From: Aquabacterium commune | GTDB taxonomy: Bacteria; Pseudomonadota; Gammaproteobacteria; Burkholderiales; Burkholderiaceae_C | Assembly (NCBI RefSeq): GCF_004362855.1 | Contig: NZ_SNXW01000003.1 | Span: 124,001 to 188,000 of the forward strand | Length of the DNA: 64,000 bases | Direction: 5' to 3' | Part shown: in pieces, positions 1-64,000 of the stretch | How the letters are laid out: each line of letters starts with the position of its first letter | Numbering within the stretch: position 1 is the stretch's first letter | Made by a program: the position numbers and the translations under genes | The notes under the pieces: generated by a model | The model's database searches: none | What the model was told of the DNA's origin: nothing | Seen by the model: only the letters and a program-made list of their open reading frames with translations

Positions 1-2282
1 ATCCAGTTGGCCGACAGCTTCACACGGGAGAGCTCAATCGGAGCTGCCAGCAAGTTGGTGATGGCCTCACCCACGGCCATGCGGCCCGAGGCGGGCGCGT
101 TGACCGAAGCCAGCGGCGTGCGCTCACCCATGGCCATGGCTTCGCCGGCGAAGCCTTGGAAGTCGGCCAGGGTCACGGCCACGTCGGCCACGGGCACCTG
201 CCAGGGGCCGACCATCTGGTCGCGGCTGTTCAAGCCACCCACGGTGCGGTCGCCGATGGTGATGAGGAAGCGCTTGCTGGCCACGGTCGGGTGACGCAGC
301 ACGTCGAAGGCGACCTTGTCCAGGGCCACGCCGGTCAAATCCAGCTGGCCGCCGTCCCAGGCCACGCGCTTGACGTCGCGGTGCATCTTGGGCGGCTTGC
401 CCAGCAGCACGTCCATGGGCATATCGACAGGCTTGTCGGCCTCGGGCTGCGTCGTGTCTTCCAGCACCAGGGCCAGGGCCTCGGTGGCCACGCCGATGAC
501 GCCGAAGGGGCAGCGCTCGCGCTCGGCCATGGCGGTGAAGATGGGCAGGCTCTCAGGCGCGATGGCCAGGACGTAGCGCTCCTGGCTCTCGTTGCACCAG
601 ATTTCCTTCGGCGCCATGCCCGACTCTTCCAGCGGCACCTGGCTCAGGTCGAAGCGCGCACCCTTGCCCGCGCCGTCCACCAGCTCGGGGAAGGCGTTGG
701 AGATGCCGCCCGCGCCCACGTCGTGGATGGCCAGGATGGGGTTGTTCGCGCCCAGGCCCCAGCAGTGGTTGATGACCTCTTGCGCGCGGCGCTCGATTTC
801 AGGGTTGCCGCGCTGCACCGAGTCAAAATCCAGTGCCGCGGAATTGGTGCCCGCCGCCATCGACGACGCCGCAGCGCCCGCCATGCCGATGCGCATGCCC
901 GGGCCGCCCAGCTGGATCAGCAGCGTGCCGGCGTCGAACACGACCTTCTTGGTCTGCTCGGCGCTGATGGTGCCGATGCCCCCGGCGATCATGATGGGCT
1001 TGTGGTAGCCACGGCGGATGGCGCCGGCGCCCTCGCCCACCGTCTGCTCGAACACGCGGAAGTAGCCGCCCAGGTTGGCGCGGCCGAATTCGTTGTTGAA
1101 CGCGGCGCCGCCCAGCGGGCCCTCGACCATGATCTGCAGCGGGCTGGCGATGTGCTCAGGCTTGCCAACGGGGTCTTGCTCCCACGGCTCGTTCGTGCCG
1201 GGCAAGTGCAGGTTGGACACCGAAAAGCCCGTCAGGCCCGATTTGGGGCGCGAGCCCCGGCCGGTGGCGCCTTCGTCGCGGATCTCGCCACCCGCGCCGG
1301 TCGAGGCGCCGGGGAACGGCGAAATCGCGGTCGGGTGGTTGTGCGTTTCCACCTTCATCAGCACATGGGCCAGCTCGTCGCGGGCCTGGTACTGCGGGGC
1401 GTTGGTGTAGCCGGCGGGCATCCATCGCTCGATGGCGTGGCCTTCCATCACGGAGGCGTTGTCGCTGTAAGCCACCACCGTGTGCTGGGGGTTGAGCTTC
1501 TCGGTGTTGCGGATCATGCCGAACATCGAGAGGTCTTGCGCCTGGCCGTCGATGGTGAATTGCGCATTGAAGATCTTGTGGCGGCAGTGCTCGGAGTTGG
1601 CCTGCGCGAACATGGTCAGCTCGACGTCGGTCGGGTTGCGCTTCAAGCCCGTGAAGGCGTTGACCAGGTACTCGATTTCGTCGTCCGACAAGGCCAGACC
1701 GAAGGTGACATTGGCCTCGTCCAGTGCTTTGCGGCCCTGGCCCAGCACATCGACGTGGGCCATCGGGGCGCCCTGCTTCTCGTCGAACAGGTGACGTGCG
1801 TCTTCGCGGCTGGGCAGCACGCTTTCGGTCATGCGGTCGTGCAACAAGGCGGCGATGGCCTGGCGGTCCTGCTCGGCCAGGGGCTTGGCGCCACCGCCGA
1901 AGCTGCCCATCAAGGCGCCCATGACACCGGCCTTGACCGCGATGCGGTACTCGGTGACGCGCTCGACGCGGCGGATGGCCAAACCACAGTTGTGGGCGAT
2001 GTCGGTGGCCTTGGAGGCCCAGGGCGAGACCGTGCCCAGGCGGGGCGCCACCACGATCAGCTCCCCCTCGCTGGTGCCGTCACAGGCGTCGCCATAAGTC
2101 AGCAGGGCCGCCAGCTTGTCCAGCTCGCCAGGCGGCAGGGCCTGGTCCAGCGCCACCCAGTGGACGAAACGGGCGTGCACGCCGCTGATCCGGGGGTTGA
2201 TGGCCTGCAGTTGGGGCAACAGGGCTTGGACTTGGTGGGGGGCCAGGGCGTTGCCGCCCTCGAAGTGCATCAGGGTGGACAT
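1..2282 (-). CDS. purL: Phosphoribosylformylglycinamidine synthase (FGAM synthase), C-terminus cut off by window edge
   Basis: Fourth step of de novo purine synthesis: converts FGAR, glutamine and ATP to FGAM in the cytoplasm. About 760 of the roughly 1,330 residues of the large single-chain enzyme are present; the glutamine amidotransferase end lies beyond the left edge. The minus-strand frame starts [17 protein letters not shown], a PurS-like N-terminus. It then shows the signatures [30 protein letters not shown] and [10 protein letters not shown] of the synthase domain. The ATG at 2282 is the first in frame with the family N-terminus. It is divergent from map with about 170 bp between them. 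guaA and guaB also lie in this window but not in an operon with it. Confidence 0.97.
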
Positions 2283-2450
2283 CGCGGGGGGGGTGCCGGT
2301 TGTGGAGCGTGCGGTCACGGCGGAGGGGCGGGAGCCTGCGTCGGAAAAACAGGGATTTTACCGGGGCTTGTCACCGAAACGACAAACTCGGGGCCAATGG
2401 CATGCCCACAAGCGCGTCAGGTGGCGCATGAATTACGGATAATCCCCTGC

Positions 2451-3296
2451 ATGAGCTTCACCATCAAATCCGGCGCCGAGATCGACGCCATGCGCGTCGC
2501 CTGCCGCCTGGCGTCCGAAGTGCTGGACTACCTCGAGCCCCTGATCCAGCCCGGCATCACCACCAAAGAGATCGACCGCCTGGCGCACGACTACATGGTC
2601 AACGTGCAGGGCACCGTGTCGGCCACGCTGAACTACCAGCCGCCGGGCCACGTGCCCTACCCCGCCTCGCTGTGCACCTCGGTCAACGAGGTGGTCTGCC
2701 ACGGTGTGCCCAACGAGGTGCCGTTGAAGTCGGGCGACATCGTCAACATCGACGTCACCGTCATCAAAGATGGCTGGTACGGCGACAACAGCCGCATGTA
2801 CCTGATCGGCAAACCCTCGATCGCAGCGGCCCGCCTGTGCCAGGTCACGTACGAATCGATGTGGAAGGGCATCGTCAAGGTCAAGCCGGGCGCGCGCCTG
2901 GGCGACATCGGCCATGCCATCCAGACCTTCGCCGAAAGCGCGGGCTTCTCGGTGGTGCGCGAGTACTGCGGCCACGGCATCGGTCAGAAGTTCCACGAAG
3001 ACCCGCAGATCCTGCACTACGGCCGTCCTGGCACGGGCCTGGAGTTGGTGCCAGGCATGATCTTCACCATCGAGCCCATGATCAACTTGGGCAAGCGCGA
3101 CATCAAGGAAGGCCGCAAGGGCGGCGTTCCCTACGACGGCTGGACCATCGTCACCAAGGACCGCTCGCTGTCGGCCCAATGGGAGCACACCGTGCTGGTC
3201 ACCGAGACCGGCTACGAGGTGCTGACCCTGTCGGCAGGCAGCCCCGCGACGCCCGGCTTCGTCACCGCCGTCGCCACCCCCGCCACCCCCGCCTGA
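2451..3296 (+). CDS. map: Type I methionine aminopeptidase
   Basis: Removes the initiator methionine from nascent proteins. The 281 residues start [21 protein letters not shown], aligning with the usual N-terminus of type Ia enzymes. The dinuclear-metal site is complete: [14 protein letters not shown] supplies two Asp, GHGIG the His, TIEPM and QWEHT the two Glu. The C-terminus carries a short Ala/Pro-rich tail (about 20 residues) beyond the usual fold. No Shine-Dalgarno sequence is visible and a GATAAT hexamer lies only 7 nt upstream of the ATG, so the mRNA may be nearly leaderless (inference). The stop codon overlaps the glnD start by one base, indicating translational coupling. Confidence 0.96.
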
Positions 3297-5890
3297 TGGC
3301 CGTGGACGTCGGCACCCTGCGTGCGCAGTTCCGCGCAGACAAGGCCGCCCTGGTCGCGCAGTTCCAGCACAGCCGCCCGAGCACCTCGTCGGCCACGCGC
3401 TTGCTGACGCACCTGGCGCGGCTGGTGGACCGCACCCTGCACACCCTGTGGGACGCCCACGCCATGCCCCGCGGCGCCGCCCTGGTGGCGGTCGGCGGCT
3501 ATGGCCGCGGTGAGCTCTTCCCCTCCTCTGACATCGACGTGCTGCTGCTCATGCCGCTGTCGCCCTCGGTGGCGGGCGACGAGAGCCTGGCGCCGGCACT
3601 GGAAAGCTTCATCAGCGCCTGCTGGGACATCGGCCTGGAGATCGGCTCCAGCGTGCGCACCGTCGCGGAGTGCAGCGAAGAGGCCATGCGCGACGTCACG
3701 GTGCAGACCTCGCTGCTGGAGTCGCGCTTCCTGTGCGGCTCGCGCGCCCGTTTCGAGGAGCTGGAGCGCGCCACCCGAGAGCACCTCGACGTGCCGGCCT
3801 TCGTCACCGCGAAGATGCTGGAAATGCGCCAGCGCCACACCAAGCACGAGGACACGCCCTACGCCCTGGAGCCGAACTGCAAGGAAAGCCCTGGCGGCCT
3901 GCGCGACCTGCAGGTGGTGATCTGGCTGGCACGCGCCGCCAAGCTGGGCCGCAGCTGGCACGAGCTGGCCCGCAATGGCCTCATCACCGCCTTCGAAGCC
4001 CGCCAGCTGCAGCGCAACGAGGGCACGCTCAAGCTCATCCGCGCCCGCCTGCACCAGATCGCCGGCCGCCGCGAAGACCGCCTGGTGTTCGACCTGCAGA
4101 CCGCCGTGGCCGAAAGCTTCGGCTACACGAACACGCCGGCCCTGCGCGCCTCCGAGGTGCTGATGCGGCGCTACTACTGGGCCGCCAAGGCGGTGACCCA
4201 GCTCAACCAGATCCTCATCCTCAACATCGAAGAACGCGTGCAGGGCAGCACCGACGCGCCCATGCGCCCCATCGACGCGCGCTTCTTCGACCGCGGCGGC
4301 TACCTCGAAGTCGCCAGCGACGACCTCTACCAGCGCGACCCGCACGCCATCCTGGCCACCTTCCTGACGCTGCAGGAACAAGACGGTGCGCTCAAGGGCC
4401 TGTCAGCCCGCACCCTGCGCGCGCTCTACAACGCCCGCGACCTGATGGACGGCGCCTTCCGCCGCGACCCGGTCAACCGGGCCACCTTCATGTCCATCCT
4501 GCAGCAGCCGGCCGGCCAGACCCGCGTGATGCGCCTGCTCAACCAGACCTCGGTGCTGGGCCGCTACCTCTGGGTGTTCCGCCGCATCGTCGGGCAGATG
4601 CAGCACGACCTCTTCCACGTCTATACCGTGGACCAGCACATCCTGATGGTGGTGCGCAATGTGCGGCGTTTCTTCATCCCGGAGCACGCCCACGAATACC
4701 CCTTCTGCACGCAGCTGGCCGCGCAGTTCGACAAGCCCTGGCTGCTCTACATCGCCGCCCTCTTCCACGACGTGGCCAAGGGTCGCGGCGGCGACCACTC
4801 CGACCTGGGCAAGGTCGAGGTGCGGCGCTTCTGCAAAGACCACGGCATCGACAGCGATGACACCAAGCTCGCCGAGTTCCTGGTGGGCGAGCACCTGACC
4901 ATGTCGCGCGTGGCGCAGAAGGAAGACCTGTCCGACCCGGACGTCATCCAGGCCTTCGCCAAGCGCGTCGGCAACGAGCGCACGCTGACCGCGCTTTACC
5001 TGCTGACCGTGGCCGACATCCGCGGCACCAGCCCCAAGGTCTGGAACGCCTGGAAGGGCAAGCTGCTCGAAGACCTGTACCGGCTCACGCTGCGGGCCCT
5101 GGGCGGCGCCCGCCCGCACATGGACGCCGAAATCGAATCGCGCAAGCAGCAGGCCCGCCAGAGCCTGGCGCTCTACTACATGCCGCCGAACATCGAGGTG
5201 CCGCTGTGGAAGACGCTGGACATCAGCTACTTCGCGCGCCACGATGCGCCAGACATCGCCTGGCACACCCGCATGCTGTGGCGCCATGTGGAAACCGACA
5301 AGCCCGTGGTGGCCGCGCGCCTGTCGCCCGTGGGCGAAGGCCTGCAGGTGCTGGTGTACGCGCCCGACCGCCCGGACGTGTTCGCGCGCATTTGCGGCTA
5401 CTTCGACCGCGCCAGTTTCACCATCCAGGACGCCCGCATCCACACCTCGGTGACCGGCTATGCGCTGGACACCTTCCAGATCCTGGCCTCCGACCCGCTG
5501 CGCTTCGAAGGTGTGCACTACCGCGACATGATCGCCCTGGTCGAGAACCAGCTGGCCGAAGCCGTGTCCTCTGACAAACCGCTGCACGAGCCCGCCAAGG
5601 GGCGGCAGTCGCGCCGCGTGCGCTCTTTCCCGATCGCGCCGCGCGTCAGCCTGCGCCCCGACGAGCGCGCCCAGCGCTGGCTGCTGACGGTGTCGGCCTC
5701 GGACCGCTCCGGCCTGCTCTACGTGATCGCGCGCACCCTGGCCCGCCATGGCGTCAACGTGCAACTGGCCAAGGTCAGCACCCTGGGCGAACGTGTGGAA
5801 GACACCTTCCTGGTGACGGGCGATGCCCTGCGCCAGGACAAGCAGCAGCTCACCATCGAGACGGAATTGCTGGACGTGCTGGCGGCCTGA
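3296..5890 (+). CDS. glnD: [Protein-PII] uridylyltransferase / uridylyl-removing enzyme
   Basis: Senses glutamine and uridylylates or de-uridylylates the PII proteins, setting glutamine synthetase activity and nitrogen gene expression. It has 864 residues, the normal length. In order: the nucleotidyltransferase motif [16 protein letters not shown] (residues 67-82, catalytic D79 and D81); a GlnD helical linker with [13 protein letters not shown]; the HD domain with [13 protein letters not shown] (H491, D492) for deuridylylation; and two C-terminal ACT domains (about 690-860). The start ATG lies in a TGATG overlap with the map stop, so the longer upstream open frame is not used. Confidence 0.97.
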
Positions 5891-5899
5891 AGCCCGTCC

Positions 5900-5923
5900 A
5901 GAGCCGCGCTCAAGCGGGCTCTT
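5900..5923. terminator. Hairpin between convergent glnD and the DUF465 gene
   Basis: AGAGCC and GGCTCT arms enclose a GC-rich loop, with a short T-run (CTTT) on the plus side. It overlaps the last codons of the minus-strand gene, so it may end transcription from either direction. The T-tract is poor. Confidence 0.35.
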
Positions 5924-6113
5924 TGGGGTCCAGCAGGAGTTCCAGCGTGGCGATCTGGTCGCGCAGGGCCAGGCGGCGCTTCTTGAGACGGCGCACGGCC
6001 AGCTCGTCCAGGGGGCTTTGCTCGGCAGCGCGGTCGATCAGGCTGTCAAGGTCTGCGTGCTCCATCCGCAGTTCGATCAGGCGGCGGTGCGGGGAATGCA
6101 GGTTTTCTGTCAT
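5910..6113 (-). CDS. YdcH-family (DUF465) small coiled-coil protein
   Basis: A 67-residue charged protein, MTENLHSPHRRLIELRMEHA then DLDSLIDRAAEQSPLDELAV. It has the heptad-like Leu/Arg pattern and the terminal RRLKKRRLALRDQI segment of the DUF465/YdcH family. The family forms short helical hairpins; its molecular role is not established. It is convergent with glnD and its promoter would lie in the 119 bp shared with the divergent phosphatase gene. There is no signal peptide or Cys residue. Confidence 0.85.
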   Translation of the reverse strand: MTENLHSPHRRLIELRMEHADLDSLIDRAAEQSPLDELAVRRLKKRRLALRDQIATLELLLDPKEPA

Positions 6114-6232
6114 CGGGGACGCCTGGGGCCCATGTCATGGTGGTTCTGGAGCGTGAGCCAAGGGGCAAACCCCGGCAGTTCATCTGCTTGCGCGTGGTCA
6201 GAACCGGGCTCCGAGGGATTATAGTTTTCTCC

Positions 6233-7000
6233 ATGATCGCAGCACCCTCCCGTTTCCGTCTGGTGGCAGCCACGGGCCTCCACCGCGGAGACCGACCGTA
6301 CCAGCAGGACCAGGTCGAAGTCATCCCGCACCCCCGCGTGCCGGGTTGCCTGCTGGGCGTGGTGGCCGATGGCATGGGGGGCAAAAGCGGAGGTCGCAAA
6401 GCCGCCGACCAGGTCGTGATGACCGCCCGCCAGGTCTTCGACCGCTACATCCCCTCGCAGGAAAGCTCGGAGCAGGCGCTGCGCCAGACGGTGCACGAGG
6501 CGCACCTGATGATCAAGCTGACGGCGCTGGCCTTCGAGGAAGAGCCCCACAGCACCGTGGGCGCTTTCATCGTCAACCCCGACCTCTCGGCCTGCCTGGC
6601 CCATGCAGGCGACACCCGCATTTACCACTTCCACGGGCCCGAAATGGTCTATCGCACCGAAGACCATTCCTTCGTGCAGCGCCTGGTCAACGAGGGCCAG
6701 ATCACCGAGGAAGAGGCCAACGTCCACCCGCAGTCCAACCTGCTGACGGGCTGCCTGGGCACCCAGACCGACCCACCGCTGGCCATCAAGCGCATCACGC
6801 GCATGGAAATCGGTGACACGCTGATGGCCTGCTCCGACGGCCTGTGGCACTACTTCACGCCCAAGGAGCTGGGCGCCATCGTCCACACCCTGCCCCCGCG
6901 TGAAGCGGCGGAAATGCTGGTGGGCAAGGCGCGCTACCGGGCGCGCCAGGGCGGTGACAACCTCTCGCTGGCGCTGGTGCGGGTGGAAGCCCTGGGCTGA
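6233..7000 (+). CDS. PP2C-family serine/threonine protein phosphatase
   Basis: A 255-residue stand-alone PP2C (PPM) catalytic domain, predicted to dephosphorylate Ser/Thr phosphoproteins with two metal ions. Visible motifs are GDRPYQQDQ near residue 20, VVADGMGGKSGG (about 43-54, metal-binding Asp46), HAGDTRIYHF, the PQSNLLTGCLG flap, CSDGLWHYF and RQGGDNLSLALV at the end. The start ATG (MIAAPSRFRLVAATGLHRGD) fits the family N-terminus; the longer upstream frame is unsupported. No kinase gene is adjacent, so its substrate is unknown. An FHA-domain protein lies about 19 kb away, but a link is only speculation. Confidence 0.9.
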   Translation: MIAAPSRFRLVAATGLHRGDRPYQQDQVEVIPHPRVPGCLLGVVADGMGGKSGGRKAADQVVMTARQVFDRYIPSQESSEQALRQTVHEAHLMIKLTALAFEEEPHSTVGAFIVNPDLSACLAHAGDTRIYHFHGPEMVYRTEDHSFVQRLVNEGQITEEEANVHPQSNLLTGCLGTQTDPPLAIKRITRMEIGDTLMACSDGLWHYFTPKELGAIVHTLPPREAAEMLVGKARYRARQGGDNLSLALVRVEALG

Positions 7001-7001
7001 C

Positions 7002-7025
7002 GGACCGGGCCAGCGCTGGCCGTCC
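7002..7025. terminator. Strong palindromic hairpin between convergent PP2C and zapE genes
   Basis: A perfect 14-bp palindrome, GGCCAGCGCTGGCC (7008-7021), is flanked by GGAC and GTCC, extending the stem. It fills the whole 25-bp gap between two convergent stops, which suggests a bidirectional transcription barrier. There is no T-tract on either side, so it is not a textbook intrinsic terminator. Confidence 0.45.
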
Positions 7026-8138
7026 TCAGGTGATCGACGTGTCCACGATGCGCCGCTCTTCGCCCAGGTACTCCTTGGACTGCATCTCGTTGAGGCGCGA
7101 GACCGTGCGCGGGAATTCGTGCGACATCGGGCCCTCCACGTACAACTGCTCTGGAGGCACCGCCGCAGAGATCACCAGCTTGCAGCGGCGGTCGTAGAGC
7201 ACGTCCACCAGCCAGGTGAAACGCCGCGCCTCGGAGGCCAGGCGCACCGGCATCTCCGGCACGTCGCTGAGCAAGATGGTGTGGAAGCGCGAAGCCAGTT
7301 CCAGATAGTCGTTCTGCGAACGCGGTCCGCCGCACAGCGTGTGGAAGTCGAACCAGACCACCCCCCCAGCGCGGCGCTTGGCCTTGAGCACGCGGTGCTC
7401 GATGTTCAGGCTCGGGTCTTCGTCGGCCTGCTCCGCCAGGTTGCTGAAGATGGCGTCCATCTCGCGGGTGGTGTCGTCGTTGAGCGGCGACAGGTACAGG
7501 CGCGCCAGCTCCAGCGTGCGGCGGCGGTAGTCGTTGCCCGCATCGACGTTGATGACCTCCAGCTGGCCCTTCAGCAGCTCGATGGCCGGCAGGATGCGGT
7601 CGCGGTGCAAGCCATTGGGGTAGAGCCCGTCCGGGTGGAAGTTCGAGGTCGTGACGATGCTCATGCGGTTGCGGAACATGGCGTCCAGCAGGCGGTGCAG
7701 GATCATTGCGTCGGTCACATCGGCCACGTGGAACTCATCGAAGCAGATCAGGCGGTGCTTGCGCGACATCTTCTTCGCCAGCACGTCCAGCGGGTCCTGC
7801 ACGCCCTTGAGCTCGTGCAACTGGCGGTGCACTTCGCGCATGAACTCGTGGAAGTGCAGGCGCGTTTTGCGCTCCAGCGGGACGGCGTTGTAGAAGCAGT
7901 CCATGATGAAGCTCTTGCCCCGCCCCACGCCGCCGTACATGTACACGCCCTTGGGCAGGTCCGGGTAGCGCAGCATCTTGGTCAGCGCGTTGCTGCGTTT
8001 GGCCTTGTAGTTGGCCCACTCGTCCTGGCAGCGTTGCAGGGCCGCGATGCCCTTGCGCTGTGCGTCATCGGCCTTGTAGCCGCGCTCGGCCAGGCTCTGT
8101 TCGTAGAGGTCGGTGACGGATTGTGTGTAGGCGGGCAT
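7026..8138 (-). CDS. zapE: ZapE/AFG1-family ATPase (cell division protein ZapE)
   Basis: A 370-residue AAA-type P-loop ATPase of the AFG1/ZapE family, which in E. coli associates with the Z-ring. The Walker A motif is GGVGRGKSFIMD (residues 69-80) and Walker B is LICFDEFHVADVTDA; then follow the sensor-like TSNFHPDGLYPNGL and the family signature RRFTWLVDVLYD. I placed the start at the ATG giving MPAYTQSVTDLYEQ because the frame upstream offers only a TTG with no better ribosome site. No membrane segment is seen. It lies just downstream of lpdA, on the same strand, beyond a terminator. Confidence 0.9.
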   Translation of the reverse strand: MPAYTQSVTDLYEQSLAERGYKADDAQRKGIAALQRCQDEWANYKAKRSNALTKMLRYPDLPKGVYMYGGVGRGKSFIMDCFYNAVPLERKTRLHFHEFMREVHRQLHELKGVQDPLDVLAKKMSRKHRLICFDEFHVADVTDAMILHRLLDAMFRNRMSIVTTSNFHPDGLYPNGLHRDRILPAIELLKGQLEVINVDAGNDYRRRTLELARLYLSPLNDDTTREMDAIFSNLAEQADEDPSLNIEHRVLKAKRRAGGVVWFDFHTLCGGPRSQNDYLELASRFHTILLSDVPEMPVRLASEARRFTWLVDVLYDRRCKLVISAAVPPEQLYVEGPMSHEFPRTVSRLNEMQSKEYLGEERRIVDTSIT

Positions 8139-8172
8139 GGTGAAGCGGCTTTGAACCAGGGTGTCGGCGGCC

Positions 8173-8202
8173 AAAAAGCAAAGGGGCAGCCCAGGCCGCC
8201 CC
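8173..8202 (-). terminator. Rho-independent terminator of the sucA-sucB-lpdA operon
   Basis: Read on the minus strand, GGGGCGGCCTGGGCTGCCCC folds into a GC-rich stem with one mismatch and is followed by TTTGCTTTTT. It sits 25-54 bp past the lpdA stop. Confidence 0.75.
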
Positions 8203-8226
8203 TTCTCACTTTAGCGGAGGAAGACT

Positions 8227-9666
8227 TCAGAAGTTCAGCGTGCGCTTGTCGATGGCCAGCGCGGCTTCCTTGGTGGCTTCGCTCAGGCTGGGGTGCGCGT
8301 GGCAGATGCGGGCGATGTCTTCGGCGCTGGCCTTGAAGGCCATGGCCACCACCGCTTCCGAAATCAACTCGCTGGCGTACGGACCGATGATGTGGACGCC
8401 CAGGATCTCGTCGGTGTTGGCATCGGCCAGGAACTTGACGAAGCCGTTGGTGTCACCCAGCGCACGGGCGCGGCCGTTCGCAATGAAGGGGAAGGAACCG
8501 GCCTTGTAGGACCGGCCCTCCGCTTTCAGCGCCTGTTCGGTTTTGCCGACCCAGGCGATCTCCGGGCTGGTGTAGATCACCCAGGGGATGATGTCGAAGT
8601 CCACGTGGCCATGCTGACCGGCGATCCGCTCGGCCACCGCCACACCCTCTTCTTCTGCCTTGTGCGCCAGCATCGGGCCGCGGACCACATCACCCACCGC
8701 CCACACATGGGGCAGGTTGGTCTGGCAGTCGGCGTTCACCACGATGGCGCCACGTTCGTCCAGCTGCAAGCCCACGCCTTCGGCATTCAGGCCGATGGTG
8801 TTGGGAACGCGGCCGATGGAGACGATCAGCTTGTCGCACTCCAGGATTTGTTCTGCGCCAGCAGCGTCGGTGTATGCCACGCTGACGCCGGTCGCCTTGC
8901 CCTTCTTGGTCGTCTTGATCTCGCCGATCTTCACGCCCAGCTGCAGCTTCAGGCCTTGCTTGGTGAACAGCTTCTGGGCTTCCTTGGCGACCTGCTCGTC
9001 CACGCCACCGAGGAAGGTCGGCATGGCTTCGAGCACGGTGACATCGGCACCCAGGCGGCGCCAGACCGAGCCCATCTCCAGGCCGATGACGCCCGAGCCG
9101 ATCACGCCCAGCTTCTTCGGCGCTTCGCCCAGCGCCAATGCGCCGTCGTTGGACAGGATGAGCTTTTCGTCGAAGGGCACACCGGCCAGCTGGCGGGCGT
9201 TCGAACCCGTGGCGATGACCACGTGCTTGGCAGTCAGGGTGTCGGGCTTGTCGCCAGTCACGGCCACTTCGTACTGGCCATCGACCGCCTTGGCGAAAGA
9301 GCCTCGGCCATGGAAGAAGCTGACCTTGTTCTTCTTGAACAGGTAAAGGATGCCGTCGTTGTTCTGCTTCACGACGGTGTCCTTGCGGGCGACCATCTTG
9401 GCCACGTCGATGGACAGGTTGTCCATCGAGATGCCGTGGTCAGCGAAGTGGTGGGCCGCGTGCTCGTAGTGCTCTGATGACTGCAGCAGCGCCTTGGATG
9501 GGATGCAACCCACGTTGGTGCAGGTGCCGCCGGGGGCTGCGCCGCCCTTGGCGTTCTTCCACTCGTCGATGCAGGCGACCTTGAAGCCCAGCTGGGCCGC
9601 GCGGATGGCCGCGATGTAGCCGCCGGGGCCGGCGCCGATGACGATGACGTCGAATTGATGGGACAT
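8227..9666 (-). CDS. lpdA: Dihydrolipoyl dehydrogenase (E3)
   Basis: FAD-dependent E3 subunit that reoxidises dihydrolipoamide on the SucB protein (and possibly other 2-oxoacid dehydrogenases) with NAD+. The 479 residues begin MSHQFDVIVIGAGPGGYIAA (FAD-binding Rossmann motif). The redox-active disulfide is in GGTCTNVGCIPSK (C49, C54), the NAD motif is GSGVIGLEMGSVW, and HAHPSLSE near the C-terminus gives the catalytic His/Glu pair. It is the last gene of the 2-oxoglutarate dehydrogenase operon, 24 bp after the SHOCT-PspC gene. Confidence 0.97.
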   Translation of the reverse strand: MSHQFDVIVIGAGPGGYIAAIRAAQLGFKVACIDEWKNAKGGAAPGGTCTNVGCIPSKALLQSSEHYEHAAHHFADHGISMDNLSIDVAKMVARKDTVVKQNNDGILYLFKKNKVSFFHGRGSFAKAVDGQYEVAVTGDKPDTLTAKHVVIATGSNARQLAGVPFDEKLILSNDGALALGEAPKKLGVIGSGVIGLEMGSVWRRLGADVTVLEAMPTFLGGVDEQVAKEAQKLFTKQGLKLQLGVKIGEIKTTKKGKATGVSVAYTDAAGAEQILECDKLIVSIGRVPNTIGLNAEGVGLQLDERGAIVVNADCQTNLPHVWAVGDVVRGPMLAHKAEEEGVAVAERIAGQHGHVDFDIIPWVIYTSPEIAWVGKTEQALKAEGRSYKAGSFPFIANGRARALGDTNGFVKFLADANTDEILGVHIIGPYASELISEAVVAMAFKASAEDIARICHAHPSLSEATKEAALAIDKRTLNF

Positions 9667-9690
9667 GGTTGTGTGTCTTTCAGGCCGTGG

Positions 9691-10017
9691 TCACTCTTCG
9701 GGCACGAAGATCCACAGCAGGATGTAGAAGATGAGGCCCGTGCCCCACAGCAGGAACAGCAAGGTGAAGGCCAGGCGCACCAGCCAGGACTCGACGCCCA
9801 GCATGCGCGCCAGGCCGCCGCACACGCCACCCAGCCAGCGGTCGTCGCGCACGCGGCGCAGCGCCGTGTCGGGCAGCGAGGGCGGTGTCGCGGCAACAGG
9901 CACCGTGGGCTCAAAGCCATCCACCAGGCGCGCCTTGAGCTTGAGGAACTCCTCGTGCGTGATCACGCCGCGCTCTTGCAGCGTGCTCAGCTTGTCGAGT
10001 TCATCGGCGATGGACAT
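9691..10017 (-). CDS. SHOCT-PspC domain membrane protein
   Basis: A 108-residue protein. Residues 1-32 (MSIADELDKLSTLQERGVIT...) match the SHOCT short-domain pattern of LxxLxxxGxITxEEFxxxKxxLL. Residues 53-108 match PspC: RDDRWLGGVCGGLARMLG followed by a hydrophobic membrane segment ending WIFVPEE. PspC proteins act in envelope stress in enterobacteria, but no pspA is nearby. Its place between sucB and lpdA is odd; it is co-directional and only 24 bp from lpdA. I chose the ATG giving MSIADELDK because the longer frame has no family N-terminus. Confidence 0.85.
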   Translation of the reverse strand: MSIADELDKLSTLQERGVITHEEFLKLKARLVDGFEPTVPVAATPPSLPDTALRRVRDDRWLGGVCGGLARMLGVESWLVRLAFTLLFLLWGTGLIFYILLWIFVPEE

Positions 10018-10095
10018 GGCTTGGGGAAGATCCTTGTGGGGCGGGAATGCAAGTCCGAGCGGTCCCTCGTGAGGACCGCCCGGCCGCAAAACTCA

Positions 10096-11364
10096 TCAGA
10101 TGTCGAACAGCAGGCGGGCCGGATCTTCCAGCGCTTCCTTCATGGCCACCAGGCCCAGCACGGCTTCGCGGCCGTCGATGATGCGGTGGTCATAGGACAT
10201 CGCCAGGTAGTTGATCGGGCGCACCACCACTTGACCGTTTTCCACCACGGCGCGGTCCTTCGTGGCGTGCACGCCCAGGATGGCCGACTGCGGCGGGTTG
10301 ATGATCGGCGTGGACAGCATCGAACCGAAGGTGCCGCCGTTGGAGATGGAGAAGGTGCCGCCGGTCAGGTCGTCCAGACCCAGCTTGCCGTCACGGGCCT
10401 TGGCACCGAATTCAGCGATCTTCTTCTCGATTTCAGCGAAGGTCATCTGGTCCGCATTGCGCAGCACCGGCACCACCAGGCCACGGGGCGAGCCCACGGC
10501 CACGCCGATGTCGAAGTAGCCGTGGTAGACCACGTCGTTGCCATCGACCGAAGCGTTGATCACCGGGTACTTCTTCAGGGCATGCACTGCCGCCTTGACG
10601 AAGAAGCTCATGAAGCCCAGCTTGACGCCGTGTTCCTTCTCGAACTTTTCCTGGAACTTCTTGCGCATCTCCATCACCGGGGCCATGTTCACTTCGTTGA
10701 ACGTGGTCAGGATGGCGTTGGTGGCTTGCGACTGCAGCAGGCGCTCGGCCACACGGGCACGCAGGCGGCTCATCGGCACGCGCTGCTCAGGACGTTCGCC
10801 CAGGGTGTTCGGACCGGTGGGGATGCTCACGGCCGGCAGGGCCTTGGTGGGCACACCGGTCGGGATCGCGGCAGCCGCAGGCGCTGCGGCAGGCTTGGCG
10901 CCACCGGCCACGGCGGCCAGCACGTCGCCCTTGGTCACGCGGCCGTCCTTGCCGGAACCCGCGACTTGCGCCGTGCTCAGGCCGTTGTCGGCCAGCAGCT
11001 TGGCGGCGGCGGGCATGGCCACATCGCCCTTGTTGCCACCGGTGGCGGCAGGTGCGGCAGCCGCAGGGGCCGAAGCAACGGCGGCCACTGGCTTGATTTC
11101 CAGCGGGCTGACCGCAGCAGAGCCTTCGGTGTCGATGCGGGCGATGACCTCGTCGCTGGCGACGGTGTCGCCGTCGTTGCGGACGAGTTGTGCGATCACG
11201 CCAGCGGCCGGTGCGGGCACTTCCAGCACGACCTTGTCGGTCTCGATTTCAATGATGATTTCGTCCGCAGCGACAGCTTCGCCGGGGCGCTTCTTCCATT
11301 GCAGCAGCGTGGCTTCGGCCACGGATTCAGAAAGTTGGGGAACCTTGACGTCAACGATTGCCAT
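10096..11364 (-). CDS. sucB: Dihydrolipoyllysine-residue succinyltransferase (E2 of 2-oxoglutarate dehydrogenase)
   Basis: E2 core of the 2-oxoglutarate dehydrogenase complex; transfers the succinyl group to CoA. The 422 residues have a single lipoyl domain (residues 2-75, [14 protein letters not shown], lipoyl-lysine K44) and an Ala-rich linker. Next come a peripheral subunit-binding domain ([21 protein letters not shown]) and a second Ala/Pro linker. The catalytic domain ends with [13 protein letters not shown], which supplies the active-site His. An AGGAGA ribosome site precedes the ATG. It follows sucA after a 107-bp spacer carrying a large hairpin. Confidence 0.97.
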
Positions 11365-11402
11365 GATGTGTATCTCCTGCGGCAGCCGCCTTGCTCGCCA
11401 CC

Positions 11403-11438
11403 GTCCGGACCGTCAGGCTGAGCCTGTCCGGGCCGGAC
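11403..11438 (-). other. Long imperfect hairpin in the sucA-sucB spacer
   Basis: GTCCGG and CCGGAC arms with an inner CAGG/CCTG stem form an imperfect 36-nt hairpin in the mRNA between the sucA stop and the sucB ribosome site. There is no T-tract, so it looks like an mRNA processing or stability element rather than a terminator (inference). Confidence 0.4.
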
Positions 11439-11471
11439 CGGTCTGGGCGACGCAAAGCGCCTGCCATGACC

Positions 11472-14330
11472 TTACTTGGTGAGAACGAAGCCCTTGAGCT
11501 TGGCGAAAGCCTGGTCCAGCAAAGCCTTTTGCTGTTCCTGGTGCAAGTGGGCGTAACCCACTGCCGGCGAAGCCGAGGCGGGACGGCCCGCATAACCCAG
11601 CTTCTGACCGTCGGCCATGTTCTCGTGGATGTAGTGCTGCACGAAGAACCAGGAGCCCTGGTTCTGAGGCTCGTCCTGACACCAGACCATTTCGGTCAGG
11701 TTCGGGTACTTCTTGGCCTCGGCCGCGAAAGCCTTGTGCGGGAAGGGATAGAGCTGCTCGACGCGGATGATGGCCACGTCGGTCGCCTTCTTCTCGGCAC
11801 GCTTCTTGACCAGGTCGTAATAGACCTTGCCCGAGCAGGCGATCAGGCGCTTGACCTTGCTGTTGTCGATGGCCTCGTCCACCTCACCGATCACGGTGCG
11901 GAACTCGCCGCGGGTGAACTCGGTCAGCGGCGAGGTCGCGTCCTTGTTACGCAGCAGCGACTTCGGCGTCATGATGACCAGCGGCTTGCGGAACATGCGC
12001 ACCATCTGGCGACGCAACACGTGGAAGATCTGCGAGGCCGAGGTCGGCTGCACGATCTGCATGTTGTTGTCGGCGGCCAGCTGCATGAAGCGCTCCAGGC
12101 GGGCCGAGCTGTGCTCGGGGCCCTGGCCTTCGTAGCCGTGCGGCAGCATCAGGGTCAGGCCATTGGCACGGCCCCACTTCACTTCGCCTGACGCGATGAA
12201 CTGGTCGATCACCACCTGGGCGCCGTTGGCGAAGTCGCCGAACTGCGCTTCCCAGATGACCAGGCTGTTGGGGTCGGAGCCGGCATAGCCGTACTCGAAG
12301 CCCAGCACGGCCTCTTCGGACAGGATGGAGTCGATGACGACGTACGGGGCCTGGTTGTCGGCCACGTGCTGCAGGGGGACATAGGTGCCCTCGTCGAACT
12401 TCTCGCGGTTCTGGTCGTGCAGCACCGAGTGGCGGTGCGTGAAGGTGCCACGACCGCAGTCTTCGCCAGACAGGCGCACCGGGTAGCCCGAAGCCACCAG
12501 CGAGGCAAACGCCATGTGCTCGCCCATGCCCCAGTCCACATTGACTTCGCCTCGGCCCATGGCGGCGCGGTCGTCGATGACCTTCTGCACCAGCGGGTGA
12601 GGCTTGAAGTTGGCGGGGACGGTGGTGATGCGCTCGGCCAGGCGGCGGAACTCGGCCAGCGGCAGGGCCGTGTCGGCGGAGTCGGTCCACTTCTTGTTCA
12701 AGAAGGGCGTCCAGTCAACGGCGTACTTGCTCTTGAAGTTGGTCAGCACCGGGTCCACCGTGTGCTTGCCGGCTTCCATGGCGGCGCGGTAGCCCTTGAC
12801 CATGTCGTCCGGACCGGTGGGGGGCAGCGTGCCGCCACCGACCAGGCGGTCACCGTACACCTTGCGGGTGCCGGGATGCTGGCCGATCTTCTTGTACATC
12901 AGCGGCTGGGTCATCGACGGCGTGTCCTGCTCGTTGTGACCGAGCTTGCGGAAACACACGATGTCAACGACCACGTCTTTGCTGAACTGCTGGCGGTAGT
13001 CCAGGGCCAGCTGGGTGGCGAACACCACGGCTTCCGGATCGTCGCCATTGACGTGCAGCACCGGGGCTTCGATCATCTTGACGACGTCGGAGCAGTACAG
13101 CGTCGAGCGGGTGTCGCGCGGGTCGGAGGTGGTGAAGCCGATCTGGTTGTTGATGACGATGTGCACCGTGCCGCCCGTGTAGTAACCACGGGTCTGGGCC
13201 AGCGCCAGCGTTTCCATCACGACGCCCTGGCCTGCGAAGGCGGCGTCACCGTGCACCTGCACCGGCAGCACTTGCGTGCCCTTGGCGTCGCCACGGCGGT
13301 CCATGCGGGCCTTGACCGAGCCTTCGATCACCGGGTTGACGATTTCCAGGTGCGAGGGGTTGAAGGACAGCGAGAGGTGAACCGGGCCGCCAGCGGTGGA
13401 GACATCGCTGGAGAAACCCTGGTGGTACTTCACGTCGCCAGCGGGCAGGTTCTCAGGCGCGGTGTGCTCGAACTCGGAGAACAGCTCGGCAGGTTGCTTG
13501 CCCAGCGTGTTGACCAACACGTTCAGGCGGCCGCGGTGGGCCATGCCGATGACGATTTCCTGCACGCCCTTTTCGCCGGCGCGCTGGATGAGTTCGTCCA
13601 TCGAGGCGATGAAGGATTCACCGCCTTCCAGCGAAAAGCGCTTTTGGCCAACGTACTTGGTGTGGAGGAATCGCTCCAGACCTTCGGCTGCAGTCAGTCG
13701 CTCGAGAATGTGCTTCTTCTTCTCGGCGCTGAAGGTCGGCTTGGAGCGGGTGCTCTCCAGGCTTTCCTGCCACCAGCGTTTTTCGGTGGGGTCGGTGATG
13801 TGCATGTACTCGGCGCCGATGCTGCCGCAGTACGTCTCACGCAAGGCCTGCACGATTTCGCGCAGGGTCATGTGCTCGGCCTTGGTGAAGTAGGTGTTCG
13901 TCGCCGAGAAGGTGATGTCCATGTCCGACTCGGTGAAGTCGTAGAAGGACGGTTCAAGCTCGGGGATCTTGGCGCGTTCCTGGCGCTTGAGCGGGTCCAG
14001 GTCGGCCCAGCGGGAGCCCAGGAAGCGGTAAGCAGCGATCAGGGACTGGACGTGGACCTGCTTGCGGGCGACAGCGAGGTCGGCCGAACTGGTCTTGATC
14101 ATGAAGGCGTTGGCCTTCGCACGTTGAGCGAAAGACTCGACCACGGGGGCATGCGCCACATCGCGGTGGTCGGAGCCATCCACAGCAGGAACGTTCTGGA
14201 GGGCGTCGAAGTAGGAGCGCCAGTTGTCTGGCACCGAACCGGGGTTGTCGAGGTAAGCCTCGTACAACTCTTCAACGTATGGGGCATTGCCCCCGAACAG
14301 GTACGAGTTCGACCTGAACTGCTGCATCAT
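11472..14330 (-). CDS. sucA: 2-oxoglutarate dehydrogenase E1 component
   Basis: Thiamine-diphosphate-dependent E1 of the TCA cycle complex; decarboxylates 2-oxoglutarate and succinylates the lipoyl group of SucB. The 952 residues are the usual length. It starts MMQQFRSNSYLFGGNAPYVEELYEAYL, the E1o N-terminal motif. Other marks are GMAHRGRLNVLVN, the ThDP-binding GDAAFAGQGVV with a downstream NNQIGFTT, and SGEDCGRGTFTHRHSVLHDQ. The C-terminus is the PDH-like transketolase end (WCQDEPQNQGSWFFVQHYI). Two consecutive ATG codons could start; an AAGGTGAG ribosome site precedes them. First gene of the operon. Confidence 0.97.
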   Translation of the reverse strand: MMQQFRSNSYLFGGNAPYVEELYEAYLDNPGSVPDNWRSYFDALQNVPAVDGSDHRDVAHAPVVESFAQRAKANAFMIKTSSADLAVARKQVHVQSLIAAYRFLGSRWADLDPLKRQERAKIPELEPSFYDFTESDMDITFSATNTYFTKAEHMTLREIVQALRETYCGSIGAEYMHITDPTEKRWWQESLESTRSKPTFSAEKKKHILERLTAAEGLERFLHTKYVGQKRFSLEGGESFIASMDELIQRAGEKGVQEIVIGMAHRGRLNVLVNTLGKQPAELFSEFEHTAPENLPAGDVKYHQGFSSDVSTAGGPVHLSLSFNPSHLEIVNPVIEGSVKARMDRRGDAKGTQVLPVQVHGDAAFAGQGVVMETLALAQTRGYYTGGTVHIVINNQIGFTTSDPRDTRSTLYCSDVVKMIEAPVLHVNGDDPEAVVFATQLALDYRQQFSKDVVVDIVCFRKLGHNEQDTPSMTQPLMYKKIGQHPGTRKVYGDRLVGGGTLPPTGPDDMVKGYRAAMEAGKHTVDPVLTNFKSKYAVDWTPFLNKKWTDSADTALPLAEFRRLAERITTVPANFKPHPLVQKVIDDRAAMGRGEVNVDWGMGEHMAFASLVASGYPVRLSGEDCGRGTFTHRHSVLHDQNREKFDEGTYVPLQHVADNQAPYVVIDSILSEEAVLGFEYGYAGSDPNSLVIWEAQFGDFANGAQVVIDQFIASGEVKWGRANGLTLMLPHGYEGQGPEHSSARLERFMQLAADNNMQIVQPTSASQIFHVLRRQMVRMFRKPLVIMTPKSLLRNKDATSPLTEFTRGEFRTVIGEVDEAIDNSKVKRLIACSGKVYYDLVKKRAEKKATDVAIIRVEQLYPFPHKAFAAEAKKYPNLTEMVWCQDEPQNQGSWFFVQHYIHENMADGQKLGYAGRPASASPAVGYAHLHQEQQKALLDQAFAKLKGFVLTK

Positions 14331-14721
14331 TTTCGCTCACCTTACTCTCAGGTTTCCTGAGACGTTGGCTGGTTGGACAACCTTCCGCGACACGGCTTGA
14401 CCGGTTGGCGGATTGCGACCCGCCTTGCTGACTGCCGAGAAACAGAGATCCAGCAAGGGCGACGGGAAGGGCTTATTTTGAAACCGACACCACTGTAGCA
14501 CTGTTGAAGTTGCTTTGCGCTGGAGCTTGTGCAAATGGCGCGCAAACCCTTTTTGTGCCCTGCCTGCGATGGCCTTGTGCGGAAGACGTCTGGGCATTGG
14601 ACGGGAAACGTTCTGTCCAGGTCCAAGGAAAAGAGCACGAAAAGGGCCTGAAAACGGCATGAAAAAAGCCGGGGCAGGCCCGGCTTGGTGCGCGATGCGG
14701 GGTGAACCGCTCAGGCAGACA
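14331..14721. other. Intergenic region between sodB and sucA
   Basis: 391 bp upstream of sucA, on the same strand as the sodB end. The left part holds the sodB terminator region; the right part must carry the sucA promoter and leader. A locally A/T-richer patch around 14470-14520 is the likeliest promoter site, but I see no convincing -35/-10 pair. A short minus-strand open frame here has no family features and I regard it as chance. Confidence 0.5.
14662..14686 (-). terminator. Rho-independent terminator of sodB
   Basis: On the minus strand the 8-bp stem AAGCCGGG/CCCGGCTT (loop of 5) is followed by a run of T. It lies 36-60 bp past the sodB stop. Confidence 0.8.
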
Positions 14722-15303
14722 TCAAGCGAAGTTCGCAGCAGCGAAGTCCCAGTTGACCAGCGAGTTCAGGAAGACCTCGACGAACTTGGGACGGGCGTTG
14801 CGGTAGTCGATGTAGTAGGCGTGCTCCCAGACGTCAACGGTCAGCAGGGCCTTGTCACCGGTGGTCAGCGGGGTGCCAGCCGGGCCCATGTTGACGATGT
14901 CCACGGAGCCATCGGCCTTCTTGACCAGGAAGGTCCAGCCCGAACCGAAGTTGCCCACGGCGGACTTGGTGAAGGCTTCCTTGAAAGCGTCGTAGCTGCC
15001 GAACTTGGCGTTGATGGCGTCGGCCAGCGCGCCGGTCGGTGCACCGCCGCCGTTGGGCTTCATGCAGTTCCAGAAGAAGGTGTGATTCCAGATCTGGGCG
15101 GCGTTGTTGTAAACACCACCGCTGGACTTCTTGATGATCTCTTCCAGGGCCAGGTTCTCGAACTCGGTGCCGGGGATCAGGTTGTTCAGGTTGGTGACGT
15201 ACGCCTGGTGGTGCTTGCCGTAGTGGTATTCGAAGGTTTCCTTCGACAGGTGCGGCGCCAGTGCGTCCTGGGCGTACGGCAGTGCGGGAAGGGTGTGTGC
15301 CAT
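14722..15303 (-). CDS. sodB: Iron superoxide dismutase
   Basis: Dismutates superoxide in the cytoplasm. The 193 residues have the four metal ligands at the E. coli SodB positions: H27 in [12 protein letters not shown]74 in [10 protein letters not shown]157 and H161 in [16 protein letters not shown]. Iron rather than manganese is inferred from FGSGWTFLV and the overall match to betaproteobacterial SodB. The ATG chosen gives [20 protein letters not shown], the family N-terminus; the longer upstream frame is not used. It lies downstream of xseA (162-bp gap), a pairing common in betaproteobacteria, and has its own terminator. Confidence 0.97.
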
Positions 15304-15465
15304 GGTGCTTTCCTTGGAGGTCCGTTGTGGGGGGAAGGGATCTTTTGGGGAGATTGTAGGCATGCCGCGCACCGGCCCCACGCTTTCAGCCAGATGACCG
15401 GCCGCGGCACGGGGCTTGTTCAGCGCCTGGGTGGCGCTTGTGCCGCGCGCCAGTCTCGCCAACGC

Positions 15466-16806
15466 TCAGGACGCCGGCCCGCGAGGCAAGACGTCGGTGA
15501 CGCGCATGCGCAACACCCCGTCGGCCAGCACGGCCTGGACAGCCTGCTCGGGCTGGACCGCCGCCGCGCTGAGCACGGGCTGGCCTTCGGCGTTGCTCAG
15601 CCAGGCATAGCCTCGCTCCAGCACACGCTGGGGGTCGAGCGCGTGAAGGCGCGTTTCCAGGTGCGCCAGCGATTGTTGGTGGCGCCAGGCCTGCGTCTGC
15701 GCGGCGCGCAGCAGGCGGGTCTGCAGCGCGGGCAGCTGTTGGCCGGTGCGCTGCACCTGCATGCTGCAAGCCGCCGGGAGACGGTGGTCGAGCAGCGCGA
15801 GTTGCTGGCGGTGCTGGGCCAGCAACTGGGAAGGGCGAGCCAGGCGCAAAGCGGCGCTGTCCTGGCGCTGGCTCAGGGTGTCCAGCCGCTGGTGGACGCG
15901 GTGCTGCAGGTGCCGGGCATGGGCAGCGATCTCCGCCAGGGCCGAGGCCTGATCCCGGGCCACCAGTTCCGCCGCCGCCGTGGGCGTGGGCGCGCGCAGG
16001 TCGGCGGCGAAATCGGCCAAGGTCACATCGGTTTCGTGCCCGACGCCACTGACCACGGGCACAGGGCAAGCAGCGATGGCACGGACCACACGCTCGTCGT
16101 TGAAGGCCCACAGGTCTTCCAGCGCCCCCCCGCCGCGGCAGACGATGGCCGCATCGAAGCGGCAGCCGCCGTGGTGCGCCAACGCCAGCTGGGCCAGCGA
16201 CTGCACGATCTGGGCGGGGGCCTCCACGCCCTGGACCGAACACGGCAGCAGCACCACTTCGACGTGCGGCGCCCGGCGCGCCAGAGCCGTCAGCACATCG
16301 CGCAAGGCCGCGGCCTGCAAGGACGTGACCACCGCCACACGCCCGGGGAAGGCCCGCAGCGGGCGCTTGCGGCCAGCATCGAACAGGCCCTCGGCTTCCA
16401 GTTTCGCTTTCAGGCGCAGGAACTGCTCGTACAGCGCACCGGCGCCTGCACGCTGCAGGCCATCGACCACCAGCTGCAACTCGCCGCGGGCTTCGTACAC
16501 AGCCAATTGCCCGCGCGCCTCGACCAGCATGCCCTCGCCCGGTGAGAACTCGACCTGCGACAAGGCCCGCCGGAACATGGCGCAGCGGATGGCGGCCTGG
16601 CCGTGCTCGTCCTTGAGGGTGAAGTAGCCATGGCCACTGGCGGCCCGCGTGAAACCGCTGATCTCGCCACGCACCACGCAGCTGCCAAAACGCGCGGCCA
16701 GCGTGTCGCCCACGGCCTGCACCAAAGCGCCGACACCCCAGACCCGGGGCCGCCCCCCAGTGCTTCCCAAAACGCCGCCCGCAGCGTCGTTTCCTGCCTC
16801 TACCAT
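15466..16806 (-). CDS. xseA: Exodeoxyribonuclease VII large subunit
   Basis: Catalytic subunit of the single-strand-specific exonuclease VII. The 446 residues show an N-terminal OB-fold (VRGEISGFTRAASGHGYFTLKD) and the nuclease core with AVVTSLQAAALRDVL, VCRGGGALEDLWAFNDE and SGVGHETDVTLADFAADLRA. A long coiled coil with many Gln/His/Leu follows. The start is the ATG giving MVEAGNDAAGG, preceded by a GAGGTGG ribosome site. The small subunit gene xseB is not in this window. Divergent from exbB across about 400 bp; sodB follows downstream. Confidence 0.95.
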   Translation of the reverse strand: MVEAGNDAAGGVLGSTGGRPRVWGVGALVQAVGDTLAARFGSCVVRGEISGFTRAASGHGYFTLKDEHGQAAIRCAMFRRALSQVEFSPGEGMLVEARGQLAVYEARGELQLVVDGLQRAGAGALYEQFLRLKAKLEAEGLFDAGRKRPLRAFPGRVAVVTSLQAAALRDVLTALARRAPHVEVVLLPCSVQGVEAPAQIVQSLAQLALAHHGGCRFDAAIVCRGGGALEDLWAFNDERVVRAIAACPVPVVSGVGHETDVTLADFAADLRAPTPTAAAELVARDQASALAEIAAHARHLQHRVHQRLDTLSQRQDSAALRLARPSQLLAQHRQQLALLDHRLPAACSMQVQRTGQQLPALQTRLLRAAQTQAWRHQQSLAHLETRLHALDPQRVLERGYAWLSNAEGQPVLSAAAVQPEQAVQAVLADGVLRMRVTDVLPRGPAS

Positions 16807-16882
16807 GCGCCACCTCGCGAGACAAGTCCACAATTCGCGCCAGCGTGGCTCAAACGCTGCCCCAGCCTGTCACGAAGCCTTA

Positions 16883-16892
16883 ATGACGTCAT
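16883..16892. promoter_or_regulatory. Perfect 10-bp palindrome, possible operator
   Basis: ATGACGTCAT lies upstream of xseA in the divergent spacer, inside the A/T-rich patch. The symmetry suggests a dimeric regulator site; the regulator is unknown. Confidence 0.3.
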
Positions 16893-16987
16893 AAGTGATT
16901 GATTTTCAAGGAAAAACAGCTGCTTAAAAATTCAGCAATGTGAGAGCAAGCCAATGTTGATGCGGCTTGCGGGGCCATGCGCAAGGC

Positions 16988-17008
16988 TTACCCACAAAGT
17001 TATCCACA
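16988..17008 (+). promoter_or_regulatory. Two tandem DnaA-box-like 9-mers
   Basis: TTATCCACA at 17000-17008 is an exact consensus DnaA box. TTACCCACA at 16988-16996, in the same orientation and 3 bp away, differs at one base. They lie about 200 bp upstream of exbB with no dnaA or dnaN nearby, so a DnaA-controlled promoter or titration site is more likely than an origin. Confidence 0.5.
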
Positions 17009-17207
17009 GGATCGGTGGACGACTTCGGCGCGTTGCACGGGGTGCATTGACCAAGTCCGCCGAGCGTTGCAGATGGACACCAGTTGCGACCGCACCCATG
17101 GCGCATCTCGCCCAGACTGGGCCAGGATCAGCCCCATAATCATGCGCTGTTCAGGCCTTGTGTCGCCCCAGGCGGCCCAGGCATCGCGCCTTACCAGGGA
17201 GTCTGAT

Positions 17208-17843
17208 TTGCTGTCCATCTTACAAGCCGCAGGCTGGCCCATCGTGCCGCTGGTGCTGTGTTCCATCGTGGCACTCGCCCTGGTCATCGAGCGTTTCCTG
17301 AGCCTGCGGGAGAGCAGAGTGGCGCCGCCGCGCCTGGTCGATGAGGTGATGTCGGTGACGCGCACCGCCCTGCCCCCGGCCGACACGCTCACCAAGCTGG
17401 CCGAGAACTCCATCCTGGGCCTGGTGCTGGCTCAGGGCCTGCGGGCCGCCGCCGCCGAGCAACGCATCACCGAAGCGAACCTGCGCGGCGCCTTCGAGTC
17501 GGCCGGCCGCGACGCCGTGCACCGCCTGGAGCGCAACCTCAGCGCGCTGGGCACCATCGCCAGCGCGGCGCCGCTGCTGGGCCTGCTCGGCACCGTGATC
17601 GGCATGATCGAGATCTTCGGCGCCTCCGGCCCGCAAGCCAGCGCAGGCACCAACCCCGCCGACCTGGCCCACGGCATTTCGGTGGCGCTCTACAACACGG
17701 CGTTTGGCCTGATAGTGGCCATTCCCTCGCTGATCGCCTACCGCCATTTCCGCGCCCGCATCGAGGGCTACACCCTGGCGCTGGAGCAGTCTGCCGACCG
17801 CATGGTGCCGCACATCCTGCGCCTGAGCACGCCGCGCCGCTGA
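17208..17843 (+). CDS. exbB: MotA/TolQ/ExbB proton channel family protein
   Basis: Inner-membrane proton channel subunit that, with ExbD, energises outer-membrane transport through TonB or a similar partner. I place the start at a TTG giving (M)LSILQAAGWPIVPLVLCSIV, because the family begins here and AGGGAG lies 6 nt upstream; a longer in-frame ATG at 17142 has no family match. The 211 residues have three membrane segments, the last two around SALGTIASAAPLLGLLGTVIGMI and GISVALYNTAFGLIVAIPSL. First gene of exbB-exbD-lpxK-trm112-kdsB, a standard betaproteobacterial order. Confidence 0.93.
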   Translation: MLSILQAAGWPIVPLVLCSIVALALVIERFLSLRESRVAPPRLVDEVMSVTRTALPPADTLTKLAENSILGLVLAQGLRAAAAEQRITEANLRGAFESAGRDAVHRLERNLSALGTIASAAPLLGLLGTVIGMIEIFGASGPQASAGTNPADLAHGISVALYNTAFGLIVAIPSLIAYRHFRARIEGYTLALEQSADRMVPHILRLSTPRR

Positions 17844-17862
17844 CGCCCGGACGGACACCGCC

Positions 17863-18330
17863 ATGCCGATGAATTTTCGCAAGCGACACGCGCCCGAGGA
17901 ACCCGAGATCAACCTGATCCCGTTCATCGACGTGCTGCTGGTGGTGCTGATTTTCCTGATGCTCACCACCACCTACTCGCGCATGACCGAGCTGAAGATC
18001 AACCTGCCCGCGGCCAACGCGCAGGCAGCGTCGGTGCGGCCCAAGGAGTTGCAGGTGCTGGTGGCCTCCGACGGGCGCTACATGGTCAACCAGCGCACGC
18101 TGGAAGGCCGCAACGTGGAAGCCCTGGCCGCAGGCCTGAGCGCCGAAGCCGGCACCTCGCGGGACGTGGTGGTCGTGGTGAAGGCCGATGCCGCTGCCAC
18201 CCACCAGAGCGTGATCAACGTGATGGACGCCGCGCGCCGTGTGGGCTTGACCCAGCTGACGTTTGCCACGCAAGGGCAAAGCGGGGCGCCCGCTGCCCCG
18301 ACTGCACCCACAGCAGCCACCGCACAGTGA
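17863..18330 (+). CDS. exbD: ExbD/TolR family biopolymer transport protein
   Basis: Partner of ExbB. The 155 residues have a short cytoplasmic N-terminus and one membrane helix with the essential Asp in EINLIPFIDVLLVVLIFLML (about residues 15-34). A periplasmic domain (ELKINLPAANAQ... QVLVASDGRYMVNQ ... DAARRVGLTQLTFAT) follows. It ends in an Ala/Pro/Thr-rich tail of about 20 residues. The gene starts 20 bp after exbB, and its TGA overlaps the GTG start of lpxK. Confidence 0.95.
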   Translation: MPMNFRKRHAPEEPEINLIPFIDVLLVVLIFLMLTTTYSRMTELKINLPAANAQAASVRPKELQVLVASDGRYMVNQRTLEGRNVEALAAGLSAEAGTSRDVVVVVKADAAATHQSVINVMDAARRVGLTQLTFATQGQSGAPAAPTAPTAATAQ

Positions 18331-19424
18331 GCAGCCTGGCCAGCACCCTGCAGCGCGCCTGGTTGCGTCGCGGGCCGCTGGCCTGTGCGCTGTGGCCTGT
18401 GTCCTGCCTGATGGGCATGGTCGTCGCGCTGCGTCGCCTGGCCAGCGCGCGGGGGTGGCTGCACGCTGACAAACTGCCCGTGCCCGTGCTGGTGGTGGGC
18501 AACCGCATCGTCGGTGGGGCGGGCAAGACGCCGGTCACCATCGCCATCCTCCAACACCTGCAGGCACGTGGCCTGACGCCCGGTGTGCTCAGCCGAGGCT
18601 ACGGCGTAACGATCGACCCCGCCCAGCCGCGCTTGCTGGACCGCGACAGCGTCAGCACCTGGAGCGCGCGCGACACCGGCGACGAGCCCTGGCTGATTTT
18701 CCGGCGCACGGGCGTGCCCGTCATGGTGGGACCGAAGCGCGCCGTCGATGGCCGCGCGCTGCTGCGGGCGCACCCCGACATCGACATCCTGGTGTGTGAC
18801 GACGGCCTGCAGCACCTGGCGCTGCAGCGCGACATCGAGGTCGTGGTGTTCGACGAACGCGGCGCTGGCAACGGCTGGCTGCTGCCGGCGGGCCCATTGC
18901 GCGAACCCCTGGACACCGCGGCAGGCCCGGGCGTGACCGCGCCGCCCCTGGTGCTCTACAACGCGGCGCGGCCCAGCACGCCCCTGCCCGGCCATGTCGG
19001 CGTGCGCGAACTTGGCGATGTGCGCGCCCTGGCGGACTGGTGGGCCGGCACCCAAACGACCCCAGCGCCCTCGCCCCAGGCCACACCGGGCGCCTGGGCC
19101 TTGGCCGGCATCGCCCACCCGGACCGGTTTTTCGACGCCTTGCGAGCCCAAGGCTGGCAGCTGCAGACTTGTCCTTTGCCCGACCACCACGGCTTCGCCA
19201 CCCTGCCCTGGCCTGCCGAGGTGCGCGACCTCATCGTCACCGAAAAAGACGCCGTCAAGCTGGACCCGCAACGGCTCGCGCTGGAGCGCCCGAACACGCG
19301 GGTCTGGGTCTCGGTCTTAGACTTCCGCCCTGAGCCTGCGTTCTGGACAGCCCTGGACGCGGCCATCGACGCGGTCGTGTGTGCCGCGCAGCCCCCTCGA
19401 CGCCCCAACACAGTTCAACCCTGA
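18327..19424 (+). CDS. lpxK: Tetraacyldisaccharide 4'-kinase
   Basis: Phosphorylates the lipid A disaccharide at the 4' position, the sixth step of the Raetz pathway, at the inner membrane. The 365 residues show the P-loop region VVGNRIVGGAGKTPVTIAIL (about residues 56-75), GVLSRGYG, DIDILVCDDGLQHLALQRD and the VTEKDAVKL motif near the C-terminus. The N-terminal hydrophobic stretch (LACALWPVSCLMGMVVAL) is the membrane anchor. It starts with GTG, overlapping the exbD stop by 4 bases. Confidence 0.95.
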   Translation: MSSLASTLQRAWLRRGPLACALWPVSCLMGMVVALRRLASARGWLHADKLPVPVLVVGNRIVGGAGKTPVTIAILQHLQARGLTPGVLSRGYGVTIDPAQPRLLDRDSVSTWSARDTGDEPWLIFRRTGVPVMVGPKRAVDGRALLRAHPDIDILVCDDGLQHLALQRDIEVVVFDERGAGNGWLLPAGPLREPLDTAAGPGVTAPPLVLYNAARPSTPLPGHVGVRELGDVRALADWWAGTQTTPAPSPQATPGAWALAGIAHPDRFFDALRAQGWQLQTCPLPDHHGFATLPWPAEVRDLIVTEKDAVKLDPQRLALERPNTRVWVSVLDFRPEPAFWTALDAAIDAVVCAAQPPRRPNTVQP

Positions 19425-19445
19425 GCCCCACCGAGCCCCACTGCC

Positions 19446-19673
19446 ATGGACACCCGACTGATCGAACTGCTGGTCTGCCCCGTCTGCAAAGGCCCGCTGC
19501 AACGCGCGCCCCACCACGCCCAGGGTGACCTGCTGGTGTGCACGGCAGACCGCCTGGGCTACCCCATCCGCGACGGCATCCCCGTGATGCTGGAAAACGA
19601 GGCCGTGGCACTCGATGCCTTCCCGGAAGAGCCCGTGAACCCGCTGAGCCAGCCCCCGGCGGCCGGGGCTTGA
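19446..19673 (+). CDS. Trm112/YcaR-family small protein
   Basis: A 75-residue protein with [18 protein letters not shown] and the strand pattern [20 protein letters not shown] of the Trm112 (UPF0434/YcaR) family. The family has a zinc-ribbon-like fold; here only one C-x-x-C pair and one later Cys are present. Trm112 proteins often act as activators of methyltransferases, but the bacterial role is not settled. It is conserved between lpxK and kdsB in many proteobacteria and lies 21 bp after lpxK and 3 bp before kdsB. Confidence 0.9.
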
Positions 19674-19676
19674 GCC

Positions 19677-20435
19677 ATGGGGTTCACCGTGCTGATCCCG
19701 GCGCGGCTGGCGTCCACGCGCCTGCCCGACAAGCCCCTGGCCGACATCGCCGGCCTGCCCATGGTGGTACGCGTGGCGCAGCGTGCGGCCTTGAGCCAGG
19801 CGTCGCGCGTGGTCGTGGCCACGGACAGCGAGCGCATCCTGCAAACCTGCCAGCAACATGGCGTGCAGGCCGTGCTGACACGCGCCGACCACCCCACGGG
19901 CAGCGACCGCCTGGCCGAAGCCTGTGCCCTGCTGGGCCTGGACGGCCAGGACCGCATCGTCAACGTGCAGGGCGATGAGCCGCTGATCGACCCCGCCCTG
20001 ATCAACGCCTGCGCCGACGTCCTGGACGCCCGCAGCGACTGCGTCATGAGCACCGCCGCCCACGCCATCGACAGCGCGGCCGACTTCGCCAACCCGAACG
20101 TGGTGAAGGTCGTGACCGACGCGCAAGGACGCGCCCTGTATTTCTCCCGCGCGCCGATCCCCTGGTGGCGCGATGCCCCCGCGCCAGCCACGCCGGCCAC
20201 GGGTGCTGGCACGCCGCTGCGCCACATCGGCATCTACGGCTACCGCGCCGGCTTCCTGCGCCGATTCCCGCAACTCGCGGTCAGCCCGTTGGAGACGGTC
20301 GAGTCGCTGGAGCAACTGCGCGTTCTGTGGCATGGCGAGCGCATCGCTGTCCACCTGGCCACACAAGCGCCCGGCGCAGGCGTGGACACCCCCGAGGACC
20401 TGGCGCGCGTGCGCCGCCTGCTCGGTGCCGATTGA
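19677..20435 (+). CDS. kdsB: 3-deoxy-manno-octulosonate cytidylyltransferase
   Basis: Activates KDO with CTP to CMP-KDO for lipopolysaccharide inner core synthesis. The 252 residues start [20 protein letters not shown], the nucleotide-binding signature, and contain [31 protein letters not shown], and [18 protein letters not shown], then [15 protein letters not shown]. There is a 3-bp gap from the preceding gene, indicating one transcript with lpxK. Confidence 0.97.
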
Positions 20436-20569
20436 GGCCTGTCTGGGGCATGTCTGGGGCCTTTCTCGAGGCTGGTATCGAATTGTTGCGACGTCACCTT
20501 GACGCCGCGATGCTGGGACATACCCATGCTCGGATCAGGGGGGTGACATGCTATCCTCCCGCAGTTGTA

Positions 20570-21266
<697 letters not shown>

Positions 21267-21353
21267 CGCGCGCGACACACGCGATGCCCTGAGTTCCTGC
21301 CAGCGCTTGCCCGCGCGGGCTGACAGAACGACACTCGCATCAGCGATCTCAAC

Positions 21354-21391
21354 GGCCCCGCCGCCATTGCGCGCCGGGGCTGTTTCATTCT
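21354..21391 (+). terminator. Possible adk terminator
   Basis: GCCCCG and CGGGGC arms enclose a GC-rich loop and are followed by a T-rich stretch (TGTTTCATTCTTG), ending about 11 bp before the dnaG GTG start. The T-tract is interrupted. A 12-bp perfect palindrome, GCCCGCGCGGGC, lies upstream at 21309. Confidence 0.4.
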
Positions 21392-21401
21392 TGTTGACAC
21401 C

Positions 21402-23567
21402 GTGATCCCACCGTCGTTCATCCAGGACCTGCTCGCCCGCACCGACATCGCCGATGTCGTGGGCAAGTACGTCACGCTGAAGAAGGCGGGCATCAACTAC
21501 AAGGGCCTGTGCCCCTTCCACGGGGAAAAGTCGCCGTCCTTCATCGTCAGCCCCTCACGCCAGACCTACCACTGCTTCGGCTGCGGCGTGCACGGCAATG
21601 CGGTGGGCTTCATCATGGAGTTCGGCGGCATGGGCTTTGTCGATGCCGTCAAGGACCTGGCACAGATGCAGGGCATGCCGGTGCCCGACGACAACCTCCG
21701 CCCCGAAGAGCGCGAACGGCAGAAGCAGGTCAAGGCCCGGCAACTCGCCTTGACCGACGTGATGGCGCAGGCGACCAAGCACTGGAAGCAGCAGCTCAAA
21801 AAATCGCCTCGCGCGGTGGCCTACCTGAAGGGGCGCGGCCTGACCGGCGAGATCGCTGCGCACTTCGCCTTGGGTTACGCCCCTGACAGCTGGCGCGGCC
21901 TGGCCAGCGCCTTCCCCGACTACAACGAGCCCTTGCTGGTCGAGTCGGGCCTGGTGATCGCACACGAGGCCGAGGGCGACAACGAAGCCAAGCGCTACGA
22001 CCGCTTCCGCGACCGCATCATGTTCCCCATCCGCAACCCGCAAGGCGAGGTCATCGGCTTCGGCGGGCGGGTGCTGGACAAAGGCGAACCCAAGTACCTG
22101 AACTCGCCGGAGACGCCCGTCTTCGTCAAAGGGAGGGAGCTCTACGGCCTGTACGAAGGCCGCGCCGCCTTGCGCAACAAGGGCTACGCCATCGTCACCG
22201 AAGGCTACATGGACGTGGTCGCGCTGGCGCAATGGGGCTTCGGCAACGCGGTGGCCACGCTGGGCACGGCCTGCTCGCACGAGCACGTGCAAAAGCTCTT
22301 CCGCTTCACCGAGCACATCGTGTTCAGCTTCGACGGCGATGCCGCTGGCCGCCGGGCTGCCGGCCGCGCCCTGGAAGCAGCCCTGCCCTTTGCCACCGAC
22401 ACGCGCCGCCTGAGCTTCCTGTTCCTGCCGGCCGAGCACGACCCCGACAGCTACATCCGCGAGCATGGCGCCGAAGGTTTCGAGGCCTGCGTGAAGAAGG
22501 CCGTGCCGCTGTCGCGCCAGCTCATCGAGCATGCCAGCGCCGACTGCGACCTCGACAGCGCCGAGGGCCGCGCCCGCTTGCTCACCCAGGCGATCCCGCT
22601 GATCGCGCAACTGCCGGAAGGCGCGCTGCGAGGCTTGATTGCCGACGACCTGGCCCAGACCGCGCGCACGGCCGCCGAGGAAGTGCGACGGCGGCTCGAC
22701 GAGCGCCTGACCGAGCGCCAACAGGCCGCCGAGCGAGGCACGGAGCGCGGCCCAGGACGCCGCCCAGGCCAGCACGGGGCACAGACAGCGCACGGGGACG
22801 GCGGCCACCCAGGCCCGGACGGCATCCCCACCTTCGAGCCCGATGGCCACGACGCCTCGGGCGCCTCGTCCGAGCCCTTCTGGGAGCCCGAGAGCGCCTA
22901 CGGCGCCGACCCCTACGCCGGCCAGAGCACCGATTGGAAAAGCAAGGGCAAATGGCAAGGCAAGTGGCAGGACAAGGGTGAAGGCAAGTGGCAAGGCAAA
23001 GGCGGCGCCGGCGGGCGCTGGCAAAGCCGCGGGCGCGTGCCCGAACGCCGCCCCCTGCCGCGCACGGCCACGCCGCTGGACCGCATCGTCTGGGTGCTGG
23101 TGTCCCACAGCGCCGCCTGGGAACAGCTGCCCGTGGCCGCCCACGACCTGCTGTGCGACCAGCCCGCGCCCTACGGCCTCTTTTTCCGCTGGCTGGACCG
23201 CCTCGTGCACGACCAGGGTGCCCTGAGCGGGGACGAAGTGCTGGTCCAGATGCGCGCGACCGCCGCCGACGCGTCCAACCCGCCCGGTGCAGCGCCGCAC
23301 CCGGGCGACGATGGCGATGCCGCCCTGGCCGACCTGGCGCAGCGCATCCAGCGCCTGCACGACATCGACACCCTGCCCGACCCGGTCGCCGACCTGATCC
23401 AGCTGGTGCGGCCCCTGGAGCTCGACGCCCTGCGCGAGGAACTGGACTTGCTGCTGCAGTCCGGAGAGCTCTCCGATGCCGCCGAGGCCCGCAAACTGGA
23501 ACTCCTGCGCCTGACCCGGGATTTGAAACTTGAAATCAGCCAAGGGCGCCCCATCTCTGGCAGATGA
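21402..23567 (+). CDS. dnaG: DNA primase
   Basis: Makes RNA primers for replication. The 721 residues start with GTG (MIPPSFIQDLLARTDIADVV). The N-terminal CHC2 zinc finger (C37, H40, C58, C61) is in CPFHGEKSPSF and YHCFGCGVHG. The TOPRIM core has EGYMDVVALAQWGF and SFDGDAAGRRAA. The C-terminal DnaB-binding domain (DELDLLLQSGELSDAAEARK region) is present. Between them (about residues 440-560) lies an unusual Gly/Asp/Pro-rich then Trp/Lys/Gly-rich linker with repeated KWQGK-type units, not a normal DnaG feature. rpoD follows downstream. Confidence 0.96.
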   Translation: MIPPSFIQDLLARTDIADVVGKYVTLKKAGINYKGLCPFHGEKSPSFIVSPSRQTYHCFGCGVHGNAVGFIMEFGGMGFVDAVKDLAQMQGMPVPDDNLRPEERERQKQVKARQLALTDVMAQATKHWKQQLKKSPRAVAYLKGRGLTGEIAAHFALGYAPDSWRGLASAFPDYNEPLLVESGLVIAHEAEGDNEAKRYDRFRDRIMFPIRNPQGEVIGFGGRVLDKGEPKYLNSPETPVFVKGRELYGLYEGRAALRNKGYAIVTEGYMDVVALAQWGFGNAVATLGTACSHEHVQKLFRFTEHIVFSFDGDAAGRRAAGRALEAALPFATDTRRLSFLFLPAEHDPDSYIREHGAEGFEACVKKAVPLSRQLIEHASADCDLDSAEGRARLLTQAIPLIAQLPEGALRGLIADDLAQTARTAAEEVRRRLDERLTERQQAAERGTERGPGRRPGQHGAQTAHGDGGHPGPDGIPTFEPDGHDASGASSEPFWEPESAYGADPYAGQSTDWKSKGKWQGKWQDKGEGKWQGKGGAGGRWQSRGRVPERRPLPRTATPLDRIVWVLVSHSAAWEQLPVAAHDLLCDQPAPYGLFFRWLDRLVHDQGALSGDEVLVQMRATAADASNPPGAAPHPGDDGDAALADLAQRIQRLHDIDTLPDPVADLIQLVRPLELDALREELDLLLQSGELSDAAEARKLELLRLTRDLKLEISQGRPISGR

Positions 23568-23582
23568 CGGGCAAAATGCCAT

Positions 23583-23614
23583 GCGGCGCGTTCATTTCAT
23601 GAATTTGGCGCCGC
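23583..23614 (+). other. Hairpin in the dnaG-rpoD spacer
   Basis: An outer stem GCGGCGC/GCGCCGC encloses an inner TTCAT/ATGAA stem. It begins 16 bp after the dnaG stop. The following CTTTCC is a weak T-tract, so it may be an mRNA processing site or a leaky terminator separating the two genes. Confidence 0.45.
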
Positions 23615-23641
23615 CTTTCCCTCACGCGCCAACACTTGCGC

Positions 23642-23647
23642 GATAAT
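23642..23647 (+). promoter_or_regulatory. Possible -10 hexamer of an internal rpoD promoter
   Basis: GATAAT lies about 210 bp upstream of the rpoD start, just past the dnaG-rpoD hairpin. No convincing -35 was found at 16-18 bp. Confidence 0.25.
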
Positions 23648-23856
23648 GGAAGGTTCTCCGAGGTTCATTTGCCACCTTGCGGCATGTCCCTGAGTCAGGT
23701 CGTTGCGACACCCGCGCCAGATCGCGCACCGTGCACCATGCACACCACGCACACCTCGCCAGGGGCCCTGCATCGGGCGCAGCGCACGCAGCGCATGGCA
23801 CAGCGAGCCCTCCGGATGATTTCCGCACCCGACCCCGCACCCAACAGAGGAAGTGC

Positions 23857-26106
<2,250 letters not shown>

Positions 26107-26130
26107 TCGTCCCGGCGACGCTGCTGATCC

Positions 26131-26155
26131 AACCCGGCCATGCGCCGGGTTTTTT
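26131..26155 (+). terminator. Rho-independent terminator of rpoD
   Basis: The 8-bp stem AACCCGGC/GCCGGGTT with a 5-nt loop ends in a run of six T. It lies 25 bp past the rpoD stop. Confidence 0.9.
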
Positions 26156-26248
26156 CATGGCCGCAGCAGGCAAGGCTGGCGAATTGCCCGCAAACTCCGT
26201 GCAATTCATCACGCTGCCCGAGCCCGAATCCGGTCAAGATCACGCGCC

Positions 26249-27184
26249 ATGGGGACCACGAAGGAACGCGCCATCCTGTTTGCCGACTTGCGCGGCAGCA
26301 CGGCGCTGTATCTCAAACTCGGGAACACGGAGGCGGCCACGGTCGTCACGCAAAGCCTGTCCTTGCTCGGCCAGATCGTGGCCAAGGGCGGTGGCCGTGT
26401 GGTCAAAACGCTCGGCGATGGCCTTATGGCGGTGTTCGATCAGGCCGATCCTGCCGTGGAGGTGGCCGTCAGCCTGCACGACTCCCTGGAGCGCTTGGCG
26501 CCCATCGCCCAGCACCAGGCCGCACGCCACGGCGCCATCCGCCTGAAAGTGGCCATCGCCTGGGGCGAGATGGTCGAGGTCGATGGCGATTGTTTCGGCG
26601 ATGCCGTCAACGTGGCGGCGCGCCTGCTCGACCTGGCCGGTGACCACGAAACGCTCACCACCGGCCCGCTGCTGCGCGAGTTGCCCTCCGACCAGCAGGA
26701 GCGCTTTCGCAGCATCGACAAACTCCACCTGCGCGGCCGCAAGGAACCGGTGCCTGTGCTGCGCATGGAGGCCCGCCGCTTCGGGGACACGCTCTCCACC
26801 GTCATCATGGACGCGCAAGAAACCGACATGCCCGACGGCATCCGCCTGAACTGGCTGGGCACCGAGCGCGTGTTCTCCACGGCCAGCATGCCCCTGGTGC
26901 TGGGCCGCAGCCCGCAGGCTTCGTTTTGCGTGAGCGATTCGAGGGTGTCGCGCTCGCACGCCCGCATCGAGTCACACAGCGGTCACATCTACCTCAGCGA
27001 CTTGAGCTACAACGGCACACACGTTCGCTTCGATGGCGACGACCAGGCCCTGACCCTGCGCCGCGGCACCTGCACCCTGCACGGCAGCGGCGTCATCAGC
27101 CTGGGCGCGCCTTCGACGGACCCCACCAGCACGCAGATCCGCTTCGATGTGCTGAGCTTCTCGGACACGCTGCCTCAGTGTTGA
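26249..27184 (+). CDS. Class III adenylate/guanylate cyclase domain fused to FHA domain
   Basis: A 311-residue cytoplasmic protein. Residues 5-175 form a class III cyclase homology domain: ILFADLRGSTALY (metal Asp13), VVKTLGDGLMAVF (metal Asp57) and FGDAVNVAARLLDLA (Asn121 and Arg125). The catalytic set thus looks complete. Residues 205-310 form an FHA phosphothreonine-binding domain with LGRSPQASF, SRVSRSHARIES and DLSYNGTHV. Substrate (ATP or GTP) cannot be told from sequence. The start is the ATG giving MGTTKERAILFADL. It lies 70 bp upstream of the hybrid kinase gene and probably shares its pathway (inference). Confidence 0.88.
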   Translation: MGTTKERAILFADLRGSTALYLKLGNTEAATVVTQSLSLLGQIVAKGGGRVVKTLGDGLMAVFDQADPAVEVAVSLHDSLERLAPIAQHQAARHGAIRLKVAIAWGEMVEVDGDCFGDAVNVAARLLDLAGDHETLTTGPLLRELPSDQQERFRSIDKLHLRGRKEPVPVLRMEARRFGDTLSTVIMDAQETDMPDGIRLNWLGTERVFSTASMPLVLGRSPQASFCVSDSRVSRSHARIESHSGHIYLSDLSYNGTHVRFDGDDQALTLRRGTCTLHGSGVISLGAPSTDPTSTQIRFDVLSFSDTLPQC

Positions 27185-27254
27185 TCGGGAGCGACGCCCG
27201 ACGTTGACTGCGCTACATTCGACGACACGGCCAGTTGCCGAGAAGTCTTTCTGC

Positions 27255-30200
27255 ATGACCTTCAGCGCAGTCCACCCGGATGAAGCGGAGCGCCTGGCGC
27301 TGCTCCACAGCACCCATTTGCTCCAAGCCCAGGGCTCAGAGAGCGCCCAAGCCTTCCAGGCCCTGGCCAGGATGCTGTCCCGGCTCCTGCAGGTGCCCAC
27401 CACCGCGATCAACCTGATCGACAGCCACCGCGTGCAAGCGCTGGCGCGCACTGGCCTGAACCTGCCGCCCCTGGCACGCAGTGACGCCCCCTGCACCCAC
27501 CTGCTGCAAACGCCACAGCCTGTGTGCGTGCGTGACCTGCGCGACGACAGCCGCTTCCAGCACCTCGCCGCCAACACCGCCTTGCAAGGCATGGTGGCTT
27601 ATGCTGGCGTGCCCTTGTGGGTCGATGGCCAGGTGCTGGGCACCGTCTGCGCCTTCGATGCCCAAGCCCGTGACTGGAGCGACGAAGCGCTGGCGCATTT
27701 GCAGGATGTGGCCACGGCGGCCTCCGCGATGCTGCTTGGGGCCGTGACCGCCCACCGCGCACAACACGCCGAAGAGCGCGTGCGCACCGCCAGCCTGGCG
27801 GGCAGCGACTGGCTGTGGGAGACCGATGTCAACGGTCAGCTGACCTGGGTGTCTGCCGGGCTGCTGCAACACACGGGCCTGGAGCCGGAGACCGAAATCG
27901 GCATGAAGGTCACCAGCGTCATCTCGCCACGCGACGATGACACACGCGCCAGCTGGGACAGCTACCAGCAAGCCCGCGCCCGACACGCGCCTTTTCAGGA
28001 CCTGATCGCCGACCGCAACACCCCGCGCGGCCGCATCACCGTGAGCATCAGCGGCACGCCCATCCTCGATGCGCAAGGCGAGTGCCAGGGCTACCGTGGG
28101 GCCAGCCGCGACATCACGCGCCAGCTGAGCGCCGAGCAGGCCGCACGACGCGCCGACCAGCTGCTGCGCAAGGCCATCGAGACCTTCCACATGAGCGTGG
28201 TCATCACCGACCGCGAGGGCATGATCGTGCTGGCCAACCGCCACTGGCGGCAGTCCATGGGCGCGGCATACGAGCCTGGCCAGAAGCACTGGCCCAGCAT
28301 CCTGCGGCAGCTGACCCTCAGCGGCGACTACCCCGAAGCCGTGGGCCGCGAAGAGGAATTCCTCCACTGGCGCCTCGGCCTGCACCACCAGGACCGCGCG
28401 CACGAAATTCGTTTCCGCGACCGCTGGCTGCTGGTGCGGGACGAGACCCTGGACGACGGCAGCACGGTGCACTTCGCGATGGACGTCACGCAGACCCGCG
28501 AGAACGCCGAATTGCTCACCACCCAGCGACAGGCCTTGCACGACAGCGAAGCGCGCCTGAGCGCCGTGTTGCGCGCCCTGCCCGACCTGTGGTTCGTCAT
28601 CGATGCCGACGACCGCTACGTGGACGGTCACATGGACCACCCGCAGCTGCTCGGCGAGATGCCGAAGATGATCGGCCAGCTCATGGGCGCTCATCTGCCG
28701 GATGACATCGGCCAACGCCAGCGCGATGCCGTGGCCCTGGCACGCGCCAGCGGCCAGCCGCGGACGCTGAACTACGATCTGCGTGGTCACGACCAGGTGC
28801 TGAGGCACTTCGAAGCTCGGATCACGCCCATGCCGGCCGGCCAGCTGCTCTACCTGACGGCGGACATCACCGAGCGCAAGAACGCCGCAGAGAAGCTGCG
28901 CGTCAGCGAGGAGCTCTACCGCTCGGTGGCCGCCACCATCAGCGACGGCCTGATCATCATCGACCTCGATGGCCGTGTGGTGGCGCTGAACCCAGCGGCC
29001 TGCCGCATCCTCGGTTTGCCCGCGGGGTTGCCGTCCCTGAACGAAGCGGTGGGCAGCGCCTTTGACCTGCTCGAAGACGACCTCGTCACGCCCCTGCCCC
29101 GCGAGCGCTGGCCCTTGAGCGAAACGATGCGCACAGGCCTGCGGGTGACCGACCGTGTGGTGCCGGCCCGCCGGGCCGACCACGAAATCGTCTGGCTGCA
29201 GATGTCGGCCAACCTCATCCGCGTGGACCGAGACACCCCGCCTTTCGCGGCCATGGCGACCTTCCGCGACATCACCCGCGAGCGCCTGACCGTGCAGGAC
29301 CTGGCCCTCAGCGAAGAACGCTGGAAATTCGCCCTGGAAGGCGCCGGCGATGGCGTGTGGGACTGGGACATGCCCAGCGGCTGCATGTACTACTCGACCC
29401 GCTGGAAACAGATGCTGGGCTACGAGGACCACGAAATCACCGACACGCCCGAAGAGTATTTCCTGCGCGTGCACCCCGAGGACCGCGATGCCGTGGCCCA
29501 CAGCACCATGCGCTTCGTCACCGAGAGCGTCGGTGTTCAGCAAGTGGAGTTCCGCCTGCGCCACCGCCAGGGCCACTACCTGCACATCCTCTCGCGCGGC
29601 AAGGTGGTGAGCCATTCGCGCGACGGCAAGCCGCTGCGGGTGGTGGGCACGCACTCCGACATCTCTGTGCTCAAGCAGGCCGAACAGGCCGAGCGCCAGC
29701 GCGAGTTCGCCGAGGCGGCCAGCGCGGCCAAGAGCGAGTTCCTCTCGCGCATGAGCCACGAAATCCGCACGCCGCTCAACGCCATCACGGGCTTTGCGCA
29801 GCTCATGCGCCTGCAGATGGGGCAAGGCAGTGGCGACAACCCGCTGCGCAACTACATCGAGCAGATCCTGCATGCGGGCCGCCACCTCTCGGGCCTGGTC
29901 AACGACGTGCTGGACCTGCAGCAGGTCGAGGCTGGCATCGTCAAGCTCAAACCCGAGCCCATCACGCTGGCAGACGAGCTGGTGCAGTGCCTGTCCATGC
30001 TGCTGCCCATGGCCGAGCAGCGCGAGATTTCCATGAGCTCCTACATCGAGCCCGATGCGACCGTACTGGCCGACCGCCAGCGCCTGCGCCAGGTGCTGAT
30101 GAACATCGGCTCCAACGCCATCAAGTACAACCGCGATGGCGGCTCGGTCGTGGTGCGGGCGGAGCGACAGGCCGACGACACCGTGCTGCTCAGCCTGCAG

Positions 30201-30932
30201 GACACGGGCACAGGCATGACGGCCGCGCAACTGGCCAGGCTCTACCAGCCCTTCGAGCGCCTCGGGCGGGAAACCTCGAGCGTGGCAGGCACAGGGCTGG
30301 GCCTTATCATCACCCGATCGCTCGTGGAATCCATGGGAGGCCACATGGACATCGTCAGTCAACCCGGGGCCGGGACCCGGGTCAGCGTCACCTTGCCGGG
30401 TGCCCACACCGTGGGGCCGCAGGACGAGGTGGCCGAGCTACGCGAAACACCGGCTGCAGTCACCCCGGAAGACGGCAGCCCCGACTGGATGACTGTGCCT
30501 GCCACCCCGATGTCGGCCTCTGCCGATCTGCCTGCCTTGCGTGTGCTCTACGTCGAAGACAACCGCATCAACGCCCTGCTCTTTGCCGAAGCCCTGCGGC
30601 CTTACGCCGAGATCGCGCTCGACATCGCCGAAGACGGTGACATCGCCATGAGCATGGCGCGCGAGAACCCGCCGCACGTGCTCGTGCTGGACGCCCACCT
30701 GCCCGGCATGTCGGGCTTCGAGGTGCTGGAGGCCATGCGACAGCTGCCACCCCTGGCCGATGCCCCAGCCTTCATGTGCTCGGCCGATGCCATGCCCGAA
30801 GACCTGGCCCGCGCCAAGCAGGCAGGCTTCACCGGTTACTGGACCAAGCCCATCGACATCGTGGCAGTGACGACAGAGTTGTGTCGCCTGGCGCAAACAC
30901 TGCCCCGGGTGGCCCACAATGCCACGCCATGA
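27255..30932 (+). CDS. Hybrid sensor histidine kinase with GAF, five PAS, HisKA, ATPase and receiver domains
   Basis: A 1,225-residue predicted cytoplasmic sensor with no transmembrane segment or signal peptide. Order: GAF (about residues 40-160), five successive PAS/PAC units (about 175-300, 303-420, 430-545, 550-680 and 685-815, most ending in a DIT-type PAC motif), then HisKA with FLSRMSHEIRTPLNAITG (phospho-His H835). The HATPase follows (NIGSNAIKYNRDGGS, GTGLGLIITRSLVESMGG), then a C-terminal receiver (RVLYVEDNRINALL, VLVLDAHLPGMSG, Asp1146; KPIDI). It may signal through its own receiver. The start giving MTFSAVHPDEAERL was chosen over a TTG 17 codons upstream. Its stop overlaps the hemH start (ATGA). 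Signal unknown. Confidence 0.92.
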   Translation: MTFSAVHPDEAERLALLHSTHLLQAQGSESAQAFQALARMLSRLLQVPTTAINLIDSHRVQALARTGLNLPPLARSDAPCTHLLQTPQPVCVRDLRDDSRFQHLAANTALQGMVAYAGVPLWVDGQVLGTVCAFDAQARDWSDEALAHLQDVATAASAMLLGAVTAHRAQHAEERVRTASLAGSDWLWETDVNGQLTWVSAGLLQHTGLEPETEIGMKVTSVISPRDDDTRASWDSYQQARARHAPFQDLIADRNTPRGRITVSISGTPILDAQGECQGYRGASRDITRQLSAEQAARRADQLLRKAIETFHMSVVITDREGMIVLANRHWRQSMGAAYEPGQKHWPSILRQLTLSGDYPEAVGREEEFLHWRLGLHHQDRAHEIRFRDRWLLVRDETLDDGSTVHFAMDVTQTRENAELLTTQRQALHDSEARLSAVLRALPDLWFVIDADDRYVDGHMDHPQLLGEMPKMIGQLMGAHLPDDIGQRQRDAVALARASGQPRTLNYDLRGHDQVLRHFEARITPMPAGQLLYLTADITERKNAAEKLRVSEELYRSVAATISDGLIIIDLDGRVVALNPAACRILGLPAGLPSLNEAVGSAFDLLEDDLVTPLPRERWPLSETMRTGLRVTDRVVPARRADHEIVWLQMSANLIRVDRDTPPFAAMATFRDITRERLTVQDLALSEERWKFALEGAGDGVWDWDMPSGCMYYSTRWKQMLGYEDHEITDTPEEYFLRVHPEDRDAVAHSTMRFVTESVGVQQVEFRLRHRQGHYLHILSRGKVVSHSRDGKPLRVVGTHSDISVLKQAEQAERQREFAEAASAAKSEFLSRMSHEIRTPLNAITGFAQLMRLQMGQGSGDNPLRNYIEQILHAGRHLSGLVNDVLDLQQVEAGIVKLKPEPITLADELVQCLSMLLPMAEQREISMSSYIEPDATVLADRQRLRQVLMNIGSNAIKYNRDGGSVVVRAERQADDTVLLSLQDTGTGMTAAQLARLYQPFERLGRETSSVAGTGLGLIITRSLVESMGGHMDIVSQPGAGTRVSVTLPGAHTVGPQDEVAELRETPAAVTPEDGSPDWMTVPATPMSASADLPALRVLYVEDNRINALLFAEALRPYAEIALDIAEDGDIAMSMARENPPHVLVLDAHLPGMSGFEVLEAMRQLPPLADAPAFMCSADAMPEDLARAKQAGFTGYWTKPIDIVAVTTELCRLAQTLPRVAHNATP

Positions 30933-32026
30933 GCGTCGCCAAAGAACCACCCTTCCAGCACGGCCAGGTGCCCCGCACCGGCATCCTCCTCGTCAACCTC
31001 GGCACCCCTGAAGCCGCCACGGCCCCCGCGCTGCGCCGCTACCTGGGGCAGTTCCTGTGGGACCCGCGCGTGGTCGAGATCCCGCGCGCGGTGTGGTGGC
31101 CCATCCTGCACGGCATCATCCTGCGCGTGCGCCCGGCCAAGTCGGCCGCGAAGTACGCGAGCATCTGGACGCCGCAGGGCTCGCCGCTGCGCGTCTGGAC
31201 AGAAAAGCTCACCACCTTGCTGCAAGGCTTCATGGGCGAGCAAGGCCACCAGGTCCGCGTGCGCCACGCCATGCGCTATGGCCAGCCGAGCGTGTCGTCA
31301 GAACTCGACGCATTCAAGGCCGAGGGCGTGACCCGCGTGCTGGTGGTGCCGCTGTACCCGCAGTACTCCGGCGCGACCACGGCCAGCGTGATGGACGAAG
31401 TCTTTGACTGGGGCCGCAACACCCGCCTGCTGCCCGAACTGCGCCACATCAACCATTTTCACGACGACCCCGGCTACATCGCCGCCCTGGCCGCCAGCGT
31501 GCGCGAGCACTGGGCGCGCGAAGGCCGCCCCGACAAGCTGGTGATGAGCTTCCACGGCATGCCGCACCGCACCTTGCTGCTGGGCGACCCCTACCACTGC
31601 GAATGCCTGAAAACAGGCCGTCTGCTGGCCGAAGCCCTGGCGCTGACGAAAGACCAGTACGTGGTGACCTTCCAGAGCCGCTTCGGCAAAGCCAAGTGGC
31701 TGGAGCCCTACACCGAACCCACGCTGCGCGCGCTGGGCAAGGCTGGCACCAAGCGCGTGGACGTCGTCTGCCCCGCCTTTGTGGCCGATTGCATCGAGAC
31801 ACTGGAAGAAATCGCCATGGAGGGCAAGGAGGCCTTCCTCGAAAGCGGCGGCCAAGCTTTCCATTACATACCCTGCCTGAACGACCGCCTGGACTGGGTG
31901 CGCGCCTTCAGCCAGATCGTCACGCAGCACCTGCAAGGCTGGCCCACGCTGGCCGAGCAGCAGCCCTCGGCAGAAGAACTGCGCGCGCGCCAGCAACGCG
32001 CCAAAGAGCTCGGCGCGAAGGCTTGA
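30929..32026 (+). CDS. hemH: Ferrochelatase
   Basis: Inserts Fe2+ into protoporphyrin IX, the last step of heme synthesis. The 365 residues contain GILLVNLGTPEAATAPALRRYLGQFLWDPRVVE, the family signature LVVPLYPQYSGATTASVMDEV, VMSFHGMPHRTLLLGDPYHCEC (catalytic His) and SRFGKAKWLEPYTEPTL, then CPAFVADCIETLEEIAMEG (catalytic Glu). The first ATG in frame with the family N-terminus overlaps the kinase stop by 4 bases. The C-terminus has a charged extension (QPSAEELRARQQRAKELGAKA). Convergent with rmuC 33 bp away. Confidence 0.96.
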   Translation: MSVAKEPPFQHGQVPRTGILLVNLGTPEAATAPALRRYLGQFLWDPRVVEIPRAVWWPILHGIILRVRPAKSAAKYASIWTPQGSPLRVWTEKLTTLLQGFMGEQGHQVRVRHAMRYGQPSVSSELDAFKAEGVTRVLVVPLYPQYSGATTASVMDEVFDWGRNTRLLPELRHINHFHDDPGYIAALAASVREHWAREGRPDKLVMSFHGMPHRTLLLGDPYHCECLKTGRLLAEALALTKDQYVVTFQSRFGKAKWLEPYTEPTLRALGKAGTKRVDVVCPAFVADCIETLEEIAMEGKEAFLESGGQAFHYIPCLNDRLDWVRAFSQIVTQHLQGWPTLAEQQPSAEELRARQQRAKELGAKA

Positions 32027-32059
32027 GCCTCCTCGTCGCCCGGACGGTCGCCAGGGCGC

Positions 32060-33583
32060 TCAGACCAGCGGATCGGCGTCGGCCTCGTCAAGGGCCGATT
32101 CTTGGCCAGGCAGCAAAGCCTGCGCCTGTTTGTCCGGCAGGGCCACCACATCCCGCAGCGCCTTGGTCATGACGCGGGCACGCCGGTCGGCGTCGTCCAT
32201 GACCCGGCTGGCCTCGTCGAGCTTCTTGCGCGTCTTGGCCAGCACGTCACCGAACTTGGCGAACTCGGTCTTGACGGCACCCAGCACCTGCCAGACCTCG
32301 GTGGAGCGCTTCTCCAGGGCCAGTGTGCGAAAGCCCATCTGCAGGCTGTTGAGCGTGGCCAGCAAGGTGGTGGGCCCGGCCAGCACCACGCGGTGCTCGC
32401 GCTGCAACGCTTCCATCAGGCCGGGGCGGCGCAAGAGCTCGGCGTACAGGCCCTCCGTGGGCAAAAACAGGATGGCGAAATCGGTGGTGTGTGGCGGCGC
32501 CAGGTACTTGGTGGCGATGGTCTTGGCCTCGGCGCGGATGCGCAACTCCAACGCCTTGCCCGCGGCTTCGGCCTCGACGCGGTCTGCGCGGTCTTGGGCG
32601 TCCAGCAGGCGCTCGTAGTCCTCGCGGGGGAACTTGGCGTCCATCGGCAGCCAGACGGGTTCGCCCGAATCCTGGCGCCCCGGCAGCTTGATGGCGAACT
32701 CGACGCGCTCGTTGCTGCCGGGCACGGTGGCCACGTTCACCGCGTACTGCTCGATGGTGAAGACCTGCTCCAGCAGCCCCGCCAGCTGCACCTCGCCAAA
32801 CACGCCGCGCGACTTCACATTGGTCAGCACGCGTTTGAGGTCACCCACGCCTTGCGCCAAGCCCTGCATCTCGCCCAGGCCCTTGTGGACCTGCTCCAGG
32901 CGGTCGGCCACTTGCTTGAAGCTCTCGCCCAGGCGGGCTTCCAGCGTGGCGTGCAGCTTCTCATCGACGGTCTGGCGCATCTGCTCCAGCTTCTTCTCGT
33001 TGTCGGCCTGCAGGGCCTGCAGGCGCGTCTCGACCGTGGTGCGGACCTCGCCCAAGCGGCGGTCGTTGGACTCGGACAGCGCGCGCAGCTGCTCACCCAT
33101 GGCGTCCGACAGGCGCTTGAGCGAAGCCTCCTGCGCCTCGGTGAAGCGCGCCAGGGCCAGGGCTTGGGCCTCGCGCTGCGCCGAAGCCTGCAAGCCGGCC
33201 TGGTGGCTGCTGTCGCGCAACGCATCGGCCAGGGCCTGCTGCATGGCGGCCAGCTGCACGCGGAAGCTGTCGAGCTGTTCGTTTTGCGTGCGCGTGGCAT
33301 CGCCCTGCTGGCCCAGCACCGTCTGCTGGAACAGGCCAATCGCCTGCCCCAGGGACTGCGTCAGCTCCTGGCGCGTGCCGCTGGCACTGCGCTGCAGCTC
33401 TTCGCGCACCTCGCGCAGGTCGCGCTCGGTCTGGGCTTGCCGAGCATCGGCATGCGACTGGAGCTCTTGCGACAAAAGCGCCAGGGCCTGATCGGGTGAG
33501 GAGACCGGCCGCTTCAGCAGCCACACCAAAAGAAGCAGGTTGATGACCAGCAAGGCCACCACGACGAGGAGGGTCAAGTTCAT
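32060..33583 (-). CDS. rmuC: DNA recombination protein RmuC
   Basis: RmuC-family protein, linked in E. coli to limiting inversions at short inverted repeats; it belongs to a nuclease-like fold group. The 507 residues start with a membrane-anchor helix (MNLTLLVVVALLVINLLLLV) and continue with a long coiled coil rich in Gln/Glu/Arg/Leu (about 30-220). The conserved domain follows with RGVFGEVQLAGLLEQV, LPMDAKFPREDYERLL and DFAILFLPTEGLYAELL, then a VLAGPTTLLATLNSLQMGFRTL signature. The short acidic tail is variable. Single gene, convergent with hemH. Confidence 0.95.
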   Translation of the reverse strand: MNLTLLVVVALLVINLLLLVWLLKRPVSSPDQALALLSQELQSHADARQAQTERDLREVREELQRSASGTRQELTQSLGQAIGLFQQTVLGQQGDATRTQNEQLDSFRVQLAAMQQALADALRDSSHQAGLQASAQREAQALALARFTEAQEASLKRLSDAMGEQLRALSESNDRRLGEVRTTVETRLQALQADNEKKLEQMRQTVDEKLHATLEARLGESFKQVADRLEQVHKGLGEMQGLAQGVGDLKRVLTNVKSRGVFGEVQLAGLLEQVFTIEQYAVNVATVPGSNERVEFAIKLPGRQDSGEPVWLPMDAKFPREDYERLLDAQDRADRVEAEAAGKALELRIRAEAKTIATKYLAPPHTTDFAILFLPTEGLYAELLRRPGLMEALQREHRVVLAGPTTLLATLNSLQMGFRTLALEKRSTEVWQVLGAVKTEFAKFGDVLAKTRKKLDEASRVMDDADRRARVMTKALRDVVALPDKQAQALLPGQESALDEADADPLV

Positions 33584-33605
33584 GCGCTCGATTCTCTCAG
33601 ACGTG

Positions 33606-33629
33606 AAAAAGCCGCCTGAGCGGCGGCTT
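33606..33629 (-). terminator. Rho-independent terminator of scoAB
   Basis: On the minus strand AAGCCGCC/GGCGGCTT with a 5-nt loop runs into a T-tract. It lies 37-60 bp beyond the scoB stop and close to the rmuC start. Confidence 0.85.
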
Positions 33630-33665
33630 GGGTGGATGGGGCGGCTTGGGTGAGATGCGCTGTGG

Positions 33666-34298
33666 TCAGGCGAACTCGACGTGCGCGCCCGTCTTGGTGC
33701 GCACCTCGTCCTGGGTCACACCGGGTGCGATCTCGACGCACTTGAAGCCCGCGGGCGTCACGTCCAGCACGCACAGCTCGGTGATGACGCGGTCCACCAC
33801 GCCCAGCCCCGTCAAAGGCAGCGTGCAGGCCTGCAGCAACTTGTGCTCGCCGTTCTTGGCCGCGTGCTCCATGAGCACGACCACGCGCTTGACGCCGGCC
33901 ACCAGGTCCATGGCGCCGCCCATGCCCTTGACCATCTTGCCCGGAATCATCCAGTTGGCCAGGTCACCGTGCTCGGACACCTGCATGGCGCCCAGGATGG
34001 ACAGGTTGATCTTGCCGCCGCGGATCATGGCAAAGCTGTCGTGGCTGCCGAAGATGGACGAGCCCGGCAGCACCGTCACGGTCTGCTTGCCCGCGTTGAT
34101 CAGGTCGGCATCGACTTCGTTCTCGTTGGGGAAAGGGCCGATGCCCAGCATGCCGTTCTCGGACTGCAGCCAGACATCGATGTCCGGGCTGACGTGGTTG
34201 GCCACCAAAGTGGGCAGGCCGATGCCGAGGTTCACATAGAAGCCGTCCTGCAGCTCCTGAGCGGCGCGCGCCGCCATTTCATCGTGGGTCCAGGGCAT
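33666..34298 (-). CDS. scoB: 3-oxoacid CoA-transferase subunit B
   Basis: Beta subunit of succinyl-CoA:3-oxoacid CoA-transferase (family I), which activates acetoacetate using succinyl-CoA. The 210 residues include [28 protein letters not shown] with the catalytic Glu (E47), and [22 protein letters not shown]. The terminal segment is the usual [17 protein letters not shown]. It follows scoA after 3 bp. Substrate could also be another short 3-oxoacid or a ketoadipate; the scoA/scoB-type signatures favour acetoacetate. Confidence 0.94.
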
Positions 34299-34301
34299 GG
34301 G

Positions 34302-35012
34302 TCAGGCTCCCTTCGGATTCTGTTGGGTGGTGCGCTTCTCGATGCGCTTCTCGGGCGTGGCGTTCAGCACGATGCGATGCACGTAGATGCCGGGCAGGTG
34401 CACGGCGTCCGGGTCCAGGCTGCCGGTCTCGACGACCTCCTCGACCTCGACCACCGTGAGCTTGCCGGCCATGGCCGCGGCCGGGTTGAAGTTGCGCGCG
34501 GTGCGACGGAACACCAGGTTGCCGCTCTTGTCGGCCTTCCAAGCCTTGACCAGGGCCACGTCGGGCACCAGGGCGCGCTCCATCACATAGACCTCACCGT
34601 CGAACTCGCGGGTTTCCTTGCCCTCGGCCACGATGGTGCCCACGCCCGTCTTGGTGAAGAAGGCCGGGATGCCCGCGCCACCGGCACGCAGCTTCTCGGC
34701 CAGCGTGCCTTGCGGCGTGAACTCCAGCTGCAACTCGCCGGCCAGGTACTGGCGCTCGAACTCCTTGTTCTCGCCCACGTAGCTGGAGATCATCTTCGTG
34801 ATCTGGCGGGTGTTGAGCAGCTTGCCCAGGCCGAAGCCATCGACACCGGCGTTGTTGGAGATCACCGTGAGGTCCCGGACCCCGCTGGCCTGCAGCGCGT
34901 CGATCAGCGCCTCAGGGATCCCACACAGGCCGAAGCCGCCCACGGCGAGCAATTGCCCGTCCTTCACAATCCCTGCCAACGCGCTGGCGGCGTCGGGATA
35001 GACCTTGTTCAT
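34302..35012 (-). CDS. scoA: 3-oxoacid CoA-transferase subunit A
   Basis: Alpha subunit partner of scoB. The 236 residues start [20 protein letters not shown]. They contain [20 protein letters not shown] (the glycine-rich CoA-binding signature), [44 protein letters not shown] and [16 protein letters not shown]. It is preceded by a 180-bp gap from the thioesterase gene containing that gene's terminator, so scoAB is a separate transcript. Confidence 0.94.
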
Positions 35013-35131
35013 CCAATCACTCCTTGGCTCAGGGGAATCTCGATGGAAGCCTCACGCGTGTTGCAGTGCAGCGTGACACAGCGTACACCCAGCCCTCGTG
35101 GAAAATCCAGAGGACACGGCTCGCCAGGGCG

Positions 35132-35162
35132 AAAAAAAACGCGCCCGTGGCGACAGGCGCGT
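35132..35162 (-). terminator. Rho-independent terminator of the SDR-thioesterase operon
   Basis: On the minus strand ACGCGCC/GGCGCGT forms a stem with a 10-nt loop and is followed by eight T. It lies about 30 bp past the thioesterase stop. Confidence 0.9.
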
Positions 35163-35192
35163 GCGGTGTTGCGAGGCCGCCAAACCCTTGGC

Positions 35193-35663
35193 TCACCTGC
35201 TCGGCAAGGCGGGTGGCACCTCGCCACCGGGCAGCGCAGGCGTGGGTGCCTTGAGCGCGCGGAAAGCCTCGGGCAAAGGCGTGGGCCGACCGGTGCCGTG
35301 GTTGACCCAGACCAGCGTGGCGCCGCCCGCGGCATGGGGCGCGCCGGGCTCGTCGCTGCGCTCCACCGTCACGAAGGTGTCGATGCTGGTGCGGCCGGGG
35401 TCGGCCACGTACAACTTGATCGTCACCGTGCCGGGGAACACCACCGGGCGGTAGAAGTTGAAGAAGGCGTTGGCGATGACCGGGCCCTCGCCCTCACCGC
35501 CCACCGAGCCGCTGATGGCCTGGATCCAGCTCACGCGGGCCTGCTCCATGTAGCGGAAATAGACGGTGTTGTTGACGTGGCCCAGGGCGTCCATGTCGCC
35601 CCAGAGGATGGGCAACTCCAGCTGGTGGACCAGGATCTTGTGTTCGGGAATCTCAAGGCGCAT
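35193..35663 (-). CDS. Acyl-CoA thioesterase (4HBT, hotdog fold)
   Basis: A 156-residue single hotdog domain. WGDMDALGHVNNTVYFRYME (about residues 21-40) is the 4HBT signature with the likely catalytic Asp25. SEPGAPHAAGGATLVWVNH-like strands complete the fold. It starts at the ATG giving MRLEIPEHKILVHQ; upstream codons in the same frame lie in the SDR gene. It hydrolyses acyl-CoA; chain length is not readable. It follows the SDR after 13 bp and lies by ETF-QO and scoAB, so a fatty-acid role is likely (inference). Confidence 0.88.
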   Translation of the reverse strand: MRLEIPEHKILVHQLELPILWGDMDALGHVNNTVYFRYMEQARVSWIQAISGSVGGEGEGPVIANAFFNFYRPVVFPGTVTIKLYVADPGRTSIDTFVTVERSDEPGAPHAAGGATLVWVNHGTGRPTPLPEAFRALKAPTPALPGGEVPPALPSR

Positions 35664-35676
35664 GGTGTCTTCCAGT

Positions 35677-36462
35677 TCAGCTTGCGGCCATGCCATCGTC
35701 GGCCGAGATGACCGCACCGTTGATGAAGTCGCTCTGCGCCGAGCACAGCATCACCACCAGGGCGTCCAGGTCCTTGGGGCTTCCCACGCGCTTGCGCGGC
35801 AGCATGTTGACCAGCTTCTGGCCCGATTCGGTGGACCAGTGGTGGTGGTTGATTTCCGTGTCGATGTAGCCCGGGCACACCGCGTTGGTGGTGATGCCAA
35901 AGCGCCCCCACTCGGCAGCCATGACCTTGGTCATGTGGATGACGGCGGCCTTGCTCATGCAATAGACGCCGATTTGAGGCAGCGTGCGCAGACCCGCGGC
36001 CGAGGCGATGTTGACGATGCGCCCGCCCGTGTAGGTTCCCGGCGCCGAGCCCTTGGCCCGTGCCAGCATGCGCTTGGCGACTTCCTGGGCGACGAAGAAC
36101 GAACCGCGCGTGTTGGTGTCGAAAACGAAGTCGTAGCTGTCTTCGGTGACATCGACCAGGCGCTCGGTGGTGCTCACACCCGAATTGTTGATCAGGATGT
36201 CGATGGGGCCGACCTCGGTCTCGGCATGGGCCACGGCCGAGCGGATGCTGGCCACGTCGGTCACGTCCACGCCCACCACGTGCGCATCCCCGCCTTCGGC
36301 TTCGATTTCTGCGCGCAAGGTTTTGAGCAACTCGACGCGGCGACCGGCCAGCACGACGGCCGCACCGGCCTGCGCCAGCGTCAGCGCGAACTGCTTGCCC
36401 AGGCCGCTGGAAGCGCCGGTGATCAGGGCCACGCGGCCGGAAAGGTCCAGGGTGTAACTCAT
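35677..36462 (-). CDS. SDR-family NAD(P)-dependent oxidoreductase
   Basis: A 261-residue classical short-chain dehydrogenase/reductase. The cofactor motif TGASSGLG is at about residues 15-22, then ILINNSGVS, the Ser of NIASAAGLRTL, and the catalytic YCMSK motif (Tyr-x-x-x-Lys). GAVISADDGMAA closes the fold. Position 37-41 (AGRRV, Arg after the second strand) suggests NADP(H) preference (inference). The substrate is unknown; a beta-hydroxyacyl-CoA is plausible from the thioesterase, scoAB and ETF-QO neighbours. Divergent from ETF-QO over 200 bp with a candidate operator. Confidence 0.88.
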   Translation of the reverse strand: MSYTLDLSGRVALITGASSGLGKQFALTLAQAGAAVVLAGRRVELLKTLRAEIEAEGGDAHVVGVDVTDVASIRSAVAHAETEVGPIDILINNSGVSTTERLVDVTEDSYDFVFDTNTRGSFFVAQEVAKRMLARAKGSAPGTYTGGRIVNIASAAGLRTLPQIGVYCMSKAAVIHMTKVMAAEWGRFGITTNAVCPGYIDTEINHHHWSTESGQKLVNMLPRKRVGSPKDLDALVVMLCSAQSDFINGAVISADDGMAAS

Positions 36463-36555
36463 GCGGGGTGCTCCTCAAACAGGCCACAAACCATAGCATG
36501 ACGGCAGGGGCCGACCGGCCACAGCCATCGCCCCACCCATGCGGGGGAGATTTTC

Positions 36556-36567
36556 GAACGATCGTGC
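36556..36567. promoter_or_regulatory. Imperfect palindrome GAACGATCGTGC, possible TetR-type operator
   Basis: The core ACGATCGT is an 8-bp perfect palindrome. It lies in the divergent SDR/ETF-QO spacer, about 95 bp upstream of the ETF-QO start. Betaproteobacterial fatty-acid regulators of the TetR family (FadP-type) are reported to bind ACG-N-CGT-type palindromes from memory, so this is a tentative match. Confidence 0.3.
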
Positions 36568-36662
36568 TTTTTTGTGCAGAATAGCGAACGTGTCTGCAAT
36601 TAGAATCGCGGGCTTGATCCAAGAACAACCCGGCCTGTTTTGTCCGAACAGAAGGAAGCACG

Positions 36663-38348
36663 ATGACGCCCCAGGAAATCCTTGAGCAGTTTGGTCCCCG
36701 AGAATCGATGGAGTACGACGTCGTCATCGTCGGTGCGGGCCCCGCTGGTTTGTCCACCGCCATCCGCCTCAAGCAACTGGCCGAAAAGGCTGGCAAGGAA
36801 GTCAACGTCGTCGTGCTGGAAAAGGGCTCCGAGCCTGGCGCGCACATCTTGTCGGGCGCCGTGATGGACCCGATCTCGATGAACGAGCTGTTCCCGAACT
36901 GGAAGGAACTCGGCGCACCGCTGAACCAGCCCGTCACCGCCGACGAAGTGCTGGTGCTGAGCGAGACCGGCGCCACCGCCACGCCGCAAGCCCTGATCCC
37001 CAACAACTTCCACAACCACGGCAACTACGTCATCAGCCTGGGCAACGTCACCCGCTGGCTGGGCCAGCAGGCCGAGGCGCTGGGCGTCGAGATCTTCCCT
37101 GGCTTCGCGGCCGCCGAGGTGCTCTACAACGACGATGGCTCCGTCAAGGGCGTGGCCACCGGCAACATGGGCATCGACAAATCGGGCGAGCCCACCGGTG
37201 ACTTCCAGCTGGGCATGGAGCTGCTGGGCAAGTACACCATCTTCGCCGAAGGCGCGCGCGGCCACCTGGGCAAGCAGCTGATCGCCAAGTTCAAGCTCGA
37301 CGAGGGCAAGGACCCGCAAAGCTACGCCATCGGCATCAAGGAACTGTGGGAAATCGACCCCGCCAAGGCCAAGCCCGGCCTGGTGGTGCACACCGCCGGC
37401 TGGCCCATGGACACCGCCACCTACGGCGGCGGCTTCCTCTACCACCTCGAAGACAACAAGGTGACGCTGGGCTTCGTGACCGGCCTGGACTACCAGAACC
37501 CCTGGCTGAGCCCCTTCGAAGAAATGCAGCGCTGGAAGACCCACCCCAGCATCAAGCAGTACCTGGAAGGCGCCAAGCGCCTGAGCTACGGTGCCCGCGC
37601 CATCACGGCCGGTGGCATCCTGTCGTTGCCCAAGTTCGTGTTCCCCGGTGGTGCGCTGGTCGGCTGTGACGCCGGCTTCCTCAACGCCGCTCGCATCAAA
37701 GGCTCGCACGCCGCCATGAAGACCGGCATGCTGTGCGCCGAGGCCATCTTCGAGGCCCTGGGCGCCGACCGCCAGCACGACGAGCTGAGCGCCTACCCCG
37801 CGTCCTTCGAGAAGAGCTGGCTCAAGGAAGAGCTGGACTCGTCCAAGAACTTCAAGCAGTGGTTCAAGAAGGGCATGTACGTGGGCATGCTGATGACCGG
37901 CATCGAGCAGTGGCTGCTGCCCCGCCTGGGCATGAAGGTCGCGCCCTGGACCATCCACCGCACGGAAGCCGATCACACCCGCCTGCTGCCCGCCGCACAG
38001 TGCGCCAAGATCGACTACCCGAAGCCGGACGGCAAGATCACCTTCGACCGCCTGAGCTCGGTGTTCGTCTCGAACACCAACCACACCGAGCACCAGCCGG
38101 CCCACCTGACGCTGAAGAACGCGTCGGTGCCCGTGCAGGTCAACCTGGCCAAGTTCGCCGGCCCCGAGTCGCGCTACTGCCCGGCCGGTGTGTACGAGTT
38201 CGTCAAGACCGACGACAACCAGGACAAGCTGGTGATCAACGCGCAGAACTGCGTGCACTGCAAGACCTGCGACATCAAGGACCCGACCCAGAACATCGTC
38301 TGGATCACGCCCGAAGGCGGCGGTGGCCCGAACTACGCCGGCATGTGA
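36663..38348 (+). CDS. etfD: Electron transfer flavoprotein-ubiquinone oxidoreductase
   Basis: Passes electrons from reduced ETF (beta-oxidation, amino acid catabolism) to the quinone pool at the inner membrane. The 561 residues have an N-terminal FAD motif (YDVVIVGAGPAGLSTAIRL) and GAHILSGAVMD. The family segment GGGFLYHLEDNKVTLGFVTGLDY and the quinone-associated middle region follow. The C-terminal 4Fe-4S cluster uses C-P-A-G-VYEF and then CVHCKTCDIKDPTQNI. An AAGGAAG ribosome site precedes the ATG. A single gene with its own terminator; the etfAB genes are not in this window. Confidence 0.95.
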   Translation: MTPQEILEQFGPRESMEYDVVIVGAGPAGLSTAIRLKQLAEKAGKEVNVVVLEKGSEPGAHILSGAVMDPISMNELFPNWKELGAPLNQPVTADEVLVLSETGATATPQALIPNNFHNHGNYVISLGNVTRWLGQQAEALGVEIFPGFAAAEVLYNDDGSVKGVATGNMGIDKSGEPTGDFQLGMELLGKYTIFAEGARGHLGKQLIAKFKLDEGKDPQSYAIGIKELWEIDPAKAKPGLVVHTAGWPMDTATYGGGFLYHLEDNKVTLGFVTGLDYQNPWLSPFEEMQRWKTHPSIKQYLEGAKRLSYGARAITAGGILSLPKFVFPGGALVGCDAGFLNAARIKGSHAAMKTGMLCAEAIFEALGADRQHDELSAYPASFEKSWLKEELDSSKNFKQWFKKGMYVGMLMTGIEQWLLPRLGMKVAPWTIHRTEADHTRLLPAAQCAKIDYPKPDGKITFDRLSSVFVSNTNHTEHQPAHLTLKNASVPVQVNLAKFAGPESRYCPAGVYEFVKTDDNQDKLVINAQNCVHCKTCDIKDPTQNIVWITPEGGGGPNYAGM

Positions 38349-38391
38349 CCAGGCTGGGGGCGCTGCAACAGCCGTCCCTCTCGTCAACGCC

Positions 38392-38419
38392 AAAAGGAGC
38401 CCCGAGGGGCTCCTTTTTT
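38392..38419. terminator. Bidirectional terminator between ETF-QO and the 957-residue gene
   Basis: AAAAGGAGCCCC and GGGGCTCCTTTT form a near-perfect palindrome with a short loop and T-runs on both sides, fitting termination of both convergent transcripts. Confidence 0.85.
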
Positions 38420-38436
38420 CATGCCATCGGCAGAAC

Positions 38437-41310
38437 TCAGAACCCCCGGAGGTCGGTCACGGGCTCCAGCAGATCGCCGCCCCGGATGAGTTGGAGGGTG
38501 GCGGTCAGGACATCGATGTCGTTGTCGAAACTGCCGTGGGCCGCCGGGATGGTGGCGTCCAGGGCGGTGCGCACCTTGTCGTTCTGGATGACGGTCAAGC
38601 GCTTGTCGAGCTTGGCCTCGGCGGCAGCGCGCCGCCAAGCCCTCAGGGTCTCGCCCGTGGACGAAGCCCCATCCCAGGCGCGAGCGCTCTCGCGTTCGTC
38701 GAAAACCTTGTGCAAACCCAGGATGGGCGTGCGGGGGTCGGGCTCCAGGGCGTTGGACACCAGGTACAGCAGCGACTTGCGGTACATCTGCGCGGTGTTG
38801 TCGTCGAGCTCCAGCTTGTCGCTCAGCAGGGCGATGTGCGTGCGCGGCAGCACGCCCGCGGCGGCGTAGTGCTCGTTGGCGAACTGCACCGTGCAAGCGG
38901 GCGCGTAGAGGTGCACGCCAGGCACCCAGTCCAGCACGGGTTTGTTGCCATCGGCCTGGGTGCGCTGCAAGCGGCCAATGAGGTGGCCCAGCCAGATGCT
39001 GCCCGCCGAGTGGCCGACCAGGTGGATCTCCAGCTGATCGCCCCACAGGCGGATGAGGTCGCTCAGGGCGCGCACCAACAGGTCACCCGCACGGCTGGGG
39101 CCATGCGCCAGTTCGGCGTTCTCCTTCATCTCTGACCAGATGGGCTTGGCCAGCTTGCGCCCGACGGTGGATTCGATGAGCGCGTCGCTGCGCTCGGTCA
39201 ACCAGTCGCCCAAGCCCGTGGCTGCGGGCTGCTTGCGCCGCCAGTCGGAGAAGATGTCGCCCATGCTTTCCAGCAAGCCCGTCTTCCAGACAACGAACAA
39301 GGGATAGCAGCCGTTGGCGTCAAAGGTGCGCCCCAGCGCCTGGGCACGCTTGAGGCCCGCGTCTTCGCTGTTGAGCCCGCCGTGCACGTACAGCAGCAAG
39401 CGCTTTTTCTCATCGGCCGGGCGGCTGCGGAACCAGCGATCGGGCAGCACGGTCACCTGATGCGACAGGGTGCGGGTGCGTTCGTCTTCCGTGAGGTAGC
39501 TGTGCACACGCCCATCGTTGCCCAGGATGACGCTGTGCTCGCGGGCCTGAGCCTCGGACCACCAACGCCCCTTGCTGCCAGCCTTGGCACGTGCAGCAGC
39601 GACGGTGCTGCTGGCCCGGCCGGACAGGATGCCAGGCACGCCCATGGCCACCACCCAAGCGTCCATGGCATGGGCCAACCAGTCTTCGTAGGTGATGACG
39701 GCAAAGCCGTGCGCACCCCAGTCTGGCCCCCAGGAGTTCTGCAGGATGAAGCCCTGGGTGTTGAAGCCCACCAGGGCATAGGCATGGCCGGCTTCCTGGC
39801 GAACCGTGCCATCGAAATCAATGACGGGCAGGTCCGCGTGGCCGCCGGGCAGTTTGCGCACCTGCGGCACGCCATCCCAGCCCGGGTGAACGTAACTGGA
39901 CACATAGACCGCCCCGACCGCCTGGATCGCTGCCTGCAAATCGGTGATGGCCTGGGGCTTGATGCGGTAGTACACCCCGAGGGTGTGCGCCCGCGCCCGT
40001 TCTGCGTAGCCAAAGCGTGGCTGCCGGCGGGTGTCGCTGCTGTAAGGCCAGTCCTCCTCCAGGCAGACGCCATGGGAGAACCATCCCTTGATGGCACCCC
40101 GGCAACTGGATCCCTCGTAGTTCTCGCCACCGTACTCGTCGTGACGCCGGGCCATGTTGTAAAGCATGCGAGGGCTGACCGACGGGATCACGGCAGGCAT
40201 GCCCTGCTGCACCCAACGCAGGTGGTTCACCACGCCGGCCAAACCAAAGCCTGTGCACGCGCCTTCCTGCCCCTGGTCCAGGATGAGGCCTGCCTTGGCG
40301 TAGTTGGGCAACCACTGGCGCAGGTGCTCGGTGAGCGGCCATTCAGGGTGCAGGCTCACAGGGGGTGGCAGGTACTCGCGGTCGCGCAAATCAGGGGCAT
40401 CCTTGCGCGTGTTGAGCACGCGGGGAGTCACCGGCTTGGCCGTTGCGGCCGTCCTGGTCTTGGCTTTGCGCAGCTTGCCTTGCTTCGTGGTGGCCAGCTT
40501 GGGCTGCGCAGCAGGCCAGACGGCATCGGCCAAGGCGAACACGCTGCTGAAGCGGTCGAAGCCGTGGGCGCCACCGTTGACGACTTTGCGCGCAGCACGC
40601 AGGTCCTGAGCGTCCAGCGCCGTCTCCAGACGGGCCAGGTGGTCATGCAGGAACGCGGCCAGCAGGGCAGCCGCCACCTCGGGTGCATTGGCCAGGTCCG
40701 GCTGGGCCACCAGGTCGATGCCGAGTGCATCCCGGTAGGTTTCGTAGTTGGCGCGCCCGGTCAGTTGCACGAAGCCACGTCCACGGAAACGCGCGCCCTC
40801 CCCCTTGCCATTGCCCAGCTTGCCGTCGTAGAGCGCAAAAGGCGCGCCGCCCGGTGCGGTGTTGTACTTGGACGGGTACTCCGAAATCGGCACGAAGCCT
40901 TCGGTTTCGGCTCGGATGGTGCCCAGCGCGGTCAGCAGCAGTTCGCGGCGGCGCAAGCCAAAAGCCTGCAGCGATGCGACCACGTACTGCAGGTAGCGCG
41001 AAATGTTGACGGGCTTGGTGTCCGGGAACAGGGGCTGGACGTTGGTCGAGTTCAAGGACATGTCCAGTGCAGGCCAATCGACCAAGCCCAAAGCCAGCAG
41101 GTTGCAGGGTCCCACGATGCCATCGGCCATGAGGCCCGAGCCAGACTGCCACTGTCGCAAGGCCGCGTCCATGGGCGCATCGAAGGTGTCGCCGCCCGTG
41201 GCCAGGCCCGGGTAGAGCGCCGCCAAAGGGCCCAGTTCGTTGACCAGGGCCTTGCGGATGCGGCGCACCATGTCGCCCTTGCTGCCTTGCAGGAAAAGAA
41301 GTGCGTTCAC
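38437..41310 (-). CDS. Multi-enzyme protein: peptidoglycan-binding, GH19-like, papain-like protease and alpha/beta hydrolase domains
   Basis: A 957-residue protein without signal peptide or membrane segment. Residues 8-75: peptidoglycan-binding type 1 domain (RQWQSGSGLMADGIVGPCNL). About 100-265: GH19-like lysozyme/chitinase domain with FRGRGFVQLTGRANYETY (175-192) and acidic E135/E137. About 300-560: C1A papain-like protease with Gln346 (DQGQEGACTGFG), Cys352, His509 (AGHAYALVGFN) and Asn525 (ILQNSWG), a complete catalytic set. About 630-870: alpha/beta hydrolase with LLLYVHGGLN and LVGHSAGS (Ser768), possible Asp831 and His867. The GTG start is set by a strong GGGAGG ribosome site; the longer TTG frame is less likely. 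Role unknown; see findings. Confidence 0.82.
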   Translation of the reverse strand: MNALLFLQGSKGDMVRRIRKALVNELGPLAALYPGLATGGDTFDAPMDAALRQWQSGSGLMADGIVGPCNLLALGLVDWPALDMSLNSTNVQPLFPDTKPVNISRYLQYVVASLQAFGLRRRELLLTALGTIRAETEGFVPISEYPSKYNTAPGGAPFALYDGKLGNGKGEGARFRGRGFVQLTGRANYETYRDALGIDLVAQPDLANAPEVAAALLAAFLHDHLARLETALDAQDLRAARKVVNGGAHGFDRFSSVFALADAVWPAAQPKLATTKQGKLRKAKTRTAATAKPVTPRVLNTRKDAPDLRDREYLPPPVSLHPEWPLTEHLRQWLPNYAKAGLILDQGQEGACTGFGLAGVVNHLRWVQQGMPAVIPSVSPRMLYNMARRHDEYGGENYEGSSCRGAIKGWFSHGVCLEEDWPYSSDTRRQPRFGYAERARAHTLGVYYRIKPQAITDLQAAIQAVGAVYVSSYVHPGWDGVPQVRKLPGGHADLPVIDFDGTVRQEAGHAYALVGFNTQGFILQNSWGPDWGAHGFAVITYEDWLAHAMDAWVVAMGVPGILSGRASSTVAAARAKAGSKGRWWSEAQAREHSVILGNDGRVHSYLTEDERTRTLSHQVTVLPDRWFRSRPADEKKRLLLYVHGGLNSEDAGLKRAQALGRTFDANGCYPLFVVWKTGLLESMGDIFSDWRRKQPAATGLGDWLTERSDALIESTVGRKLAKPIWSEMKENAELAHGPSRAGDLLVRALSDLIRLWGDQLEIHLVGHSAGSIWLGHLIGRLQRTQADGNKPVLDWVPGVHLYAPACTVQFANEHYAAAGVLPRTHIALLSDKLELDDNTAQMYRKSLLYLVSNALEPDPRTPILGLHKVFDERESARAWDGASSTGETLRAWRRAAAEAKLDKRLTVIQNDKVRTALDATIPAAHGSFDNDIDVLTATLQLIRGGDLLEPVTDLRGF

Positions 41311-41432
41311 GTGGCCTCCCTTGGTGATGCGTGATGCAAGCACCATGTTGGAAGGCTTTTCATCCGGCGGCAAGGGGCGCAGGGCAAGCCCCCCACGTTC
41401 AAAGCGCCGTCAGTGGCTGGGCAACGACAGGA

Positions 41433-42107
<675 letters not shown>

Positions 42108-42136
42108 TCAGGCGCAGCCTTCCCTCGCCCATCTCC

Positions 42137-42595
42137 ATGTCCGATGTGTCTCTCTGGCAACTGGCTTGCGATGGCAGCGCCGTGCCCAACCCGGGGCGCC
42201 AGGGCCTGGCGGCGGTGCTGCGTTCGCCCAGCGGAGAGCGCCACGCGCAGGCCCTGGCCTGGCCCAGCAGCGGCTGCAACAACGAGGCGGAACTGCGCGC
42301 CTTGATGCTCGGCCTGGCGATGGCGCAAGCGCATGGCGCGCGGCAGTTGCAGATCCAGACCGATAGCAGCGTGCTGGTGGACCAGCTGGCCGATGGCCGC
42401 ATTCCCACCATCCAGCGCCTGCTGCCCTTGCTGCAGGAGGCGCTGAACGCACTGGCTGGCTTCGACCAAATCCAGTGGCTGTGGGTGCCCCGGCACCGCA
42501 ATGCCGAGGCCGATGCGCTCGCCCGCGGGGTGCATGGCCTGGGGCCCAAGCCAGGCCGAGCGGTGGGTTCGAAAAAAAAGCGCCGGAAACTGTAA
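42137..42595 (+). CDS. RNase HI-family protein
   Basis: A 152-residue RNase H-fold protein that should cleave RNA in RNA-DNA hybrids. The four acidic catalytic residues appear at D12 ([11 protein letters not shown]), E50 ([10 protein letters not shown]), D75 ([11 protein letters not shown]) and D126 ([11 protein letters not shown]). It lacks the long basic protrusion of E. coli RnhA, so it resembles the shorter RNase HI subtype; another rnhA may exist elsewhere. A basic tail (SKKKRRKL) ends it. The spacer to tadA has a TATTAT hexamer that could serve as a promoter. It lies just upstream of bufA1, but is separated by about 140 bp. Confidence 0.85.
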
Positions 42596-42617
42596 ACACC
42601 CGCGGGTCTCGCACGAC
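42592..42617 (+). promoter_or_regulatory. Candidate ECF-sigma-type promoter upstream of bufA1
   Basis: GTAAAC, 16 bases, then CGAC resembles the ECF sigma consensus GTAAC-N16-CGTC reported for SigF-type regulators that control bufferin-like operons in other proteobacteria (from memory). It overlaps the last codons of the rnhA-family gene and would give a leader of about 110 nt. No ECF sigma gene is in this window. Confidence 0.25.
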
Positions 42618-42734
42618 GAAGCTGCAGCGACATCCAGCAAGAAGGCTGAGGTGTCGCACTCCTCCAGCCCCGGTGGCGTCAGCGCGCCGGGTGCACCACA
42701 ACTGCACCACAGCTTCACCACGAGAGAAAACGCC

Positions 42735-43040
42735 ATGACCCGCACCCACACCCCCTTGTCCACCCTGGCCCTGACGATCGCGCTTGGCACCGCCTTCGCG
42801 ACCTTGCCGGCCGCAGCCGCAGAGGCCAGCGCCAAAGAGAAGTGCTACGGCGTGGCCCTCAAGGGCAAGAACGACTGCGCGGCCGGCCCCGGCACCAGCT
42901 GCGCTGGCACCTCCAAAACCGACCACCAGAGCGATGCCTGGAAGTTCGTGCCCAAGGGCACCTGCGAGAAGTTGGCCTCCAAGACGTCGCCCAGCGGCTT
43001 CGGGCAACTGGCCGAGTTCAAGGCTGGCAAGAAGTCCTGA
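42735..43040 (+). CDS. bufA1: Bufferin-type RiPP precursor, DUF2282 family (BufA1-like)
   Basis: A 101-residue exported Cys peptide. A Sec signal peptide ([20 protein letters not shown], cleavage near residue 29) precedes a mature chain with four Cys: [20 protein letters not shown] (C37, C48), then C56 and C77 in the GTC motif. This spacing is the canonical DUF2282/BufA1 set. In this family a MNIO enzyme converts Cys side chains, reported as thiooxazole in Caulobacter, to give a copper-sequestering periplasmic peptide. It has a 7-bp gap to bufB. First gene of the operon; the ribosome site GAGA is modest. Confidence 0.9.
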
Positions 43041-43047
43041 GCCAGCC

Positions 43048-43905
43048 ATGGCAACCTCCACGCGCCCTGCGCCCCTGCCAGCGCGTGCGGGGCTGGGGCT
43101 CAAACCTCAGCATTTCAAGGACGTGCTGGCGCAATGCCCCGACATCGGCTTCTTCGAGGTGCATGCCGAAAACCACATGGTTGACGGCGGGCCCTTGCCG
43201 CACTTCCTGGCACGCATCCGCGAGCGCTACCCGCTGTCGCTGCACGGCGTGGGATTGTCGATGGGCGGCGAAGCCCCGCTGGACGAAGCCCACCTGCAGC
43301 GCCTCAGCGATCTGATCGAACGCTGCGAGCCCGCGGTGTTCTCAGAGCACCTGGCCTGGTCCAGCCATGGCGGGCACAGCCTCAACGACTTGCTGCCACT
43401 GCCTTATGACGGTGACACGCTGCACCGCGTCTGCCGCCACATCGACCAGGTCCAGTCCCGCCTGCGGCGCCAGATCCTGCTGGAGAACCCGGCCACGTAC
43501 CTGGCCTTTGCATCGTCCACCTTCAGCGAAACCGACTTCCTCGGCGAGGTGGTGCGACGCACCGGGTGCGGCCTGCTGCTGGACCTCAACAACGTCCACG
43601 TGTCCTGCACCAACCATGGGCTGGATGCAGACGCCTACATCGACGCCCTGCCGCTCCATGCGGTGGGCGAGGTGCACCTGGCCGGCCATGCCATGGACGA
43701 GGACGCCGCCGGCGCACCTTTGCTGATCGACCACCACGGCAGCCCGGTGGACGAGTTTGTGTGGCGCCTGCACGAGCGCCTCATTGCGCGCCTGGGGCCT
43801 CTGCCCACCCTGCTGGAGCGCGACAACGACGTGCCCAGCCTGGCCGCCCTGTTGACCGAAGCCAGCCGGGCCGAGCGCACCTTGGCGCGCTGGAGTGCCG
43901 CATGA
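43048..43905 (+). CDS. bufB: MNIO-family (DUF692) RiPP maturase
   Basis: Multinuclear non-heme iron-dependent oxidative enzyme of DUF692, predicted to modify Cys residues of the BufA1-like precursor. The 285 residues form a TIM barrel. Conserved metal/active-site candidates are H66 (LSLHGVG), E100 and H101 (FSEHLAW), E146 (LLENP), D179, N181 and H184 (LLLDLNNVHV), H210 and H214 (EVHLAGH), and D228/H229 (DHHG). The ATG giving MATSTRPAPLPARAGLGL follows the bufA1 stop by 7 bp. Its stop overlaps the bufC start (ATGA), giving translational coupling. Confidence 0.92.
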   Translation: MATSTRPAPLPARAGLGLKPQHFKDVLAQCPDIGFFEVHAENHMVDGGPLPHFLARIRERYPLSLHGVGLSMGGEAPLDEAHLQRLSDLIERCEPAVFSEHLAWSSHGGHSLNDLLPLPYDGDTLHRVCRHIDQVQSRLRRQILLENPATYLAFASSTFSETDFLGEVVRRTGCGLLLDLNNVHVSCTNHGLDADAYIDALPLHAVGEVHLAGHAMDEDAAGAPLLIDHHGSPVDEFVWRLHERLIARLGPLPTLLERDNDVPSLAALLTEASRAERTLARWSAA

Positions 43906-44684
43906 ACCAGGCCTCTTTCGCCGCCGCCTTGCTGGACCCCGACCTGCCCTGCCCCGCAGGCCTCACGGTCTGGAATGGGTCGGACCCGACGCGCCGCCTG
44001 GCGGTGCACCGCAACAACGTCGTGGTGTCGCTGGTCGATGCCCTGGCCGACACCTTCCCTGTCACGCAACAACTGGTGGGCGAAGACTTCTTCCGCGCGA
44101 TGGCACGCGCTTTCGTGCTGCAGTCGCCGCCCACATCGCCCGTCATGGTGTTCTATGGCGAAGCTCTGCCGGATTTCATTGCCGACTTCGGGCCGGCACA
44201 GGCACTCCCCTGCCTGGCCGACATGGCCCGGCTGGAAATGGCCAGGGTGCGGGCCTGCCACGCGGCCGACGCGCCCCTGTTGACCCAGGCTGGCATCGAC
44301 ATGGCCCTGTCCCACGCTGGTCGCGTGGACGAACTGCGGCTGGTGTGCCACCCCTCTGTCGCACTGTGCCAATCGCGGCACGCCGTGGTGTCGCTGTGGG
44401 CAGCCCACCAGGACGAGGCCCAGCTCGACCAGCTGGCCTCGCTGGACCTGGCGCAGCCCGAATCGGCGCTGGTCCTGCGCCAGGCGCTCGACGTGGTGGT
44501 GGTGCCCGTGCCTCATGGCGCCGCCCAGTTCACACAGGCCCTGCTGGCGCATCAGGGCCTGGCGCAGGCCGCAGCACACGCAGTGGCGGCCGACGCGCAC
44601 TTCAACCTCACCGAGACCTTGCGCCTGTTGCTGGCGCAGGGCGCGATCACATCCATCTTCCAGCCCCCAGGGGACGCACCATGA
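43902..44684 (+). CDS. bufC: DUF2063 family protein (BufC-like, RiPP maturase partner)
   Basis: 260 residues, first ATG overlapping the bufB stop. The N-terminal DUF2063 domain has LAVHRNNVVVSLVDALADTFPVTQQLVGEDFFRAMARAF in its usual form (about residues 32-70; quoted in part). The C-terminal half is a winged-helix-like domain ending with the LTETLRLLLAQGAITS element. In this class of operons, DUF2063 proteins are thought to present the precursor to the MNIO enzyme. Its stop overlaps the doxX start (ATGA), so bufB-bufC-doxX are tightly coupled. Confidence 0.9.
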   Translation: MNQASFAAALLDPDLPCPAGLTVWNGSDPTRRLAVHRNNVVVSLVDALADTFPVTQQLVGEDFFRAMARAFVLQSPPTSPVMVFYGEALPDFIADFGPAQALPCLADMARLEMARVRACHAADAPLLTQAGIDMALSHAGRVDELRLVCHPSVALCQSRHAVVSLWAAHQDEAQLDQLASLDLAQPESALVLRQALDVVVVPVPHGAAQFTQALLAHQGLAQAAAHAVAADAHFNLTETLRLLLAQGAITSIFQPPGDAP

Positions 44685-45214
44685 ACACGCCATCGATGAA
44701 ACACACCTCGCAAGCCGCCCCACTGGCTTGGCCCGTCCGCACGACCCAGGCCCTCATCGGCGCGTGCGAACGCTTTCCGCACAGCCTGCTGGCCTTGCTC
44801 GCACGCTTCTCGATCGCGGCGGTGTTCTGGAGCTCAGGCCAGACCAAGGTCGAGGGCTTCGTGCTGAACATCGTCAGCGGCGAGTTCGTGTTGGGCTGGC
44901 CGAGGCTGTCGGACGGCGCGCTGGCGCTGTTCCAGGAAGAGTACCGATTGCCCTTCCTGCCCCCGGAGATCGCCGCACCGATGGCCGCAACGGCCGAGCA
45001 CCTGTTGCCGATGCTCATCCTGATCGGCCTGGGCACGCGCTTTTCGGCCTTGGGGCTGCTGGGCATGACGGCGGTGATCCAGCTTTTCGTGTATCCCGGC
45101 GCCTACGCAACCCACGGCACCTGGGCGGCGGTGTTGCTGGGCCTGATCGTGCGAGGCCCAGGCGTGCTGTCCCTGGACCACCTGCTGGCGCGCCACTTCC
45201 AGCGGCCGGTCTGA
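44681..45214 (+). CDS. DoxX-family membrane protein of the bufferin operon
   Basis: A 177-residue integral membrane protein of the DoxX/SURF4-like group. About four membrane helices are evident, including LLARFSIAAVFWSSGQTKVEGF and HLLPMLILIGLGTRFSALGL, and one near the C-terminus (WAAVLLGLIVRGPG). DoxX proteins commonly accompany MNIO/DUF2063 pairs; their exact role is unknown, and thiol redox or membrane electron supply has been proposed. It overlaps bufC by four bases and is followed within 15 bp by the first Cys-rich peptide gene. Confidence 0.9.
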   Translation: MNTPSMKHTSQAAPLAWPVRTTQALIGACERFPHSLLALLARFSIAAVFWSSGQTKVEGFVLNIVSGEFVLGWPRLSDGALALFQEEYRLPFLPPEIAAPMAATAEHLLPMLILIGLGTRFSALGLLGMTAVIQLFVYPGAYATHGTWAAVLLGLIVRGPGVLSLDHLLARHFQRPV

Positions 45215-45228
45215 GGTAAATTGCAGCC

Positions 45229-45462
45229 ATGTCCCGCGTGTTCGCCATCGCCATTGCCCTGCTGCTTGTCTTGCACACGGCATGGGCGGCTGCGCGACCG
45301 GTCCACACTTGCTGTGAAGGCGCGAGTTGCCCAGACATCGCCATGTGCCTGGGCACAGGCTGCCATCCCGGTGACAGTCAGGCCGTTCTGGTTGACGGTG
45401 GCGTGCTTCCTGCCCATGCGCCCGCCACCCATGCGGCACGCCTTGTGATCTCGCCTGCCTGA
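45229..45462 (+). CDS. Small exported Cys-rich protein, unrecognised family
   Basis: A 77-residue product with a clear signal peptide (MSRVFAIAIALLLVLHTAWA, cleavage after residue about 21). The mature part has five Cys: C28 and C29 (HTCCEG), C34 and C40 (CPDIAMC) and C45 (GTGCHPG). The rest is Ala/His/Val-rich with no clear motif. I do not recognise the family. It starts 14 bp after doxX, so it probably belongs to the operon. The CPDIAMC segment resembles CGDIACC in the next gene. Possible roles: metal binding or a second maturase substrate (inference). Confidence 0.7.
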   Translation: MSRVFAIAIALLLVLHTAWAAARPVHTCCEGASCPDIAMCLGTGCHPGDSQAVLVDGGVLPAHAPATHAARLVISPA

Positions 45463-45484
45463 ACCCTTCCATTGGAGAAACCCC

Positions 45485-45619
45485 ATGACATCCAGATTCA
45501 CCAAGATCACCGTGGCCCTCGCCCTGTTCAGCGCATCCGCTGCGGCATGGGCGTCCAACGTGTGCTGCGGCGACATCGCCTGCTGCCTCCAGCAGATGAT
45601 GGATTGCTGCCTGCACTGA
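45485..45619 (+). CDS. Tiny exported six-Cys peptide, unrecognised family
   Basis: A 44-residue product with a signal peptide (MTSRFTKITVALALFSASAA, cleavage near residue 24). The mature part of about 20 residues has three CC pairs: C27/C28, C33/C34 and C41/C42 (NVCCGDIACC, MMDCCLH). It also has a Met-Met pair and a C-terminal His. The GGAG ribosome site 7 nt upstream is good and the gene ends just before a strong terminator. The motif CGDIACC matches CPDIAMC in the neighbouring 77-residue protein. I know no family for it; a copper or zinc ligand peptide or a modified RiPP substrate is plausible (inference). Confidence 0.65.
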   Translation: MTSRFTKITVALALFSASAAAWASNVCCGDIACCLQQMMDCCLH

Positions 45620-45664
45620 CCTCGGCTTGCGTGCGAACGGCCCATTGAAGGGCCGCAGCGTGGC

Positions 45665-45695
45665 GGGGCGGCTCCTCAAGGGGCCGCCCCTTTTT
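45665..45695 (+). terminator. Rho-independent terminator ending the bufferin operon
   Basis: GGGGCGGCTCC and GGGGCCGCCCC pair (one G-U) over a TCAA loop and are followed by five T. It lies 46 bp past the 44-residue gene and just short of the convergent guaA stop. Confidence 0.9.
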
Positions 45696-45711
45696 CATGG
45701 GCTGGCCGGCC

Positions 45712-47322
45712 TCACTCCCACTCGATGGTCGCAGGCGGCTTGGAGCTCACGTCATAGGCCACGCGGTTGATGCCACGGACCTCGTTGATGATGCGGCTAG
45801 ACACTTTTTTCAGCAGGCTGTAGGGCAGCTCGGCCGAGTCGGCTGTCATGAAGTCGCTTGTTTCGACGGCGCGCAGCGACACCACGTACTCGTAGGTGCG
45901 GCCGTCGCCCATCACGCCCACGCTCTTGACCGGCAGGAACACCGTGAAAGCCTGCGACGTCAGGTCGTACCAGCTCTTGCCCGTGGCCGGGTCGATGGTT
46001 TTGCGCAGTTCTTCGATGAAGATGGCGTCGGCGCGTTGCAGCAGCGACACGTACTCCGGCTTGACCTCGCCCAGCACGCGCACGCCCAGGCCCGGACCCG
46101 GGAAGGGGTGGCGATAGACCATGTCGGCAGGCAGGCCCAGCGCCACGCCCAGCTCGCGGACCTCGTCCTTGAACAGCTCGCGCAGGGGCTCCAGCAGCTT
46201 CAGTCCCAGCGTCTCGGGCAGGCCACCGACGTTGTGGTGGCTCTTGATGGTCGCCTTCTTGCCCTTGGTGCCGCCGCTCTCGACCACGTCGGGGTAGATG
46301 GTGCCTTGGGCCAGCCACTTAGCGCCCTTGTTGCTGCCTTGGGATGTGTTTTGGCCCTTGAGCTTCTGGGCCTCGGCCTGGAAGACCTCGACGAACTCGC
46401 GCCCGATGATCTTGCGCTTCTGCTCGGGGTCGGTCACGCCTTGGAGGTGGCCCATGAACTGGTCTTGCGCCTGCACGTGCACGACCTTGGCGTGCAAGCG
46501 GCCAGCGAACATGTCCATCACCATCTGGCCTTCGTTGAGGCGCAGCAGGCCGTGGTCCACGAACACGCAGGTCAGCTGGTCGCCGATGGCGCGGTGGATC
46601 AGGGCCGCAGCCACCGAAGAATCGACACCACCCGACAGGCCGAGGATGACCTCCTCGTCGCCCACCTGCTCGCGGATCCTGGCCACGGCCTCGGCGATGT
46701 AGTCACCCATGATCCAGTCGCCGGCGCAGCCGCTGATGTCGCGCACGAAACGCATCAGCATGGCGTGGCCCTGCACGGTGTGCGTCACTTCCGGGTGGAA
46801 CTGCACGGCGTAGTAGTGCTTTTCTTCGTTGGCCATACCGGCGATGGGGCAGCTGGGTGTGGAGGCCATCAGCTTGAAGCCCTCGGGCAACTTCGTGACC
46901 TTGTCGCCATGGCTCATCCAGACCTTGAGCATGCCGTGGCCTTCGGGCGTGGTGAAGTCGGCGATGCCGTCCAGCAGCTTCGTGTGGCCGTGGGCGCGCA
47001 CCTCGGCGTAGCCGAACTCGCGGTGGTCAGACCAGCTCACCTCGCCGCCGAGCTGCACGGCCATGGTCTGCATGCCGTAGCAGATGCCAAGCACGGGCAC
47101 GCCCAGATCCCACACGGCCTGCGGCGCGCGCAGCTGGTGGTCTTCGTAGGTGGAGGCGTGGCTGCCCGACAGGATGATGCCCTTGGGCGCGAACGACTGG
47201 ATGAAGTCGTCGGAGACGTCGTTGGGGTGGATCTCGCAATAGACATGGGCCTCACGCACGCGACGGGCGATCAGCTGGGTGACCTGGGAGCCGAAATCGA
47301 GGATGAGGATCTTGTCGTGCAT
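45712..47322 (-). CDS. guaA: GMP synthase (glutamine-hydrolysing)
   Basis: Aminates XMP to GMP in the last step of de novo GMP synthesis. The 536 residues start [20 protein letters not shown]. The class I glutamine amidotransferase domain has [11 protein letters not shown] (catalytic Cys) and [10 protein letters not shown] (catalytic His). The ATP pyrophosphatase P-loop is [17 protein letters not shown], and the C-terminal dimerisation domain starts with [20 protein letters not shown]. There is a distinctive insertion near [20 protein letters not shown]. It follows the MFS gene by 47 bp in the same direction. Confidence 0.97.
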
Positions 47323-47369
47323 GGGGGTGTCTCGAAGGAAGTTCGCAATCTGAATGGAGCCTGGGGGAC

Positions 47370-48611
47370 TCAGGCGGCCGGCGCACTGGCGCGCAGGTTG
47401 CCAGCGCGGCCCAGGTAACGCAAGCCCAGCCAGGCGGCCACGGCCTGGATGGCGGCACACAGGTAGAAGGGCGCGCCAATGCGCCAGTCACCTTGCGGGA
47501 AGTGGCTGACCGTGGCCAGCAGCGGCGAGCCCATCAAGGGCCCCAGCACCGCGGCCACGCTGTTGATGGACGACACGGCGCCCATGCTCTCGCCCTGGCG
47601 GGTCGGGTCCACCGCATTGGCCACCAGGCTTTGCAGGCCGGGCTGCACCATGTAGCCAAACACATTGGCGGCGATGATGACGTACATCATCCAGCCCTCT
47701 GGCACCAGGCCCCAGGCGGCGAACGCGATGGTGGACGACACCAGGCCGATGCGCACCAGCTTGTCGGTGGGCATGATTTTTTGGAACTGGCGCAGCAAAC
47801 CGCCCTGCACCAGCACGGCCATCATGCCGACGGCGAACAGCGACAGGCCGTTGTCCTTGGGCGTCCAGCCGAACTTGAACTCGGTGTAGAGGAACCAGCT
47901 GGTGTGCAGGCAGAACTGCGCCAGGATGGACAGGCCCATGACCCACAGCAGCATCTCCACGCCCTTGAGCTGGCGCAGCTGGGCCAATGCAGTGAACGGA
48001 TTGGCGCGGGCCAGCGTGAACTCGCGGCGGCGCTCCAGCGGCAGCGACTCGGGCAGCACGAAGTAGCCGTAAACACAGTTCAACAGCGTGAGTGTGCCTG
48101 CCAGCAGGAAGGGCCAATGGACGTTGTGGTCGCCCAGGATGCCGCCCATGACCGGCCCCAGGATGAAGCCCACGCCGAACATCGCGCCCAGCAGGCCGTA
48201 GTTCTTGGCGCGGTCATGCGGCTCGGTGATGTCGGCCACGTAGGCATTGGCCACGGCGATGTTGGCGCAGACCGCACCGCCCATCACGCGCACGGCCAGC
48301 AGCATCCAGAACTCGGTGGCCAGGGCCGTGACGAAGAAGTTGACGGCCATGCCCAGCAGGCCCAGCAGCAGCACCGGACGGCGGCCGTGCTTGTCCGACA
48401 GGCCACCCAGCAAAGGCGCGCTGAAGAACTGAGCGATGGCGAAGGCGGCCTGCGCCAGGCCATACGCCACCGAGGTGCCCGCGCCGGAATCCATGAAGGT
48501 CCCGATCAGCTTGGGCAGCACGGGCGCGATGATGCCGATCGACATCATGTCGAGCAGCACCGTGATCATGATGAACGGCATGGCCGCCTGGCGGCCGCGG
48601 GTCGAAGCCAT
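47370..48611 (-). CDS. MFS transporter, TCR/Tet-type (DHA1) family
   Basis: A 413-residue inner-membrane transporter with about 12 hydrophobic segments. The motif A loop [19 protein letters not shown] (between TM2 and TM3) and [23 protein letters not shown] elements fit TetA-like drug:H+ antiporters. The substrate is unknown; calling it a tetracycline pump would go too far. It lies between guaB and guaA, co-directional, 47 bp upstream of guaA. A terminator precedes it after guaB. It may share a transcript with guaA. Confidence 0.88.
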
Positions 48612-48637
48612 CGGAAGGAATCCGGGTCGGTGGTCAG

Positions 48638-48664
48638 AAAAAACGGCACCGGCCGAAGCCGGTG
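48638..48664 (-). terminator. Rho-independent terminator of guaB with UUCG tetraloop
   Basis: On the minus strand CACCGGC-TTCG-GCCGGTG is a 7-bp stem with a UUCG tetraloop followed by six T, 72-98 bp past the guaB stop. Confidence 0.9.
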
Positions 48665-48735
48665 TCGCGGGATGTGCAAGGGTCAGGCGGGGCGGACCAC
48701 CGCGGTCATCGAACGGCGCCCCGACCTGCGGCGCG

Positions 48736-50208
48736 TCACTCCATGCGGTAGTTCGGCGCTTCCTTGGTGATCTGCACGTCGTGCACGTGGCTCTCGCGGA
48801 TGCCCGCGGACGTGATCTCGACGAACTCGGCCTTGCTGTGCATCTCGTCGATGGTGGCGCAACCGCAGTAACCCATCGAGGCCTTCAGGCCACCGGCCAT
48901 CTGGTACAGGATCGTGATGACCGAGCCCTTGTAAGGCACGCGACCTTCGATGCCCTCGGGCACGAGCTTGTCGGCGTTCGGGTTGGTGGTCTCGTCGTTT
49001 TCCTGGAAGTAGCGGTCGGCCGAACCGTCCTTCATGGCGCCGATCGAGCCCATGCCGCGGTAGCTCTTGTAGCTGCGGCCCTGGAACAGGATGACTTCGC
49101 CAGGTGCTTCTTCGGTGCCGGCGAACATGCCGCCCATCATCACGGTGCTGGCACCGGCGGCCACGGCCTTGGCGATGTCGCCCGAGTAGCGGATGCCGCC
49201 GTCGGCGATCAGGGGCACGCCCGTGCCTTGCAGCGCGGTGGCCACGTTGTCGATGGCCATGATCTGGGGCACGCCCACACCGGCGACGATGCGCGTGGTG
49301 CAGATGGAGCCCGGGCCGATGCCGACCTTGACGCCGTCGGCGCCGGCCTCGACCAGGGCCAGCGCAGCCGCACCGGTGGCGATGTTGCCGCCGATGACAT
49401 CGACCTGCGGGAAGTTTTTCTTGACCCAGCGCACGCGCTCGATCACGCCATGGCTGTGGCCGTGGGCGGTGTCCACCACCAGGGCATCGACGCCGGCCTT
49501 GACCAGCAGCTCAACGCGCTCTTCGGTGCCATCGCCCACACCCACCGCCGCACCGACGCGCAGCTTGCCGTGGGCATCGCGGGCGGCGTTGGGGAAGGTG
49601 TTCTGTTTGGTGATGTCCTTGACGGTGAAGACGCCACGCAGCTCATTGCTGTCGTTGATCATCAACACGCGTTCCAGCTTGTGCTGGTGCATCAGGGCCT
49701 TGGCTTCGGCCTGGCTGGCGCCGTCCTTGACGGTGATCAGGCGCTCACGGGGCGTCATGATCTCGCGCACCGGGGCGTCCAGGCGGGTCTCGAAGCGCAG
49801 GTCACGGCCGGTGACGATGCCCACGACCTTGCCGCCGTCCACGACCGGGAAGCCGGAGATGCCGTGCTGCTGAGACAGCGCCATCACGTCGCGGACTTGG
49901 ACGTCCGAGGAGATGGTGATCGGGTCACGCAGCACGCCCGATTCGTAGCGCTTGACGCGCGCCACTTCGGCGGCCTGCTGCTTCGGGCTGAGGTTTTTGT
50001 GGATGATCCCGATGCCACCTTCTTGCGCGATGGCGATGGCCAGGCGCGCTTCTGTCACGGTGTCCATGGCGGCGGACACAAGTGGCAGATTCAGTTGGAT
50101 GTTGCGGGACAGACGGGTGGCCAGCGAGGTGTCGCGAGGCAACACCTGGGAATATGCGGGCACGAGCAACACGTCGTCGAACGTGAGGGCTTTACCAAGC
50201 AGGCGCAT
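48736..50208 (-). CDS. guaB: IMP dehydrogenase
   Basis: Oxidises IMP to XMP with NAD+, the committed step to GMP. The 490 residues start [20 protein letters not shown]. The TIM barrel is interrupted by two CBS domains ([37 protein letters not shown]). The catalytic Cys is in [20 protein letters not shown], and the mobile flap is in [18 protein letters not shown]. The C-terminal [20 protein letters not shown] is intact. The promoter-like TATAAT is 26 bp before the ATG. The guaB-guaA group with smpB, ratA and rnfH is conserved in Burkholderiales (inference). Confidence 0.97.
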
Positions 50209-50233
50209 GAACGGGCTCCAGACGCAAAAGTGG

Positions 50234-50262
50234 ATTATACGCGCAGCCGTGCCCCTGTTTGG
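50234..50262 (-). promoter_or_regulatory. Sigma-70 promoter of guaB
   Basis: On the minus strand a perfect TATAAT (50239-50234) lies 26 bp before the guaB ATG, with CAAACA at a 16-bp spacing as a poor -35. The short leader carries a TCTGGAG ribosome site. Confidence 0.5.
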
Positions 50263-50335
50263 GCCAGGGCATCCCGAGGAGGAATGCGCGATTTCCACAG
50301 CCGCGCGACGCGAGCCCGCCGCTACACTGCACAGC

Positions 50336-50866
50336 ATGAAAATCCAGACCTCTGCAGCTTCTGGCTTGGCCTGCGCCGGTCTGCTGGTGCTGGCCCTGGC
50401 GGCTTCCCCCGCACAGGCCGGCATGCAGTGGAAATGGCGCGATGCCAACGGTGCGACCCAATACAGCGACCGCCCGCCCCCGCCTGGCACGCCGGACAGC
50501 GCCATCCTGGCCCGCCCGACGCCCTCATCGGCCCGTCAGGTGCGCGTGGTGGAACCCGCTTCTGCCGCCAGTGGCGCCGCGGGCAATGCCCCGGCCGCCG
50601 CCAAGACCGCCGACCCGGAGCTGGAGGTGCGGCGCAAGAAGTCCGAGGAAGAGCGCGTGGCGCGCCAGAAGGTCGAGGAAGAGAAACAGGCCAAGGTGCG
50701 CGCCGACAACTGCGAACGCGCCCGCGGCTACGAGCGTTCGCTGAAAGATGGCATGCGCATTGCGCGCACGAACGAGAAGGGCGAGCGCGAAATCCTCGAC
50801 GACAAGGCGCGCAGCGAAGAGCTGCAGCGCACGCAGGAAACCATCCAGTCGAACTGCGGCAAGTGA
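50336..50866 (+). CDS. DUF4124 domain-containing exported protein
   Basis: 176 residues with a signal peptide ([19 protein letters not shown], cleavage near residue 29). The N-terminal DUF4124 motif follows ([20 protein letters not shown]), then an Ala/Pro-rich linker and a highly charged coiled-coil half ([20 protein letters not shown]) ending with paired Cys (CERARGYER and NCGK). DUF4124 proteins are periplasmic with unknown function. It diverges from guaB. Confidence 0.88.
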
Positions 50867-50894
50867 GCCAGCAGGGGCTGCGCCACAGAGGGCT

Positions 50895-51260
50895 TCAGCC
50901 CCGAGCCGCCCTGCCCTGTGCCCGGTAGCGCACGCGCCGGGCCTCTTTCGGGTCCACCTGCAGGCCGCGCACCACCTCGATGCGGTCGCGGTCGCGCAGC
51001 ACATGACCGGGGCGCTCTTTGCGGCCCCACACCCCCACGGTCCACGCCCCTGAGGCCAGGGCGTCTTCGTTGAGGCCGCTCACGGGGTTCACCGCCGCGC
51101 CCGCCCCAGTGCCCAGGAAACCGCTCAGGCGCAAGGCATCGCGCACGGTGCTGCCCTCGGGCACGCTCAGGGACACGACGCGGACTTCGCGCGGCGCCAC
51201 GCCGACAGCCACCTGCACACAGATGAGCTCACGGGCGTCGCCGTCCTCAACGGGGGCCAT
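50895..51260 (-). CDS. rnfH: RnfH-family protein (UPF0125)
   Basis: A 121-residue ubiquitin-like (beta-grasp) protein with VSLSVPEGSTVRDALRLSGF (about residues 28-48), VGVWGRKERPGHVLRDRDRIEV and the conserved C-terminal RGLQVDPKEARRVRY. The family is a small partner-type protein of unclear function; despite its name it is not tied to the Rnf complex here. The start overlaps the ratA stop by 14 bases (same strand), showing translational coupling with ratA. Confidence 0.9.
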   Translation of the reverse strand: MAPVEDGDARELICVQVAVGVAPREVRVVSLSVPEGSTVRDALRLSGFLGTGAGAAVNPVSGLNEDALASGAWTVGVWGRKERPGHVLRDRDRIEVVRGLQVDPKEARRVRYRAQGRAARG

Positions 51261-51726
51261 GGACCTGCTCCGCCCGCTTCACGAAGGCCTCGACGAAGGT
51301 GTTGGCGATGCGGTCAAACACGGGGCTGACCACCAGCGACAGCGTCTTGCTGGCAAAGGCGTAGTGCAGCGAGAACTCGACCTTGCAAGCCGGCGCATCG
51401 AGGGGCGAGCGCCCTTCCACCGCGGGCTCGCCTGGCTTTTGCAGCGGCAGGAAGCGCCAGGTGCCTTCGAGCTTGGAGAACGGCCCGTCGATGAGGCTCA
51501 TGACCACGCTGTGGCCATCGACCTGCACATTGCGTGTGGTGAAAGCCTGGTGCACACCGGCGAATGCGATGTGCAGGCGCGCGGTGACGCCGTCGTCATG
51601 CGTTTGCAAAACTTCGGCGCGGTCGCACCAGGGCAGGAATTGGGGGTAGTCTTGGATGGCGGTCACCAGCCCGTACATTTCACGGGGTGAGTACCAGAGC
51701 AAAACGGACTTGTGCACGTGCTTCAT
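51247..51726 (-). CDS. ratA: RatA/Coq10-type START-domain protein
   Basis: A 159-residue START/polyketide-cyclase-like domain. MKHVHKSVLLWYSPREMYGL, DYPQFLPWCDRAEVL and FSLHYAFASKTLSLVVSPVF are the family segments. The E. coli homologue was named a ribosome-association toxin (RatA), while eukaryotic Coq10 binds ubiquinone, so a quinone or lipid-binding role is equally possible. The start ATG at 51726 is the family N-terminus. It lies head to head with smpB (75 bp apart), a conserved pairing; the RatA/RnfH pair has been called a toxin-antitoxin unit, which is doubtful. Confidence 0.92.
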   Translation of the reverse strand: MKHVHKSVLLWYSPREMYGLVTAIQDYPQFLPWCDRAEVLQTHDDGVTARLHIAFAGVHQAFTTRNVQVDGHSVVMSLIDGPFSKLEGTWRFLPLQKPGEPAVEGRSPLDAPACKVEFSLHYAFASKTLSLVVSPVFDRIANTFVEAFVKRAEQVHGPR

Positions 51727-51801
51727 AGAATGTCGGTATTTTAAGGACGCCTGCGGGCGTTGCCTTGTTTCCTTTGTCCAGTTCCTTCGTTCCCGCAGCC
51801 C

Positions 51802-52266
51802 ATGTCCATCGCAGAAAATCGCAAAGCGCTCTTCAACTACCACATCGAGGAACGCTTCGAAGCGGGCGTCGTGCTGGAAGGCTGGGAGGTCAAGGCCATC
51901 CGCGATGGCCAGGTGCAGATGACCGATGGCTACGTGGTCATCAAGGATGGCGAGATGTACCTGATCGGCCTGCGCATCAACGCGCTGCGCTCCGCGTCCA
52001 CCCACGTCACGCCAGACGCCGACCGCACCAAGAAGCTGCTGATGCACCGCGAGCAGATCCGCCGCCTGGTCGGCAAGACAGAGCAAAAAGGCTACACCAT
52101 CGTGCCGCTGAACCTGCACTGGAAAGGCGGTCGCGTGAAGGCGGACATCGCCTTGGCCAAGGGCAAGGCCGAGCACGACAAGCGCAACACCATCAAGGAC
52201 CGCGATTGGGAGCGGGAGAAGGGCCGACTGATGCGGCACAAGGTGTCCTCGCCTGGCAAGGAGTGA
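51802..52266 (+). CDS. smpB: SsrA-binding protein SmpB
   Basis: Binds tmRNA for trans-translation of stalled ribosomes. The 154 residues start [20 protein letters not shown] and contain the OB-fold signature [43 protein letters not shown] and the C-terminal basic tail ([13 protein letters not shown]) complete it. The last 74 bases overlap the 3' end of the convergent pbpC gene. Divergent from ratA. Confidence 0.97.
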
Positions 52267-54520
52267 GGCTTGCGCCACGCACCTCGAAGCGGACCTCGTC
52301 GAGCACCTGGCCCTGCTGACGCAGGCTGAGCACGTGTCGCCCCGGCATGGGCAGCCAGTCGTGCCGCGCGCCCGTGGCCAGGCGGCGGCCGTCGAGCCAC
52401 CATGCCAGCGCGGGTTGAACAGGCTGACCTGTCTGACCTGGTTGCGCGGCCTGGCTGCGCAGCGTCACGCGCTGAGCCCGAGGCGGGATGTCCGGGTCGA
52501 GCGCGAAGATGGCGCCATCCTGCGGGCTGACGATGGCGCGCCCCGGGCGTGCTGCGGTCCCTGATGTGGCCGCGACATCGAGCCGCCAGGTGGCTTGTTC
52601 GGTGCCTTCGATGAAGCGCTCGAGTCGGTCCACGTCCACCATCGAAGCGCCTGCGCTGGCCTCGAAGTGGATGCGCTGCTGGCGCACCCCGGGGGGCAAG
52701 TCGGGCGCACGCGATGGGCGTTCGCGGTGCAGGGCTTGCACGAGGCTGGCCCACACGGGCGCCGCGCCCGCCACCCCGCTGACGTCGTGCATGGGGCTGC
52801 CGCTGGCGTTGCCCACCCACACGCCCACGGTGTAGCGGTCGGTGTAGCCGATGCACCAGTTGTCGCGCATGTCCTTGCTGGTGCCGGTCTTGACGGCCGC
52901 GAAGCCGCGCGTGGCCAGGGCGCTGTGCAGGCCGAAGCTCAAGGCGCGCGCGCCGTTGTCGGCGAGGATGTCGGTGACGAGGTGGGCGGCGGCTGGGCTG
53001 ATGGGGCTGACTTGGCTCGGTGTGGCGGTGCCATGGGCGCCAGCCTGGTCACGCTTTGCATCCCGTTTTGCATCCCGTTTTGCATCACCCACCTGCCAGC
53101 GCAGGGGCGACCAGCGACCGCCGTTGGCCAAGGCCCGGTAGGCGTTGCTGAGGTCGCGCAAGGTGACCTCGGCGCTGCCCAGGGCCAGGCCAGGGCCGTA
53201 GAAACCGCCGGGCTCTTTCAAGGCCAGACCGAAGCCGCGCAGGCCCTCGGCCAGGGCGTCGGCGCCCAGCATGGCGCCCGCGCGCACGGCCGGCACGTTC
53301 AGGCTGTTGCCCAAGGCGGTGCGAACGCTGACCCAGCCCCGAAAGCGCCGATCGTAGTTCTGGGGGATGTAGAGGCCGGCACCGGTGGGCAGCTGCACTG
53401 GCTCATCTTGCAGGAGGCTGGCGGGGGTCAGCAGACGCCGCTCGAACGCCAACCCATAGACGAAGGGCTTGAGCGTGGAGCCGGGTTGGCGCAGCGCGAG
53501 CACCGCGTCAACCTGCGCCGCCTGTGACAGGGTGCCGCTGCCACCCACCCAGGCGAGGACCTCGCCACGCGCGTTGTCGATGACGATGACGGCGCCGTCT
53601 TCGACCTGCCGGTGGGCCAACTCAAGCAGGTGGCGCTGCAGGGTCTCCTGGGCCAGGCGCTGCAGGTGGCCGTCGAGGGTGCTGCGCACGCTGGGCGCGT
53701 CCGCGGGGGCCTGCGCCATGAGCAGGCGAGCCAGGTGCGGTGCGCTTTGTTCGCCCAGGGCGGGACCGCCTTTGCGCGCCAGCGCTTGCGTGACGACCAG
53801 GTCGATGCCAGTGCAGGGCCGTTGCTGCAGCGCGAGCACCTGGCAGGCGCGCCGGGCCACGGCATCGGCGCGCGCATTGGGGCCGCGCACCAGGGCCGCG
53901 GCGATGGCCGATTCCTGCGCGTCCAGGCCAGAGGGGTGCTTGCCGAACAGGGTCTGGCTCAGGGCCGGCAAGCCCACCAGTTCACCGCGGAAGGGAACGT
54001 GGTTGAGGTAGGCCTCCAGGACCTCGGTCTTGCGCCAGCGGGCTTCGAGCTGGCGCGCGGCCCAGGCTTGCGTGGCCTTCTGGCCCCAGTTGCGGCCGCC
54101 AGCGGGTCGGGCGCCACGCTTATCGAGCAAACCGGCCAGTTGCATTGTCAGGGTGGAGGCGCCGCGCGTGCGCTCGTTCCAGAGGTTGGACCAGGCGCTG
54201 GCGGCCACGCCCTGCCAGTCGATGCCGCTGTGTTGCCAGAAGCGCTGGTCTTCCGACAGGACGATGGCGGTGCGCATGGCGGGCGAGACCTCGTCGAGCG
54301 TGACCCAGGGCAGGCGGCGCACGCGGGGGTCGCGGCGCAGGGTCTGCAGGGGCTGGCCATCGCGGTCGAGCAGGGTGAAGTCGCTGGGCAGGTGGCTGGC
54401 GCGGACCTGCTGGAAGGTGGGCAGGCCCGCTGCCTGTGCAGCGGACGTGGCCAGGTACCCGATGCCGGTCATGCCAGCGAGCCCGCAGGCAAGGAGTCGC
54501 TGCCTCAGTCGCCAGCTCAT
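52193..54520 (-). CDS. pbpC: Penicillin-binding protein 1C
   Basis: Bifunctional class A PBP: glycosyltransferase plus transpeptidase in the periplasm. The 775 residues have an N-terminal membrane helix or signal anchor ([20 protein letters not shown]). The GT51 domain has [19 protein letters not shown] and [14 protein letters not shown]. The transpeptidase domain has S348 and K351 ([13 protein letters not shown]), GNSLNVPAV and [14 protein letters not shown]; a BiPBP-C beta domain ends it. [12 protein letters not shown] insertion comes from a 12-bp tandem repeat (53058-53086). The start is set by a TGATG overlap with the upstream alpha-2-macroglobulin gene. Its 3' end overlaps smpB by 74 bp. 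Confidence 0.94.
53058..53086. repeat. 12-bp tandem repeat inside pbpC
   Basis: GCATCCCGTTTT occurs twice in a row with a partial third copy (GCATC). Being 12 bp, it keeps frame and encodes DAKR units on the minus strand, inside the transpeptidase region linker. Confidence 0.85.
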
Positions 54521-57500
54521 CAAGGCGCGACCTCCACGCTGGGCTGCGGTGACTCGCCGAAGCTGTCGGGCGCGTACATGGCCTCCACGCGGGTGGGCGG
54601 CACGGTGAAGCGGCCAGGGTTGTTCAGGCGCACGGTGTAGTCCACCCGGTGGCGGCCCTTGGGCAGGAAGGCGTAGTACGCGCGCCAGGCGTCCTGGGCC
54701 CGCTCGACGTGGCTGGGCCAGGCGCCGGCGGTCTGCTCGCCACGCGTGGCCTGCTGCGAATCGCGCCCCAGGCCGCTGCCCAGCAAGGTCGCCCCACCGG
54801 GGATGGGGTCCTGCACGGCGACCCAGTTCATGTCGGCCTGGGCGTCGATTTCCAGCGTGACGCGCAGCACGGTGCCGCGGGCGTAGGGGGCGCCGCGCTC
54901 GGAGGGGCGCGCGGAATTGGGCGCATCCACCACACTGACGGTGCGGCGCACGGTGTAGCCGGCCTGCACGGGTGCCTTCAGCGGCACGGCGCTGAGCGCC
55001 TGCACTGTGGCCCAGGGGGCGCCGGTGCCGTCCTGGCGCAGTTGCAGGGGTTGCGATGCGGGCGCGCCCCCCTTCACGGCCTGCACCGGCCAAGGCAGCG
55101 CCAGCACCTGGCCGGTGGGCGCGCTGGCCCAGTCCAGCGTGGCCTCGGCGGCAGCCAGCTTCACCACCGAGCGACCCGAAATGGGCGTGCGCTCGGTTTG
55201 TTGCCCGAAGCGCTCCAGCGCCAGCGTGCCCCAGGCGTTGGCGGGGGTCGTCAGCCAGGCGCCGTTGCGCTGTCTGCCCAGGGCGCCCACGACCAGGCGA
55301 GGCAGCTCGTCTTTCCAGGCGGGCAGCTGGCGCACGGCCAGGATCAGGCGGGCGGCGTTGGCGTCGGCGCTGTCCATGGTCCACCACCAGAAGTCCTGCG
55401 CCTCGGTGGCAAAGCGCAAGGTGGTGCCGCTGTAGGTGAGGCGGCTGCGCAAGGTCTGCTCGGCCTCTTTCATGCGGGCCTCGCGCGAAGGCGCCGCGGG
55501 CAGGCGCTGCAGCACCTGCCACCACTGGATGACGGCCGAGGTGGGCCAGTCGCCCAGCGTCGGTGAGACGGTGTCGAGCATGCGGGCGTCGGCGCGACCG
55601 TGACGCGTCAGCGCATCAAGGGCGCTGACGCGCTGCACGTCGTTGACCACTGCCTGAGCCACGCCCGACGGTGCCCAGGTGCTGCGCCGGGTGCGGCCTT
55701 GCACGACGTCGCTCAGGCCGGTCAGCAGGCGCTCGCGCGCTTCGTCTGGCAGGCGCCAACCGGCTTCGTGCGAGATCGACAGCAGGTAGGCCGTGAGCGC
55801 CACGCTGCCTTGTGGGCCCGCGCCCTCTTGCAGTGGGAAGTAGGCCGCGAGGCCGTCGCCGTCGAGGTGGGTGGGGAGTTGCTGCATCAGCTCGTCCCAG
55901 CGTTGGGCGTCGCGCAGGCCGATGGCGCGCGAGGCTTGTTGCTCCAGGCAGGTGTGCGGGTAGCGCTCGAAGAAGCGTTTGACACCCGGCAGGCCACCGC
56001 CCAGCGTGGGTTGCAGGGCGATGCGCAAGCCGCCCTGGGCGCGGCTGGCGCCGGGCGGGCCGCTGAGCACGGCCTCAGGCGGTGGCGCCACCGCCAGGCT
56101 GAGGGGCGCGGCGCCCAGTTGGACCAAGGTGGACTGGCGCACCTGGATAGGCACGGCGGGCTGGACGGACTGGGTGACAAGCACGCGGTCGCGCGCGGCG
56201 GCTGCACCGGCCACACCCGCCTTGCCCTGGGCCTCCTCCACCGACAAGGTCCAGCGCAGCGTGGCCACGCCCTGAGGCACCTCCACCGGCCAGCGCACCT
56301 CGCGGGCGCCATCGGGCGGGATGTCAAGCTGCTGCGCGGGCAGCTTCAGCGCCACGGGGGCGACGCCGGTTTCTGCCGCGGCGCCCTGCCCCACCAGGCT
56401 GGCCGACACCTTCATGGCCCGCGCGGTGGTGTTGCGCAAGGTGGCGATGGCCTCGAAGCGGTCGCCCTCGCGCACCAGCGGGGGCAAGCCGGGCAAGGCT
56501 TGCAGGTCCTGCGTGACGCGGATGCTGGCGCTGCCGGTGCCGTAGCGCGACAAGCCCGACGTGGCGACGGCGACCAGCTTGAAGCGGGTCAGCGCGTCGT
56601 TGATGGGCACCTTGACCACGGCCTCGCCGCGTGCGTCCAGCGGCACGCTGCCTCGCCAGATCAGCAAGGTGTCGAGCAGCTCGCGCGTGGCGCCCTGCCC
56701 GCCCCCGCCGCCCGCGGCCACGGCCTTGCGACCGAAGTGCCGCCTGCCGATGATTTCGTTTTGCGCCGTGCTGGTCTCCACGCCCCAGGGCCGCGGCTGG
56801 AAGAAAGCGTCGAGCACCTGCCAGGATGCGTTGTCGGACAGGGCCAGCAGGCCTTCGTCCACCGCCGCGAAAGCGATGTCGCCCTGCACGGGCCGCCCGC
56901 CCTGCGTGACGCGCACCCGCGCCGTGGCCGTCTGGCGCACGCTGTATTGCGGCTGGTCGGGCAGCACCTCCACCTTCAAGGCGTGGTCGGCCACACCAAC
57001 CTGCAGCGACGCCACGCCCAGCTTGCAGGCCGGGCGGGACAGGTCCACCAGCGCGGTGGGCGCCTGGTATTCGCGACCCTCGTACCAGAAGGCCTTGGCC
57101 CAGGCCCAGGGCTCGCGCCAGCCCCAGGTGAAGAGGCTGTACCAGGGCACGTCGCGCAGGCGGCCGCGCACGGCCATCACGCTGACATAGACATTGGGCG
57201 CCCAGCTCTGCACCTCGCCATCCGCGCCCTTGCGGCCCTTGGGGATGGGCAGCTCGATGACCGGGTCTTTGCCGCTGAGCGACATCACCCGCGTGTCGAT
57301 GATGCCCTCGCGCTCGATGGTGACCCAGGCCGTGGCCTCGCGGAAGGGCATGCGCACTTGCAGGCGCGCGGTCTGGCCGGGCTCGACGCTGCCTTGCTCG
57401 GGCAGCACGTCCATGCGGTCGTCGTTGTCCTGGCCGAACCAGACCTCGCCCTGGCGCGTGACCCACACGCTGGCGGCAGCCTGGGCTCGGCGCGATTGGC

Positions 57501-60500
57501 TGTCCTGAGACTGCGCGACCAGCTCGACCTCACCGGCTTGCGCAAAGCGCGTCTCGCACAGCAGCAGGCCGCGTGCGTCCGTCTGACCGGCGCAGACCTC
57601 GCCCAGCTCGGTGATGTCCTCGCGGTTGTCGTAGGCGTAAAAGCCGCCGACGATGCGTTTGCGGTGGCTGAGCGTCTGCACCACGCGGGCCTGCACGGCG
57701 ACCTTCTGTTGGGCCAGAGGCCGGCCTTGTGTGTCGAGCGCGACCACCTGAAAGCGCATGGCGCCCGCCTCGCCTCGGCCGCTGCCCACCCAGCTGGGCG
57801 TGCGCAGGCCCAGCACCACGGCGCTCGGCCACAGTGGCACGGTGCGCGCCACGGTCTGCACCTCGCCATTGGGGTCGGTGTAGCTGAGCTCAGCGTGCAA
57901 GTCCGAGGGCACGCGCACCGGGGGCAGCTTGGCGAGCGTCACCGTGGCAGCACCTTCGCGGTCGGTCGCCACCGGCAGCTTGTCCGCGACCATGCGGTCG
58001 GCCCAACGGGAGGGCTGCGCCTCGCCATCGCCCGAAGACCCGTCCGCAGCGTCTGAACCTTGTGCACCCCGCACCGCAGGCGCATCGAAGCGGTACGCCT
58101 CGTAGCCCGGGAAGCTGGGCGTGCGCTCGCGCATCACGGCCGTCAGCCGGGCGCCCGACTGGGCCATGCCGCCGCCTGACAGGTAGCGCAGCTGCACCCC
58201 CAGGGCGACTTCGCGCGGTGCGATCTGCACGCCCTTGGGCGCCATCAGGCGGGCGTCCACCAGGGGCACGCGGAAGGCCTCGACGCGGAAGCTGCCGCTG
58301 TTCAGCATGCGCCGCCCAGCGGGACTGGGGCCTTCCAGGTCGATGTCGTACTGGCCCAGGCGGGCGTCCTTCGGGATCGTCCAGTTGGACAGCGCCTGCT
58401 GGCGGTCCGACCAGCTCAGTGCCTGCGTGAACTGCGTGCCCGAGCCCAGGTGGGTGACGATGAGCTTGTCAGGCCACTGCGCGCGCGGCACGGCGCCCAG
58501 TCCGCGGGCGGTCTCGGCACGCAACAAGTGCTTCATGGACAAGGTTTCGCCGGCGCGCAGCAAGCTGCGGTCCAGCACCGTGTGGGCCCGCACGGACACA
58601 GGCACCCCCTCCTCGCCCGGCGACTGCGTGGGGTGGTTGAAGCGCCAGGGCTCGATGCCTTTTTGCCAGTCGGTGAACACGAAGGCCAGGTCAGTTTGGC
58701 CTTTGAAAGGCCCCTCGCCCAAGGCGTGGCGGGCCGTGACGAACAGGCCCTCGCTGACCAGGCATTGCGCGTCGCGCCGCACCACCAGGCGCTGCTCGAT
58801 GCGGGCCAGGCCCTGCGCATCGGTGCGCCCCGACCACAAGCGCGTGCCAGTGCAATCGCTCACGCCAACATCGGCATCGCGCACAGGCTTGCCCTTGTCG
58901 AGCGAGGTCACCCACACCAGGGCGTTGTCGCGCCCCAGCTTGGCGTGCACCGACAGGTTGCTCACCAGCACGCCGGTGCGCACGTACATGGGCGCGGGCT
59001 GGGCCAGCAAGGCCGCTCCCAGCCTGGGTGAGCTGACCTCGACCACGTGGTAGCCCGGGCCGCTCAGCGGGATGCCCACCACCTCGAAGGGGCGGGGGTC
59101 TTTGGCATCGGCCGATGGCACGGTCAGTGTCTGGGACGCCTTCACGCCATCCAACAAGGACAGCTCCCGCGAGCCAATGCGCCGCTCACGCTGCACGCGC
59201 TTGGGCCCACCTTCTTCGTCGGTCACCGTGTCCATCACCCACTCCAGCCACTCGGCTTTCGGGCGACCGAGTTCCCTGGCGCTGAAGGAGCTTTCGTGGT
59301 GGCGCTGCACCTTGGCCATCCACTGCAGGATCTCGCGGTCACCACGGTCGGCCGTCACGGCTTGCGACTTCACCCCCAGCGGGCCGCTGCCCTTGACCTG
59401 CAATTGCCGCTCGACGTGGCGCACGGTCAGGGGCACGAGCGGCGGCTGGCCTGGCTCGCCCAGCAGCTCGACCACGCCAAACGGCGCAGCGGCGAACTTG
59501 GCCAGCGGTGGCATCTCGGCCGTGGCCACTTTCAGGGGGAAGGACCCGGCATTGGCCAGCTCACGGCCATCGACATCGCGCAGGGCTTTGGGCAAAACGA
59601 GCGTGAAGGCCGTGCTTTCGGGCAGGGGCGCCTTGAAGCGCAGTTGCGAGACCTCGGTCTCGCGGTCATCGGGGGCGAAAAAAGGCGCGATGGCCTCGCC
59701 CGATGCAGGCTTGAGGCGCACCTGCTCGGCCAGCTTGCGCGGCACCTCGGCCGAAAAGTTCAGCAGCAAGGGCCGCAGCGGCATGCAGGGCTTCTGGGCG
59801 CGCTCGCGCTCGCAGCTGAACTCGGCGGTGAAGGCCGCCCGCACGGTGAAATCAAAGACCTGGTCCTGCCGGCTGAGCACCGGGTGTGCACCCTGCGAGG
59901 CAATGCCCTGCCCCCACACCAGGCGCATGCGCGCACCCGGAGGCAAGGGGCGCTGGCAAGCCAGCAGCAAGGTGCGCTCGGCATCTGCCGGGGCCACATG
60001 CTGCTGCTTGAGCACGGCCTCGCGCACCGCGCCGCCCAGCAACTGCACGGGGATGCGCTCGCCAATGCCTTCGACCTCGCAGCGCGCGTGCGAGCGTACC
60101 GAGGCCTCATCGACGCGGCCATTGAGACGCAGCAGGAAGGTCGCGTCCTCGTGGACGGTGCCGCGCGCCGGCGTGCTGCGCAGCACCGCGGGGCCGCCGG
60201 TCTGGAAGCGCACGGGCTGGCCACGCCAGCCTGGCATGGGCTCGGCCACGCAGCGCACGCCCGGGCCCACATCGGCCTCGAAGTTGTAGGTCCAGGTGCG
60301 CTCGTTCGCCCAGCGCCCGGTGCCCGCGGGGGCATCGCCCTGACAAGTCACCTTGAACGGCGCCGCCGCCGCGCCATCGCCCAAGGGCACCGCGGCCTGG
60401 TCGAAGGTGACGCTGAACTGGCGCAACTGGCGCACCTCGCCCTGCGGGTTGGCACGCAGCACGGTGGCGGCGTGGGCGCTGGCGGCGCTCAGGCACAGGG

Positions 60501-60606
60501 CGGCCAATGCCCCGGTCAAGCCAGGCCACCGGGAGCGCTGTGCCACAACGGCGTCGGCTCCGTGTGCGTCGGCGGCATGGACGGCGGTTCCCTGGGCGGT
60601 GTGCAT
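54520..60606 (-). CDS. Bacterial alpha-2-macroglobulin family protein with thioester site
   Basis: A large protease-trap protein of the YfhM-type. The 2,028 residues carry a long N-terminal export signal with ALAALCLSAASAHA, cleavage near residue 46. I see no consensus lipobox (the sequence before Cys is AAL), unlike E. coli YfhM. MG-like beta domains follow, a bait-like stretch in the middle, and the thioester motif CLEQ at C1553-Q1556 (PHTCLEQQASRAIG) in the alpha/alpha toroid. The start ATG has AGAGGAAG upstream; the earlier TTG is not used. It is translated into pbpC (one-base TGATG overlap); this pair is well known and thought to guard the periplasm against proteases when the wall is breached. 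Confidence 0.93.
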   Translation of the reverse strand: MHTAQGTAVHAADAHGADAVVAQRSRWPGLTGALAALCLSAASAHAATVLRANPQGEVRQLRQFSVTFDQAAVPLGDGAAAAPFKVTCQGDAPAGTGRWANERTWTYNFEADVGPGVRCVAEPMPGWRGQPVRFQTGGPAVLRSTPARGTVHEDATFLLRLNGRVDEASVRSHARCEVEGIGERIPVQLLGGAVREAVLKQQHVAPADAERTLLLACQRPLPPGARMRLVWGQGIASQGAHPVLSRQDQVFDFTVRAAFTAEFSCERERAQKPCMPLRPLLLNFSAEVPRKLAEQVRLKPASGEAIAPFFAPDDRETEVSQLRFKAPLPESTAFTLVLPKALRDVDGRELANAGSFPLKVATAEMPPLAKFAAAPFGVVELLGEPGQPPLVPLTVRHVERQLQVKGSGPLGVKSQAVTADRGDREILQWMAKVQRHHESSFSARELGRPKAEWLEWVMDTVTDEEGGPKRVQRERRIGSRELSLLDGVKASQTLTVPSADAKDPRPFEVVGIPLSGPGYHVVEVSSPRLGAALLAQPAPMYVRTGVLVSNLSVHAKLGRDNALVWVTSLDKGKPVRDADVGVSDCTGTRLWSGRTDAQGLARIEQRLVVRRDAQCLVSEGLFVTARHALGEGPFKGQTDLAFVFTDWQKGIEPWRFNHPTQSPGEEGVPVSVRAHTVLDRSLLRAGETLSMKHLLRAETARGLGAVPRAQWPDKLIVTHLGSGTQFTQALSWSDRQQALSNWTIPKDARLGQYDIDLEGPSPAGRRMLNSGSFRVEAFRVPLVDARLMAPKGVQIAPREVALGVQLRYLSGGGMAQSGARLTAVMRERTPSFPGYEAYRFDAPAVRGAQGSDAADGSSGDGEAQPSRWADRMVADKLPVATDREGAATVTLAKLPPVRVPSDLHAELSYTDPNGEVQTVARTVPLWPSAVVLGLRTPSWVGSGRGEAGAMRFQVVALDTQGRPLAQQKVAVQARVVQTLSHRKRIVGGFYAYDNREDITELGEVCAGQTDARGLLLCETRFAQAGEVELVAQSQDSQSRRAQAAASVWVTRQGEVWFGQDNDDRMDVLPEQGSVEPGQTARLQVRMPFREATAWVTIEREGIIDTRVMSLSGKDPVIELPIPKGRKGADGEVQSWAPNVYVSVMAVRGRLRDVPWYSLFTWGWREPWAWAKAFWYEGREYQAPTALVDLSRPACKLGVASLQVGVADHALKVEVLPDQPQYSVRQTATARVRVTQGGRPVQGDIAFAAVDEGLLALSDNASWQVLDAFFQPRPWGVETSTAQNEIIGRRHFGRKAVAAGGGGGQGATRELLDTLLIWRGSVPLDARGEAVVKVPINDALTRFKLVAVATSGLSRYGTGSASIRVTQDLQALPGLPPLVREGDRFEAIATLRNTTARAMKVSASLVGQGAAAETGVAPVALKLPAQQLDIPPDGAREVRWPVEVPQGVATLRWTLSVEEAQGKAGVAGAAAARDRVLVTQSVQPAVPIQVRQSTLVQLGAAPLSLAVAPPPEAVLSGPPGASRAQGGLRIALQPTLGGGLPGVKRFFERYPHTCLEQQASRAIGLRDAQRWDELMQQLPTHLDGDGLAAYFPLQEGAGPQGSVALTAYLLSISHEAGWRLPDEARERLLTGLSDVVQGRTRRSTWAPSGVAQAVVNDVQRVSALDALTRHGRADARMLDTVSPTLGDWPTSAVIQWWQVLQRLPAAPSREARMKEAEQTLRSRLTYSGTTLRFATEAQDFWWWTMDSADANAARLILAVRQLPAWKDELPRLVVGALGRQRNGAWLTTPANAWGTLALERFGQQTERTPISGRSVVKLAAAEATLDWASAPTGQVLALPWPVQAVKGGAPASQPLQLRQDGTGAPWATVQALSAVPLKAPVQAGYTVRRTVSVVDAPNSARPSERGAPYARGTVLRVTLEIDAQADMNWVAVQDPIPGGATLLGSGLGRDSQQATRGEQTAGAWPSHVERAQDAWRAYYAFLPKGRHRVDYTVRLNNPGRFTVPPTRVEAMYAPDSFGESPQPSVEVAP

Positions 60607-60711
60607 GGCGGCTTCCTCTGACCTGTTTGTCTGACGCAGCCCCTGTGCGCGGGGCCGGTTCAGCAAACAGTCTAGCGGCCCGAAGTGGCGCCCAGGCAGG
60701 CAGCGCCGAAC

Positions 60712-61923
60712 TCAGCCCAGCGCGTCAAAAGCCTGGGCCAGGTCGGCGACCAAGGCGCCCGTGTCTTCCAGGCCCACGGCCAAGCGCACCAGCGTGCCCG
60801 GCTGGCCCGCCAGGGGGCCAAAGCGCCGCATGCCCTGCAAACCGTAGGGCATGACCAGGCTGAGCGGGCCGCCCCAGGAATAGCCGATCTTGAACAGGCG
60901 CAGCGCGTCCACGAAGGCGTCCACCTGTGCCGACGTGAGGCGCGCGCCATCGAACACCACGGACACCAAGCCCGCCGCACCGCTGCAACTGGCCTGCCAG
61001 TGCGCATGGCCGGGCGAGCCGGGCAGCGCCGGGTGCAGCACCTGGGCCACCTCCGGCCGCGCCTGCAGCCAGGCCGCGATCTGGCGGGTCGAGGCGTCGT
61101 GCGCGGCGTAGCGCAGCGCCATGCTGGGCAAACCGCGCAGCACCAGTTCGACATCGTTGAGGCCCACGCCCAGGCCCAGGCGCATGTGGGTGAGCTTGAG
61201 GCGCAGGTGCAAGGCCTCGTCGCGCGTGACGACCGCGCCCATCAGCACATCGCCGCCGCCCGAGGGGTACTTGGTCAGTGCGTGGATGGTGAGGTCCACG
61301 CCGCCTCCCACCTCAAAGGGGTTGAAGGCCAGCCCCGCGCCCCAGGTGTTGTCCAGCGCGGCCACCACCTGCGGATGCTGGCGGATCACACCCAGCAAGC
61401 CGGCCAGGTCAGGGAACTCCAGCGTGACCGAGCCCGCCGCTTCAAGCCACACAAGGCGCGTCGCGGGCGTGAGGGCCGCGGCCAGAGAGGCCGGGTCCAT
61501 CGGGTCGTAGAAGCCGGTGGTGATGCCCCACTGCGCCAGCTCGTGGCGCGCGAAATCGCGGCTCGGGCCATAGACGTTGTCGGGCAGCAGCAGGTGCTCA
61601 CCCGCCTTCAACAGCGACTGGCCCACCAGCGCGATGGCCGCCAGGCCCGACGGCACCAGCAGCGTCTGCCGACCGCCTTCCAGCGTGGCCAGGCGCTCTT
61701 CCAGCACGAAGGTGGTGGGCGTGCCGTGCAGGCCGTAGGTGTAGCCCGTCTTGTCCTTCCACTCGCGGCTGCGCAGGGCGGCCGTGTTCTCGAAAATCAC
61801 GGTGGACGCCTTGAACACCCCCGGCTGCACCGACTGGAAGCCCCCGGGGGCCTCGTAGGGGTGGTGGATGAGCGCAGTGGCGGCCTCGCTCAAGCTGCGA
61901 GCCGGCTCGCGCGGGGACGACAT
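60712..61923 (-). CDS. metC: Cystathionine beta-lyase (MetC-type PLP enzyme)
   Basis: PLP-dependent Cys/Met-metabolism enzyme, predicted to cleave cystathionine to homocysteine, pyruvate and ammonia. The 403 residues include YTYGLHGTPTTFVLEERLA, PSGLAAIALVGQSLL, LPDNVYGPSRDF, TWGAGLAFNPFEVGGGVDL and the lysine loop IHALTKYPSGGGDVLMG, the MetC-type site. SYSWGGPLSLVMPY is the C-terminal substrate segment. It follows rimO in the same direction after 15 bp, so they share a transcript. A cystathionine gamma-lyase or sulfhydrylase activity is not excluded. Confidence 0.9.
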   Translation of the reverse strand: MSSPREPARSLSEAATALIHHPYEAPGGFQSVQPGVFKASTVIFENTAALRSREWKDKTGYTYGLHGTPTTFVLEERLATLEGGRQTLLVPSGLAAIALVGQSLLKAGEHLLLPDNVYGPSRDFARHELAQWGITTGFYDPMDPASLAAALTPATRLVWLEAAGSVTLEFPDLAGLLGVIRQHPQVVAALDNTWGAGLAFNPFEVGGGVDLTIHALTKYPSGGGDVLMGAVVTRDEALHLRLKLTHMRLGLGVGLNDVELVLRGLPSMALRYAAHDASTRQIAAWLQARPEVAQVLHPALPGSPGHAHWQASCSGAAGLVSVVFDGARLTSAQVDAFVDALRLFKIGYSWGGPLSLVMPYGLQGMRRFGPLAGQPGTLVRLAVGLEDTGALVADLAQAFDALG

Positions 61924-61938
61924 GCCGCCCTCCCCGGC

Positions 61939-63357
61939 TCAGATCGGCAGGCCGATCAGGTCATGGCCCTCGACGGCCACGATGCGGGTGCGCGTGAACT
62001 CGCCCACCTTCAGCGTCTTGCTGGCCTTCTCGGGCGGCAGCAGGCGCACGGTGCCGTCGATCTCGGGCGCATCGGCGTAGGTGCGGCCCACACCGCCCTT
62101 GCGGCCCAGGGCCGGGGCGCTGTCCACCAGCACCTGCATGGTCGCGCCCACACGGCGCTGCAGCTTGGCAATCGACACCGCCTCGGCCACGGCCATGAAG
62201 CGGGCGCGGCGTTCCTCGCGAACCTCATCGGGCAAAGCGCCATCGAGCAGGTTGGCCGGTGCGCCCTCGATGGGCGAGTAGGCGAAGCAACCGGCGCGGT
62301 CGATCTCGGCTTCTTTCAGGAAATCGAGCAGGTGTTCGAACTCGGCTTCGGTCTCACCGGGGAAGCCGGCGATGAAGGTCGAGCGCACCACGATCTCGGG
62401 GCAAATCTCGCGCCAGCGGCGCAGGCGGTCGAGGTTCTTCTCGCCATTGGCCGGGCGCTTCATGCGCTTGAGCACGTCGGGGTGCGAGTGCTGGAACGGC
62501 ACGTCCAGGTAAGGCAGCACCAGGCCCTCGGCCATCAACGGGATGACTTCGTCCACGTGCGGGTAGGGGTAGACGTAGTGCAGGCGCACCCAGGCGCCGT
62601 GGGCCTTGGCCAACTCGCCCAGCTGGGCGACCAGGTCGAGCATGCGCGTCTTGACCGGCTTGCCGTCCCAGAAGCCCGTGACGTACTTGACGTCCACGCC
62701 GTAGGCGCTGGTGTCCTGGCTGATGACGAGCAGCTCTTTCACGCCCGATTCGAACAGCGCGCGGGCCTCGTTGAGCACCTCGCCGATCGGGCGCGAGACC
62801 AAATCGCCGCGCATGCTGGGGATGATGCAGAAGCTGCAGCGGTGGTTGCAGCCTTCGGAAATCTTCAGGTAGGCGAAGTGCTTGGGCGTGAGCTTGATGC
62901 CTGCAATGCCACGCGCCTCGGGCACCAGGTCGATGAAGGGGTCGTGCGGCTTGGGCACGTGCAGGTGCACCGCGTCCATCACCTCTTGCGTGGCGTGGGG
63001 GCCCGTGACGGCCAGCACGCTGGGGTGCACGTCCTTCACCAGGTTGCTGCCCTCGCCTGCACCGGCCTTGGCGCCCAGGCAACCCGTGACGATGACCTTG
63101 CCGTTTTCGGCCAGGGCCTCACCGATGGTGTCCAGGCTTTCCTTGACGGCGTCGTCGATGAAGCCGCAGGTGTTGACGATGACCAGGTCGGCGCCCGCGA
63201 AGGTCTTGCTGGTTTCGTAGCCCTCAGCGCGGAGCTGGGTCAGGATCAGTTCGGAGTCCGTCAGGGCCTTTGGGCACCCAAGGCTCACGAAGCCGATTTT
63301 GGGGACGGGGCCGGCGGCCGCTGCGGTGCCGCTGGTGGGGGTGTGTTCGCTGCTCAT
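61939..63357 (-). CDS. rimO: Ribosomal protein uS12 methylthiotransferase
   Basis: Radical-SAM enzyme that methylthiolates Asp89 of ribosomal protein S12. The 472 residues include an N-terminal UPF0004 domain with three Cys ([33 protein letters not shown]) for the auxiliary cluster. The radical-SAM motif is [20 protein letters not shown] and the C-terminal TRAM domain is [20 protein letters not shown]...GEFTRTRIV. The start ATG giving [20 protein letters not shown] was chosen over a longer upstream frame with no family match. It precedes metC by 15 bp. Confidence 0.96.
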
Positions 63358-63772
63358 GGGGCAGGATTGTCCGGCAAATCGGGGGCGGGGTGGTGAGCGG
63401 GTTGGGTTGGTGGGTGAGCTTGGGCTGGGGTGGGCGGGGAATGCGTTGAATCGGGTGACTGGTTTGCAGCGTGAGCGGCCGGTCAACCCTGTACGGTCGC
63501 GCCGTAGCTTGGTCGCCGCGTTGGAAGCCGCGCAGCGGTCATTCGAGAGCGCCGGCGATCGACCCACTCCAGCCATCGATAGCACCCGACCAATCTCCCC
63601 AAAGCTGTCGTTTGCTCTGTAGGCGGGCGAAGACGGCCAAAACATGCTTCCGAACCATCTGTCGCTGTGAACATCTGAAGACGCCCAAACGTACAGCATC
63701 TCGCCGACCACAAAAGGCAAAGAATCTCTTTACACTGGGTTCAATCTCTGGAGCAAGTTTCAAAGACGTGCG
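63358..63772. other. Intergenic region between rimO and sirtuin gene, lower G+C
   Basis: 415 bp with no credible gene. G+C falls by eye from about 68% in the neighbouring genes to roughly half from about 63600 onward. A TTTACA hexamer (63729-63734) could be a -35 for the downstream gene. No repeat, RNA gene or insertion-sequence end was recognised. Confidence 0.5.
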
Positions 63773-64000
63773 ATGACCTCTGCTGATTTCCAACCCAAGA
63801 TGGTTACAGCGCTGCGAGAAGCGAAAAAAAAAACCGTGCTGACTGGTGCAGGTGTCTCCGCTGAAAGCGGCATTCCGACATTTCGCGATGCTTTGACAGG
63901 CCTTTGGCAGCATTTCGATGCAGAGAGGCTCGCGACGCCCGAGGCATTCCAGCGCGATCCTGCCTTGGTGTGGGGCTGGTATGAATGGCGGCGCATGAAG
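63773..64000 (+). CDS. Sirtuin (Sir2/CobB-type NAD-dependent deacylase), 5' part only
   Basis: The first 76 codons of a Sir2 family gene, running off the right edge. The nucleotide-binding signature [20 protein letters not shown] (about residues 22-41) and [16 protein letters not shown] are typical of class III (SIRT5/CobB-like) deacylases, which remove acyl groups from protein lysines using NAD+. A run of ten A (63824-63833) lies just before the signature, a possible slippage site. The start is the ATG at 63773; a GTG four bases upstream is not in frame. The lower G+C suggests recent acquisition. A role in phage defence cannot be judged from this fragment. Confidence 0.85.

Follow-up and report, generated by a model that had tools for sequence, protein, structure and literature searches.

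CutF and CruR are described in the literature as metal-sensing translation-arrest leaders that have been studied in detail. In Rhodobacter capsulatus, the gene for CutF precedes cutO, which encodes a multicopper oxidase; CutF is reported to depend on a CxxxC motif, on a C-terminus rich in Pro and on a stem-loop that covers the Shine-Dalgarno sequence of the following gene (PMC9973294). The criteria given in that report for CutF-like proteins are a length below 150 aa, a signal peptide, Pro-Pro in the last 15 residues, a stem-loop that shields the Shine-Dalgarno sequence, a following gene close by on the same strand, and a metal-dependent translation delay; CzcI of Cupriavidus is described there as being without a C-terminal proline motif. 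CruR of Bordetella pertussis, a DUF2946 protein, is reported to work via Rho on a TonB-dependent transporter operon, with an arrest that depends on its RAPP motif (PMC9426467, PMC12992588), and to vary by no more than one or two residues in the distance between CXXC and RAPP (PMC9426467). Many of the bufferin precursors described in PMC12452194 are unlinked to MNIO genes, and the MNIO substrate models of that study include CxxxxC and EGKCG.

The gene pair in the window

The window, a stretch of 64,000 nucleotides from Aquabacterium commune, contains an operon of BufA-like, BufB, BufC and DoxX genes, the last genes of which are two short ORFs, here named P1 and P2, followed by a terminator-like hairpin. 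The features are as follows.

42735–43040, + strand: bufferin precursor gene (DUF2282, BufA-like); PF10048 at E 1.2e-25, NF050166 at 23 of 60 bits and thus below cut-off.
43048–43905, + strand: MNIO bufferin maturase BufB; PF05114 at E 4.7e-104, NF050167 at 378.8 bits (cut-off 310).
43902–44684, + strand: BufC, DUF2063 partner protein; PF09836 at E 4.9e-27.
44681–45214, + strand: DoxX-family membrane protein; PF07681 at E 6.2e-14.
45217–45222, + strand: -10-like box TAAATT of a putative promoter, 6 nt 5' of the P1 start codon and just behind doxX.
45229–45462, + strand: P1, Cys-cluster peptide of 77 aa with a putative signal peptide; probable degenerate CutF-like leader, its WxPP tail lost here.
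45414–45415, + strand: gap of ~68 bp in a pairwise alignment with L114 (G026); the WRPPP segment is absent from the reading frame.
45474–45477, + strand: Shine-Dalgarno-like GGAG of P2, matching AAGGAG at 4 of 6 positions.
45485–45619, + strand: P2, 44 aa, CCGDIACC...CC, with a putative signal peptide; member of a conserved family.
45665–45695, + strand: site resembling an intrinsic terminator, at the end of the operon; stem-loop at 45665–45690 with an 11-pair stem, then TTTTT.

P1 begins 14 bp past doxX and P2 22 bp past P1, where a preliminary description of this DNA had placed them, and the six Cys of P2 do form three CC pairs. The signal peptides of both products are putative, being positive, hydrophobic and small-residue segments judged by eye. 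That description recognised neither family, and both peptides indeed fall below every curated cut-off in Pfam and NCBIfam; no family above cut-off was obtained for any of 20 P1s. The AlphaFold2 model of P2 is weak (pLDDT 65, pTM 0.28), with helices at residues 3–26 and 31–42. A literature search that did not extend to the supplements of the CutF and MNIO papers gave no paper on P1-P2, and P1 may already stand in those supplements as an unnamed entry.

Conservation and distribution

P1-P2 is a real, conserved and separate two-gene unit of Burkholderiales. Clear relatives of P2 (E < 1e-5) are present in 7 of 100 related genomes, the own genome included, and a P2 profile matched in at least 9 of 399 genomes of the family. 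The order-wide search yielded 19 of 399 genomes at E <= 0.01; 10 of the 20 listed places were read, and on that reading at least four genomes carry P2 (the own genome, G816, G767 and G550), G792 (CCDGGRCCAEQQPCC) being excluded as borderline. A genome scan, using an alignment of 6 of the 14 P2 sequences of the preceding alignment, produced 17 P2 loci from 57 pattern matches, distributed over Aquabacterium, Aquincola, Roseateles, Pelomonas, Ideonella, Duganella and other Burkholderiales or Oxalobacteraceae.

Searches starting from P2 led to 25 loci; at 22 of these P1 lies immediately 5' of P2, and at three (L116, L084 and L067) no P1 can be recognised. Conversely, a P1 profile matched in at least 11 of 250 genomes, and a P2-type peptide adjoins it in all 11; as with the family-wide and order-wide P2 searches, at most 18 or 21 candidates were scored per genome, so that this count is a lower bound and absences are uncertain. 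Three of the loci found through P1 were new, which brings the total of P1-P2 or P2 loci to 28. P1 measures 77–100 aa and is separated from P2 by 21–62 nt (22 copies), and P2 measures 42–45 aa.

In nine pairs, dN/dS was 0.09–0.33 for P2 and 0.09–0.67 for P1, with P1 above P2 in eight, and both ORFs look to be under purifying selection. P2 of the window is intact, with dN/dS of 0.10–0.12 against two genomes of the same genus.

Some loci deviate in detail. Aquabacterium parvum has a second P1-P2 copy downstream of lipB-lipA (L117/L069), in which a shortened P2 has two CC pairs only. At L067 (G041), the locus with an unrecognisable P1, P2 has CWL in place of CCL. P1-P2 or P2 lies near lipB-lipA in three same-genus genomes (L065, L067 and L069).

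Cysteine motifs and rejected identities

The preliminary description drew attention to CPDIAMC in P1 and CGDIACC in P2 as a shared CxDIAxC motif. Both strings are literally present; as a functional motif, CxDIAxC is ruled out, since P1 relatives do not keep it. Among 25 P1s it occurs in the window copy only, the others reading CGDPAMC, CDAVMAC and the like, and even where two other genomes of the genus have P1 in this operon, it reads CPDTAMC and CPDTAIC. Judged from these sequences, its occurrence in both peptides is a coincidence. Loss of conservation, of either the ORFs or the motif, had been named beforehand as grounds for refutation: the motif fails in P1, and the ORFs are conserved.

What most P1s keep is a cluster CC-x3/4-C-x4/5-C-x3/5-C together with a C-terminal WxPP; CC-x3-C, which contains CxxxC, is found in 16 of 22 copies. 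The conserved unit of P2 is CC-G-D-[ILV]-x-CC-...-CC, which is looser in distant copies, and divergent P2s retain the three CC pairs.

Several resemblances to known families were considered and set aside. P1 gave a match at E <= 1 in all of 100 genomes, and most of the listed matches cover its residues 24–45; the long frame matched by these residues reads VCEEASCPNIGEC in L065. NCBIfam scores lipoyl synthase against P1 at E 0.046. We judge this likeness to LipA to be accidental because P1 relatives lose it. MerT matches P1 at E 0.017 (15.6 of 32.9 bits) over residues 3–34, mostly the signal-peptide region, and P2 relatives match PtrA and ExtJ weakly, at best E values of 0.043 and 0.015. DUF2946 did not match any of 20 P1s at E up to 10, and RAPP was also absent from them.

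Anatomy of P1

WxPP terminates 21 of 22 P1 copies and the three that were found later, and the same copies have Pro-Pro within their last 15 residues; the window copy does not. The distance from the CC pair to the Trp is 55–60 residues (sd 1.08), over a linker that is itself unconserved, and the distance from the start to the CC pair is more variable (25–33 residues, sd 2.16); both figures refer to 20 P1s, excluding L114 and L117, the window copy (no WxPP), and L182 and L183 (no CC). The latter are two distant P1s in which WxPP is present and the CC cluster absent. In size and spacing P1 agrees with CutF-like proteins, with 77–100 aa and the next gene on the same strand (77 aa and 22 nt in the window). 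By analogy, the anatomy of P1 is that of the CutF and CruR metal-sensing translation-arrest leaders.

Transcription signals and spacer folding

Of 22 P1 copies, 17 carry a TANNNT box 5–7 nt 5' of the start codon; once near duplicates are removed, the count is 15 of 19. Elsewhere in these upstream stretches, such a box occurs at a background rate of 15 in 2354 offsets. No clear -35 motif was found upstream of it, and no sigma-70 site in the stretch of the window. Tetramers resembling a Shine-Dalgarno sequence precede 6 of 22 P1 starts, and AAGGAG is matched at five or more of its six positions before 15 of 22 P2 starts. Past P2, 22 of 25 loci have a terminator-like hairpin; among random windows the count is 73 of 932. 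From the box near the P1 start, the few Shine-Dalgarno sites of P1, the frequent ones of P2 and the terminator, P1-P2 looks like a compact transcription unit with a leaderless first gene. An Rfam match over the terminator was below threshold (20.9 of 39 bits) and is taken as chance.

Folding was compared with dinucleotide shuffles for the stretch that covers the last 24 nt of P1 and the spacer up to the P2 start codon; across 22 loci this stretch folds beyond them (Stouffer -5.14, with controls in P1 and P2 coding sequence at -0.79 and -0.48), a value that is optimistic because the loci are related. Single loci reach p <= 0.025 in 7 of 22 cases, and z lies above -0.4 in 10. The excess is absent from the window (z +0.93), and also from two same-genus genomes in which WRPPP is kept (z -0.30 and -0.03). 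The WxPP codons pair more strongly with the Shine-Dalgarno sequence of P2 at their own locus than with those of other loci (-9.02 versus -7.60 kcal/mol; permutation p 0.0018, likewise optimistic given related loci; n=18, without L113, L114 and L117 and without the window, which has no WxPP). In 8 of 21 loci, the pairing of the P1 tail with the own P2 Shine-Dalgarno sequence ranks 10th or worse among foreign combinations.

Proposed roles of P1 and P2

By analogy with CutF and CruR, we consider it probable that P1 is a nascent-chain sensor leader for metal (or thiol-redox state) that controls P2, a metal-buffering effector. Translation of P1 would use an mRNA whose 5' end coincides with the P1 start codon or lies close to it, and the signal peptide of P1 would bring the nascent chain to the Sec translocon, so that the CC-C-C-C cluster would meet metal (or oxidant) outside. 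The Trp-x-Pro-Pro at the C-terminus, nearly fixed at 55–60 residues past the cluster, would then pause the ribosome, and this pause would alter the P1-P2 spacer and thereby control P2; the spacer is predicted to fold, and in part of the loci the WxPP codons may tie up the P2 Shine-Dalgarno sequence. As the effector, P2 would mature to ~20 residues bearing six thiols and, resembling a mini-metallothionein, may serve as a periplasmic buffer for a soft metal, for example Cu(I). The preliminary description had offered a role as metal-binding partner, and such a role is plausible for P2. Observed directly are the gene pair, its anatomy, its conservation and the fold excess of the group as a whole; export, arrest, metal sensing, the direction of control and metal binding are inferences. 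Findings that count against a leader of this type are the missing match to DUF2946 or any other family among 20 P1s, the lack of RAPP, the loci with poorly ranked pairing (8 of 21) or with fold z above -0.4 (10 of 22), the two distant P1s without a CC cluster, the three P2 loci without P1, the loci at which no metal gene was recognised, and the window copy without arrest tail.

P1 and P2 might instead be structural partners, such as a metal buffer or a disulfide-linked pair, with the IWxPPD end of P1 acting as a docking tail and not as an arrest sequence. Both peptides are Cys-rich with putative signal peptides, they are encoded 21–62 nt apart under apparent purifying selection, and a conserved C-terminus can serve as a binding motif. 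However, a partnership leaves unexplained why the CC-to-W spacing is nearly fixed over an unconserved linker, why the spacer is structured, and why dN/dS is higher for P1 than for P2 in eight of nine pairs, and we regard it as unlikely, albeit the best of the alternatives to a sensor leader.

Relation to bufferin operons

The preliminary description took P1 and P2 for possible further substrates of the MNIO maturase encoded upstream. Their Cys residues would then be oxidised to thiooxazole-type groups in the cytoplasm, and the exported peptides would chelate copper as bufferins do. The pair lies behind the bufferin operon in the window and in two other genomes of the genus (G009 and G026), and bufferin precursors share Sec signal peptides and may be unlinked or in tandem (PMC12452194). 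Outside these three loci, which make up the part of the 28 for which the tail of a bufferin operon is a correct description, MNIO is absent from the fetched flanks (<1 to ~10 kb) of all P2 loci. Nine DoxX genes found at E < 1e-20 in 100 genomes each stand behind bufB- and bufC-like genes, with P1-P2 next, within the stretch read, in the same three. In 40 further MNIO regions P1 had no tblastn match, and seven of these regions have a DoxX match in the operon (L127, L129, L132, L133, L136, L138 and L160). Of 16 bufferin operons with a DoxX match (nine from the DoxX search, seven from the MNIO regions), three end in P1-P2 and 13 are without it, and the position of the pair lends no support to modification by that MNIO.

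All 22 P2-positive genomes that were searched (G318 and the genome of L120 were left out) encode an MNIO somewhere, so that modification in trans is conceivable; the corresponding count for the family is 126 of 200, which takes in P2-positive genomes, and the 22 are non-independent, so that relatedness inflates the co-occurrence. The bufferin precursor models (DUF2282 and BufA2) match neither P1, in Pfam and NCBIfam, nor P2 (window copy in Pfam and NCBIfam, 12 members in NCBIfam), and substrates of an MNIO have no need of the features of the P1 tail and spacer. Modification of P1 and P2 by an MNIO is therefore rather improbable in our estimation, somewhat more so than a structural partnership, and P1-P2 is wrongly attributed to the bufferin system by position. 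Overall, the observation made in the preliminary description is partly confirmed and its interpretation partly supported.

Other small Cys-rich ORFs do adjoin bufferin genes. The bufferin operon of Roseateles puraquae (L138) is closely related to that of the window (BufA 82% and BufB 67% identical), and past its doxX, at oriented positions 4718–5041, it has a 107-aa Cys/Lys ORF with repeated CGAK units and a putative signal peptide, a possible extra MNIO substrate that may be counted in favour of this kind of modification. The P1-P2 pair of this species sits away from that operon. At L128 (G001), a 77-aa Cys/Lys-rich ORF with a putative signal peptide lies just 5' of a BufB homologue (oriented 2135–2368).

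Metal-gene neighbourhoods

Metal genes surround several of the P1-P2 loci, which may be counted in favour of P1 as a metal-sensing leader. The Pelomonas copy (L112) adjoins a heavy-metal P-type ATPase and CadR, both above cut-offs, with another MerR-family regulator below cut-offs and, by eye, an RND pump nearby. The Roseateles puraquae copy (L081) adjoins an RcnA-type exporter and is also beside FrmR/RcnR- and CsoR-type repressors, below cut-offs. Recognised by eye were czcCBA behind P1-P2 in Aquabacterium parvum (L068), a YcnI-like protein and a P-type ATPase near L066 (NCBIfam gave no family for the YcnI-like protein), and a FeoB-like gene near L080. At several other P1-P2 loci, no metal gene was recognised nearby.

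Two further observations concern these surroundings. At L080, very similar FeoB-like ORFs (by eye) at 661–2589 and 10142–12001 flank P1-P2. At L181 (G151), a His-rich CxxC ORF ending in KPPRA, a leader-like candidate, lies on the reverse strand at ~719–1201 from the start, behind P1-P2 and before an outer-membrane efflux gene (by eye).

A secreted, disulfide-rich antagonist of bacteriocin type, with P1 as partner or immunity peptide, would suit the small, Cys-rich P2 with its putative signal peptide and patchy distribution (at least 9 of 399 family genomes). We think this very unlikely, as neither an immunity nor a transport gene was recognised beside P2 at the loci that were read, metal genes stand near several copies, and a plasmid search gave no P1-P2 match. 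That P1 and P2 are functionless chance ORFs, as their shortness and scores below every curated Pfam and NCBIfam cut-off might suggest, is already refuted because the ORFs are conserved, across genera and with low dN/dS, Shine-Dalgarno-like sites and a terminator, and we give it practically no weight.

The unit in the window and its implications

If P1 is a sensor leader, the window holds a decayed example. Relative to G026, its P1 is missing ~68 bp near 45414, and further downstream the two sequences again differ slightly in length; an LVISP end remains. Since P1 is here without WxPP and the spacer without fold excess, control by P1 is probably gone in the window. With a bufferin operon ahead of the unit and no arrest tail on its P1, P2 is probably expressed together with that operon or by a promoter of its own. 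Most simply, the pair first came to lie behind the bufferin operon and P1 control was lost afterwards.

In its fullest form, our proposal is a self-contained regulon of ~0.5 kb that joins a co-translational metal sensor to a six-thiol peptide of ~20 residues and may be the smallest pair of sensor and effector that handles metal in the periplasm; its arrest codons would double as the anti-Shine-Dalgarno sequence of the effector, and it would be able to settle beside varied metal operons, its control having decayed at the bufferin operon of the window. We offer this tentatively and, taken as a whole, would lean slightly against it. If true, the pair would be a simple two-gene version of an arrest leader whose target is of a new kind: a very small CC-rich peptide, easily missed by gene callers. 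The Trp, the Pro-Pro, the Cys cluster and the spacer are concrete targets for mutation. The locus is also a warning that a gene ending a bufferin operon need not encode an MNIO substrate.

Comparison with known systems

Bufferins, which buffer copper, resemble P1 and P2 in being Cys-rich with signal peptides, those of P1 and P2 being putative, and in the window the bufferin genes adjoin the pair; no bufferin model matches P1 or P2, however, and the two are mostly without an MNIO neighbour. The likeness to CzcI is one of description: CzcI too is small and leader-like and precedes a metal-resistance operon, much as P1-P2 precedes the putative czcCBA in L068.

P1 shares with CruR a putative export signal, a Cys motif, a C-terminal Pro-Pro and a fixed spacing from Cys to Pro-Pro, but it has neither RAPP nor a DUF2946 match, and its spacer is 21–62 nt instead of 162 nt. 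It is like CutF in its short length, putative signal peptide, Cys motif, Pro-Pro near the C-terminus and short spacer, and in part of the loci also in spacer structure near the P2 Shine-Dalgarno sequence. In contrast to CutF, P1 has no family match, ends in WxPP, has a leaderless-looking start and is tailless in the window, and its would-be target is a CC-rich peptide of 42–45 aa in place of an enzyme or transporter. By analogy with these systems, P1-P2 is best read as a unit that would extend the leaders that sense metal during translation to a tiny target of a new kind.
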